Program-made: the position numbers and the translations under genes | The notes under the pieces: generated by a model | Databases searched by the model: none | Told to the model about the DNA's origin: nothing | What the model saw: only the letters and a program-made list of their open reading frames with translations | Assembly: GCA_947568835.1 (NCBI GenBank) | Contig: OX387602.1 | Coordinates: forward strand, 15,985,021 to 16,049,020 | Direction of reading: 5' to 3' | DNA length: 64,000 nt | Source of the DNA: Protonemura montana | Taxonomy: Eukaryota; Arthropoda; Insecta; Plecoptera; Nemouridae | Part shown: positions 1 to 64,000 of the stretch, piece after piece | Numbering within the stretch: the first letter of the stretch is position 1 | Layout of the letters: every line of letters starts with the position of its first letter

Positions 1-3000
1 AACAGAAATTCGCACACCTCCAGCGTGGTCAACGTGAATTTAATTGAATAACTGTGTGGTTGGAGAACATACTCATTCGTACATACCCATTTCAAGAAAT
101 AACTGTTGGATAGAATTAATTCTGTCTACGCAAAGGTAGCCAGGGTTGGCTTTATGGCCGACCAAATCCCTTCGTCTGTGATTATTAGCATATCTTCGCA
201 CGTGGCCTCAGCTTTGAATGGAATGGCACTGCCATTATCCACCGACCTGTCACCACTACGCTGACACTTCAGGCCTAATTCAATTGAGCTGACAAAACAG
301 GAAGCAAACCAGCGGGCAATATCGTGAACAGATGAAATTACCGGCCAATTTCATTTCTATCCCCTTCCCCGCCGAGGGCTGCTGCGACTCCAACGTATGG
401 ACCGTTCTCGCGTGTTATTCGCATCCTCGATAAACGGTTCCAACGCATGGGGTTGGCGATATTACGTCGCTATCAATGCTAATCTTTCAACATTTCCGTC
501 CGGATTTGGCTGGGCTCCTTTGATCGCACCACTATCAGTTCGTACAATGATGTTCCAGCTCTAATTCGCATTACTAATATTACACCTCGCCCTTAATGTT
601 ATACGGTTTGTTGAAAGCGATGAAATCAAAATGTATAAGCCCGCCTTCATTCGAGTTTAACTGTAGTTCATGGCTCGAAGGTAAATCATGGAAATATTCT
701 AGCGCTGCAAAGAGAAATATGTGTAGTAAAACGCGAAACGTGTTCGTTATTCATTAAATTTGGGTATGATTTTATTATTTATTTGCACTCAGGTTAAAAG
801 GGTTCTCTTTTAATGTTTAGCTTTTCACATTTATCTTTCTGAATGTAATTTCTATGATCCCTTTGAAGTACATTTTCCATGTGAACGTACGCAAACTTCA
901 GGGGTTCGAAATCATCTTGATAAACATCCCTTTACGTGCAGAGAAGCAGGAGATAATGTCATTGAGGTCCATACCAAGTGAAGAGTCTGACAATAACGTG
1001 TTGACAGAAGAAATACGATTCTCACATGATACGGCCCGCATAGACATATGAGCGATACCTGCTCAGTCATTATTCATCCCCTAAGCACCTTCCTTTGATG
1101 GAGACCTATCTCGAATGAATCGGGGTGGGAACGGGGATAACATTCTATTTTGTATCAGCCTCCATTTACCTTTGTGGGTGCACCAGATATCGGACGGTCC
1201 ATTTTCATGTTATTATATCAAGTTTTGTCAGGATTTTGTCGATAAAGAACATAATTCCTTTCAACCATGTCCTGATTTAGGTTGAGTTTCACAGCGAAAA
1301 ATGTAGCCCTATCCTAGGTTTCATTGCGTTCGTCCTCTCGTAAATTTACTGAGCCTTTAAAATTATACAATTTACGACCAACCCTTCTAAAAGTAAAAAC
1401 CCAACTCAACCATTTTTACTACCACCATTATAAAACATTGAGTACTTGCTGTTTTAGAGCAATTTTACGACGCACTTGTCTTACTATTGTTTCCTTTACG
1501 ACGAGTGGTTCTGCGCAACACGGAACTACGAATTCTACATTCATTACGCACTTACACCTAATGGACACGCATTATTTCACGCGCGCGACAACGCCTCTGC
1601 AGATAATTGTAGAACAGAACCACAGTCTGTTCAAACCCGAAGGTGTGATAATCTGTCATCACTATATAAGCTTGCTAAATGTAGGTACAACGTGCACAAT
1701 GTTTACATTGATTAGGGGCGAAATTAGTTAATTCATTACTATAGCCCTCCTTGTTTGTGCGTCTTTGACAATATAATCCTTCGATCAATATTCCCACTGG
1801 ACATATTTCACGAGTTTTTTACACTCGACATATTTCGAACTCGGCGGCCGTCGTTATTAAGTCCCCACAGCGAAGCCGTACGAGTATGAAACTACCCTCC
1901 AAAGTTGAATAGCTAAATGCAAACATTGAGGCTCATACACAAGTTTCGAGTGGATCACAGAGACTGGAGTGCAAAGCTCTTTCACGGGGAACTTTTTTGA
2001 CCACATGTGCACGATGAACTATTATAACGAGGTGGGTGGCTGATCAATAATCGATAAGGGGTTGGTAATCATCGGAATGCACTTTATGCAAATCATGGAC
2101 TCGTGCGAATCCGCGTGCACGTGTTCTTAGGGAACGCTCGCGGAAAATTTTCACCTCACGTATATCGGTTTCCCGATTTTCCCCATTTTGCGAGCACAGC
2201 TGTGGATTTGGCGTGGCACTGACATATCAATTTCCAATTAGCTTTGTTATCGTAAACGCCGTGCAGAGGCAACATTAACTAATTAGTCTGGTCGAGTCCG
2301 CCAATGAGTGGATACAAAAGGATCAAAATCAGACAATAATAATAATTTGCTCGTGAGTAATAGTTGCAAAGCAAAACGGGAAACCGATACCATGCGTGTG
2401 CGAACATCGCACAGAGAGCGGTCTGGCTGATGAGTACGTTGTTTCAAGCATTGGTGTTACAGTGTAGTGAACAATGCTTCCTGCAATTTCCACGGGAGTT
2501 TGGAAACTGTTTGCATTGAAGGGTCAGTCGGGAACGTAGTACATTCGGTATTAGATTACGATACATTGACAAGATCATGGGATTTGAGGGCCTTGTTAGC
2601 ACGATCCGAGAATGGATAAAGCTAGCCAGAAGGCATGCTAGCCACATCAACATGAGCAGGTTCTTTTACTCCAGTCTTTGAGTGTAGTGGACTTTTGTAC
2701 TGGTTTCCCGGACAAAGAGCAAACAAGTAGTGCGAACATGCCGGGGGCTGGGGGTAAGCTTGGCCCACTCAGCACCGAGTCGGATAGGGAGATTGGGGCG
2801 TTGGGAAGTCTGCGAGAGGGGCAGCTGTCATGCGAAATGGGCCATATCATATTGGAGTTCCATAGAGCTGCAGTGCTCACTGCTGAAAAGAAATATTCCA
2901 GTGTAGCCGAGCTTGAAATATGCAAGAATTGTCGTTCTTTTCTAAAGTTCAGAAAAGGAAAACAAATAATGCGGACTAGTTTTTATTACGGTTCCTTTTC

Positions 3001-6000
3001 TTCCTGAAATATTCAAGGATTTTTTGGCTTTTGTTCGAAAGCGAATAAGAAACGTGAAATTGAGTGGCCAAGTTTTGGGGAAGAATTAGCGGCGTTTTGT
3101 TGCCGTTTTCTAGCTTGCTGTGTTTTTCCATGTGTCAAAGTGGATGGCGGCAATAATTTACACTTTCGTCGAGTTGAGCGAGTCCTTCGAGTTCTGATGG
3201 ACAAGCTAGCTGTGTTATTCCAACTGCGCACAGCTTTCCACATAACTTTTTTTTTAGCGCAGCAGGTTTGATGCTTATACGATGCATTGAATCCAAATTG
3301 GCCACAACTGGAATAGAACAATGCATTCTCGTTCGCATGCACTTTTGGTATGCCTCTTGTGGACAGCCTTCGCTTATAAAATGAGCCATACTTGTCTTCT
3401 GCAACACAGCAAAAACGCGGAACATTTTGAGCGAGCTAAAGAAGAAATTTTCAAAGCCATTTCACAAACGAAATCGATCGGAATTATTTCCCAACCACCA
3501 AAACGCCGCGAAGCATTTACATTTTTTATCATTTAATATAATCCCGAATGCGGCAGATCCTTTCGATCGAAATGTCGCTAGGAGGTACGTCGTATAACAA
3601 AAAAATGTTTTGGATTATTCAAAACTTCATTCCTGGCCATAAAATCTGAAGTAGTCTCGTCGGTGTGGCCATGCCACGGTAATGGCTGCGTACGTGACTG
3701 ACTCGAGATTTCGCAATCATGGGACATGAAATTACCCTTCGCCTCGAAGCCACGTCTGTTCCAGAACATTTGTTCGGCATCAGCGTTCGCCTGCGATCAG
3801 ATGCTCCCACCAAAGGGGTAAAACGCGTCCATTTTGTCGCGCGGCGGCGACAATGTTTTATCGCTTTGCTGAGCGGGTTTCATAAAGCTTCATAACGCTT
3901 CATAAACTAGTACTCTCGACGGTGAAGTGCTTTTCCCATCATCGACTCTCTTGTCACCACTGCAGCATCCTGCCTCGTTCGCTTGCACATAATGAGTGTA
4001 GACTCAAGCCTGAGCACACACATCATTGCTTTGTGTCAATATTTGAAAAAACATTGTCAACGAAAGTCAGGCTCTGCATTATACCCACCGTCATCATCCG
4101 ACGCCGCCGTCGGGCCGATGGTGAGTTTGTTAATTAAATACCTGGCAAGAAACTCGTATCGAATTACTGGCAATGAAATTTGAATCGCGAGCCCTTTTCC
4201 CATGTGAAATGCGATTCGGCGCGGTGACTGGATTCCCTGTGTTATCCACTTGCCGCTGAGCAAACACTGTTGAAAACTTGCGATGCTACTCAAACAGCGC
4301 ATTGAAATCCCCGAGCTTTAAGCGACGCTAATTTCACTCCACCGAGAAAATCAAGGAAATTAAACGAAAAGATGAAAGATGAAAACCTGAAATACACTTC
4401 TCATCGTTATAAGCCGTCGCTCATAAATACTCTTGCGCGCAATCATCCACACTTCAATTGATCGGCCAAAACCAACTCAACGCTCACCGTTCGATAACCC
4501 CGAATGTCATTCACGCGCACATAGAAAACTATCCAAGAACTCAAATTCAAATCGAAACGATGAAAAATAGTTTGCAATATATCCACGAGTTTAGCCAAGG
4601 TGTTGAAGTCTAGACCGACGCACGCAAGCGCTCACGATAAGGGGTTATGTTGCTATGACTACACGGGGAGGTCTGGCGGGGGTCGATGGTTACCCCCATG
4701 GTCGTAAAGTTTTATGGGCCATCATAAGAGCGTCGCTTCTTAACGAGACTGCAGCCGAGGGGTGTGGATGTGTGCAGCTCACGCGGGCACCACTGCTGCT
4801 CAACCCCGAGTCGGGCGCACAACTCACTGACATATATATATATATACAATAATCCATGTGCCTAGCTCGCACGACTGTTATTAGTCCTCTATATATCTTG
4901 GAGACTGAGTCATATAATGGGAGGGTGTTCATGGCACACTGCAGCGGGGCTTGATTAACGTATTATCTGAACGTCATTTGTGGCAGTAAATATTTTAAAC
5001 GCTGGCTCCGCCGCCCGTGACAGCTGATCGTAATGTTGCGAACTTTATGACAAAGATATCCCTGCTACGTCTTATTGCGTGTGGTAAGGTTTATTGCAAA
5101 CTTTGGTGAATACACTTGGAACTTTTCAGTTGTTTTGTGGCGGTCGCTCGGCACCGGATATTACATTTAGATGAGGTCTGCCATGGGTGGAGGTGCCGAA
5201 TTTTTATTGTTCAGTTTCTATATATTTTATCGCTTTATAAAAATAGGAGCTACTTTTGAAAACACAATTTTAAATAGATTACTCTCAGGTGTACTTTGCT
5301 TCAAGAGGCTAAAAGAACTCTTCATCATATTACAAGTCGAGTAAAGCTATTATTTTCTCACCAAAAACTTTTTATTAACTTTTAAATCATCTTAAAAAGA
5401 GTTTACAGCGTCCGTCTCATTTCCCGTGCCCCCCATTCGTTCAAATGACTGTACTTTACGCAATGCACCCCTACAGGTTTCGTGGGTGGACGCACATGGG
5501 TTGGGGTGGGGGTGCGTGGGGGGCTACGCACTAAGCACACCTCTGTTGGCCAACTGCCACTAATGCTCTCCCAATCGCGCGGTGTTTCATGCGGGGAGGG
5601 GGGCTCCCAGACAGAGCGATCATGGTTTCAATTCAGGAGATTAGCCAGGATCAATCTCAATGTTTCGTCGCCGAATTATGATTGATGAAAGCTACATTTA
5701 ATTTTGTTTTTAAAACAGTTTTTCGCACTTTAGTATTTGTCTTGTATTATTTGTAGGATGTCCATTGCAGAAACACCAAAAATAAAATCTGTAGCTTGAA
5801 TCTAATAGTGTAATTTATTTTCAAATTACGTGAAACGAAATGAGATTAGTATTTCATAAACAAGTCAATCTAATTTCCATTCCCTGATTGAGGCTGGTCC
5901 ATTAGTTTTGACGTTTTATTTTATAACGTACGTTCCTCGCAACGGGCTCGCCGGCGAATGATTTAAACGCTGTATGTAGCCGAGGCAATTACGTACTTGA

Positions 6001-9000
6001 TAAAAGATTCAATGCGTTCATTGTACACACAGCGTCCTGAATAGCACTGATCGCCATTCAACTGGCCAACGATTCTATTCATTGCACTTTTTTTCTTCTT
6101 TTTTTTTGCAAATTATTAGTCCCTTGCTAATTCAAAATCTCCTTTTACATCAACTGCAAAGTTGCCATTGACGCGAATGTCAAATCGAGTGCTTTCTTAG
6201 CGTCTTTGTGCACCGAAAACCAGTCGGCGTTCCGCTATAAATACTTGATGGTTGCAACCTGATACTGCCGAATCAACCCTATATCCAATCCGACGCAGCA
6301 CAATGCTTCACAAACTTTTAATCAGATTTTTATCGTGAACTTTCCTTCCCCCTTTTTTTGGCAAGCTAAGGAGGGCTTCACGTTTTAGGGATCAGTTTTA
6401 TTCTTTCCTGTTTCCATACGGACCACGTGGAAAACATTTTGTGTAACTCATTCATATCTGTGACACCGGGACATTATTTCGGCGCATATGAAATGGATTT
6501 CAAATGCAAATTCGCATCGCGATGATATCAAAGAAATCGTAATTTTTCTTAGATACTCTTGCGCTGTGTGCTGAGAAGTAATTCTCTTCAGCTTCAGGCC
6601 ACGAGGCAACATGTGCACTTCGCCGTGGCTTGCAGCTGATTTGAAATATCAACATCTGGACCACTTTTCAAGTCCGTATATGCTCTGCTCTGCGGGCATG
6701 TGTGCTTTTTAATTAGTTCGAGATTAATTATCCAGCGCTGCTTAAACAAAGTTTCGAAGACTGGGGTCTTATCTCTCGCACTTTGAATTTTCTTAAACGA
6801 CCCTAGATTTCTTTTATCGTAGTTTTTATGAACGCACTTTTTTTTTTCTTGGCCCGCAATCGTAAAATGGAATACCAAAACGCACGTAAGCTGCGCGTAA
6901 CTTATTAAAGCGGGCGCGATATTAACGGGGATGCTACACAAAGAGGATTGTCAGGACGAAAAGCGGGCACAGTTTCCCACCACGCGGGAAACGATTTAAA
7001 GCTTGCTATAAGCTGACTTTAGGCAAGTTTAGGTTTATAGCGTTATTTTAGATCTCGTTTTCCCTGCTATCTTTTCAAGACTCTTACATTCGGGACATAC
7101 GAGATAGTTGTTTGTTCAAATAGGCAATTTTCAAAACTTGGCAACGGATATTGCAAGATTATCAATTATGTATTCGGTTCAGTTCCACACCCAGCCCTGT
7201 TTAAGAATTCATCATCATAGATTCGAACTTAATCAAGGAAGGTGCTCCCGAAAGTTTTCTAATTAATTTTCCTGTAATTTGCTCAGGCTCCGCAATATAT
7301 TTTCACGAGGTTTTTAACCGAAAGTTATTAATTACCCGTGGATTTCTCTCTTGCTGACTGAAAATGATGGTGTTTTTCACAACATGACAACACCAACACG
7401 ACAAACTGCATGCTATATCGATCCACCGCGCTCATTTCTCTTTCAATGCAACCATTTCGAGTTAATTAACCCCTCTCTTTATTTAAATCTTGGCTCTTGG
7501 ATCCGGGTGTCCCAACGGCCCGCCGGGCTCTTCGCGTGGTGCTCCATGCTCCATCTTCCTACCCCTCTCCCCCGCACCTCGTTCCTCGCGTCCCAAGCCA
7601 CTACCCGGCCAAGTCAGGCCATGTGCCTCTTATTTCATCCTATTATTCGCAATTCCCTCGCGCGTTCCACACTGTTTTACTACTCATTACTCCATGCACC
7701 TTTATCATGGTTTATTGTGCCAACTCTTCCATACAACTCTGCTGCACCCCTGGCCTATCTCTCGTGTGAGTCACCCCCCTCCGCCCCAGCCCCATCCACA
7801 CAAAACTACCCCCTGCTCAGCTGGGCCAGCTCATAACGGTGCCGACGTCGGTCCCAGTCGCTGAACGACGCTTCCACGAGATTGCCACGGCTCTCACAAT
7901 CAAGTTAACGCGAAGATACTAGTTCGTAAATTCTTCGGGGCTAGTTCGAGATCCGTTTACCCTCGGAGTGGGTGTGTGTGCTTCTCGTCAGATGAGCGTC
8001 ACTTTAACGAAGCACACCACTTTCACTCACATCGGGCTCAGCGGGAAGTTGGTTCGGAAAGTTATACTTACTTGTATTGTTTGAGGGAACTGTTTGTTGC
8101 GTAGCTTCATACGAGATAGGCCGATAAATGCTGCCAACTTATTAGACAAAAACATTTTCTAATGGGTTTAATGGGATGAGTGAAAAGTTAAATAATTAAC
8201 AAAGTTCAGAGATGATTTCTGGATCGTTATTTTTCGCTTTTCTCTAAGTTTATCGCTAATTACTGTCAGCTTTCTATGGGGCTACAATCTTCATTGAAAC
8301 TAATCAGGACTTATGCCCCTAATGGACGCAGTAATGTTGATTTCAATAAGTGGAAAGCTGCCAACGTCGCCCCTCGTGGGGGCCTAAACCTGAGGCGCAC
8401 GGAAGAATTGTATCTTCTGGAAAATAGAAATACGCGTGGATGGGGCAATTTATAAAGCGCAAGGGTGCGTGGCCGTCGCCTTCGCGTCGACGTTAAGATG
8501 TACATTAATATAAAAGCTTTACTACATAAGTACTTATTTATGACGAATTCAAAACGTCGAGACGAGATGTTAATTTCGAAAATTACTGCAACGTGAATAG
8601 AGCTTTTCAAGTCAAGTTGTCATTTGCTCATGGAGCAGCAGCAGCAGCAGAGTTTCACGAGCAAGATTTTCTACGATGCGTATTTATTTTCCACCTCGTC
8701 TTTCTTTCCAAACACATACTGGTTTACAGGGGGATGAAAAAGTTGATAAGCCGTCCTCCTAATCCATAGAAACGAGAACAAAATATTGTGCACGAGGATA
8801 GAATAGGAATTACCAGAAGGTAGAGCGAGAAAGACGTTCAAAATGATGCGTCTAAAAATGTTCCATCAATCAGTGAGACGTGTTTCTTTTCTCCGAGCCG
8901 TCGTTCACACTTACCCTGTAAACGGGGAGGCCGGGCAACCTCCGTCGCCTTTGCGTTTGTGTGGACACGACCACGAGAGCCCCGAAAGAAAAAGAGAGCA

Positions 9001-10135
9001 GCAAGTTTTTAAATATTTTCTATTGGTTTTGTAGTAAAACGCGTGTGTTTATTGAACGTGCACGGTTATTTGGCATGGGGCGACGAAGACATGCGCTCAC
9101 CTTCTCGTCTGGCATGCGTCAGACGCCACGCCACCTTCTCGGAGATGTTTGGGCGTCGCGGGCCGGCGTCTCTTTCACAAATAAACAGCGGCAATCGACG
9201 GCCAAAGTCTCCCCCGCCTCCGCACCGCCCCCCACCACCCTGCCAACACTTCGGGGCGCTCCACTAAACACCAGCCGGCGTGCGAGCGTGAACCAAGCAA
9301 ACTAAATCAAACTTTACACATCAATTTCTCCGTGGCCTGTTTCGCTTGAATGGCATTCGCCGCAATATGACAACACTTCGTGGGATCAGCGCGTGTGATG
9401 GGACGACAAAAGCTGGTAGCCTGACTCTCTCCGGGGAGATGGGAATCGCTAAAGGTGAACTAGGCGGGGTCGTGGGAATTAACGGGGTTGTTTATGCAGC
9501 GGTTAGGTCTAATTGCTGCACTCCGGACCCTGCGCCCTTGTGGCTTGGGATATATTTTTTTGCTGTGTTTGAAAGGGTTTAGATAAGCATTAAAGCTGTA
9601 GTAGGTACATCGGAGATATACAGAAAGCGGCTGCTTCCGACAACGATCTGCGTGCTAGAGGTGGCGTTTTACGAGGGAGTCGACTAGAATGAAATGCCAG
9701 TTCTAATTTTGATCTGTGTTGATGTGCCGTGAACGAAAAAAAAATCAAATTTATTACAATTTGGATGTCGATCTCGATAATAATAAACGAGTTCGTGTTG
9801 TATTTTTCTGACACGTTATCCATCGAGTTACTCTTTTCGGATGGTACTTGATCATGCAAATAACTGTGTGGCACTTTGACAAAGTTCCAAAACCGCTCTC
9901 TGGATGTGTATAGCGAATGTGCGGAGAGCTCAATCGCAGTATCCAGGCTCACCGAGATTTTCGACATTCAAGGGAAGCGACTTCTACCTCCTCTATCAAC
10001 TACCTTTGCATCAATCCATCCTTAGGGACCAGCGAGTAGGGGGAGCGACGTTGAATGATGCTACCCGCGGGGACGAGCTCGTGCGTCAAAGGGAAAGGCT
10101 TTGGCTGACGAAGGCGTTTGCCTGTCTTGTTCCAG
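1..10135. other. Upstream region, no supportable gene
   Basis: No open frame here shows recognisable domains, an Ig pattern or paired splice sites. Low-complexity pieces include a TATA repeat (4831-4848), a CAG run (about 8635-8650), C-rich stretches (about 7540-7800 and 9200-9245) and a G-quadruplex motif (5498-5523). A TATAAATA box at about 6236 is isolated. Since otk exon 1 needs upstream coding exons on the same strand, this is probably a long otk intron or lies 5' of an unseen exon. Confidence 0.5.
5498..5523 (+). other. G-quadruplex motif
   Basis: Four G-runs of 3, 4, 5 and 6 bases separated by loops of 2, 1 and 5 bases fit the canonical quadruplex pattern. No gene start can be tied to it. 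Confidence 0.6.
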
Positions 10136-10923
10136 GGTTGGGCGAGCCGGTGCATGTGCAACTGCAGTCTCCAGACTCTGCCGAGAGGATCAAGTCCGGG
10201 GACAACGTGACACTCCGATGCCACGTGGACGGCAGCGGGGACGTCCGCGTCGACTGGTTCAGGTGGGTGCTCGGCGCGCTCCACGGAGAGATACGATCAC
10301 GCGCTGGACCGGAATTCTCGAGAGCAATTAGACGGGATAAGATCGGCCGCTGCGGCGAAGCTAACTTCTGGCTAATTCGATATTGATTTTCTTTCTTTTA
10401 CGTCGACTACCAGAGCTGTTTATTTACGAATTTATTGGAGGTCATTTTTTGTTTTGTTTTTGTAACTCTTGAACGTTGATTGGCTTGTCGGTTTGTTGAT
10501 TTTTAGCTTGGCCTCCGCACTTTGAAGTTTTGTTAATCAATGTGTTGAAAAAGAAAAAGCAAGTCTAAAAATCATCCTTTGCAGGCTTAAAACTACTGTT
10601 TATGTGTTTAATGTACATAATGAAAGGCTGTCAGCGAGTTTTTATAATTAAGCAATTACATCGTCAAAATTGCGTAGATTGATTTTATCATCGAGTCAAA
10701 ATAACGTGAATTAATGAAACCAACAACATATTGCTTTATCAACGAATGTGCCACATCAACAGGAACGCCATGCGCGTGACCAAGTCTGAGCGTATCTCGC
10801 TGAATAAGAAACGTCTGCACATCAAGGGAGCTTCCGTGGAGGACAACGGCGCTTACCGGTGCACTGCTCACAATGCTGCCGGGACGCGCGACAGCGATAC
10901 CAGTTTCCCGCTCGCTATCGCAG
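10136..10923 (+). CDS. otk: otk exons 1-2: first visible Ig domain
   Basis: Exons 10136-10262 and 10763-10923 are joined in phase 2 through an AG|G arginine codon. Together they make one Ig domain: Cys in LRCHVDG, Trp in DWFR, and the closing DNGAYRCTA motif. LRCH and WFR resemble the second Ig of vertebrate PTK7 more than the first, which suggests an upstream Ig exon. Exon 2 ends in phase 1. Confidence 0.88.
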
Positions 10924-13900
10924 GTAACTTGCCTTCACGCACCCTTCTCTTTGTGGTCACGACTAAGGAGTCTGGGAGCCGCACGGGAAACAGAGCTAAG
11001 ATGGCTGTTTGGGAGTAAGGAATGGCATGGAGTGTTTTCCTTACTGTGCTTTGCCACACGGTCGTACAACATTTCCCTTGATTTTTTTTGGGAAAATTTT
11101 CGAAAACCAACAGTCAGTATCGAATGCGGACTCTTAGCTTTCTAATGCAGGGGTCGGTATATTTCTAGCTGTCGCGGCTAGTCATTCAAAGTTCCCTGTT
11201 TGAGCTTTCTGCTCTTGAATCCTGAGTCCTACCTATGCTAATGCGCGTTTCAAAAAGTTTCGCCCTCCACTCAAAAGTTCAATCGCCTCTTTTGAGCGGA
11301 AGGTGTTTGATATTCTTCGCAAAGATTTTGTTTGTTCTTCCGGACATTTTTTTAAATTCCACACCACGCTAGCGGCCAGCGTAACTGCAAGAACGTACCG
11401 GGAGTTTGACTGAAGTGATGACGGGTGGCTAACGCCTAGGTTTTTACCCCAGGGAAGTCTTCGGCGCTGATCCTTACGCCGCCGAGGGACGTTCTGGTAA
11501 AAGAGGGTAGCGCCGCCTTGTTCGACTGCGCCTTCAAGCAGGCGGACCTCGTCGAGTGGTACTTCAAGGAGAACACTCCGCTGGAGAATGGCACGGGGTA
11601 AGTCTAGTCGCGACCTCCTGTGGTGTAAAGTCGCGATGTCGCGAATTCCAGATTCGGTGTGTCGGCGTCGTCTCGGCAGAGCCGAGACGATGGTGACGCG
11701 GAGGGTCGGGTTTTACCCCGTTGTCTCCGGGCGGCATGTCGCGAATTCATGTTGGATCCCCAAGTTAAGCAACTCAGCGCCGGGTCTGGTATTGGATGCC
11801 TTGCATGCGATGTGCAGGGCACGATGACGATTCATTTGGTCGTGTGTTGATTCTCAGTTTGCTGGCGCGTTGTAAAACAGTGTTTATGAGTTTTCGTCAA
11901 TGCCCAGAAGAAAATACTTTGATCTTTCTGTTGCACGTAAACAAAGGCAAGTTTACAACTTTACTTCCAAGATTCGGAGTACCAAGTTTGGAAAAGATCT
12001 TCAACTTGACAGAGACTATTGGTCTGGCTCAGATTGGGGGAGGGAGGGGGGTTCCTTGTGCACTCTTTGTGGGTTTTATGGATCTTCTATCACCGAGACA
12101 AAAAAAAACTGCTTCTGGCGATTACATGTGGAAGAGATACTAATTAAATCTTCATTCCAGGCTAAGAGGAAAATGGGGCGTGTTTTTCTCGAAATAGCGC
12201 GGCGGTGCGGGAAACGTCTGATACCTGCATTCATAAAACTATAAATGTGGGGCTGCAGCATTTTCCATGGCACCATATAAAAATGTATTCCAAGATAAAT
12301 AATTATTTAAATCTGTTTGCATTAGCGGGCAAGAAAAAATGTGTTCGCCTCGATTTTTACATAGAAATGTTTCGTTCTCCTTGATTTTTAGTGAGATCAT
12401 AACTGGCGCTCTGTCTTTACATAGGGTAGGCTTGTGTTTATGGGTTAATACATGTGCTATCACCAGTTTACTGTCTCCACTATAAATATTTATCAGCCTA
12501 AAGCGGTTTTTAGTTGCGCACAAAGAGCGCATTTGGTTCTGTCTTCTCGAAGCCACCCAGAAAAGCCCTGACTGTCAATTACGATCTCATGCTCACACCA
12601 TTTCAGCCCGATGTTGTATACAATACTGAGATGGGGACAGGGACACAAGTTTCACACATACTGGGTTTACCAGAGGGTGGTAAACAAAGTTATGGTATTA
12701 AAAAAAGTAAGAACTAGAGTATCCTGCCTGGTAATAAACATAGGCAGTAATAAAATCCATGATAAGAATCTAAATCAACTGTTCCAAACATTCAATTTCA
12801 GAGAAGTGGGAATGGGTCCATTTTTGCATTCTCTTGGTTTTTTTTATATCTATATATGTGTGGTGGGGGATTGAGGCTGGAAAATCAAACCAGTATAGGA
12901 ACCTGGAAACTTCAGATTGCCCTTACTGATTGCTCTATGTACTGAGCTTTCCAGGCACACAAGATTCCAGCCTCACCAGGTGGGATAAGGGATCTCGTAA
13001 ATCGTGTGATTTTATTGGCTTTAAGCCTTCTTTGAAGTTCACATTTTAGGACAATAATGCTCCATCTCATCCAGTTTTCCAATGCATCAAATTAAAATCA
13101 AACCAATAATGATTACTTTTGATTCCAGAACCATGGTCTTCCCCAACGGCTCTCTGCTGATCCACCAGGCATGGCCGGAGAACGAGGGGCTCTACTCTTG
13201 TGTGGGAATCCGGGAAAACACGGAAGCTGTACCTGAAACTTACACCGCCAAGCTGCGCATCGCCTGTAAGTTGCTTTGCGTTTGATGTTGAAACTCTTTT
13301 ATTTTATAATATAATTTTATATTATGTATAATTTGTTTCTATTTCTAGCTATTGTTGAACAAACTAATCTGTTTGGCATTATTTCAATTATACCACCAAG
13401 CTGTGCTACAATCTGACCTAATTCTGTCTAATTCCTGAATTTTAGGCATTATGGCCCTAATATTAATCTCCGACTCTTTTCAGACTTGAACAATCTATCT
13501 AGTGGTTCGTTCGAGCCGTCCCTCCCAGCTAGCCATACTCTGGTGGCGCCAGAGAAGGCTGAATTTGAGCTGACGTGCCTTGCCCCGCGCGGATCACCTC
13601 CTCCACACGTGTTCTGGCGCGACCCACGTGGACACGTCGTCACTGATTCAGGGCCTGTCCGCGTGGATGATAATCGCCTCGTAATAGAAGCAGTACGCGC
13701 TCGGGAGGATGCTGGGAACTACACATGTGTTGTCGAAAACACAGCCGGAACCAGGAATGCTTCCTTTCAGCTCATCGTTTCCAGTGAGTGCTATCTTTCA
13801 GATCCTACTCTCAATAATCTGTAATCAATTGCTGCCATTTTTTTAATTTGATTTATTTTTGTCTGCGCAACACATTAAAGTAAATGGTGAGAGCAAGAAC

Positions 13901-16900
13901 TTAAATCGCTAAGAGGAGGCAGCCAACATTTTTAAATGGTCTAATATCATGTATTTGATCAACTTGACAAATAAATGACACTTTATTATTATTATTATTA
14001 TTATTACCTGCAGTCAATAAAAAAAGCTTGATTCTTAAAATTATCGACACTTACAACTACACTCTAGCCAGCTAAACATTAAAAGACATTGTTGTTAACC
14101 TTCGTGCATCCTTCTCCAGCTGCCCCGAGCATTGTGTCTGGTCCGATGAGCACGTCCGCTAAGGAAGGCGAAGATGTGCATCTGAGCTGCACGGTGGACG
14201 CTATGCCCTACCCGGTCACAACGCTACGCTGGCTGCACAACGGCCGACTCATCGCTGAGGACCGCCAGCGCCTGCGCTCTCATCGCCTCAACGGCACGCT
14301 TAATATTGGGGATGTGCAGGTCTCGGACCGTGGGGAATACCGCTGCCAGGTCAACACAACTGGGTTCCTGCCAGTCATGTCTAAGCCTGCAACTCTGCAG
14401 GTCAAAGGTGGGCAGTGGGTTGAAAGCACATGCTGATTACTGATGTATGGTTGGGCTGATTGAAAGAAAAATTGACAAGCTACCCAAGTAATTTATAAAA
14501 ACAAATTGAATGAACCAATTTTGAACAACTGGTTCAGATTTCTCCCAGATTATTCTTGCACGTGTACAAAAATGATTTAGTGAAATTACGGTGATCATCT
14601 ATTGCATCGCCGAAATTCACCATAATGAATGGATAATGAATAACACACTTGACACTTAAGTTAACATGAATTTTGGTGCTTTTTGCGCAGAGATTCTAAA
14701 GTTCTCCCCGCGACCGGTCAACAAGAACTTGGAGCTGGGCGCGATTGTGAAGGTCTACTGCAAGGCGCAGAGTGCGACACCGCTGACCATTCGGTGGATT
14801 AAGCGGGGTCAAGAAGGGCAGTCAATGTTCGCCTTACCTCCACACGTTGAAGACATTGCCGGGACGCTGGTGTTTACCAAGGTTGGTCCAAAGATCGTCA
14901 GGGAATGTTGTAGAAAGTAACCAAGTTGATGGCTTTTGGTTCAGCAAGTTTTTGAATTTTGGTTAATAGCAAACTAAAAGAGACAGTAAAATGTAAAAAA
15001 AATATTATCAAAAAATAGCAAAGTTAAAAATATCAATGGATTGGCAGAAGTTGCAAATTATAGTGAGTGTAAAATAAAAAGTTTTCTTTGTTGCTGAAAA
15101 CTAATTAATAGTTCTTTATTTTAGGTGCAAGCTGAGGACCGTGGCCAATATATGTGTATTGCAACTGACGGGGAAGGATACATTAATACTACAATCAAAA
15201 TTGAAGTTGTTGGTAAGTACATTGTAGGGCTGCAAACCAATGTCTTAGCTCTACAATTGCAAGATTTTTTATTGATGTCGACAATTACTTCTCGGTTGAT
15301 ATCACCTATAGCTGCCAATGGCTCTCATGGAACAAATCCCAGTACATCGATTGACAACCATCAAGGAAAATCTCAGAATCACCTTATTTAACTATCACTC
15401 AGAAATAATTAAAACATATTTTTTGGGCACATAGTGGCGATACTGAGCCACACACATTCAATCAAATAAGTCCATATATCAGCCAGTTTCAGAGAAAAAG
15501 ATACATAACATCCTGATAAATTAATTAAATTTGAAAATTATTCTAATGAAATCACAATATACACTTTCTAAATGTCCCCCACCACTCATTGCTGCATCTC
15601 AGCATTGGTAATAGTTTTTTTTTGTGCTCAAAATGATTTATTTGAAAAGTTACAACTCGTACCTCAACAATTTTGAAGATTTACCTCTTCAATTTATTTG
15701 AAACAACATCACAGTCATGTCCTCCTCACGAGTTTTGACAAAGCTGATGCCATGTGCTTGCTTGCAGTGACGCCGAAGTTCAGCGTGTTCCCGCAGAATG
15801 CACTGGAGGCGTACGAGGACTACCCCGTGACAATCCACTGCATCGCCGAGGGGGACCCCAAGCCCACCATCAAGTGGGACCGCAACGGCAACGTTACTGC
15901 TCTCGACCCTGCCAGGTACGCGATTCACTCTGCGCTTTTAGGTCTTGTGGGCACCAATAGTGCTCGACTCACTACTTATAATACTATGCATTCTTATTTT
16001 GTCTTTTTATAGGTATTACGACCAGTTTTTCCAAATCCATTACATATTCAAAACATTAATGTTGTTGGAAGTACATATTGACCCTAGCTTATTCGTTGAA
16101 CTTTTATTTTTCTACTACTTACTATTTTACTACTTACTTTTTACTACTTTTCACTTTTCTTTTTTTTTAATCTACTGACGTTTGTCAAAAATCTTCTACC
16201 CATAATTAAAGACAGAGGAGGTCTTGTGGAAACTCCCCTAGTGTTACCATAAAGTGCACCTCTGTAAAAACTCAAAGGGCGTGCTATTTCTTGGCCAATT
16301 TGAATATGAACTTCAAACTTTGCTTGTGTGATTTTAAATTTACATAATGAAATCAAGGTTTTACATGATTTATTCCTCTAATTGCAAAGTAACAAGTAAG
16401 CTTTCTTTTTATACCACTGGCCGTTCCAAAAAATGTTCTAAATTGCTGTAAAACACATTAAAAATATGTTAAGTGTACATTCTCTATAACAAATTAATAT
16501 AACCAAGCGAATCGTTGACTACACAACTGTATTGTATTATATTTGTATTCATTTAAACTAAGAAAGTGTTGTTTTAAGTTTGAATCATACACTGAATGCA
16601 CAGTTACAATTTCCACAGCAAGTAAAATATTCTACAGACAATAATACAAATAAAATAATAAAAACCATATTCCAGGTTCCAAGTACTGAGCAACGGCTCT
16701 CTGGTGGTGCTGCGTGCCTCGGTGGACGACACGGACAAGTACGGATGCACGGCTGGCAACAGCGGTGGCTTCAAGCGAGCAGAGGTGACTCTCATTGTGC
16801 GACCAGTTGACCCTCGGCCTATGGATGGCATAGGGATGGACGCAGATGGTCACATGATGACCAAGACAGTGACCATTACGCTGAGCGCAGCAGCAGCTTA

Positions 16901-19900
16901 CATGGTGCTTGTCGTTGGCCTCATGATTTGGTGTCGGTACCGCAGGCGCAGGAGGAAGCAGGCGTATCTCGACGCCAATGGCGATCAAGGTGAGGGGATT
17001 AGTGGTGTCCACTCGATTAAATTTTGTGAAGGAGAGAATTTGTTATATCATCAAGTTTTTTGGGCCTGTGGTGTAAATTTGAAAGAAAATTGTATGATCT
17101 TATTAGTTTTGAGGCACGAGTTGTATGTTTTGGAAGTCAGCAGACACAGGCAGCACATTTAGTGTGAAATGTAAAAAATGTAAGACAAGAAAAAAAACTA
17201 GTGTTTTGCCATCTACACATCTTTCTTTTAAAAAATTCTTGAAGTTCTGGAATTTCCAGTGGAATATTTAAATCTCATCATATTTTAAAAATTGTTAGTG
17301 TTAGCACAGACTTTTAAAAGGTGCTTTTTTTTTCTTTCACAAAATCATGAAGTGCATGGGCCAACTTTTTGTCCACGCTTGATTATGCCTGTGCGAAGGG
17401 GGATAGAATTTGAAGTCCACATCCAAATTTTCGCTGATATAACGTTTGTCGGTGAATTATTTAATTTTCTTACCCTACTAACTACTCTGAATCTGAGAAA
17501 GACTTGCTGGCATAGCTTTCAAGGGCTTGCCATGTGAAGAGCTCAGTGGAAGACTGATTTTTTAGTTCGGACTTAAGAACCTATTGTTAATGTTAGCATG
17601 TGTATTACAGCGGAGACTGGTGATCGCACAGAACTGCAGGATGCGTCTGCGCGCGGTCGTGTGGATCGTCCACGCAGCGACGGGGGAGATACTGCTCAGT
17701 CTCACAGTTCAGGGCAGAGCAAGCGCTCGCGCTCGAGCTACGAGAAACTGTCATTCCCCCGCTCCGATCTTCACAGTCTGGTGCTTCTAGGTGGGTCAAC
17801 GGTACTGTCAAGTCTGCCATCAGCCAGCAACCACTCCCAGCATTTCCCTGTCACAAGGGAATTCTGTGCCTCTGATTTTTTGAGCAAGTGGGCTCTTTTT
17901 TAATAGCAAGGAACATGTCTTACTCTTTGTTAAAGTTTTTTTTATAAATTCCTATTTTTTTACGACAAAAGGTGCTAAAATGCTATGCTTTAAGCGCTGT
18001 GAGCTATTATGTTCGTAGCATTTTGTATAAAGATACAAACACTGTTTGCCAATCATTGGTGACTCGTCAGTAACATTTCCGGCCTTCTGCTTGCAGGTCA
18101 CGGCGACTTCGGCGAGATCTTCCTAGCAAAGGTACGCCGTGAGACTGAGGATGCAGTTGTGCTGGTGAAGTCGTTGCAGGCAACACGGGACGAGACCGCA
18201 CTCATTGAGTTCAAGAGGCAGCTCGATATGTTCCACAAGCTTGACCACGAACATGTTGCGCGGCTCGTAGGGGTGTGCCGGGACCAGGAGCCACACTACC
18301 TTGTCATGCAGTACACTGACTGGGTAGGTACACTGAGCTGAAGCCCTCGAGACCGCAAGCAGCTTTCTCTTTTCCCAAATCTGTTTTAAGTTGAAAATGA
18401 CTGCATTCCTTTTATTCATAATATGGACCTAAGGGCCAGTTTTTCAGTAGATGGTTAAGTACCTAACAGATCGTTTATTTGTTATTTGATTAACAAGAGC
18501 CAATCAGATTTTTTTTTGCGTGACAATGGTCTGTTATTGTCTTAACAAGCTACTGAAAAATCAGCATTAAAAACTAGAAAATAAAGGCTAGGGGTAACAA
18601 TTTTCCCAATTTCCTCACTGCCAAAACTAATTGTTTCTGGGTACCCAAAATTATTTTGTTCTAGTAAATGGGTGAATGAGTGGTATCAGTGTGCCATACA
18701 TACACATTGACATTACATACCAAAACATACAGATGTTGACAGATAGATACAGATAGGTTTGACCCTAAACTGTAACCCATAGTTACCTAACCCATAGCTT
18801 ATCCATCTGATTGTCATCACCAGGGTGACCTGAAGCAGTTCCTGCTGGCGACCCGCGGCACCAAGACTCCGCACCCGCCTCGGCTGTCAACGGCACACGT
18901 GATGCAGCTGTGCCTGCAGCTGGCGCTCGGCATGGAGCACCTGGCCAACCACCGGTTTGTTCACCGCGACCTAGCCGCGCGAAACTGTCTGCTTGCATCC
19001 ACCATGAGTCTCAAAGTGTCCCTGTGTGCACCCACCAAGGACACCTACTCCAAGGAGTACTATCGGCACCACAACCAGGTCAGAGACGGATGTGTTGGAA
19101 ATGGAGTTAGGCGACTGAATAAAATTTAGGACTGTAAATGTAGAAGAACTGCTGCACAACAGTATGTTTTGAGGATTATTCAAATTATCATGAACAATTA
19201 TTCAAGTCTCTTTAAGGATATTCAACATTGGATGTCCGTGAAAAGACCGACCTGTGCACCTAAGAAGGTGCACCTATGGAAATTCAGGAAATTCAGGAAA
19301 TTTAGTTTATGCTACTAAAATGATTTACTTCATGCATTTTGCTGTATTAATCCGTAGATATTGATCAGAATTTTTGAAACATTAAAAATTAAATTTTACT
19401 TAAATTGTATGCATGGATTATTCTAAGATTATTGAGTAGTCATTCTCTCTGTAAATTCTTTGAATTTTTTAAATTGCTACTCCTTGCATTGAAGTGCAAT
19501 ATTTTTTTCAATGGCAGAATCATAAACAGAGTTTTATATGCAGAGTAAGTAGGTGTTCACTGGAATATAGATGAATATAAAAGAAGTATGACCTTTAATG
19601 TACTTATCATTTAAAAACTGGGTTGATTCTCTTGCTACTCACGCATATGTTAGAATTATAGTTTTCATATACTGTTTTGCTTCAAATATTGAGCGGGCCT
19701 GTCCCTCATCTTGGTAGCAGTGAGCAGAAAGGCTAGGGCTAGTAGAGCCGGAATTGTGAGCGGACTGAGAAGAGTCGGCTGAGAGGAGCGTAGTAGAGAG
19801 ATTGTGTTCGCGACCTGTGTGTAGTCGGCGAGAGTTTGAGAATAATAGACTAAATAGACTGGCAACACGAGTTTCATTGAAGGGAACGTACCTTACAGCT

Positions 19901-20388
19901 GACACATATAACACTCAAACGTTGTACAGAATATATCAGGAATATAATTTAGCCAGAATATTTTATTTTTTTACATGACGCTCCTATTTGGTCACACACT
20001 TCGTAGATATAATATTCCATATTTTCATTTTCAATTCCGCTTTTCTTATTTTAAATTTCTCTTTTATTGACAGGTAATTCCTCTACGCTGGATGCCGCAC
20101 GAAGCCATCTACGAGGATGACTACTCAACCAAATCAGACGTATATTCATTTGCTTGTCTCGTCTGGGAGATTTTCCACCAAGCCGATCTGCCGTTCTCTA
20201 AAATGTCAGACGACGTAGTCCTAGCTGCGCTTAAAAGCGACGAACTGCGCTGGAAGTGTCACAAAACAACACCCCCAGCACTAGTGACGTTGCTCAACTC
20301 ATGCTGGTCTCATTCTCCGAGGGACCGGCCGTCGTTCACTCAAATAGCAGTCAGCGTTGGAGAAATCTCCATAGACAGCGCCAATTAG
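10136..20388 (+). CDS. otk: PTK7 / off-track receptor pseudokinase, 5' end missing
   Basis: This is a single-pass membrane receptor of the PTK7/off-track family, known for roles in Wnt/planar-polarity and semaphorin-plexin signalling. I read 14 exons, all with GT-AG borders and matching phases: 10136-10262, 10763-10923, 11453-11597, 13129-13265, 13484-13783, 14120-14407, 14691-14881, 15125-15212, 15768-15915, 16676-16989, 17611-17790, 18097-18323, 18824-19078 and 20074-20388 (stop TAG at 20386). They join without frameshift into about 958 residues: six Ig domains (1-560), a membrane span (about 594-614), a basic juxtamembrane stretch and a kinase-like domain (about 690-950). Vertebrate PTK7 is about 1070 residues with seven Ig domains, so roughly 110 residues (signal peptide plus probably the first Ig) are missing. 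Exon 1 opens in phase 1 after a good acceptor (tttgcctgtcttgttccag). The family assignment is firm; residue numbers count from the first visible codon. Confidence 0.93.
11453..13265 (+). CDS. otk: otk exons 3-4: second visible Ig domain
   Basis: Exons 11453-11597 and 13129-13265 are joined in phase 2 across a 1.5-kb intron. The domain shows ALFDCAF, VEWYF and the closing NEGLYSCVG. The FPNGSLLI strand matches the corresponding PTK7 domain well. The intron carries a 5S-like repeat fragment (about 11636-11830). Confidence 0.88.
11636..11830 (+). repeat. 5S rRNA-like repeat fragment in an otk intron
   Basis: The stretch at 11758-11800 reads caagttaagcaact, then gccgggtctggtattggatg. It follows the internal Pol III promoter of 5S rRNA (A box, intermediate element, start of C box). 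Just upstream are a 9-bp hairpin with a 3-nt AGA loop (cgtctcggc/gccgagacg) and two copies of atgtcgcgaattc about 100 bp apart. The 5S outer ends are missing, so this is a derived repeat, not a 5S gene. It lies in the 1.5-kb intron between otk exons 3 and 4. Confidence 0.6.
13484..13783 (+). CDS. otk: otk exon 5: third visible Ig domain
   Basis: A whole Ig domain in one phase-1/phase-1 exon: ELTCLAP, VFWRD, and the closing EDAGNYTCVVEN motif. Acceptor ctcttttcag; donor gtgagt. Confidence 0.92.
13925..14006 (+). repeat. Retroposon 3' tail with (ATT)n
   Basis: Sequence ending gacaaataaatgacacttt followed by an (ATT)n run looks like the 3' end of a non-LTR retroposon (LINE or SINE). It lies in the otk intron between exons 5 and 6. 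No body is recognisable upstream. Confidence 0.35.
14120..14407 (+). CDS. otk: otk exon 6: fourth visible Ig domain
   Basis: A whole Ig domain in one phase-1/phase-1 exon: HLSCTVDAMPYP, LRWLHNG and the closing SDRGEYRCQV. The symmetric phase is the usual form of a shuffled extracellular module. Confidence 0.92.
14691..15212 (+). CDS. otk: otk exons 7-8: fifth visible Ig domain
   Basis: Exons 14691-14881 and 15125-15212 are joined in phase 0. The domain shows KVYCKAQ, IRWIKRG and the closing EDRGQYMCIATD. The donor after exon 7 is gttggt, weaker than the others, but the reading frame runs cleanly into exon 8. Confidence 0.88.
15768..16989 (+). CDS. otk: otk exons 9-10: sixth Ig domain and membrane span
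   Basis: Exons 15768-15915 and 16676-16989 are joined in phase 2. The Ig domain shows TIHCIAEGDPKP, IKWDRNG and DTDKYGCTAGN. After a Pro/Gly/Met-rich stalk come a hydrophobic span of about 21 residues (from VTITLSAAAAYMVL to IW) and the stop-transfer run CRYRRRRRK. This places the N-terminus outside and the kinase-like domain inside the cell. Confidence 0.92.
17611..17790 (+). CDS. otk: otk exon 11: cytoplasmic juxtamembrane segment
   Basis: A Ser/Arg/Asp-rich cytoplasmic linker ending in YEKLSFPRSDLHSLVLL, which resembles the LxFPR segment that precedes the kinase-like domain in PTK7. Phase 1 at both ends. The many Ser and Arg residues make it a plausible phosphorylation region; that is inference. 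Confidence 0.85.
   Translation, partial: RRLVIAQNCRMRLRAVVWIVHAATGEILLSLTVQGRASARARATRNCHSPAPIFTVWCF
18097..20388 (+). CDS. otk: otk exons 12-14: pseudokinase domain and stop
   Basis: Exons 18097-18323, 18824-19078 and 20074-20388 encode the tyrosine-kinase-like domain. The glycine loop reads GHGDFGE and the VAIK-type lysine is kept (VLVK, about residue 718). The catalytic loop is HRDLAARN (about 816-823). The DFG triplet is replaced by LCA (about 836-838), as expected of a PTK7-family pseudokinase. PLRWMPHEAIYEDDYSTKSD, SDVYSFACLVWE and the closing SHSPRDRPSF motif of kinase subdomain XI follow. The protein ends 13 residues after RPSF. Confidence 0.94.
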
Positions 20389-21020
20389 CGACTAGTTTAT
20401 GTTTTAAAGTGTATATTTTTATTTCCCTGGTCGAGGTGATTCCTCTTCGATGGGCCTAGTCTATTTGAAACAATTTTGTCTTCATGCTTTCCCATATCTA
20501 GAAAGTTGGAAGTAAAATGAGTGGTGGTTTTATTCAGCCGCACTGAATATATTATTGGGAGCTTTGAGTGCATGGTTACAAAGTTCTAAAGTGATCCTAC
20601 TTTGTTTTAACGACAAATATTTTGCCTTAAAAATTACAAAGCAAGTCTGAGACATTTTACTGCCAAAAATTAACTTGTTATTAAACAATGTAAATGCGTT
20701 TATCTTGAAATTTAAATATATTAGCTGATGATCAGTGATAATTGCCACTGGTTTCGAATGTCAGCTACAAGTCTTGAGTGATCTGGCTTTAAAAGGTGAT
20801 GCTTTTTTAACACTGCATCAGGCAACCAACCTACTCAAGAAGTCAGTACTACACCCTCATTTCCCTTAGCTTTGGAATATCTCTAAAAGGCATGAACATA
20901 GATTTTCAGACTTCTCGCGTTGTATAATCTACATGCTGCGCATTTTGGATGGGCGATGGGGGTCATGTAAAGTACAATTTTCTTGCATAATTATTGTTGT
21001 ACAAAAAATCATTTATTAAA
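20389..21020 (+). other. Probable otk 3' UTR
   Basis: AT-rich sequence after the otk stop without a supportable ORF. Possible polyadenylation signals of the ATTAAA type lie at 20680-20685 and 21015-21020. Which one is used cannot be read from sequence. Confidence 0.4.
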
Positions 21021-21091
21021 ATCTTGTTGTCCTATCTCATCATATACATGCACCTACTACATAGCTATATTTCAGCTCTTATGAGCTGGCT

Positions 21092-21152
21092 CTTATGAAG
21101 TTGCTGTACAACTACAAGCAAGGCGAATGAAGTTGTACAGCAACTTCATTCG
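21092..21152. repeat. 17-bp perfect inverted repeat at the start of SINE copy A
   Basis: gaagttgctgtacaact pairs perfectly with agttgtacagcaacttc across a short spacer. The right arm is also the first conserved stretch of the SINE copy that follows. Confidence 0.7.
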
Positions 21153-21437
21153 TCGTGCTTGTCAACCTCTCGACAGCATGGATTTGTGGAGAAATCCTGC
21201 TGTTTGCGTTGTACCGTCCTTTAGAAGAGGCGTTAGGCTGGTGGTCCCCTTGGTGCTTTTCGACAGGAGTAGGCTACGTGCCGGCGCCGGGTTCTCACTC
21301 CTCCCTTCTAGGCTAGGTTAGGTTCATCATCATCGTCATCCTCATTATCATCTGCTCATTCATCGACGCCATTAGACCAGTGCCACGAGGCTAGTTGTCA
21401 AAACAGTGCGTCGTTAAACCCCAATAATCAATTAATT
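21127..21437 (+). repeat. SINE with 5S-type head, copy A (head missing)
   Basis: Shares its body with copies at 28599-28818 and 32440-32836. Common blocks are tcaacctctcgacagcatgg, atttgtggagaaatcctgct, gacaggagtaggctacgtgc, attagaccagtgccac and gtcaaaacagtgcgtcgtta. The 3' end is an ATCA-like run (ccaataatcaattaatta), a tail typical of some SINE families. The 5S-like head seen in copy B is absent here. Confidence 0.75.
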
Positions 21438-21830
21438 ATATTTATTACCTACTTAATAAAACATTGTGACATTTGTCAAAACATTCACGGTAGGTACAAC
21501 AAGATGTGGTTGTATAATATATACAAGTATGTGTTAAAATATGTAACGTTTTATATGTAGCTGTTATCTGTACATATTCCTGTGCATACATTGCAACCAT
21601 AATATAATGTATAGATAGCTTCATATTTAGCAAAGTAGGTATTGAATTTTGTACAGGAATATGTAGTCGAACTCTTTCAACAAATGAACTGAGATTTTAA
21701 TCAATGGCTTCAAATTATTTTCCCATATCCTAATACCATCTAAGTACTATCTTTGCAACCACTTTTCTTTTGCTACATGCACTTTGCTGCAATTCATATT
21801 TATATATAATAAAGTATATTCTATTCATGG

Positions 21831-21978
21831 CTGCTCTCATGGAAGGGTGGTTAGGATGAATGGAATCACAAGTTGGAGGTTCCAAGATCTAACACCACTT
21901 GTATTGACATAGCTTATATCACATATATGCGATCAATTGTGCTAATAAAATTATTATTATTATTATTATTATTATTAT
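21831..21978 (+). repeat. tRNA-type SINE with (ATT)n tail
   Basis: An A-box-like stretch (tggttaggatgaatgg, about 21848) and a degenerate B box (gaggttccaagatct, about 21876) sit at normal tRNA spacing. A short unrelated body and an (ATT)n tail ending at 21978 follow. This is the layout of a tRNA-derived SINE. The source tRNA is not clear. Confidence 0.55.
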
Positions 21979-22276
21979 CAAGAAAAGTCACATTTATATT
22001 ATTGAAAACTAGAGGCTTGCATTGAAATGTCCACATACATTTTTAATTAGGCGATTGGAAATGCATGAAAACGCTTCGTTGCATGGTTGTGGGTGAAGTA
22101 AAGTTCTTAGTCGACCGCCAAGACCTAGACTTGGAAGAGAGTGCAAATTGTGAGATACCTGATTTGCAAAATAGCTTTTGTCACATCGTCGAAAACCAGC
22201 GAGCATTTTCGGTCAGTCGATTTTGGTAAGTCGTGATCGATCGTGCACATGGCGTGTGACGTCACGCGGATCGCCC

Positions 22277-22327
22277 ATTGCGTGTGCTGTTAAGATCGCA
22301 CTTCAACGCAGAAAATATCGTATCTTG
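22277..22327 (+). repeat. Left inverted arm, outer fragment
   Basis: Matches the reverse complement of the outer end of the right arm (about 31890-31939), with some six differences in the first 43 bp. It ends in GTATCTTG, which is repeated immediately after the hAT insertion. This fragment therefore joins to 27918 once the insertion is removed. Confidence 0.8.
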
Positions 22328-22402
22328 CAGTGTCGGACTGGCAGCCAGGCGGCAAATGCCGCCGGGCCTCCAGCCGGCCGGGGCCCCTGGGGCCCCCAAT
22401 TA

Positions 22403-24260
22403 CAACAAGGAAGTTTTTTAAAACATTTTTTAATTTATAGTCATTTGATTATGTTGTCTTAATGTTGTAAATAGCCAGTGCTTGTTATCATTGAGCCACG
22501 CCGCCCTGATGGCAACAGGTTGGTGGAAGTCGTATATAAACACTTGATTTTAGACTTGGTAAAAAAAAAACCATGATAGTTATATTTCGGATCATCTTTC
22601 CCCATCCCTTCACTTGATCCATGTTCCAGGTGAAGGGCTTTGAAAGACAAAAGCAGGAGGAGCCGGGCAGCGAACTGCGTACCCCACGCATTGGAACTCA
22701 CGACCATCCCACTGCGCTACGAGAACACATATGCCATCACTGATTTGTAATCAACATGCAAGTCAATAAAACAAGATGTAAATAAATCACTTCTAGCAGT
22801 AATATTTATGTGCGAATCCTGATGTGTAGGCCATTCATCGTACACGTGTGCACTGACGTCGTGTTTACAGTCCAGGCGTTGGGTGTGCAGTCACTTCAAT
22901 TTCCACTCAAAAAATATTGAAAAATCAATGGACGTTTTTTACGTTTCTTACGTTTATTCTTGATTTTTGAAGATTCGCCCATACTGTGGTCTATGAGGTA
23001 GCTTGCACCCCCGAACACGATGGGCTATTATGGGCACGATTCCGTTATTTTATAGCTTCAAGGTTGGCAGCTCAGCAAGGTGGGTACACGGGTTACCGAC
23101 CGATGGCCGTGATTTATCGACATTTTAATTGATCAAGTACATTTGATATCCAACAGATTGCGTTTGCGATCACTTTGTGCTTTAACTCGACTGCTGGTTC
23201 GGTGATACTTGTTTGGTATGGTTGACCAGGGGACCTGACTGCGAGCAACGGGGTTCGACTGGCGTTCCTCCAGTCGGACTTCAAGGCTTGCATTTTCGCG
23301 TTAGATCGTGGCAACTGGTGAAAGCCCATTTTTTGGAGTGGCCGCGTGCCTCAGCATTGCTTGGTGTTGGGGTCCGGTCCGGCATTTACACATTGTGTAG
23401 AAGCGAAGCCTTCTTTCTCTATTAGCGCATGGTCGATATCGTGGTGGTGGTGGTAGTGGTGGTGGTGGTGGTGGTGGTGGTGATGGTGGTGATGGTGATA
23501 TTGTTGGTGATATTGTAGGTGTTGTTATTGATGTTAATATTGATATTAATGTTTCTAATTTTAATAGTGTTGGTGGTATTAATGTGCGTTAGCTTCGTTA
23601 TATTGCTTATGATGATGTGTGTTAATTAATATAATTGTAATTCCGACTAACTCCAGTACATATTGATTTTTCCCCCTATTCCTACTTCTTCTTATATATT
23701 TACTTTATATAATTTTTCGTACTTCAGTTACATTTTCTTTTAGTAACAGTAGCCATCTTTTCATTAGCGTTCCCCACCATGGCCAATATTGTTTCGTCGA
23801 TGCTTTCACCCCCTGGTAGCCAGGCTAGGAACTAAAACATAATTTGAATTTTTTTTTCTTGCCCTGGAGGATGATTGGTGTGATTAAAAAAAGACGTAGG
23901 CAACGAGGAACGTACGCAGGACGTTTGATACCTGATGCAACCACATAAGCCGCTCGACCACCAGATCCGCTCTCCATGATATGTTTTTTTGCGATACAAA
24001 AACTGTTCAACTGTGACAACTCCGTCAAAAAATCCAAAAAAATCTCAATCACTGCCTCCATGATTTTCAACAAAAGATATTTCGACAAAACATTATAAAC
24101 ATCAGCTTCAGTATTGCCCATCATCGCACAAAATAAAAAATACGTTCGAAGTCTTGTACAGTTTACTCATTCTGGATCTTTCACTATGTATGAAAAGACT
24201 GTCGTACAACACCACTTGGACACCCAGGACAATGGTGCCATACTCTGGCGCTGGCGCTTA
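22403..24260. other. hAT interior, left part: no gene
   Basis: No supportable coding sequence. A weak tRNA-like stretch on the minus strand (about 22685-22725) has tagcgcagtggg followed closely by gagttccaatgcg, without room for an anticodon arm. A GGT/GTG simple repeat covers 23437-23520. The rest shows nothing I recognise. Confidence 0.5.
23437..23520 (+). repeat. (GGT)n simple repeat
   Basis: A GTGGTGGTGGT run with scattered GAT/GTA variants that degrades rightward into TTGGTGAT-like units. Confidence 0.85.
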
Positions 24261-24543
24261 GGTCTAGCATCAAGCGTATAGGAACGATTATAATGAGTGT
24301 TACGCATCATCAGCGCCACCTGTTGACAGGATTTTGTACTACACTTTGGACAAATATGTTGATATTTTCCTGCTGTATTTCCAAGTTATTTTCCGATTAG
24401 TTAATCAATTAGATTAAAAATCAGACTTGGTAAATGTCTTCAATTTTTACAAGTCCAGAGTATAGTACACAATCCTGCCAACAGGTGGCGCTGATGATGC
24501 TTAACACTAATTATAATCGTTCCTATACGCTTGATGCTAGACG
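24261..24543. mobile_element. MITE with ~85-bp inverted ends and TA target site
   Basis: The left end (from gtctagcatcaagcgtatag) matches the reverse complement of the right end for about 85 bp with a few mismatches, through the shared tract catcatcagcgccacctgtt. TA dinucleotides flank the element at 24259-24260 and 24544-24545. Size (about 283 bp), long inverted ends and TA flanks fit a Tc1/mariner-type MITE. It lies inside the hAT insertion, ten bases before the hairpin chain. Confidence 0.8.
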
Positions 24544-24554
24544 TAGGAGCCCGG

Positions 24555-24864
24555 GTGCGTGAGCGACTGGCGCTCCGCGCCAGTCGCTCACGCACGCTTC
24601 TGGGCCCTGGCGCGGAGCGCCAGGGCCCAGCAGCGTGCCGGTGCGCCCGTGCACCTGAGCGCGCTTCGCGCGCTCAGGTGCACGGGCGCACCGGCGTGCG
24701 TCCAAGCGCGCTCCGCGCGCTTGGACGCACACCTTTGCGCGCTCGCGCGCGCTCGCGCGCGCTCGCGCGCGCTCGCGCGCGCGAAGCGCGCGCGAAGCGC
24801 GCGCGAGCGCTATAAAATTGCGGAGCGCGACTGGCGCGAAGCGCCAGTCGCGCTCCGCAATTTT
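24555..24864. repeat. Chain of GC-rich perfect hairpins with 3-nt loops
   Basis: Consecutive inverted repeats stand end to end. They are: 24555-24595 (19-bp arms, loop TCC); 24596-24634 (18-bp arms, one mismatch, loop GGA); 24637-24695 (28-bp perfect arms, loop TTC); 24696-24730 (16-bp arms, loop TCC); and 24814-24864 (24-bp perfect arms, loop GAA). Between the fourth and last, 24731-24810 is a run of ten-base gcgctcgcgc units and GCGC-GAA-GCGC units. Every apex is GCGC-NNN-GCGC, with NNN being TCC, GGA, TTC or GAA. The first and last hairpins share the inner arm gcgactggcgc. Open frames crossing it are artefacts of the GC-rich palindromes. Confidence 0.9.
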
Positions 24865-24923
24865 CGTGGTATTTTTACTGTGCGATCAGAAAAAAAAATA
24901 AGATGTGTGCCACTGCAGTAGTT

Positions 24924-25009
24924 GTGCTGACGGGAATCGAACCCGGGACCCCGGCAATCTGATGATTATTTACAAGAGATAGTGGCTTGTACCGCACGAC
25001 CACGCGCAC
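24924..25009 (-). ncRNA. tRNA-like unit 1
   Basis: Read on the minus strand it has an A-box-like stretch (tggtcgtgcgg) and a perfect B box (GGTTCGATTCC) in a good T arm (cggg/cccg). The first four acceptor bases GTGC pair with GCAC at the 3' end. A T9 tract follows about 26 nt downstream (plus 24890-24898). The rest of the cloverleaf is poor, so this is a tRNA-derived Pol III-like unit, not a normal tRNA. Confidence 0.55.
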
Positions 25010-25108
25010 ATCTATTTACTCTGGCATTTTTATGGTATATAATTTCTTCAGACTGCAGCTACCATATGTAAATACTTTGAATGTCGTATTCCAATAATAA
25101 AATATCCT

Positions 25109-25195
25109 GGCGGTGAGCGGGATCGAACCAGGTCACAATGTAGCTTGATGGTTCCGATGTCACGACATGTCCATTGTGCTACGCAGACGGTCGCC
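25109..25195 (-). ncRNA. tRNA-like unit 2, Arg-like
   Basis: On the minus strand gcgtagcacaatggacatg resembles the D-arm of tRNA-Arg. A TCG sits where an Arg anticodon would be (gacatcggaa), and there is a perfect B box (GGTTCGATCCC). Acceptor GGCG pairs with CGCC. A T4 tract lies about 6 nt downstream (plus 25099-25102). The variable region is longer than normal, and several stems are broken. Confidence 0.5.
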
Positions 25196-25630
25196 CCTGC
25201 TGTGGTAAACTGAATATATTTTAATTTCATATCTGATGTCCCTGTTTACCGGGTTGACTATAGGCACATGTCACTGACGGCACTCAATGTATACTACGGT
25301 TGGGAGTCGCATTCTTCTTTGCGTTTCAGTGAACCATCAATTAAGAAATTCAAGATATTATGACCGACTATGACCGACTTACGCAGCGAGCAAGAACTGG
25401 ACCTGACCCCCGCACCAAGTAATGCAGGGGCAATCGTCCACTCTAAAGATACGGGCTACCACCAGTTGCCACCAGTCAGCTGATAGCGCTCTCTGCAGGG
25501 ACGCGAGCCACACCCAGTTGCTGGTATGTCGTTTTTGGAGATCACCGGCAGCATGGAGATCGCTTCACACTACATCGCCTCTGCCATGCACTATCAAAGA
25601 TTGTGCAAGCTATGTCGTGAAGAACAAAAA

Positions 25631-25709
25631 GCGGAGCGGACAGGACTCGAACGCGGTCACCCCCAAATTGCTCTTTCGAGGAGAGACTTTTCCAACCGGC
25701 CATCGAGAC
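25631..25709 (-). ncRNA. tRNA-like unit 3, Ser-like
   Basis: On the minus strand tggccggttggaaaag matches the tRNA-Ser A box. The loop cctcgaaagag holds CGA in the anticodon position, a G-rich variable arm follows, and the B box is cgttcgagtcc. A T5 tract follows directly (plus 25626-25630), the position of a Pol III terminator. It shares flanking sequence with unit 4 on both sides (tgaagaacaaaa and tgaatagcag on the plus strand), so the two arose by duplication. Confidence 0.55.
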
Positions 25710-25873
25710 AAGATAAATTTTGTTGGAACAAAGAGATACATGAATAGCAGAAGACGACTACAGTGTAATAATGAAAAGAGTCAAAAATACTTTAAGAGTT
25801 TCGATGGATGAACGAGCGATGCAATATTTGCAGCATTCAATGAATGCCAGACGCCACTTGATGAAGAACAAAA

Positions 25874-25959
25874 TAAGGATCGGGACGGATTCGAACACGA
25901 GACTATTACACATTGCTCCCCATGAAGAAGTGGCCGTACCTCACGGCCACTGAGAAGTG
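25874..25959 (-). ncRNA. tRNA-like unit 4
   Basis: On the minus strand agtggccgtgaggtacgg is a good A box and tgttcgaatcc a near-perfect B box. A T4 tract follows directly (plus 25870-25873). The acceptor stem does not pair. Flanks match those of unit 3, giving a repeat period of about 245 bp. Confidence 0.5.
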
Positions 25960-25997
25960 TTGCTACACTAGAGGAAATAACATCTACTTGAATAGCA

Positions 25998-27816
25998 GCT
26001 GGCGGGGATCACGGTACACCATCGAGAAGAGATGTAAGTTGTTTAGATGTTAGTTCCAGGCCGGCTGGATTCTTTAAATTTGATTTTCGTGCTTAAACCC
26101 ACAAATCATGGTTCCAAACATAATTTTGGGAACATTTTTAAGATCACTTTTGTAGACTTACGGAATAACATTATACGCCTGTCATTCGGGCCTCGCGACA
26201 CTGACACAAACGGGGCGCCGGTTCAACCCGTTTCAATCGCCTCTCGCTCTTTCAACGCGACACCAAAGTGAATAGTATTTTATACAACGCACTTGTGTAG
26301 CACTTGTAGCACATACAAAGAAACTGCACACTCAGGGGGCCCCAAAAATGCATGGGGTGGCCGCCTAATTGGTTTTTCTTTTAAATGTAAAGTAAAGAAG
26401 TCGAAGTAAAGTAGTAAGTGATGTTGGACAACATTTAGAAGTTACGATAAGCATGGTGGTTGATAATCGAATAAGAATTACATGAATTTCTAAATTATAA
26501 CTTCCAAATTTGCATCGTATGGGTTATTAAATTATGAGGGTTTGCATTGAGCTAACCACATATTTGCAGTGGAGCTAGACGTCGACCACGCGCTTATTTC
26601 ACATTAGCAACAATAATTATTGGCGTTTCTACGGGGAAATTAAGATTTGTATTTGTCAGCTACACGGGTCTGGCGGATTTACTCGTGCTTTGCTGTCTAC
26701 AGATTGTTGCCTGAATGATGACCCCGAGCAAGCCTAAACTCAAATTTGAAGTCTGAGCTGGCTACAGAATGTGTTTAAGAGTGATGTTTCGAACAGCTGT
26801 TGTGTCGGTATGTGTGTATCAGTATCTTGAAACAGAACAGTTCCAGAAAAAAACGGCTAAAATTACAGCGAATTAGTCATTGAATTAACATTGAAACAAT
26901 ATCCACACTTTCGAGTGTCGCAGTGCTTTGTTGGCGCTGCGTCGAGCCTAGATAGTTCGATCGCTTTGCGTTGTCATCATATTAGCTGTACTCCTACAAC
27001 ACTTTGAGTTTTGGGTGTTGGCATATTATTTTCAGAATGATAAGATCCTATGAAAATACGTAGGTACGTTATCGCAGATTTCCACTTACAAATAAATTTT
27101 TCACTAACACGTAAAAATAACACGTGCTTTTTGAATATAAGAGCAGAGAAGAGCAAACCTTTCCGGAAATGAATGATCGATTTACACTATCGCAAGAAAA
27201 AGTGGGTACGTGGGGCTAACGTGAGCTTACGCCAAAAATAACCTCTGCAGTGGGCAGAAAATGTATCGTATTCCAGACAAAGAAATCCACCAGTATGTTT
27301 TTGCCCTAGCACAAGCATTTTTCTGAGAAGTAGATAGACGATTTCAAAAAGGCTTTATTTTCAGTAATTCCAAAGGCAATTAATATTGTGTTGTAATATC
27401 GTGTTAATATCGTGTGTCGTGTTTCTACGATTTCGTAGAGTCCTGTGCCTGGTTGTAAATCGTCTATTCAATTCTATGAATCGTCGACGTGTTGATTCTT
27501 GTCGACAAATTTTTTCATTTAATTTTGGCGTGTGAGGTGCTGCCTGAGTTTTTTTTGGGGCACAAAATTTGGGTTTTGCTTCGGGCGTCCAAACCCTACA
27601 CTGTGCGTACACGACACAATCGTATCTCAAGTCGATACGTCACAGGTGTATAATTTTGGTTTAATTAATTTCAAATTGGCCATTGATCGATCATTGTATC
27701 TGTACAATCCCCATTCTCTAACGCCGGACTTGGGCGCTGCTACCAGTTTATGTGTATACAACCCTTAGTTTACCTATACACCACCTTGCATATACATTCC
27801 TTTCCTGCTTGGCGGA
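25998..27816. other. hAT interior, right part: no gene
   Basis: No supportable ORF. A fragment resembling the GC-rich subterminal sequence of the element occurs at about 26333-26360 (ggggccccaaaaatgcatgg). Otherwise AT-rich sequence without structure I can name. Confidence 0.45.
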
Positions 27817-27839
27817 CCCCCCCCCCCCCCCCCCCCCCC
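27817..27839 (+). repeat. Poly-C run (23)
   Basis: Uninterrupted cytosine tract about 56 bp inside the right terminal repeat of the hAT insertion. Confidence 0.95.
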
Positions 27840-27909
27840 AAGGCATGGGCTTTGCGGGGCCCCAAAAGTCTCATTGCCGCCGGGGCCTTTTGGAGCCAGT
27901 CCGACACTG

Positions 27910-28612
27910 GTATCTTGTAAAGGTTTGCAACAAGTTTTGCAACAAAAGTCAGAATATCACATATTTTTATCTTCCGATCGGTCCTATTTTGAGGCGTTGC
28001 CTATGCCTAAAATTCAAAAGCTATATTTTATAAAATTGTGTCAAGTAGCTGGGAACGAATGACGTTGTCAGGAAATTTAGTTTGCCTGTGAAAACTTTGA
28101 AGCAACTCGTGGTACGCGTGAGTGCCACGGGACTGCCTATACGTACGGTTAATCCAACCATGACAAGTTTCAACTGAAATAATCGTCTAAAACGAGGCGA
28201 AAATTTGTCTCTTCGTACCAGGCGAGTAGCCGACAGAAGAGTTTCGCCTGAAACCTACTGCATCGCTGTGCAAGTGACGTCACAACACGTGCTCGATCGA
28301 CCCCACCTCGTACATTCGATCGACTGAAGCTCGACTCCCATTAGCTGACCGGTTTTCGAAGTGGATCGAGGTGATAACAGCAATGGCGTCCGAGGCTGCT
28401 ATCACAGACCAAATGTTTTCCAGGCATGCAGATGCTAAATAACTGCAAATTCTCGTACTTTAATTACGGATGTTTAATTAGATTAACTGTAACTATGTTA
28501 GCATTTGTTAGATGTGAGTGTTCTTGACCAAATCAAGTCACACAGCGGGTCCAATTGCTTACGAGCCCTCCTCGAATCGTCACACCGAACGGTTTGGAGT
28601 GCTGGAAACACC
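27910..28612 (+). repeat. Left inverted arm, main part
   Basis: Reverse complement of 31194-31910 at roughly 97-99 per cent identity over long stretches, with only scattered differences. With the fragment at 22277-22327 it makes an arm of about 0.75 kb. Its inner end runs into the 5S-like head of SINE copy B. Confidence 0.9.
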
Positions 28613-28818
28613 TGTTCTCGTGAGATCACCGACGTTAAGCAACACTGCGCTGGGTCAGGTATTGGATGGGTGACCATCATACACATGATCAGTTATGTTC
28701 GGGAGTGAGGTTGGAGGAATGAAAGTTAGTACAGCAACTTCATAGCATTGCTTATCAAACACTCGACTGCATTGATTTGTGGAGGAATCCTGCTGTTCGA
28801 GTTGCACCTTCCTGAGCC
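28599..28818 (+). repeat. SINE with 5S rRNA-like head, copy B
   Basis: The head follows 5S rRNA over about 90 bases: ttctcgtgagatcaccgacg, ttaagcaacactgcgc and ttggatgggtgacc match the 5S region containing the A box, intermediate element and C box. It continues into the shared SINE body (agcaacttca, gatttgtggaggaatcctgc) and breaks off near 28818 without the 3' tail. This is a 5S-derived SINE (SINE3-like layout), not a 5S gene. Confidence 0.8.
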
Positions 28819-30353
28819 ATCCTGAAAAATATCTAAATTTCAGCCGAACTTCTCCATTTCTATTCTCACCGTTTTTACAATGCTAAATGCCAGTTAAATA
28901 AGCAGGTTAAAATGAAAACAGAAGTATCTGATGACGAATAACCATGGGGATGAGTCTCATAAATTAAGTTGGACATATTAAAACTGCCCGTTGGAAGAAA
29001 TGTTGCCCAAAGTTGTATATGCACTCCCAAGTAAATGTCATAAAGGAAAGAATTTAGATTTAGAGTTTTGTCAAAGGTTGACAAACTAACCGTTTCCAAA
29101 TTTTAACTCTTGTTTATTTTTATCTTTAAAAGTTGATGGGTTTAATGCTTATTGAATTGCAAACACTATAATACGTGTAGGCAATTTTGATCACCAACTC
29201 TCCCATCCCTATGGGGTGGTAATACAATACTACCATGTAGCAAGCGTGTTTACCTTATTCAGTGCGAAAAGATAAGATATAATTTAAAAATCATTAATGA
29301 ATGAAAAATATTAGTTACAATAAATTAAAATCAATATGAACATAACATAAAACTCTTATAGACATAAATAAACATAATAAAATAACGACGGGTCGTCTTC
29401 TGGACGCTACGTTGTTATCATTGCGCAATTAAAGTGCTCAATTACACTAGTTTACCCCGAAGTTCTTAATTCACTGATGTCTGCCACCCATTTCTCTTGT
29501 ATTTATAGCAAAATTACATTGTTTCATCATTAAAAGTCACATTAAAATTCACTGCCATCCAAAAATGAACCGTCGTCAAAATGAATTTCTGTTCATTTGG
29601 TTTTATCAAGTGTGGCATTAGCACCTGGTCACTGACAGTCCCATTGGGTGATACATCTCAGTCACAAAGATCATAATAATTCTTATAATGCTTTACTTTT
29701 TAAAACAACTTACAACCCTCGTACTACACCATGCAGTACTCCTAGTGCATGGTGGTATAAGGGCAAATGACCACCCTTTTTTATGACTAGAACTCGTACA
29801 AATTATAAAAATACTGTTTGAAAGCTCAGAAATGGTGGTAGATATATCAGCTTAGCTAAAAATTCATTTGTATTCAAAAATAAAAGCGCACATTCATCGG
29901 TATGCCCTCAAAGGCAGCGAGCGAGCGAATTGATTATTGTGGTGTAATAATATGTAGCTTCTTTTACTGCCAATCCACAAATCTAAGCCAAAGCGATTTG
30001 AGGTATGCGTAAGTTTTACCGCCCTTGGATTCGGCAGAAAAAAATCCAGAAATGGTGGTTATGGTGTCTTACCACCTGTGTTACCACCATGCCTCTTAGA
30101 GTTAACAAACAAAAAACATTTTCTTATTGGCCGTTGCCAAGCACAAAAAAAAACACAATTTCAATGACTGTTAGGTTTGTAACGGAACACTGAAAAATCG
30201 GCTCTTATATTGAAGAGTCATAGGATATATTCATAAAGTAGATTCATATGATAGTATAGTTCTGCAGAGTCAGAGCCTACTGTTGAACTGTCTGCTGAGC
30301 AAACGAGCCGGCCAACACGTGGTACGGCAGGTGCCACACGATAACACTTGCGG
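28819..30353. other. Region between the inverted arms: no gene
   Basis: AT-rich, no supportable ORF. Several tggtggta and taccacca stretches occur at 29740-30095, including a small palindrome around caccatgca/tgcatggtg at about 29728. I see no element borders. Confidence 0.45.
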
Positions 30354-30410
30354 CCATGTGCGTCCGGAAGGGGGTGCAAAGGGGGTTGCGCTTGCACCCC
30401 CCTGGAAATC
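30354..30410 (+). repeat. GC-rich repeat end, copy 1
   Basis: The motif gcgtccggaagggggtgcaa, then gcgcttgcacccccctggaa, recurs inverted at 33462-33514. The pair could be the ends of one element of about 3.15 kb or two independent copies of the same repeat. No target duplication is evident. Confidence 0.5.
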
Positions 30411-30757
30411 TTCAAACATAAAAAAATAAACACTCTATAAAGGCTGTGTTATTTCATCATTCAAAGGGCAAGTTAAACATATTCTCTCATTTAATTGATC
30501 AAAATAGTGCCATTTAAACGGAAAACGCAAAATTTGTATTGCATTCTAGAGAGGAAAGGTGAGTGACTATTTAACTTTTCCAGCGAAAAAATCGCGGCGT
30601 AATTCTATGAAACTGGGATTCTACAAGAGTTGAACTTTGCAGGTACTTACTTCCCGAAAATTTTCCCTCGTGATTCCGATTCCGCGAACCGAATTTTACA
30701 CCTAATGAAGCTTTAGTTTTCCTACCGGTCGAACCCAACTTTACGTAAGTCAGTTAT

Positions 30758-31162
30758 GTGTCGGGAGCGACTCGAGTAGGGTGGTTTGTTAGCCCGGGCG
30801 TTTTAGTTAAGTGTGCTGATTGTAAGAGTATTGATATACGCAAATTTTTTAGTGCGAGTGTGAAGAGAAAGGCGAACTATGACGCGCGTGAAATTTTTGA
30901 CAGCCATGGCAACAGCGATCGCAGTATTGAAAGTACATGTGCATCTACATCGACGACGGCGTATTCCAAAAATCCAATACCAGCCTTTGAAACTGAATGT
31001 GATCTAGGTCCTCAAGCTGCTTTGGATATTGGCCACTTCGTGCATCAGGACCTAAACGACAAACTGAGACACACGCTGATTTCAAAACCATGGTCTCCGA
31101 GTGCATATGATTACAAAGCTGACGTCCACAGTGGCGGTAGGCGAGTGTTTCGCCCAGACTAG
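30758..31162 (+). pseudogene. Transposase-like protein fragment (TTF/ZMYM-hAT type)
   Basis: A 134-residue frame whose second half (DIGHFVHQDLNDKLRHTL, then SKPWSPSAYDYKAD and GGRRVFRPD) resembles the N-terminal region of the TTF-type zinc-finger/hAT-related transposase and ZMYM1-like proteins. There this region precedes the Trp-containing zinc-finger part. The frame stops right there (TAG at 31160-31162) and no catalytic part follows, so it is a truncated relic. It lies just before the right inverted arm. The similarity is from memory of the family pattern, not a search. Confidence 0.4.
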
Positions 31163-31193
31163 TTTTCATTCAACATATTTAAAACGTGCGATC

Positions 31194-31939
31194 GGTGTTT
31201 CCAGCACGCCAAACCGTTCGGTGTGACGATTCGAGGAGGGCTCGTAAGCAATTGGACCCGCTGTGTGACTTGATTTGGTCAAGAACACTCACATCTAACA
31301 AATGCTAACATAGTTACAGTTAATCTAATTAAACATCCGTAATTAAAGTACGAGAATTTGCAGTTATTTAGCATCTGCATGCCTGGAAAACATTTGGTCT
31401 GTGATAGCAGCCTCGGACGCCATTGCTGTTATCACCTCGATCCACTTCGAAAACCGGTCAGCCAATGGGAGTCGAGCTTCAGTCGATCGAATGTACGAGG
31501 CGGGGTCGATCGAGCACGTGTTGTGACGTCACTTGCACAGCGATGCAGTAGGTTTCAGGCGATACTCTTCTGTCGGCTACTCGCCTGGTACGAAGAGACA
31601 AATTTTCGCCTCGTTTTAGACGATTATTTCAGTTGAAACCTGTCATGGTTGGATTAACCGTACGTATAGGCAGTCCCGTGGCACTCACGCGTACCACGAG
31701 TTGCTTCAAAGTTTTCACAGGCAAACTAAATTTCCTGACAACGTCATTCGTTCCCAGCTACTTGACACAATTTTATGAAATATAGCTTTTGAATTTTAGG
31801 CATAGGCAACGCCTCAAAATAGGACCGATCTGGAGATAAAACAATGTGATATTCTGACTTTTGTTGCAAAACTTGTTGCAAACCTTTACAAGATACGATA
31901 TTTTCTGCGCTTTAGTACGATCTTACCAGCGCACGCAAT
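31194..31939 (-). repeat. Right inverted arm, uninterrupted
   Basis: Inverted copy of 27910-28612 plus 22277-22327. It contains the site of the hAT insertion in its empty form (aaaatatc-GTATCTTG-taaagg when read on the minus strand). Its inner end also stops within the gctggaaacacc sequence that begins the 5S-like head in copy B. Confidence 0.9.
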
Positions 31940-32439
31940 TGCAGTTACAACGGACCGGAAGTGAATGTGCCTAAAATACTTTAGAGCCTTTGCCATCAGT
32001 GAACCAAGGGTCCGCATTCACAATATCAACCGAGCAATGTCATACTCAAAACCGAGTATGCTCACACAAAAATCTTTTTTTGAGAGGTCAAGCAATTCTC
32101 AAATAGATCTGCTCCAGTCGCTCGTTTCATACCTGTTTTACTAGAACCGGTGTTTGGACCGAAATGACCTGTCAGAGACCACTTGCTTGGCGACCCATTG
32201 ACGCACTGCCTAATCTTGTACCGCCGTTTCTCCTTAGCGACCCAGAACTGGTTTCTTGCGTATACATTTAATCGGCAGATATTTTTCTTGTCTCGTCTAA
32301 AGACGCTTCCAATCCCTTGTGCGCGAATGTTTTATTTTCATGACCCGTGAAATCCTTACTCTCCCGACTAGTCCTTGCTCACATCGCTGGTTCCTGTGGT
32401 TCGCTGGCGAACAGCGATGTGTATCATTAGTGCAGATTG
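31940..32439. other. Spacer without recognisable feature
   Basis: No ORF, repeat or RNA signal supported. Confidence 0.4.
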
Positions 32440-32836
32440 ATTGATTGATTAGTGACGTTTAACGACGCACTGTTTTGACAACGGACAATGTGGCACTGGT
32501 CTAATAGTGCCGGTAAATGAGTGAGTGATGATGAGAATGATGATTTACCTTCCTAATTAAGAAGGGAGGAGGAGAAACACGGTGCACGTAGCCTACTCCT
32601 GTCAACGAGCACTAATGGGACCACTGGCTTAACTTCCCCTCCGCAATTGACAATTGAACAATTGTCAGCAAATGAAAAAATTGAAGGACTGTACAACTCG
32701 AACCACAGGATTCCTCCACAAATCCATGCTGTCGAGAGGTTGATAAGCAAGGTGAGTTAATTTGCTGAACTAACTTTCAACCCTCAAACCTCTCTCCCGA
32801 ACAGAACTGGTCATGTGTATGATGGTCACCCATATT
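32440..32836 (-). repeat. SINE with 5S-type head, copy C
   Basis: On the minus strand it begins with the end of the 5S-like head (atgggtgaccatcatacaca), which copy B also has. It runs through the shared body (cctctcgacagcatggattt, gacaggagtaggctacgtgc, attagaccagtgccac) and ends gtgcgtcgttaaacgtcact before an (ATCA)n tail. It is the most complete body-plus-tail copy, but the 5' half of the head is missing. Confidence 0.8.
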
Positions 32837-33461
32837 TCAGAAGTAAAATCCAAAAGCTGACAACCATGTGAAATGATTTAAAGCATAGATTTAAATTGCA
32901 AATGGGGTTGGATTGTTTCGCTCGCTATGCTCATCAAACACATAAGATTTCAATCTTTTAATGTCGAAGTCGATACGGGAAAAATAACTTAATAACTACA
33001 ACTTAAAGGTAAAATTAAGTTGCAGGAGACATTTTGCATTACATGCATGCTCCCTTATGATGTCAGCGATCAGAGGCGCCGGAGCAGCGATCATATTTCA
33101 GAGATCAGCCAGATCAGTGTACTCCAGTCTGCTAGAGCCTCTCTTGCAGTCCTGGAACATCTCACACGGAGAGAGATATTGCTGCTTTTTTTACTGCCGA
33201 GTTAAATTTTAACCAGTGGACTAGTTTCCCGGCGACCAGCACTACAGCGAAATGAGTAATTCTGCTCTGGATGGGCGCGGAATTTCTGCAAGATAGCCGT
33301 CAAAAACAAGGTGTCAGTTTACCGATTCTTTTGAAATAAGGAACCTGGACCATTATTTTGTTCGCTGACAGCAAAAATTAAAAATTGATTTCGTTGCGTG
33401 GAGCGAAACAAGCACCCTGTTACGGAATGTCCTGCACAGAGGCGACAGCGAATGTTATTTC

Positions 33462-33514
33462 CAGGGGATGGCAAGCGCACCCCCTTACACCCCCCTCCGG
33501 ACGCCCAATGTCTA
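33462..33514 (-). repeat. GC-rich repeat end, copy 2
   Basis: Inverted copy of the motif at 30354-30410, with a few mismatches. Both end in a cctggaaat block. Confidence 0.5.
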
Positions 33515-33539
33515 CTTGATTTATCCTAAGCACTAGTTT

Positions 33540-33659
33540 TAAGAAAAACTATTTGAAATGGGTTTTAAATGCTAAGTAAAAGACAGCAAAATTTCCATTG
33601 TCCAAAATTTTGTTGTCCTTTACTTAGCATTCAAAACCCATTTCAAATAGTTTTTCTTA
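33540..33659. repeat. Long near-perfect hairpin (about 54-bp arms)
   Basis: taagaaaaactatttgaaat and the following bases to about 33594 pair with 33605-33659, with about three mismatches and a loop of about ten bases. It could be a small MITE/foldback element or a hairpin RNA source. No clear target duplication. Confidence 0.85.
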
Positions 33660-34449
33660 GTACAATCTTGAATTAAAGAAACACACTGATGTACCAAAAT
33701 ACCAAACCTTTTGTGAGTTCAATACAAATCGTACAATCCTGTAAAAGTTTTAACTAAAAGTACTTCAACTCAATTTGTCGAGAAAGAACCCTTAGAACGA
33801 AGGTACAAATTGATCTGACAAACCGCCACTTTGGAGTTATGAAATGATTGAAAGTTAGATTATCTCCTCTCCCCCCCCCCCCCCCATATTCATTACAAAA
33901 CTTAACACCGGATATGTTTTAAGGTTGGTTGGTTGGAAGGGTGGACGGGGTTGGTGTTTAAATTGTTCAAAACATCTCATAAACTGTCTTTAGAACTGTA
34001 TATGTTGCATTTTAAAAAACGTTTTATTTTTTGACTGAAACAAATGAGTTTAAAGCATAATCATAAACAGGACAGGTACCTGGCAATCAGGACCGTTCTG
34101 GGCTAACTGGGACATCTTGTCACCCACTCACCTTTTTTCAGCGCCACTACACTGCCCTTCATAAATTATTCATAAATCAATCATAAAAATAGCCCCGCAA
34201 ATTGTATTGTAATGCAAATTGTAGTGCAATATCGACCCGGACTAACATAATTGAACAATGATCTGTACTTAGTAGCATCAGGATATTTTCTTTCTGAACC
34301 TTTTCTACAAACTTCTGGAATATTTTAGCTAATATTTTAAAAATTCCCTTGTCAGTTTGCTACCCAGTGTCATGATTGAAAAAAATGGGGTGAAGCGTAA
34401 AGAGCAGCCACTAAGCACTAATCAAATTTCGAGATAATTTTATAATACT
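33660..34449. other. Intergenic spacer 3' of the KSPxK-repeat gene
   Basis: No gene seen. A 15-base C run lies at 33871-33885. The rest is AT-rich. Confidence 0.45.
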
Positions 34450-34455
34450 TTTATT
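34450..34455 (-). terminator. Candidate polyadenylation signal
   Basis: AATAAA on the minus strand, about 250 bases after the stop codon of the gene at 34705-38503. Confidence 0.4.
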
Positions 34456-34704
34456 CTATTTTAGGGGAGACTTGTAGCAATATTTCTTTTACTCTCGTGA
34501 TACCTGTAAGATTGCCAAAGTTGAAGAAAAATAAATTTATGTTCACATATAGCATGTTGACAATGAACAATTTGACAAAGCATTTTAGCAGTCACATTAA
34601 GACAGTACGTCATGGATGAAAATAGAACATAACTACAAGGAAAATGTTTCCCTCAGAAATTGTGTCAGTAAAAAGATTGCTACGGTATGTGTGGGAGGGC
34701 CCGA

Positions 34705-37700
34705 CTATTTCTGTTTCTTCTGTTTGCATTTGCATTTCTTTCTCTTGGCGACTGGTGGCTTGTCCTGGTCTTTTTCATCTTTTGAGACCCTTCCTTTGGA
34801 AAGACTTTCCCTATATTTTTTCCACTGTCTACAAAAACACCTCTTTAGTGGCTGGAGATTAAGGACCTCCGGAGATGCATAATCGTTTGGAACCCTTCCC
34901 TTGGCAGGACTTTCTCTCGTACCCAATGGTTGTTTGCACAAGCATTTTCTTTGCGGGGAGGATGGGCACATGCCAGCTGCAACGTTTTTATTAGCACCTT
35001 GCTTGTTGCAAGGGCTTTCCTTGCGCCGATTGCAAGAGCATCGGCTGTGCGGAGACCCCGACGCTCTTTCCAACGGCGCATCTCCTTTAGAGCCACGGTT
35101 TTGGGCATCACTTTTCTTCGAACTTGTACTCCTCGTTGTACTTCTACTGCCCACTGAGCTGATACTCGGTTTAAATACCTTGTATGTGCTGGGTGTCGAT
35201 GGTCGTTTCGCTGCACTTGCTTTTGGACCGACTGGCTTTACTGTGCTAACTCTTGGAGATATTTTTTCGGGATTTTGTGTCCGATTTGCTGGTTTTGCTG
35301 CACTCGAAGTGGATCCGCTTTTTCCTGGGACATTGACCGCGATTGGTTTTATTGTAGATGGAGAAGTGGTGGACTTCACGGGACTCTTTTCTCTGTTCGT
35401 CTTTGCAGCGATGGGTGACGAAACGCTTTTCACGGGGATTTTTTCTCTCGGCTTATTTGCCATAATGGGTGAAGAAACACCTTTGATGGGACTTTTTTCT
35501 CTGTTTGTTTTACCAGCTATGGGTGAAGAAACAGCTTTCAGCGGGCTCTTTTCCCTAGATGTCTTAACAGCGATTGGAGTAGAAGCGGATTTCGTTGGAT
35601 TTCTGACAGGATCAGCCAACTTGAGTGGTGAGGCAATCTTTTCTGGACTTTGTTTTGTATCGGGTGACTTGATCATACTTTTTGAGGAACTGCCATTGAC
35701 AGGTTCAGTTACTGTCGCCGAGGGTAAATTGTTTGACAAAACTTGTTCAATAAACTCTTCGGCTGCCGATGGGGCCGTTACAGGAGATGTTAAAGGTTCT
35801 GCAAAAGCTTCTATTAGAGTTGGAAGTACTAAGGGTTCTTCCGGGGCCGATTCTGCCAAGAAATCTACAGCATTCGGTGCTGTTAAAAGTTCTATTGGAG
35901 CTGGTTCTGCCGCAGATCCCATTAGAGTTGTTTCTTCGGTCATAAGCTTAACAGGAGATGGCTTTCTAGAAGGTTCAAAATCAGTTATTTCCTTTCCAAG
36001 TTCTTTTGGAACTGGCTCTATAGAAGCTGGATCTGACAAATGTTCTTTGAGACCTGGTTCTGGCAATGGTTCGAAAGGAGCTAGTTCTGTTAGGGCTTCT
36101 AGTGGAATTGATTCAGCTGAGGGTTTTTGTGCAGTTATTTCTGTCGCCGATATAGCCAATGGTAAGACCGCTTCGGCAGAAAGTGCTGCTGAAGCTAAAG
36201 GTACCTCCTCGGTGGAATGGTCGAGAGATGCGACTGCAGCTGGCTCATTTAAAAGGAAGTTTATTAGAGGCTCCACAAAAGGTGCCTCTGCAGGAGTTTC
36301 AGCTGCCTCAGAAGTAACTATTGTTTCTTCTTCAAATGGCATTTGTTCTATCGATCCCTCGTCACCTTTATATAAAACCTTGGCTTCCTCTTTTTCAGTA
36401 CTTTCGCAGCTACAAATGGTATCGAAACGGTCTTCATCTTTGGCCACAGTGGCGCAAAGTGCCACTGAAAGCACGCGGATTTCAGACACATTGACTCTGC
36501 TACGACCAGAGAACGTGATGGCTGTCTGGCAACTTACGCTTTCGCCAGCCATTGGCGCGAGGATCGCGCAATTGTTCTTCTCCGTCTCAAAGTTCTCCTC
36601 CTCTTTCGAAGCGCTTTCCACTCCCGAGTCTTCTAGTAGCATTCGCTGAGTAGGTTCGTTGTCCTTTGTAAGACAGCCGCAATTGGTCTCAGGGGGCGCA
36701 GCTGTAACCTCGGGAGCATCGGGTTCTTGTAGCATCTTATCGTGGGATTCTGTTAATTTGGTGCTATCGCCGTCCAGGTTTTTACCTAACTTATTGACTT
36801 TTAGCAAGGTAGATTCATCATCATCAGATTGCTTAATTTGCTGCATATACACTTCTGTTTCTCTAACGATAGTTTCGCATACTATTTGTGAAGCTTTTGC
36901 AACGATCTTGTCTATTATATCCATAGCCGACCCATCTTGTTCAGCTTCAGCGCCTTCCCAAGTCTCTTCCGTCACCGCATCAGGGGTATTACCAGCGTTG
37001 AGAGATTCTGCATCATGAATGCTATGGAATATTTCTAGTATGTTTTCAAGATCATGGTTTATGTTAGTAAATTCCTCGACTGGGCACTCTTCGCAAACCT
37101 GAAAGGGAATTAAACAAAGGAAGTATATAATTGAATTACCTAAGTCAAAAGTATTTAGCACTTCGTATAAACATTATTTGATTTGAATTATGCAAGCCTG
37201 ATGGAGCCTTTATGTTTGTCCCATAGAACAACTTTGCAAATTCCACGTTTATTACTTATTTATAGTAAGATCTCCTAAGAACAAAACTTACCTTCAAGTG
37301 GTCGACTACGAGGTCTATATTACGCCGCATTGTTTCCATTTTGCTATTTGCTTTATCACGCTCGTCTTGATCAATGGGCACAGCGACATCTTCGACGCAG
37401 TCAATGGGCTCATCGACATCATCGATGCAGACAATGAGCACAGCCTCATCATCGACGCAGTCAATGGGCACAGCGACATCTTCGACGCAGTTAATGGGCA
37501 CAGCGACATCTTCGACGCAGTCAATGGGCTCATCGACTTCATCGACGCAGACAATGAGCACAGCGTCATCATCGACGCAGTCAATGGGCTCATCGCCATC
37601 ATCGACGCAGACAATGAGCACAGCGTCATCATCGACGCAGACAATGGGCTCAGCGACATCTTCGCCGCAGCCAATTGCCACAACAAGTACCTCTTCTTCA

Positions 37701-38503
37701 CTTGCTTCGCTCACGGTTTCCTGTTTAGAAACAATTTTTTCTATTCTTGCCAAACTGCTGGTAATCGCCGGCATCGTTTCACCAACGCACTTTGCTGCAT
37801 CCTGCAAGTTGCTTGAGAGTTCGACAAATGGGCATTTCGGTTGGCAACTCAATGGCACAGCCTTAGAGGGCGCCACATCTTCCTTCTCAACTCTTGTTGG
37901 CTCTTTCACCTTGAGAGCCAAGTGGTCAACCACAACCTGCATTCTCTCTACGTCCGACTGAATGTCCACGTCAAAGTTCGGTATGGGCTCGCGATCGACA
38001 GTTACTTGCTTATTATTCTTGTGTGGAGGTTGCTTTCCTGTCAAAAAGGCCACGATTACTTCCTCCGCTTTATCCAGCCTTGCAATCCTCCTCTTCGTAT
38101 CTTTCTCCCACTTCACCAATTGCCTGATTGAGGACAGCGTGGCCAAGTCGAGGCTATCAAGAGATGTAGATGACTCGTCCGTGTCTGGTATGCTGTCAGA
38201 GAGGGTAGTCTTCTCGGCAGGCGAAGACATTTCTTTATTACGTGACGAGTACAATTCGTTGTATCCCATGTCGGCGTTGCAAGGACAGTTGTCACCATCG
38301 AACCCTTGCTTTGACTTGAGTGATTTTCTTGAGTTATATTTGTGATAGTGTGGGTGACCGCATGACAGGGGTGGAGGAACGGGTTTGAAAACATCTAGGC
38401 GGTACCGTGAAGCAATCTCTTGGAGTTCTAACTCTTTAGCACGGAGTTCGTAGCGTGTTTTTAATCTCTTCAGGTACGCGATGTTAGCGTCTCTGTTAGA
38501 CAT
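34705..38503 (-). CDS. Uncharacterised 1201-residue repeat protein
   Basis: Two exons, 38503-37292 (404 codons) and 37098-34705 (797 codons plus stop), join in phase 0. The donor is gaag|gtaagt and the acceptor attccctttcag. I chose the ATG at 38503 because an in-frame TAA lies 18 bases upstream. Residues 5-35 are charged and probably helical. About 278-377 are ten 10-residue repeats of the type DCVEDVAVPI. A long Pro/Glu/Ala/Leu-rich region follows. About 905-987 hold four 18-residue repeats with KSPxK, a proline-directed phosphorylation motif. From about 1090 to the end the protein is basic with CxC pairs (CSC, CLC, CFC, CKC). No enzyme domain, signal peptide or membrane span is visible. 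I do not recognise the family. A structural, cytoskeletal or sperm-type protein is possible but unsupported. The open antisense frame (34901-36649) is a shadow. Confidence 0.85.
35363..35590 (-). repeat. 54-bp coding repeat with KSPxK motif, four units
   Basis: Four 18-residue units run from KSP(L/I/V)K through xVSSPIAxKxNRE. One unit has KIPVK instead of KSPVK. Confidence 0.85.
37099..37291 (-). other. Intron of the 1201-residue repeat-protein gene
   Basis: 193-bp GT-AG intron with a pyrimidine-rich 3' end. Both flanking frames are open and in phase 0. Confidence 0.85.
37373..37672 (-). repeat. 30-bp coding tandem repeat, ten units
   Basis: Ten units of 30 bp encode alternating decapeptides of two kinds: (D/V)CVDD(D/E)AVLI-like and (D/V)CV(E/D)(D/E)(V/G)(A/D)(V/E)PI-like. 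No indels disturb the frame. Confidence 0.9.
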
Positions 38504-38603
38504 GTTTGTGGTTTGCGCTTAAAAAAGTAATGCTTTTTGATTTAGTTCACAATTTCTATGCCAAACTGTTATTTCTTAATTTCAGGCGATTCTTCGAGCG
38601 TGC
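38504..38603 (-). other. 5' UTR of the repeat-protein gene, start of exon
   Basis: A strong acceptor (gattctgattttttttttcag) ends at 38604 on the minus strand, 100 bases before the ATG. This suggests that the coding exon is preceded by at least one non-coding exon. No TATA box is evident. Confidence 0.45.
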
Positions 38604-39470
38604 CTGAAAAAAAAATCAGAATCATTTGCGCGTAGGGTTCTACGATTAGTAGAAGTGAAGGGAATTTGCACATCATCTATTGATAAATCAAATTAGAATA
38701 ATTTGTTAAGAAATTGTAAAATCCAACTCTTAGCGTACTACATGATTTAGGGGCAATAGGCAGATACTGTTAGATCCATCAGTTTTATCTAATTTCTAAA
38801 AAAAAATCATGGGATAAACAAACCTTGCCCTCATGGGAGCGGTACCCACTCAGGAAGCGAGTTCATATTTATGACAAGCGATTTTGAGAGACACTTTTAG
38901 TAACTGCTGTTAATTTCATGTAAATTTTGTTGCCGAAACATAATTTTTTCCCTGATTTAAAGTGTCATCGGGGCAGAAAAAACGGGGATCATTTTTCACA
39001 GCCAAGTGAAAACACAGTTGACAACCCCAATAACCTTTCGGGGAGCATTTTATGATTTCGGGTCTACATGAATCCAGAACAGAGCCGCGATTCTGAAATA
39101 TTGCACTGCTGATCTCACTTAATTTCCTCTCATCTCATCTCACTAGCAAAAACCACAGAATAAACAGTTCTCTACGTCCTCTACGATTTGCTTTTTAAAA
39201 TTTGTCTGAACTATGAAAACTAAAAAAGATATCGCGTATAAATTTAAAACAATGCAAAATTAACACGCCTCCGCGTGTATCGGAAATATCTATAGGATCA
39301 GATTTCTATTAATTAGGTCGGCCCCTGAAAAAAGAATCTTGAAATGTTTACCAAGAACGTACCCGTGCCTGCGTTTGCTGGGCGTTTGCGGCAGCTCGGA
39401 GATTGTGGCACGAGTGCTACTGCGATCTGTCGGCGCTAGCAGAAACCCGCCCCGTATACAGGATCCTTAC

Positions 39471-39540
39471 CGACTCCATCACCAGAATGTCTTCCACCAG
39501 GATGTTGTCAGCATAAAGCAACATTAATAGGACATGCAAC
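39471..39540 (-). other. Weak exon candidate
   Basis: A 70-base segment on the minus strand with acceptor cttgtttcag and donor tcg|gtaagg, open in one frame (LHVLLMLLYADNILVEDIL). It could be a 5' exon of the gene at 34705-38503 or a chance match. If joined to the acceptor at 38604, that frame stops after 15 codons. Confidence 0.2.
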
Positions 39541-40462
39541 CTGAAACAAGACCAGCATAAAGTAACTAAGAAAGAAGTAAAGTTGCATTTAATACTGCTC
39601 CACAAAATATGCTATCAATTGTCCTGATATTCAAAATGTTGAGAAGAAAGCACAATATGTTTAATCAAACCATTGACCAAGGGATAAAGGGGACACAAAC
39701 AGTCGAGCCCCAAGCTCCGATTCAAGCCCCGATTCCAGGCGTAATTTGCTTTGCGGCCGACTACCTGTTTGTTCACAGGTTACAAGTAATTATAGGTAAC
39801 TTCAGAACAGGATGGTCGTATGCAACAATACAATACACCTCGGTATTACACAATTGATTGTGAAACAAATTACATTTTTACAGTATTTGTATAACGAGGA
39901 ACCAATTCAACATCACAGTTCACTGCAGTGGTGGCTTGATCAAGACTCAGTGACAGCGATTTTAAGCGAGGTTCGCGGCGTTCACACCCGGCGCTACTGG
40001 CTGTTTCTTTTGGAGTCAATTGCTGAGCCCGCCCAAAACCAAACCAACATTATTTGAAAGCGTGCGTTTTTGTACCTGGAATGTTAAGGTCATACCCGCA
40101 AAAGGTTTTCAAGCTTTCTCGCGTTTAGAAAAGAACCGAAATCACAGTATAGTTATTTTGAATTATGTGTGAAAAATTTGTTTATTTTTTATGTGTTCTT
40201 TTGTATTTGTTTGGTGTTACCAAAATCGAAATAAAATAAACTATTTAACCCATGTAAAAAAAAAAAAAACAATGGGAGAATTGTGTTCTGATTAAGCGTA
40301 ATTGGATTTCATCACAATTGATAATTAAACCATTGAATGTATTCGTATTTAACGAAGATTGTATCAAAAGCGGAGTTTATATGTTGTTGATTTCTTGGAA
40401 AATAAAATTGATTTCTCCGGATCACTCGCTACGTTACGCATACGCAAAGAAATTGTGTTGAA

Positions 40463-40818
40463 GCGCCAGGTCTGCTCTGCGGGCTGCGTCTAGGAGTACT
40501 TTCAATGTTCACAGAAAACAATTTCAAATCATCAAACACCTCAACTGAGTTTGTTTTCAGTAATTTGTTATCTTTAAATGCTTTTCAAGCAACACTTTTT
40601 GAGTAAGTGGAGGTGCCAGACCTGCTCTGCGGGCTGCGTCCAGGAGATTTTTTTATAAAACACTAAAATGGCTTCAAATATATTCTGAATTTAAGCTATT
40701 CGGCTCATGCTGCTTATTTTATATTTTTTGTGCTGCTGTTGTTTTTTTTTTCTACTATATTAATATTTTTTGAATTTATGGACCAATTATTTTTTGCTCT
40801 GCGGGCTGCATCCAGGAT
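40463..40818 (+). repeat. Three spaced copies of a ~24-nt GC-rich motif
   Basis: tgctctgcgggctgcgtc, then (c/t)aggag, occurs at about 40463-40496, 40613-40646 and 40795-40818, in the same orientation at spacings of about 150 and 180 bp. The first two copies share a longer block beginning g(c/t)gccag. The surrounding AT-rich sequence does not match. Confidence 0.8.
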
Positions 40819-43379
40819 CACAGCGAGGCAACTGACAAGAAACCAGACGACAAAATTCTGTATTTGCAATATTATTTGATGCTCTTTTTTCTGTGAAATA
40901 CTGATAATTTGTTTTTCAGATTTGAAAACAAACATTTTTAAAGGATTGCAAAAGTCTTGCCACAGATCTTACCTTAAGCTCCATTAGGTACCTACATAAC
41001 CAATTACGGTAGTACCTTCGAGAAAGGTAGAACTATTTTGTTCAAATTGACGGCTGTGTTGTCAGTTCCTCTGCAGTTGGAACCCCATTCAATGTTAGTC
41101 CAGTGATGATCCACGCAAAGTCCACGCTTTTGATGATCCTGTTTAAAACTTGTCCTCTTCTCTCGATTTACAGACATCATTCTCTCCAACTCGTTCAACG
41201 ACGTCGTCAAACTGAATGTACCTGTGAAAACAATCGCGTCGTCAACGAAAGAGTTAACTGTAATTCAAAAAATCTTGTTTGCACGTTTGATCAGTTTTCT
41301 CCATATTTTTCACAATGCGACGGTGCCTCTGTGTAAATCTGTTGCAAGAAAACTCAAATCATCTTCAATATTTACTGCTAAGCAAGCCAATTTTGCGACA
41401 AATGGACAAATTTAGTTTTCTTCAATCAAAACATAATTTCAAAATCGTATTTCTTTGATTAGAGGCAATATTCGCGCAAGTTTACAAACGCAGAAGTTGC
41501 TGATCTAAATCCGCAATTTTCTTTCCCTGGAGTCAGTTTAAATTTTTTTATTTGATCAAAGTAATGCGATAAAAGTAAGACGGGAAATGAAATAAGACGT
41601 GGTGCTCCTCTAGTTCGAGTGCGCTCCGAAGACGCCGTAGGTTCAGAGCCATCTAATCGTGCATTCTATTATCACGATTGATCTATGCTGTGCATGTTGT
41701 TGTTGGCCTTTTATTCCAGCTCCCGCCTCCCGCGCGCCCAGCCGCCCTCGCGCTCGCCGCCCTCAATTGCCCGTAAGAATAACCCCGGCGCCGCAAAGCG
41801 TGTGGAGGGTGGGGGCAGCAGACGCCGGGGCGCCGGGCGCTTTGCGCACTGGATGCTGCCGACGCAAGGGCGGACTGAAAACATTGTGTTCGTATCTGCA
41901 GCGTGGCGGTCGCGCATCAGTCATCGTGGAAATACAACACTAGCGAAAATTGTGGTTGTTTGGTTGGCAATTTGTTCTATGATTACAGTTGGTGGAGAGT
42001 TTTGGGACAAAATATAAGCAAAGACCTTGGAAATTCATGGAATTCTTCTTGGCTTTCTATGTCTTTTAGAATGGGACAAAAAAGGCTTCTATGAATTGGC
42101 GAATCTTTTGTAAACGACAATTCGCTTCTTGTTCTGTAATGGGGAACCAACATACAAGAGCGCACTTTTCTTTATATATTGTGCAAATTAAAAGCAATAT
42201 TGAGCACCACCGTACCATATTCAACTGGAATCGAAATTATTTGGCCAATAAACCTGTTTACGCGGGTTTTATTGTTTAACGACTCCTAACTTCTCCCTCC
42301 CATGTGATTGCGTTTCCTTGAACCTCGGCTCAGGGAGTTAATAAGTTGGCAGCAGTAATTTAGTTTCTCCTTTGGCTTACAACTTGCCGAGTTAACTGTG
42401 CTCCAGCCCGCCGCATCCGCGCGCAACATTTAGTTTGCAATGCATATTGACGGGACTTAGGACAAATTAGGGCAATTCCGACGTCTGCCCGGTGCTATGT
42501 TAGCTGATGTGTAAGCTTGCGGCTGGGTTAGTAATCTGAGTAGAGACCCGGGGGATGGCAGAACGATTTCACCAGTCGAGCGTTTGATTCGGCATAGGAG
42601 ATCATCCAATCAAGCGAAACTGCGTTTTGATAGTTGCTTTGGGGATGTTGCGTGAAAAACGACAATACTGGGCTGGGGAAAATTGCAAATTGTTGTTAAA
42701 TTTTGTAAGGAATTCCTTGGCACGGAGCTAACAGCCAAATAGATTCTGTCGGAGTAGTTTGAGCAGGCAGAAGTTCTTTAACCAACGTAATTCCTTTTTT
42801 GACTAGAAAATAAATTTGATTCCAATCTCTGCACCTCAATTACACTCAGTTCATAAAACGTAATTTTTGCAGTCTTGAGATTGGCCCGTCTGGATAGTAC
42901 GTTATATCCATTTTCTTTCCAAGTAAAAATTAATTATCCGTAAACTTTCGAATCCCCTAACAAAGTAGGTATCGTGCAATCTAAAGTCTGACCGATGGGT
43001 GTGCGCTCCATAATTCCTTATGGCTCACTGCGTCGCGGCTCTGGGGCTGCTAGTTGCTGATAGCGATGCCTCGGCGGGGACACAAAATAAGAGGCCTAAT
43101 GCAGCTTACTTGCCCTGTAAAGCACGTGCATTTCGCTGAGTTATTGGAAATACATTCGACCGCGATCTACTCCCGGTGATACGTCGCCACGTCGGACCGA
43201 CGTCACAAATCGACGCTCCAAACCAATGCCGCACGAAATGCCGATTCCCTCCAAATAAGATTCGATAAAAAATCATTGGGCGTAAAATTAAATATCTCGC
43301 GTGAAATGGATTTCAACTTTAATACGATTTTTTCCCAGACCAGAAATCGAAAAGATTGCAAGATTGTGTATTTCAACGT

Positions 43380-43600
43380 AAAGTCGTCGCGCACATCCGC
43401 GGCGTCAGAGCCGCAACGGCGGTAGATGTTTTTGATCTGGCTGGACCAGAGAGGAGGGCTGCGTGCAGAGTGCCTTACAGTTGTTTGGGAGAGGCCGACG
43501 GGAGCACATCACTAGCGCCGCCGCCGCGACGTCTGCCGGGCCGAGCCCTGCTCCAACGTCGACGCCTGCTCACTGCACCGGCACTGCACTCTCGAGTAAG
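43380..43600 (+). other. GC-rich exon-like patch ending in a consensus donor
   Basis: CpG-rich sequence ends in ctctcga|gtaagtacc, a textbook donor, within an AT-rich neighbourhood. It could be a non-coding first exon of a plus-strand gene beyond the window. The frame through it (43356-43625) matches nothing I know. Confidence 0.2.
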
Positions 43601-46600
43601 TACCTACACTTATCTCGCCGGGTAGCCTATGGTCGGTGGTCAAAAACGTGCTGCGACCTCCGCCCCTTTCTGCATGCCACGGCAGGAATTTGACCGCAAT
43701 CCGCGGGTAGCATACGAATATTGCCGGATCGCCGCACCGACTCTACGCAACGCCCGGAATCGTGACCAGTGAATTTCGTCCAGAGTTTTGAAATGACGCG
43801 CGTTTGTCAGTGAGTTAGTGTCGGTAATTGACGCCGCCGTGATTGGAGTCGAGTATAACGACGTGCTTTCAATTTGTTTTCTAATCTTCTTGCATGAATA
43901 ATTCCGAGAGAAAATTTTAATATCTTCCATAAACGAGAGAGTTGTTCATTACCACTTTGTATATACGATGTATTATATTGACAGAGAATACACAAAACAT
44001 GCAAATGAAGCTGGGAAAGTAATAATAATTTTCGCGTTTGATCGCTGCGTTTTACGAGTGTGAACTAGTTTCGCGATGATGTATAATGACGGTGGTTGAA
44101 TGTAATCTCAGCTACACGTCCTGTGCGAAACTACACCTCGTACGCGATTTATTCTGTTCGATAATGTCAGAGGAAAATTGGAAATTTATTATTACTTCTA
44201 AACATAATGATCGCATCGACTTGGCACTGTCATAAAGTGCAAATTTTGACACTGATATTGCAAAAAAATATATCATTTAACACAGTTAACCATTGTGTTT
44301 GCAGCGAACATGGATTTTCCGTTGGGACAGTTAACAATGATTCAGATGGCATTGCTTCTATAAATATTGATAATAGCACTGCATTACATTACCAGTTCAT
44401 TTTAAATCCTGTCATTCAAGAGTCAAACATGGAATATTATTGTACATGGGGGGTTCTCTATGACAAAACATTCAGCATCACAACTTGATATTGAATTTGT
44501 AAATGAAATCAACAAATACACGGCGCTAGGTGATACCACGAAGGAGTATAGAGATTTCTTTGTCGCCGCAGGAGTCAAGTTGGAGCAGCGATCCGCGCGC
44601 AAGCTTTCTTTGCGGTGGAGGAGCCGCATTTATAGCTTTCCCGATATTTCGCACGCGATCGTGGTCACGCTCTCAAAAGTTTCAGATTTGTTTTCAAGAT
44701 CTTCGCGGTCGTAAAGATAAAATAAAGCGTATATCTGCGGATCAATGGCTAAAAACAACTCTGTGATAATAAAGTTTTTAATTATTTTTATCTCCTTAGA
44801 CAAAATAACAGAGACGGTGGTGTATATTCTTATCCTGTGGCTAGGCGTAAATTCAAGGGCTATAATAATTGCAGCGTGGAAATTAACGAACCGTCTCCAC
44901 CCTTAATCAGCATTGAAGTGCGCAGAACAAATTGGGAGGCGCGCTGGATTTTATGTCCCATAATGCACACTTGTTTACGTCATTAGTTAGGAAAGTGGCG
45001 CCGTGACGGGGTGGCATACCTTTTTTTGCCCGCGAAATCGCAGTAACTCAGCGGCGAGGCAAGGAGGGCAGTGCAAGCAGTGTGTTGACGTCGAGGAACT
45101 AGTAAGAACCGTGCCATCCCCCCAGGTGGCCAAGAGAGGTGGCAAATTAATTGGCAAGCTATTTATTCTTGCTAATCGTTCCATTGAAAAGGTTGTTTTA
45201 TCAAATTAACTTCGGTGCGCTTAGTGGAAAAACGGAAAGACAATCAATACGCGCGGGAGGATTCCGGGATGAAATCGCCCGTGTAATCTACGAAACGGAT
45301 TCCTAAAAACAAAACGCACCACGCATTAATACGCGTGTAAAAATCAAACTGAATGTGAAATCAAAGGAAATGCGCGCAGCCACACAGGTTTAGACGTGGA
45401 AAAGATCATATCAAATTAAAACAACGGATTAACACCGTTTGCTGAGATGTTATCATCGCGTTTTCAATTACTAGCTGAAACAATTTCCGGCTCGGTATGC
45501 TTCAGCAACTCCGTAGATGATCCTCCCTGCTGCACTGCTTCCATTGTAATCATTTTATCAGTTATCTGAACCACATGCATATTATTTACGACTGGCTTTG
45601 TATACTGGCACTTGCTCTATTCTCTTCGTATCTTTAAATCATGGCATATTATTTATATTGTTTTATAGGCTACGATGCCTGGGATAGAGCTAGAACCGGC
45701 TAGAACTACCACAGCAATAGAACGCAGCACTATTATCAGAGCGTAGAGCTGCTCTCTCTGATATTGTTATGATAGCTTGTGGTTAGCGAGCAAAGCAGGC
45801 GGCCACACAAGTCCAGATTAATGCGTTGATTTCGCCTGAAATAATTTCCACCAAACATGGCCTGCAAGATATTAATAAGGGCTTAAAACATAGTTTATTA
45901 CGTTTTCTCTGAATTATAATTGGTTTTACTTATCTGTGTGTACTAAGAGCACCACACAGGAATGCTAAAATGAAACATTAATTTTCTTAAATTCAAGCGT
46001 GCCCGCTTAATCAAATGGTTTGCTTCATTTTTACGTGCTTTGAATTACAGTTTTGATCAAGGAACGCGTATAAAAGGTCCTAGTCTCTAAAGCTCTCTGA
46101 AAATTTAATTTGATATAAAAACATCCGTTATGTGTACCCATCAGTAATCAGTTCTCAATTAGTGGATTAAAGATGCACATTTATTTGAAAAGCTTAAAGC
46201 CTCGTTCGATTTACATTACATTGTTCAACGCTGTACAAGCATGCCACGTTTCTACCGTAGTAATAATATACGTTGAAAATTATAATCGAAACTGAATTCT
46301 TCAGAGCGCAGTGGTCTAGTGGTCTGGTGTGTGTGTGTGAATGCGAATATTTGTGCTGGAATTTCATATTTGTTAGCTGTTTCTGATAAAAAATAGTTCC
46401 ATCGCAGCATTCCCTCACGTGCTCCCAGAGCAGGGCGCTCAGAACCCCAATTTTCTAGAGTAGGCATCAAGACCAACGCTCACGATTTTTATCTCTGCAA
46501 AACTTTTTAACACAAATATAAGATGTGGCGGTAGGGCTAATAAAAAAACGAGTCCAACTCCCCTGGCGGAGAGCTAAGTTATCCTTCACTCTATTTGCGT

Positions 46601-46855
46601 GCGAGAACCAGCGTGTGTATCTAAAACAGAGACGCCAGTTTCCATTTCCCGAGCCTCACTTAACGTATGGGTCCAGCTCACGTGGAAGCTGCTCTCTGGG
46701 AATACAAAGGCATGTTGTTCAAATGATTGAACCGAACGTGAATAACGAACTGGAACTTCATGGACAATAATCAAAAACTCATCAGCTCAAAACAGCCCGT
46801 TCAATACTTTAGAGAAAACAGCACTTGTTAAAAAAAAGTTAACAACATCATCTAT

Positions 46856-46902
<47 letters not shown>

Positions 46903-49900
46903 TTGATCATGTGTGGTTGAAATGATCAAAGCCAGTGCGGTACACACGTGAACATATCAAAGGCTGCGGAATCTGGGGCAAACTAGCGGTGGGTTAGTTA
47001 TTTTATTCGCGGCTTACTTCCGCCAAACAAATTGACCCATAAAAGAAGTGCCGTTATTTCCAGTGACATGATTATAAAGCCCATAAAGGTTTCCATCTTC
47101 CACTGTATCACCATCTTCAGCGCCATGTTGGATTGTACTTACACGTGCAGGAATTTCATCTTGCTCTGTCCTCTTCACGGCCCGGCGCAAGAAGCGCATT
47201 GGCAAGAGGGATGCTGGTGAGGGGAGCACGTGCCCCCCTCGAGCACCAGCAGAGTTAGGGACAGTTTTTTCGCAAACAAACGTTTCGCTGAATATCTGCA
47301 GCGGATAAATGCGTTTGCACCATACCGATCGTGCGGAAAAAACGCAGGGGAAAACGATGATTTATAGAAATATTATTTTCCGAAATTCAAATACTCTTTG
47401 ATGGCTGGAGCCTCGAGTTTATTTCCCCTGCCTCCTTCCCTATTCCTATCATTCCGAACTAAACTGAAAATGCAAAAAAAAAAAAAAAAAAACATTTTAA
47501 AGTCACATTTTCAACGAAATCTCATTCGAAAAGTTAATTTATCGTCGCCGGCAACGTCAGTATATTCATCCACAAGGTTATTACTCGAAGAATTCAAATT
47601 ACTATCTGATCTGTGCTCTGCTGCTGCGTTTCGTCCCTTTCATCCGCCCTCCAGTGAGTTATAGCTTTCCTTCACCACTGCCATCCCCGAGACCGGCGCG
47701 GAAATTCATAAAACTCCACCTTGCGTCAAATGTTCCAAATTTCGAGATGCTATCCAATTTCGTCACACTGTCGTACTTTCTTGCGATCGCCGGAATTGAA
47801 CCGGGAGTATTTCGAAAAATAGATCACCTCCAATGCAAATAAAATGCGGCATTTCTACATTGACTTTATTACAAAGCTGAAGTCATAAGATTTAGAGTCA
47901 ACACTACTTTGGGATCAAACGGTTTTTTGTCGGTTCTCCAACACGGCTTCGATCGAAGGCTTTTAAAATTGCTGCCTTCCGAGTCGTTGTAGATTTTTAA
48001 TTTAATATTTCAATAAATTCTTACTGAACGCCGAGATTTTCTTTAAATGGATATTAAAAGTACGGGCCAGAGACATGCAGTCCCCTGTCGTTTGTTCTGT
48101 TTGCACTGTACCCCCTTATCGCAGTCTGCCTCAGTCAAGTACACGCCGCCATCACAGACAACACAAAAAGAACGATACGTGTCTTCGCAACGTGCAAACA
48201 AATCTCGTAACAATCTTGTTTGACTCAAACAAGAGTGCCACTCAATTACGTAATCCAGGTACGCAACGTCACAACAGTCCTCCGCACGCTGTACATTCAA
48301 TTCAAAGGCACAACCTGCGCCTCTGTGTAGCGGTGTGTACCTACCCTTACACAGCTAGTGTTGTCACCATACAGTACCCATGTAGGTACAGTAAGTAGCT
48401 TATACTGCCTACGACACTTGTGACAATACCTTACTAATGTAATGGCTTAATGAGGATTGGGCGGCGTTTTGCATTAAAACTTGGCTAAGTTCTCGATTAG
48501 AGTGGCAGGACCGGAGGCATTCATCGCAACCCTGTGATAACGTCGTCGAGTGCGTATTAGAGGGCTGGGTGCGGTCCTGGAAAAGCGGTGCTTAAAGTGA
48601 AGCTCCTTCGTCTCTCTACTGCATCTAAGAGCGCAATAGGTAACTGAGGGAACGTAAGGATCCCGACCAGAGCGAAGAACGTAATGGGAAAATGGAATTA
48701 AAATGGAAACCACGATATCCCACGTGTGTCTCGTGCAAGATTCAAGTGAGCACTTCTTGACCTACATGGATTTGCGATATTATTACTTAAAAGGAAGTAT
48801 TACTGCGCAACGAAAGATTTTGTGCAGCGTTTTAGCTAACAAGATTCTCCGATAGCCTCATCCACTCGATAGATATAAGCAATCTTCTTGATAATCGTGT
48901 TTCCATTCCTTTTGATTAAACGACGCGAGACTCGTTAGAAACATTTTTGGTACTTACTTGGTTAAGTGCATATTGTAGGCGGGAAGATTGATATTTCTTA
49001 CAATATTGATAGAGTCAACTAAAACGGGAATATTGATGGCCCATCTAGTTTGCAGGGGAGCAATATCAACTTGGAAGAATTGATTGGACCTACGTCGAAG
49101 TTTCGTGGAAGTACCAGTATTTTAGAGCGATTAAGCTACGATGTATTTTACCGATTTCACCGCTGTCGCCATAGTAAGAAACTAGACAACTTTTTAATTA
49201 AACTATGGTGAGGTATCGCTACCCCTGGTTCAGACAACTCAGCGAGCGTCGATCAAAGATCCACGAAATGGTCTAATCAGGCAACAATAATAAAATACCC
49301 CGCGCATTGCAAGCGTTTGCAATTTAAACAAGATTTTAAATAAACAGAATGATAATGGATAGCATTACTTGTATCCCGGATACTAATTTTGTAATAGAAT
49401 ATAATAGGCACTCACAGTAATCTCCTTCGTAATTAAATCATATCTTTATTCAACACCGCGGTCCTGCCACTCTCCAGCAAGCACACAAATATGGACCAGT
49501 TTTCAATTAACAATAGAGCAGCTCCCTATGGCCACTTGCAAAGGCTCTCAAAATGATCTGGCAAGCTTTATTGATTAATTAACTACAGGTTAATTAGCCC
49601 AGTGCCGGACGTCCTCGGGCCTTGGCAAGCCATGCAGTACTTGCGTCGGCAAACCGCGCAATTCGCCGATAAAGCGTGAAATAATTGGTTGGCGCTGAAT
49701 CAGTGAGCACTGCACAGTCGAACTACTGGCTCGAGATTAACATCGATACAATGCGGCAATCGTCACAATTGGATATCCATAACCACACTTGGTGTTTGCA
49801 TAGAAAGCTATGAGTTGCTTCAATGCAATCTTTGTAGATGTTCAATGAGCTAATCAAGAGAGACTATACCCGTTTAATGGCATATCTCTATGGATCTCGA

Positions 49901-51700
49901 GGAAAACTTTTCTAAGTGGAGCTTTAGTCCTACTAAATGCGAGCCAGGGGCAAAAAAATCTTGATAAGCTGCCATTACCGAACTCGCACGTATGCCATAC
50001 AGTGAGTGGCATTCCTGTGTGCACGCCCCGCGCTCCAGATGCTTTTAAAAAAGCATATCGCAAGGTATTGACAACGTCCAATGGGAAGAATTTTTGTGTG
50101 AGAGACGTAGGAATACGTTTTAATGGCTTTTAGATATTACCATACATAGTGCGAGTTGTTTGAGGAGCACTGAGAGCTAGCACTTAATTGGCGATAGGTA
50201 TGTGCTTTGGAGAAAGAGTTGGATGCGGCATCCGTTCGCCCCGTTCTCGCGTACGGCTCTCTCGTGCACCACATCGACGACGAGCGACTGGCAAAAACCT
50301 CCCTCCGAGATAGACGGAATATAAATTAATTTATGCAATTATGCAAAATCTCAATGGAATGATAAAATGCAAAAGGCGGGTGAGAGTCCGATAACAGAAT
50401 CTACATTCATAGCGGAACAAAAAGTTGAGCTTCTCATGTCCGTGTGTTTCATTTCTCTAAATTGATGGATTAATTGATTGACAGCTATGATAGAAGCTGG
50501 TAATAAAATACATTTTCAATGGACACGCCATTTGGGTTCCGGTCGTAATAGGATTTAGTTGTAGATGTCCGTTACAAACATGAGGAACTTAGAGAAAATC
50601 AGGAGGTACTTAAAAGATTATGGTTGTATGCTTTCAGAACGTGCCTTCCCATTGCATGAAATAAATTATTTTATGGATCCATTTGCTTAGTCTTTCTCTA
50701 CTACTAAAAAACTGCGAAAGTAAAACTGGAAAAAGAGAATCATAAATGAAGACGGCTCGAAAAAAATCGGCTTGCGCCTTCGAAACGGCACGCAAAAAGA
50801 GACGAGAAAGTTTAGTTCTGCTACATAAACCCGTCAGACTAATGAAACAGAAAAAAAGTGATAAAGCTACCAAAAAAGGGAGTTTTAAATAAAATAGGCA
50901 ACACACGGCAAGGAACGCAGGTCGTATATTTTTTGCTCCCTGGTCTCCATACGATGTTTCAAGTTTTCACAATTCAACTCAATTCAGCAAACGCTGGCAT
51001 GACACAGGATGCGAGCAAGGTGGAGGTGCCAGATCCCGCTTTAAGGCGCGTTCAAGGTCAGCCGGCTACGTCACCTCCGCTTCACCGCGTGAGCAACGGT
51101 CCATCGCTCGCACTGGTCGCAAGGGTGCTGTTTGCAATTTCATAGACACGGCACTCGAATTTATCCATGGGGCCTCAGAGCCTGCGTTAATTACTCACAG
51201 CTTTAGCGTTACGTTTTACGATCAAAATGTGCCATCCACTAGTCATAATAATTTATCATCGCAATGTTCCAATTTAATGGGTAATGTTTTATATCCAATT
51301 AATCCTTACACTTTCCGCCTATTAATAACGTCGCGTTAACGGCAAATGGTGCCACAAAATTAATTAAAAACACCGATGTGTTACGATACGACACACCCAT
51401 AAAGGAATCTCCAGGTCAGCGCTTGCCTCTGATCGTGATCACCGTCGTCGTCGTCTTGAAAGTCTGCTGCACGGACTTTGGCTGCGCCAAGGGATTTCTT
51501 GTTAGGCCTAGTTTGTCAGTTTTAAACTTGTACTTTAGCAGTCCGGGAGGCTAGAAGTTGTGGGAGATGAAATGGCTCCTCGGGGAAACGAAGCGAGGGC
51601 CTTAAATACCTCAGCTATAACACTAGATGCGCAGTTTGGGTGGAGCCAATGCCGCTGAACGGGGAAAACACGAACGTTTCTTTTGTAACCACGCTCTGGC
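43601..51700. other. Non-coding region
   Basis: Only short uninformative frames. Simple repeats are an (AT)n tract (46859-46894) followed by a T run, and a 19-base A run (47474-47492). A TATAAAAGG stretch lies near 46069 with no clear initiator. Confidence 0.45.
46859..46904 (+). repeat. (AT)n microsatellite with T tail
   Basis: About 18 AT units followed by a run of T. Confidence 0.95.
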
Positions 51701-51705
51701 GTTGC

Positions 51706-51960
51706 TTATAGGGCGCCAATCAACTTGACAATCTTGCAACACGTTGTCTCTTGCTGTACAAGGTCTCCACCATTGTCCATGGGTTTGTCAAGATCTGTTT
51801 CGGGAAATTGGCACTGAAAGATTTGGTTGATAACGAACAATTGCAAGGAAGCAGCTTGCTTTTCCTCGGCTGCCCAGTAATTCCACGCGTAATTGAAACG
51901 CGCTGCGCTAGATTTACAGAGTATTAGGGTAGCAGTGGCTATATACAGGCGCTTGGCCAT
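51706..51960 (-). other. Small ORF, doubtful
   Basis: 84 codons beginning in a favourable context (ataaaATGG) with a hydrophobic N-terminus (MAKRLYIATATLILCKSSAA) that resembles a weak signal peptide, then a Cys pair near the end. No family recognised. Equally likely to be chance. Confidence 0.15.
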
Positions 51961-52418
51961 TTTATGGGAAAAATTTGCGGAAAAATTCTGTACCGGAATT
52001 AAACCCGCGTTATATTTTAATTAGAAATATTTTTTGCCGTATCCAATTAAGCAGAATCATTCGGAATCAATTAGTTGACTCTAGGGTAGAGCTGAGAGTA
52101 TTATAATTTACAACAAACTGAAATGAAAGTATGCATTATTCATCCAGCTGTGTTTGCATTTCAGTATTTTTAATTCATCTCCTTTTAATCCTGCCCAGCG
52201 TCGAAATGCAAACAGGATAATTTGATTACCTTTCATGCGTTGGTTATATGCAAACAATAACATGACCTGAAGTCTCGGATTAGTTTTGCCTGCTGTTCAG
52301 TTTCGTCTGATATGAATTCTACAATAGATGCGCGTCGACTGGCTGTTTCTGTAGGCTGTAGTGTAGTCTGACATTTGCCAAGAAAGTTTTACGAGTTTCG
52401 CTTTGGGTCGGGTTGGTT

Positions 52419-52436
52419 GGGGGGGGGGGGGGGGGG
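52419..52436 (+). repeat. Poly-G run (18)
   Basis: Uninterrupted guanine tract in a GC-rich stretch. Confidence 0.95.
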
Positions 52437-55400
52437 TGCTGGATGGGCAACATCGTCTATTAGGGGCTGAGCGTTGTCGTCCCCGTGGAGGTGATATTTA
52501 AAGGTGACTGCCGCCCGCCGCCGAGGCCTGCGCATATCATCAAAGACTAGAGGCTCATTCGCGCCTACCTCCCCCCACCCCCCCGGGCTCTATGGAGATC
52601 GTTTCGCCGCGCGTCGCAGCGCATTATTAGCAGAGTGGAGATTTTCGTCATCTTAGACTCCTGAGCCTCTTAAATATTTTACTTTTAATAAAGTGACTAA
52701 CTTGGGAAAAATTCCTCGCCGCCCAGGGAATAATAAGCAGAGGCGAGACTTTTCATAAATCTGCGAGAATTATAAGTTCGCGGCACAGTTTTGAATGATC
52801 AAGACTGCACGATCGTTTGCACCGTTCGGAGTTTCTCAAGAAGAAGCGTTTCTTCTCAAGTTTCCGCTCGAGACCCTTCTCCTCCTCGCGAGTATCGTAC
52901 AGTCGAACGCGACCGGAATAAAGTAAAGAACAACACACGTGAATTTTTCATCAGCCCTCGCCTTTTCATCAGCGTAATTCTCGTACCGGTGACGCCGTTG
53001 CCCCGTTGTTTATCACTGAGAAAGGACTCGCCTGGCAGCGCCGCGCGTGTAATCATCTAATCAGCCCGACTTTTCCAGAAACGAGCCTGCAGCCGGCTCC
53101 GTTTCATCAATTCTAATTCGGCACGCGAAACCGGAAACCCGTTGTCGACGCCGATCCTTGGGCCCTGCTGGCCGATCAAAGACCCCGTCGACGATGCTCC
53201 CCGCAACTCTATAGCTTCACACAAACGAGAATCTCCCTTTGTCCAAACTTTTCCATTGCCATCCGTTCTCATAATCCATCTATCACCGTTCGCCGCATCA
53301 TCACCAATAGCTCCCTTCCCCCCATCATATCCATCTCCGTGATTTAGGCCTTGCATTAGCCGGTGAAATCTTCTTGTCAGTTGCTGACTAAGTCGTATTA
53401 AATCAGCAAGGAATGTTGAAGGCAGGCGGAAGAGATTTACAGCGCGAAAAAGAGGATTAGTCAAGTAAATCTCTTCGGCGTCGGTTTAGCGTCGGGGCGT
53501 CGCTCAGATACACAACTGTAATCAGTTGCGAGTGAAAGGACGCGCCACGGGGAGAGTGCGCGGTGGCAGCGGGAAGAAAGTTGCGGAGAAATTGTGGTGC
53601 GCTAACTCTACGGCGGCGTGTCGCTTAGTGACAGGTCGAAACACAATTATTTCATTGGAACTCATCAGTCACGTTATCCGGCAATGATAATGCGACCGCT
53701 GCTAGTCGAAAGATCATCGGAGAGTTATGGAGCACAAATCAGTTTCACTGTGCAAACTTTGCGTGAGTTATTGCAGTGGAACGGCAGGAACAGATGACGC
53801 TTACACTGTGAGGACACCTACGCATCGAAATACCATAAATAAAGCCAGGTCGAGCCGAACTTACACACGAATAATAACAAATTTATTACCTGAGTTAATT
53901 CCAAACATAATAGCGCACATTGGGGAGAACGACTAGATCGGGAGGGCATATGTACAGCTACACCGAGCCGCAGACTTTGCTTTACTTTGCAGCGTACTAC
54001 GCTGAACTATAAGTCAATTGCAAAACTAAGCCCTGATTATAATTACACTCCATTCTGCAGCTGGTGTTGCACAGGAAACCGGTGTCTAATGAGTTTCTGA
54101 TAAATGTATGCGTCCTCTTTGTATTTGCATCAAACACAGGAGAGAGAGAGTGTATACACTCTGTTCTTGCTGTGTAGAGGTGCGCTTTATTGGGCGCAAC
54201 GCAATCACATAAACTCGTCCGTGGAGAATTTTCTCGACTGTGAACGTGCAGCGAACGGGAGAGGGAAAGTGAGGGCAAGGAAAGTATTTCGTATTCCCTC
54301 TTTTCACCTATGATCTTTCGAGTCGATTGTCCTGCCGAGTGAGAGCAGCCATTTGCAGCCGCGTATCGCGGGTCGCGTACCGACAGCAGGTGGCTAGTGG
54401 AGGCGTCCAGACTCCAGGCTGGCCCATCGAGCCATGGCGCTCGGCTCCAAGACCCAATGGTTCCTTGCGGCGGCCGACTCGGCTAATGTTTCTCAAACAC
54501 GTCCCACCGCAAGGAGAGTATTCGGGAGAAAAGTCAGACAAACTTTCGACAAAGCATCTGTCCCGGGCGTATCGCTGCAAGAAAACGCCGGTCGCCGGTC
54601 GAGTCATGTGGTTGCTGGCGATCGCTTTCATCAACTTTCTGCTACGATTCAGTATGTTACTCGAAATTGAAAGCATTTCCTAGTCGGTGGGAGTAGTTGA
54701 AAAATCACGTCCCGTCAACTTTAGATGACCCAACATCAATTGTGCCCGAATAAACTTCTCAATTTCTATCTACCCTTGCATACCACGGGTCGAACCAAAC
54801 GAACCGGTCAGCAGGGAGGGCGAACACGAGGCGTCCTCATTCATTTTACTCCCGATTTTCCTTTGCCTATTTCCCAAGTTGAAGGGAAATCGAATTCGTG
54901 CCGTTGCAATGCAAGTAGAAAAAATGTTTCTTGATCTCACGTTCTGATGGATATTGGTCACGTAATTTTAGAACAAAATAAAGAAAACTGGCAGTTCTAT
55001 CCGTAACTTTTTTCACAACGCCTGTGCTGTGTCTTTCTTGTGAGTAATAGTGGCAAAGAAGACAGCGGGTAAACACATTTGTGCGCTCAAATGTCTTCTG
55101 TTTCGTCTCGCGGTGCACACGAACCGCAAATTAGATTAGTCCTAAACTCCGGCGCTGTGTTTTATCTCCAAGACATCGTACTTTTACTGGATTTCTTTTT
55201 TGAAAAAAAAAAACACATAATTAGAAAATAATGAAAACGACTTGCTTTTTTAAAGAAATAATACAAAGAGGATAAAAATAATTGGCTATTAAATTGTTGA
55301 GCGAAGACGCTGGGTACAGTGCAGGTTTGGGCTTAAATATCTCGTTAGCGTAGTGAGCCATTGCGTCATGCTGCCATTTCATCCCATCTCTAAGTCTCGG

Positions 55401-58400
55401 AACTCTGGAGCAAGCGTAAAGCATGACAGGCTCGCTGTAATAATTAGGGAACAGTTAGAACTAATTAGAGCACAAGCTCTGGTTATCACTAATTTCGAAG
55501 TAGAAATTGTAACACAAATATCGCAAGCAGTTCCACTAAGAGGATGAGGAATGACGATCACATTTCACGTCCCGAGCGACGTTGCCGATTAATTCGGTGA
55601 AAATGACCTAGTCGTAAACTCTAAATTCGCCTCTCAATCTCTCAATTATGTTCGGAAAAAAGTTGGATATTCGAAAGACATGAGCAAGCTTTCAGCGCAA
55701 TGGAATGGCGACAATATTTCCAAGAATCATCTCCACGCGCTTATGTTGGTTGACACATTTCCATCGCAGTCGACATGCTTCGTGCAAAAAACGGACAGAA
55801 AAGACACATGCACCATGAGAAACTGACAAGGAAATGCCATTTACTATCGCCGATCCATCCCCGGTCAAAGTATATAAACTTGTGAGACAAACAAAACAGC
55901 GAAAAATTATGTAGCTGATTTCCACGACAGCAACACAATTTTCTCGCAAGTGTGCAAAGTCAAATAAAATTTGTGCTATCTCATATTCAGCTTACACGAG
56001 TGGAAAATTGGCTTTTGCCATCCACGGCGCAGCGATGTGCTGCGCTATGTGTGTTCTAGCAAGTGCAGCCAAGGTTTTGTCGCCTGCGGAAAACTGCTTT
56101 CAACTTCAATATTTGACTTTTCTTTATGGCAAAAAGCAACGTCGCCACCTGCAAGACATTTAAAAATCAATAAAGAAGCTCGTCTGCCTACCTTTGCCTA
56201 CATGTCCCCCATCCCCGTGTGTATGTGTGTGTCTGTATGGGTGTGTGTGCACTAAACGGTTCCCCATAATCTCGTCGGCTTCCGGCTGGCGCCTGCCGGT
56301 GCCTTCCTCCCGGCATCCGCGGCGTCTTCAAAGAACGCTAATAATATGTAAATATTTCAAAGTAAATCTGCGCACATCTGAGAGTTTCCCGACGCATTAT
56401 GCAGCTCATTGCGCATCTCGTGGCATGTTCTGTTCCATAAACCTCTAAGACCTTTTGCTAAGACGGTGCGGAGTCCCGTTGAGAAGCGCTCCGTGAAGGC
56501 AGCATCGAGCTTCCACGCCGAGTTTTAAATAATAGCTTTTGTAATAGGTTTAAATAAATTATGATTTCAGTAAACAAGGAAATTCAATTTGCTGAAAATC
56601 AAAAGCTCTATACAGACAACAAGAAATGGAAAACAAGATTTTCCGGATGAGAATGGTGAAATTAATTCGCATATTACGCCTGGTGGCAGAAGCAGAACCG
56701 CAAATCGTTTAACAATTGGAAGAGTTCCGAATCATCGAAGAAGCGTGTATAAGAACTACATCTGGTCCGTGCATTTGCAGGGCATGCACTGTGCGTCAGC
56801 ACCATGCACGATAACGAGGCGGAAAAAGATGGAAAAAGATGGAAAAATGTCGCGTCGAATTGCGGCATGCATAAATGGAATAAATAACTCAGATTTACAG
56901 CTTGTTTTTCTCTGGCTATCCCTGAAAACTATCTTCGGGATAAATAATGAGCTCTTCAATCACTCGCACATGATCCAGATTTCCATAATACGGTTAAATC
57001 ACGTATACTTCCCCCACTCTGTTTGCCACGTCACATCCCCTTCTAAATTTCTTCTCCGTCCCCAACGCCGCCCACATTTCCAGCGGGACGTGTTCCTCCG
57101 ATTAAAACCCTCTCCCACCGACAGAGAAAAGTTTCACGTCGGCAACTCCTTTTTTGTTTTTGCCCTTCATAGCCAGCCGCCGTCGACGCCGACGCCACGA
57201 CGCCAGACGCCCTCGTCGCCGTCTCTCTTGCAGGCTCGCGGACAGCCGACGCCGCCGATGCCGTGTTAGCCCACGTTGTCAACAGTCGGCACTTGACTTG
57301 ACGCCCGCCGTCGCTTCGTTACATAATTCATGACACCTATCTGACGACGCCGACGACGTCGACGATGACGACGCGTCTTTTTGCCGCGCGCTTTTGCCGT
57401 AATGGCAGGGGACGCTCTGCAGGAAAAGTTTGCAATGGGCGCGACTTGGAACTTTCCGCGCCGTTGCCGCAGCCACGAAACCATAAATGATTAGCACATA
57501 AATTGGCCAAAGGTTTGACCGTACCAAGTATAGGAGGAACGCGGAAAGGACGTCGACTCTGTGGCTAACCATGGGTGAGAGCGAGAGAGAACGAGCAACA
57601 ACAATGATTTGCTTCCTGATCAGAGAGCTGGTAGGGGGAAGTTGGTCGTGGTTTAGTTTGTGAAATATATTATGCATGCACATGGCGAGAACGAGCATTA
57701 TTTGTTGACTTTGTGGCCAATGGCTAGGATCCAAAAGCGGCATTCGCTGGCATAACGCGACTCTAATATACACGTTTCCCAGGTAGCAATCCGTCTCGTG
57801 GCAAAATCCACAATCACTCTTCCGATTGGGACGAATGGAGCCATCATTTATTTACATCGAGCAACTAAATTACGTCGTTCCCTGGTAAAGTACGATCTGG
57901 CGCAATCCGGCGCCATTCTGCATTCAGTGACGTACTGGCTAATCTTCCAATCGAATTGCTCCACTTCATGGACTTCGATAGGGAAAATAATGTTAGCTGG
58001 TTTGAGTGCATTGAGATGCAACTGTATTTATTATAAGACGCTCCTTCCTATCCACTGTAGTATATGAAGGCAGTTCGCAGTTCCTGATAGCATTTTAGCC
58101 TTACAGCATGTAGCAGCTTATTTCACGCACCAATGGAACTGGAAATGGAGTCCATCAAAAGACATGGGCACGAGGATGCGCACGACAAAGCTAATTACGC
58201 AACAAGAAATGTATCGTTCTCTTTTCGGTCTTTGGGTGGGACGCCACGACAGGGAAGACACGACCGGGACATTGTATGACGATGTCAGCAGTCAGCAGGC
58301 AGAGTTGCCTCTGGAGAGAAAGCTGACGGCAGTCTCGTCCCGGCCTCAAAGGAATTCTGATACGACAGAGACACATTGATATGAATATGCACGGGAGACT

Positions 58401-58560
58401 TTTTTTCCCCAACTGCCATAGTTCAAGTCTTCAAGATGTGCAGAAAGCAAAAATAAAATAAACCGAGGAGAAGCAGCAACTAAAATTCTCTAAAGAGAAA
58501 ATTTGCAAGATGTTCACATCAGTATAAAAAATACCTCTTATATATTCATGTATGTATGGC

Positions 58561-58604
58561 ATGGTTTATTCAAAGTATGGCACCGAACATACTGAATAAA
58601 CCAT
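58561..58604. repeat. Short hairpin
   Basis: atggtttattca(aa)gtatg pairs with catactgaataaaccat around a loop of about eight bases, with a two-base bulge. Too short for a typical pre-miRNA. Confidence 0.65.
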
Positions 58605-61600
58605 CAACTTTTTAATTATTATCGTGCTACAGAAACGACGTCAAATCTGATACTTCGCTCGTATAGTTGAGTGAAATTTAGGCAAATCATTTCCATCTAT
58701 AGTTTAGGAACATGCATTAAAAGATGAAAATTTTCTTGATAAGTGAAAATCTGCCCGAAATCGCAAAGTAAATACACTTTACGTTTATAGGCTCGTGGTA
58801 TTGACTTTTAAAGTTATCCCAATAAAAGCTCGTTTTGCAGTATTGAACTAATACCCCGCTAAATTCTGTCGGTAGCACCAACTGTTACGCACTTGTGTGT
58901 GCTAATGTGAACGCATCGAATTTTAGCGCCATTCCATTTCCTCGTCGTTTCTCCCGGTGTGCGAGTGCGTGCATAAGGCGAGACTGAATCACATCTACTC
59001 GTATGTCCATCACCTCCATCATAACGCCAATCAATCAAAACATATCGATAATGAACCCAGCAAAGAGTCAACACGGGAATGCCTGCCTTTCATCGTGGCA
59101 GCGAGCAACACTAGCACTGTATGGAAATAGCTATTCCTGTACTGCAACATCACAATTTAATCCCCCAGGGATACGTGTACTGAAAATTAATGAAATAGAT
59201 TCCGACAGATACAAACAAGACCACTATTTTCCAACTCAAGACCAGCGACCAGCGACCATCGAGTAATCATCATCATTAATCATTACCGCCCTATCCTAGC
59301 CCTGTACATCGTTACGTGCTATTGAACTTTGCCCTTTATAGCTTTGGTTAGGCATGCCTAGGCAAGTGATAGGCGAACTCTGTTTTCACACTCCCTTAGT
59401 CCCTCCGTTCCCGAGCGCACTGGTGCCGGGATCCAGTGGCATGATGGGAAATCACCCATCTGGAGCCGAATGGACCACTCTGCGCGTCACCCAAATAGGC
59501 CATCTACATGAAAGGTTGGCTCCCACTCTATGTGAACGAACTCATGAAACAAGCGAGAAGTAAGAAAGCTCTGTTAAGCTGCGTTTTGTTCAAGATTCGA
59601 AGAGCTCAAGTTGTCGACGTTGACGGTAGCAGCGGCACCATCAATGGCGTCTTTTGACTTAGTTTTGGTGACCCGTCCATTTGCTGTCGCCTTTGTTAGC
59701 CGTCCATTTTGTTGAGCCGCAATGCGCCATCAATCACTAACTTAGATGGCAAAAAGGTTCCAACTTTCCGGCTGTGTGTAATTAATCGTTAAATTGTGGG
59801 AATATTGAAAGTTGGAAAAATAGTGGCAATTCGGCAAGGGGTTATTCATCAAATATCAAACTTGGCTCTGCGGGTTTTGCTGTGTATAATTTCGATTCAA
59901 GATCTAGTCGGAGGCAAAGTTTGAGTAGTTGTGCACCGCAAAGCTTGTGTGTCAACATAAATTTTGCTTCGTGGCAAATTGTTTTGCTTTCGAGTTTGTT
60001 GTACAACAAGTATAAATAATTCAGCAGTTTAATACATTAAGGCATAAACAAGGGAATTTCTTAATTAGGGAAGGGGATGGAATTAATTGCAATCAATGCT
60101 CAGGGTGGGGAGAGATGTATAGCTTTTCTCCGAGGATGTAGCCTCTGTAGCATAATCCTGGAAAATCCAGCAACCCTAAAAATGAAATCCAACGTTATTC
60201 GAAACAGCGTGTCGTTAAATCCTGGAATAGAATTGAAACCTCCCACGCGAAAAATGTTCATACTTGACAAAAACTTTAGTTAAAAGTTGGTGTAAAAAAA
60301 GGCTCTCCGCCATTTTTAATACGCTTTCCTTCCTCCCAACTCATAACCATAAAACGCTTAACTTTTCCGATAGCAGCCAACTGACTTAATCAGCTTCATA
60401 AATCATTGTCAACACTACTTATTACTGCTGCTTTGCAATAGAAGTAGGTATTTGAAAGTTCCTCCACCAAAAAACGACACAAGTGAACATCAGCAAGTAT
60501 AGTTTACGAGTTTCCAGCGCATGAATGATTCATTTTTGTCACTTCTCAATTCTGATATACAACGCGCCGCGACTAAAAACTTCCAGTTGCAAAAGTTCGA
60601 CATAAATCTGTGTTTTCCACTCGTCCGAGATATCTCAAAAGCCGTACCTACTACCTCACACACACCCACACACCAACATACTTTTATCAGACGTCATGTG
60701 CTCATCCGGAACACAGGAGACGCGTGGTCCACATGCCACTCTTTTCATCCTCCTCATGCCGTTCACTCAAGCAGTCTGGGGTAAACTATTTCTCTCCGCG
60801 TTCTTGCATAACCTTACCAACATACCCCAGACTAGAGCGCAGTTCCAGACTAATGGAAATTGTGTGTTACTGTGTCACTATCAGGTATGCATAGACGTAC
60901 CAAAACCGGAAATTGCAAAAGTAACTACATCGAGATCAATATTTCTAAGGCGACGGATTGTCGTCGTCTCATATTTGCACCTCGCCAAATTTGTGCAAAC
61001 TCCGTGTTCGAAGCTTCGCAAATGTAATTCAATTTGTCTGAATGCTGCACGTGCTGAGCAATATTGAGGGTGCATGCAGGGACAGTAATTTCGCTTTCGA
61101 GTCGTATCTGAAATGAATTCCTCGGCAATGATGTGAAACCTTGATGTACAATGCCAGAGGTAAGACTTGTGTACCTATACTTCACTCATCTTCTACTCCG
61201 TTATCGTCATCGTTACATGAATCGCCATCATTATCAGCCACCTTGGTACTCGCTTTGACGCAAATTAATGACTCGGGTAGCGTTGCATCCGCAAGGTGCC
61301 TACCAGAGATTGCCAAGAGGAGAGACCATGACGGATATTGAAGATAGTTGAGCACGTGGCAGTATCTCACCTTCCAGCATCTAACCACAGACAATGGCGT
61401 CGCCGTCTCCGCCATTCCTCCACGAACGTTCACCACGTCTAGTACAACAAAACACATCACAATATAAATTAATAAAGATTATATTAACGGAGTGATGGAA
61501 GGAAAGATATTGTTATCTTAGAGTTCTCCCATCAATAACCTCGTCGGAGAAGACAAAAGATGAAAGGATTGACAGCTAGGCGAACGTCTATCAAAAGCTT

Positions 61601-63263
61601 GCTATTATTCGCCACTAGCGGCGCTCCGTACGCATGTGATGGCTACACCTTTGCTAGCTAATCTCACGCCGATGTTTTCGTAACTAGCTATCGGTATCAG
61701 TCTAAATTGGATCCAACGTCTTCGTCTCAACTATGCGAAAATGAGCGCGACTCTGGCAAATCTTATTTCCTTATATGTCCTGAAGCAAGATGATAAGGAG
61801 TGTCCTCGCCCTCGCGGTGGATCTGCTAGCTGCGTGCCTATATGCGATACATCTGGATCCGTGGCGTCGCTTCCTTGTCAAATGAGATTGGACGTCGGCG
61901 TCGAGAGCGTCGCGACGCTCTACTAGAGTGTGATCGGTAACGAGGAGATTCAATTATCACCAGAGCAGCTGGCACCGAGGTTATTTGCGCCCACTGGGTA
62001 GATGCCCTACCCCTAGTGCTGCGGTGGTCGGGCAGGCGGGAAGGCGAGCGCCAGATTGGGCTAGGGAGGGAATTGAACAGATTCGATTACCACAAAAAGT
62101 TAAGCCCAACTCTAACGAACCCTGGTTTTATATGAGGATCCCCTTTTAGGGACTGACATTTCTATTTGCTGGATTCGTGGGTAATTCCGCAGTTTCAATC
62201 ATAAAGTTCATGGGAGTAAGCTAGCCTTTCAAAACCCAATTTGATATTAAAATGCAAGCGTCGCAGCCATATAAGTTTGGAAAGTGTGAAGATGATTATA
62301 ATCTCGGCGGTTGCATTGCAATCCGTAATTCGCTTCCATTAGATCGGTAGGGTTCAATGCCGAAACGGGAAGGGAAGGTGAGCTTAAAAATCAGATGGCA
62401 TGAAAAGCGCAAAAAAAGCGGCACAGAAATAATATTTCACCACAGACCCATGTCATCTAAGGCAGTGCCTTGGAGTCGTAAAATATTAGGAGAATAAATC
62501 CTCGCGGCTTCTGAAATCCATCTTTAGAAAGCAGCGTCTATATAGGCTGACGCGAGTCGGCTCGTATTAAAGGCTGCGTCGTATCTTATGCGATTATATA
62601 TATCGCCGAGGGAAATAGGGAAAAAGTGCGTTTTCCGGAATGGAAATAATTTAATGATGCCCTAGCCCGTGTCGCGGAGGTCGGCTCGTGTGTGGAAGGC
62701 GACGGGCACGGATCATTTTCCAGGCATGCCGGGTATTGTTGCGAGCCGATGGGCATGAACCCCTCACTCCCTTCTGCAAAAAGGGATGCCCGCTAGAAGT
62801 TTCGATGCGTTCAGTATAGTTTTGTGTTAAAGATAAATTTGGCAAATCTCGAGAGCCGAGCTAGGATTTTGCACAAGCATACTCCAGTGGTCTTTTACAG
62901 CTTTACCCGCGCTTATGAGATTAAAATAAAGTTAGCGTGCACGGTATATATCATATCTGTTTCGTTCTCTTGAAAAAAAAAAAAAAGTCTGTGAGCATGT
63001 GTTCAAAACTTGTGTGAAAAATCTTTTGATATCAAACGTGAAGAACGTTTTCCAGTTTTAGCATTCAGTATGTGCACAATAACACGAGAGCAAAACGGTT
63101 AATTAAGATTAGGAGGGAATATTTGCCTACCTCTGTTTAATTAATAACGTCGGCAAGTTTGCTTCTCAGTATAGCATAGGAACGCGCGGCACTGGGACAG
63201 CTTTGTACACGTTCAGTACTCGCCACGAATGTTTGCTAGCGCTAGCATCGCCTTTTCATAGGT

Positions 63264-63620
63264 ATTTCCCGAGCATTTTCCAGCGGTTTCCCAACATTTC
63301 CTCAGAATTTCCTCGACATTTCCTTAAAATTTCCTAACGCTTTACAGGAATTTTATCAGTATTTCCCCAAAAATATTCATTCATTTCCCCAGCATTTTTC
63401 AGGATATTTTCAGGAGTCACTTGAGCCAGCACTTCAGATGCTTCCTGGTATTTATTGAGAATTTCCATACATTTTTCCAGAACTTCGAGGCATTTTTTGA
63501 GCAAATTTGAGCAAATTTCTATCATAAGTTCTTCCTATCCCCCAAAAGTTTTCAGAAAATTATCCCCAGCACCTTCTGGAGCAATTTCCCCAGCATTTTC
63601 GCTGAATTTCCCCCAGTTTT
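63264..63620. repeat. Degenerate minisatellite
   Basis: Repeated ttcc(c/t)cagcattttc-like units of about 13-16 bp with many variants (atttcctcagaatttcctcg, atttccccagcatttt, caatttccccagcattttcg). The minus-strand frame through it is a product of the repeat. Confidence 0.7.
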
Positions 63621-64000
63621 TGTCACGAGAACCACACGCATTCCCCGAGCTGGGCCATAAGCGGGGCCCAAAAACTAAGTCGCCCCCGTCCATGCCACGT
63701 GCACGCCTGCCATGGACCGCGTTTAAAACTTTTTAATGGACGGCCTTGTCTCATGTATGGCGGGTTTAATTGCATGTTGCTTTATACGCTTCTCATGTCG
63801 GCGGGAGCTCCGGGCACGACGAGAAGTTACACTACAAATAAATAAATATACACAAGTTGCCATCACAAACACAGAATAGCGTGGGCGTCGAAAAGAGGAA
63901 AAACACGATTAAATGTCGTTTTGTTGCTCTGTCCATGCATGTAACACATGAATAATTAGACACAAAACCGAGGAAGAAACAACATTACAGAAAAATACCG
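63621..64000. other. Right edge, nothing recognised
   Basis: No feature supported. Confidence 0.4.

Follow-up and report, generated by a model that had tools for sequence, protein, structure and literature searches.

Recurrent loop inversion in a chain of GC-rich hairpins carried by a putative nonautonomous hAT-type transposon of Protonemura montana

Within the window (the whole stretch of 64,000 nt of DNA analysed here) and at related places in the assembly, we find GC-rich hairpins with 3-nt loops that stand directly next to one another in a chain (24555–24864 in the window); the loops of hairpins 2, 3 and 4 invert exactly between copies (GAA/TTC, GGA/TCC) and the stems stay essentially unchanged. 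A tree of the flanking sequences of 36 copies requires at least 9, 8 and 4 inversions in hairpins 2, 3 and 4, and none in hairpins 1, 5 and 6. We suggest, and rate the chances as slightly better than even, that strand-switching during the copying of perfect hairpins inverts the loops, and that pairing of the arms in transmitted lineages is kept by templated correction, by selection or by both. The origin and upkeep of perfect stems are debated; here some loops are apparently free, the six adjoining stems, half of which invert, control for one another within the chain, and the inversion events are recorded in about 40 insertions. Should the inversions hold up in reads, the rate of template switching and its dependence on the stem would become measurable from genome assemblies.

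In the window copy, hairpins 1, 2, 3, 4 and 6 share the apex GCGC-NNN-GCGC (Table 1), and these five are the side-by-side hairpins that the first-pass annotation of this DNA had picked out at 24555–24864. It gave them arms of 16–28 bp, perfect in four of the five, which holds with the refinement that the exception, the 22-bp form of hairpin 2, has a single mismatch private to the window copy and a perfect core of 14 bp. The segment 24731–24810, taken earlier for a linker made of the apex module in tandem, is instead a sixth hairpin (hairpin 5), whose commonest form is GCGCTCACGCGCGC-GAA-GCGCGCGTGAGCGC; it is missing from one subfamily, and among the 39 chain-bearing places examined it is expanded (by 41 bp) in the window copy only, the chain measuring 331 bp there against 290 bp in most full copies. 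Tandem duplication had been thought unable to give the same apex with different arms. Since the inner stem CTGGCGC is common to hairpins 1, 2 and 6 and the inner stem AGCGCGC to hairpins 3 and 4, duplication followed by paired divergence can explain this combination. Outside the chain, the 64-kb window contains a single perfect hairpin with a 3-nt loop and arms of at least 10 bp (11668–11690). The predicted DNA fold of 24540–24870 has an energy of −213.5 kcal/mol, against −119.3 ± 4.7 in 100 shuffles (z = −20). A 120-aa reading frame crosses the chain; it looks like a by-product of the GC repeats, and a protein-coding chain was rejected. A known structured RNA family was rejected as well, given that no Rfam match reaches the gathering score in 23000–27000; at E ≤5 there are 50 matches in 24000–25600, all under the gathering score, several of them to microRNA models (E from 1e-3 to 2.5e-5).

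Table 1. Positions of the hairpins and of the features of their putative host transposon in the window, with the loops counted among the copies
Feature	Position	Strand	Description	Loops among copies
Hairpin 1	24555–24595	.	Perfect 19-bp arms, loop TCC; inverted in 0/35 scored copies	TCC 32, TTC 3, TCA 1 (36 copies)
Hairpin 2	24592–24638	.	22-bp arms, one mismatch, loop GGA; at least 9 inversions, 36 copies	GGA 18, TCC 7, GAA 5, TTC 6 (36 copies)
Hairpin 2, perfect core	24600–24630		14-bp arms, loop GGA	
Hairpin 3	24637–24695	.	Perfect 28-bp arms, loop TTC; at least 8 inversions, 36 copies	TTC 27, GAA 9 (36 copies)
Hairpin 4	24696–24730	.	Window: perfect 16-bp arms, loop TCC; at least 4 inversions, 35 scored copies	TCC 13, GAA 15, TTC 3, GGA 4, CAA 1 (36 copies)
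Hairpin 5	24737–24810	.	Expansion private to window copy; inverted in 0/24 scored copies	GAA 22, GGA 2, GAC 1 (25 copies)
Hairpin 6	24814–24864	.	Perfect 24-bp arms, loop GAA; inverted in 0/36 copies	GAA 34, GGA 2 (36 copies)
Putative nonautonomous hAT-type element	22328–27909 (5,582 bp)	.	Terminal repeats CAGTGTCGGACTGG / CCAGTCCGACACTG and 8/8 target duplication	
Left terminal inverted repeat (14 bp)	22328–22341	+	Paired ends CAGTGTCGGACTGG / CCAGTCCGACACTG	
Right terminal inverted repeat (14 bp)	27896–27909	-	Paired ends CAGTGTCGGACTGG / CCAGTCCGACACTG	
Left target-site duplication, 8 bp	22320–22327	.	GTATCTTG	
Right target-site duplication, 8 bp	27910–27917	.	GTATCTTG, identical to left	
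Imperfect palindrome	24253–24551	.	Arms of about 90 bp; adjoins chain on left	
Four tRNA B-box-like motifs	24933, 25119, 25643, 25887 (24933–25897)	-	At most one mismatch; inside transposon, right of chain	

Judged by its sequence, the host of the chain is a nonautonomous hAT-type DNA transposon: it ends in 14-bp terminal inverted repeats, is flanked by an 8-bp duplication, has no long ORF (the longest stop-to-stop frame inside it is 134 aa) and fits the terminal-repeat consensus of hAT elements, with a repeat that begins CAGTG. Among 21 sequences searched, the target duplication is 8/8 in the window copy and in three others (L049, L054 and L058) and 7/8 in one (L052); a further one (L044) has a pair of ends without a target duplication, and the other 15 have no pair of ends in range. 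In a comparison of the window with 20 stretches of eight kb, each surrounding a chain copy, the shared sequence started at 22340–22400 in 19 of them and reached 26040 in 15, and parts of 26055–27910 were present in 12. Considering that 26055–27909, where present, is mostly 95–98% identical to the window, as against mostly 87–94% for 22340–26040, the element seems to be a mosaic. B-box-like motifs, called with at most one mismatch to the B-box consensus, number 15 in the whole window and five within the element; ARAGORN calls no tRNA genes in 20000–30000.

Some further observations concern the surroundings of the element. An exon lies at 20074–20385, with inactive tyrosine-protein kinase 7 as its best match among solved structures. 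The segment 28584–28813 adjoins sequence common to 21125–21440 and is also matched in L004, L049 and L053; it appears to resemble 5S rRNA and may be a 5S-derived SINE, and L046 and L057 carry 95-bp tandem copies of part of it. Another long perfect hairpin, with the loop CAG/CTG, occurs in L052 (2288), L053 (5860) and L046 (7505); its arms end in TCCAGCCGGCCGGGGCCC or part of it, and the letters of its arms also occur near the left end of the element.

The chain-bearing element is found at about 40 places on eight contigs of the 258-Mb assembly, from which alone all copies come; we examined 39 of these places (the window lies in contig C1). To them is added at least one further chain, at C13:3755044, and two other places, C13:2290794 and C13:1881083, match hairpin 6 alone. 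A search of the assembly shows that the chain recurs genome-wide, hairpin 3 being present at 37 places (≤3 mismatches), all with a TTC/GAA loop. The chain copies are dispersed and do not make up one tandem satellite with conserved arms, the case in which the earlier reading was to be given up; five have their own target duplications, and satellite or assembly duplication was rejected on these grounds.

Genome-wide there are 2,962 GCGCNNNGCGC sites, of which 905 have TYC/GRA loops, against about 185 expected by chance (4/64 loops); the GCGC(TYC)GCGC sites of L001–L003 lie outside any stem of at least 6 bp. A second hairpin-bearing family, with a hairpin pattern found at 463 exact places (exemplars L065–L068), could account for about half of the 905, although the 463 must include hairpin 6 from a few copies of the chain (the pattern fits L024 and L034). 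In this family each of the long inverted terminal repeats contains one hairpin, with CGGGGTATAGGTGGGG beside it; the hairpin has a perfect inner stem of 7 bp, and its stem is broken by a tandem GA/GA mismatch. In places the members form arrays with a period of about 0.8 kb (about 1.7–1.8 kb at C1:28.8–31.2 Mb). In the exemplars compared, the hairpin is homologous to hairpin 6, the terminal repeat is homologous to the sequence directly left of the chain (the right arm of the palindrome in Table 1 is homologous to it), and a short spacer occupies the place of the chain. Given this spacer, hairpins 1–5 appear to be additions beside an older hairpin 6. Among the 100 matches listed of the 463, many of them tandem copies, no loop is inverted: the loops are GAA in 69, GGA in 24, GTA in 6 and AAA in 1, so that 99 of the 100 are G-N-A. 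The core of hairpins 1 and 6, taken as one pattern, has no exact match in viral contigs.

The flank tree and the pair counts rest on 36 of the 39 places, L062–L064 being left out for their broken chains and short flanks; support is below 80 for 13 of the 33 inner branches of the tree, and very long branches lead to two rows that are probably misaligned. L063 appears to carry a loop-to-loop deletion that removed the right arm of hairpin 2 together with the left arm of hairpin 3 and so fused the two hairpins. Orientation was scored for the loops TTC, TCC, GAA and GGA, one copy each of hairpins 1, 4 and 5 being unscored. The four flips of hairpin 4 are far fewer than the mean of 11.8 obtained with shuffled labels (0 of 1000 shuffles as low), and the orientation of hairpin 4 is therefore inherited. 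The flips of hairpin 2 (shuffled mean 10.8; 147 of 1000 shuffles as low) and of hairpin 3 (8.2; 594 of 1000) are not significantly better ordered than the shuffles, so that at these two hairpins inheritance does not speak against an artefact. We nevertheless consider it improbable that the inversions are artefacts of sequencing or assembling hairpin DNA: such artefacts would fit the disorder at hairpins 2 and 3, but they do not account for the inherited orientation of hairpin 4, for the lack of inversions in hairpins 1 and 6, whose stems are similar, or for their lack among the listed matches of the second family, whose perfect stem is shorter.

The loops were also compared without the tree. 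Among 53 pairs of copies with a flank distance below 6% (the pairs overlap in membership), the loop is inverted, or inverted with one base changed, in 29 for hairpin 2, 26 for hairpin 3 and 15 for hairpin 4, and inverted in none for hairpins 1 and 6 (0/53 each) and hairpin 5 (0/16); all loop differences in these pairs are either a point change or an inversion. Exact inversions separate the close relatives L031/L034 (2.4% divergence), L037/L038 (2.7%) and L056/L059 (1.5%, 941 columns), and with divergences of only 1.5–2.7% it is not credible that three point mutations yielded the reverse complement. Moreover, L031 and L034 have GAA/TTC while most of their subfamily has GGA/TCC, which indicates that the inversion carried a point mutation along. 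In the close pairs displayed, the loop is inverted and the adjoining inner stem is unchanged; a loop reversed inside an unchanged stem needs an event at the DNA level. The same pairs, together with the dispersal over eight contigs and the separate target duplications, argue against ordinary duplication (satellite or tandem) and against gene conversion between copies as the process that shuffled the loop types; there are some 40 copies on which it could have acted, and the second family does form arrays, but we regard this explanation as very improbable indeed.

In addition to the loops, the arms of the hairpins change in a patterned way. Each hairpin keeps its own arm sequence across the copies of the family, and changes match on both sides, from which we conclude that the hairpins are old parts of the transposon and were not grown afresh at each locus. 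The contrast drawn in the first-pass annotation between a conserved apex and varying arms is accordingly true within one chain, where arms differ from hairpin to hairpin, and not between copies, where comparison across loci finds the arms of each hairpin conserved; likewise, of its proposal that each hairpin grew by fold-back from a seed, copying by fold-back or strand switch survives as the preferred account and growth locus by locus does not. In 19 copies of equal chain length, the arms pair in 98.5% of cells, and two-sided changes affect 13 pairs (34 cells), where shuffles give 4.8 (6.5) and none of 500 reaches either figure; further pair types number 27, against 22.8 (5 of 500 shuffles), and a control with partners slid by 1–3 columns gives 0–1 two-sided pairs. 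In 14 chosen pairs of related copies (not all of them sisters on the flank tree) we count 17 two-sided and 45 one-sided changes, where about one two-sided change would be expected if the arms were independent. The pair counts omit the outermost pair in each of hairpins 3 and 4, the outer four in hairpin 2 and, for the second subfamily, the outer six in hairpin 4; hairpin 3 of L031/L034 was left out wholly in the count of 87 mispairs given below, and otherwise for its nine outer pairs. We expected the chain to have diverged less than its flanks, but overall this is not the case (0.01–0.17 in the chain versus 0.01–0.20 outside; 25-bp steps, 28 copies).

Parsimony on the tree gives 52 two-sided and 79 one-sided stem changes, with 21 against 10 on inner branches and 31 against 69 on end branches, and shows a mended mispair on no branch. 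With the two-sided excess absent from the end branches, correction does not act in every copy, and the pattern is matched equally well by selection on moving copies. Copies that have settled thus drift, whereas pairing persists in the lineages that are passed on, which can result from selection on moving copies or from correction tied to movement. One form of selection would act on a folded RNA (a hairpin RNA or small-RNA precursor) and keep the arms paired, the loop inversions being neutral, and this we hold to be unlikely. The dominance of two-sided changes on inner branches is as if broken copies had left fewer descendants, and two-sided changes are somewhat richer in transitions (38/52 versus 44/79 for one-sided changes; Fisher P = 0.064), as a G-U step would give; furthermore, the RNA fold of the chain has z = −22, and microRNA models match, below their curated cut-offs, the chain (E to 1e-4) and the neighbouring palindrome (E to 2.5e-5). 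Selection on RNA, however, produces no inversions, transversions make up 14 of the 52 two-sided changes, and the Rfam matches stay below the gathering score. A G-U preference, which would be a sign of selection on RNA, is not seen: mispairs favour neither strand (top-strand G-T 24 and A-C 23 of 87; 21 and 23 of 79 in a second count), which also goes against it but weakly, most of them having arisen after insertion.

Template switching predicts two-sided stem changes and, if it is interstrand, loop inversion as well (PMC8794818), and both are observed here. According to the account that we prefer, a hairpin would form in single-stranded DNA while the element is being copied, in replication or in gap repair after cut-and-paste movement, and the nascent strand would jump to the complementary strand within the stem, copy the loop in reverse and jump back. 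In a perfect stem such a switch would leave the inverted loop as its only trace; where a mutation has struck one arm, an event of this kind would copy one arm onto the other and restore pairing, or alternatively an in-strand fold-back would do so and keep the loop. Hairpins 1–5 would have arisen next to an ancestral hairpin 6 when the apex was duplicated or copied in inverted form, their arms diverging afterwards in a paired manner, and the apex may serve as the seed because one strand nearly always has a G-N-A triloop that a C-G pair closes, of the very stable d(GCGAAGC) mini-hairpin type. We infer what happens at the fork, how copying is linked to transposition and what part the G-N-A tip plays. 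Against template switching, hairpins 1 and 6 do not invert among the close pairs although their stems are as long (19 and 24 bp), and single events changing both stem and loop are at about chance, only 3 of the 21 flips sharing both hairpin and branch with a two-sided change (about 2.6 expected, no excess).

The constancy of hairpins 1 and 6 bears also on an explanation without DNA synthesis, in which the hairpins are turned round either by extruding as cruciforms that are then cut and rejoined or by a recombinase that works on their arms. In principle extrusion is open to long perfect GC stems with 3-nt loops, and inversion of a whole stem-loop would appear as loop inversion alone, as seen; but hairpins 1 and 6 should then invert too, and co-variation of the arms would not be produced by the process itself, so that we think this explanation rather unlikely. 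More speculatively, and in our view doubtful, hairpins 1 and 6 could act as single-stranded DNA signals specific to one strand, which a protein recognises or which prime copying, and their stable G-N-A tip would for that reason be locked to one strand, in mirror image, while the inner hairpins 2–4 turn freely at a high rate. If so, each round of movement could rewrite hairpins 2–4, and the second family would have the lock too: in 99 of the 100 matches listed there, many of which are tandem copies and so not independent, the G-N-A is on the same strand of the hairpin.

Finally, several known systems invite comparison. Like known nonautonomous hAT transposons, the element has a terminal repeat starting with CAGTG, an 8-bp target duplication and no long ORF; it differs from them in its long internal hairpin chain and its row of tRNA-like promoter motifs. 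Every GCGC-GAA-GCGC apex of the chain contains GCGAAGC letter for letter, and d(GCGAAGC) is reported to be an extraordinarily stable DNA mini-hairpin (Hirao 1994, cited in PMC11292364). The tips GGA and GTA also fit the G-N-A rule. We know of no natural transposon role of d(GCGAAGC). All triloops tried on one stem come out equal under the DNA energy model, which leaves the loops unranked. Minute inversions at plastid hairpins are said to have been described by Kelchner and Wendel in 1996. In the plastid trnH-psbA region, as far as excerpts of one study go (PMC2903610), a loop of 25–27 bp between inverted repeats inverts recurrently at one locus; the likeness lies in the recurrent inversion of a loop flanked by inverted repeats, and the differences in the nuclear location, the about 40 dispersed copies and the six adjoining stems, of which three invert. 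Repetitive hairpin-forming and double-hairpin elements are known from mitochondria (PMC2800124, in the portion consulted). The first-pass annotation had offered such elements as a loose analogy, which is apt for repeated hairpin elements and fails for the organelle, the chain here lying in a DNA transposon on a 33.1-Mb contig with an animal-type kinase exon nearby.

The closest precedent is in rRNA and other RNA genes, for which the sections at hand of Monttinen and Loytynoja 2022 (PMC8794818) report two-sided stem changes and complete loop inversions within unchanged stems, propose template switching and treat loop inversion as a sign of interstrand switching. In the same sections, loop inversions are rare (69 inversion-only cases), 85.5% of the affected loops are partly self-complementary, and conserved rRNA loops hide the footprint that separates interstrand template switching from in-strand fold-back. 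Here, by contrast with that material, the loops are 3 nt long and fully changed by inversion, two hairpins differ in about half of the close pairs, and the carrier is a transposon without known RNA function. In the open-licence literature we found no paper that brings transposable elements together with template switching, hairpins, inverted repeats and the inversion of loops, and the parts of it dealing with nonautonomous hAT or MITE hairpin elements, so far as they were available, mention no such chain. Considering that inversions of these types are known from plastids and rRNA genes, a nuclear transposon with several hairpins that invert recurrently looks like a new combination.
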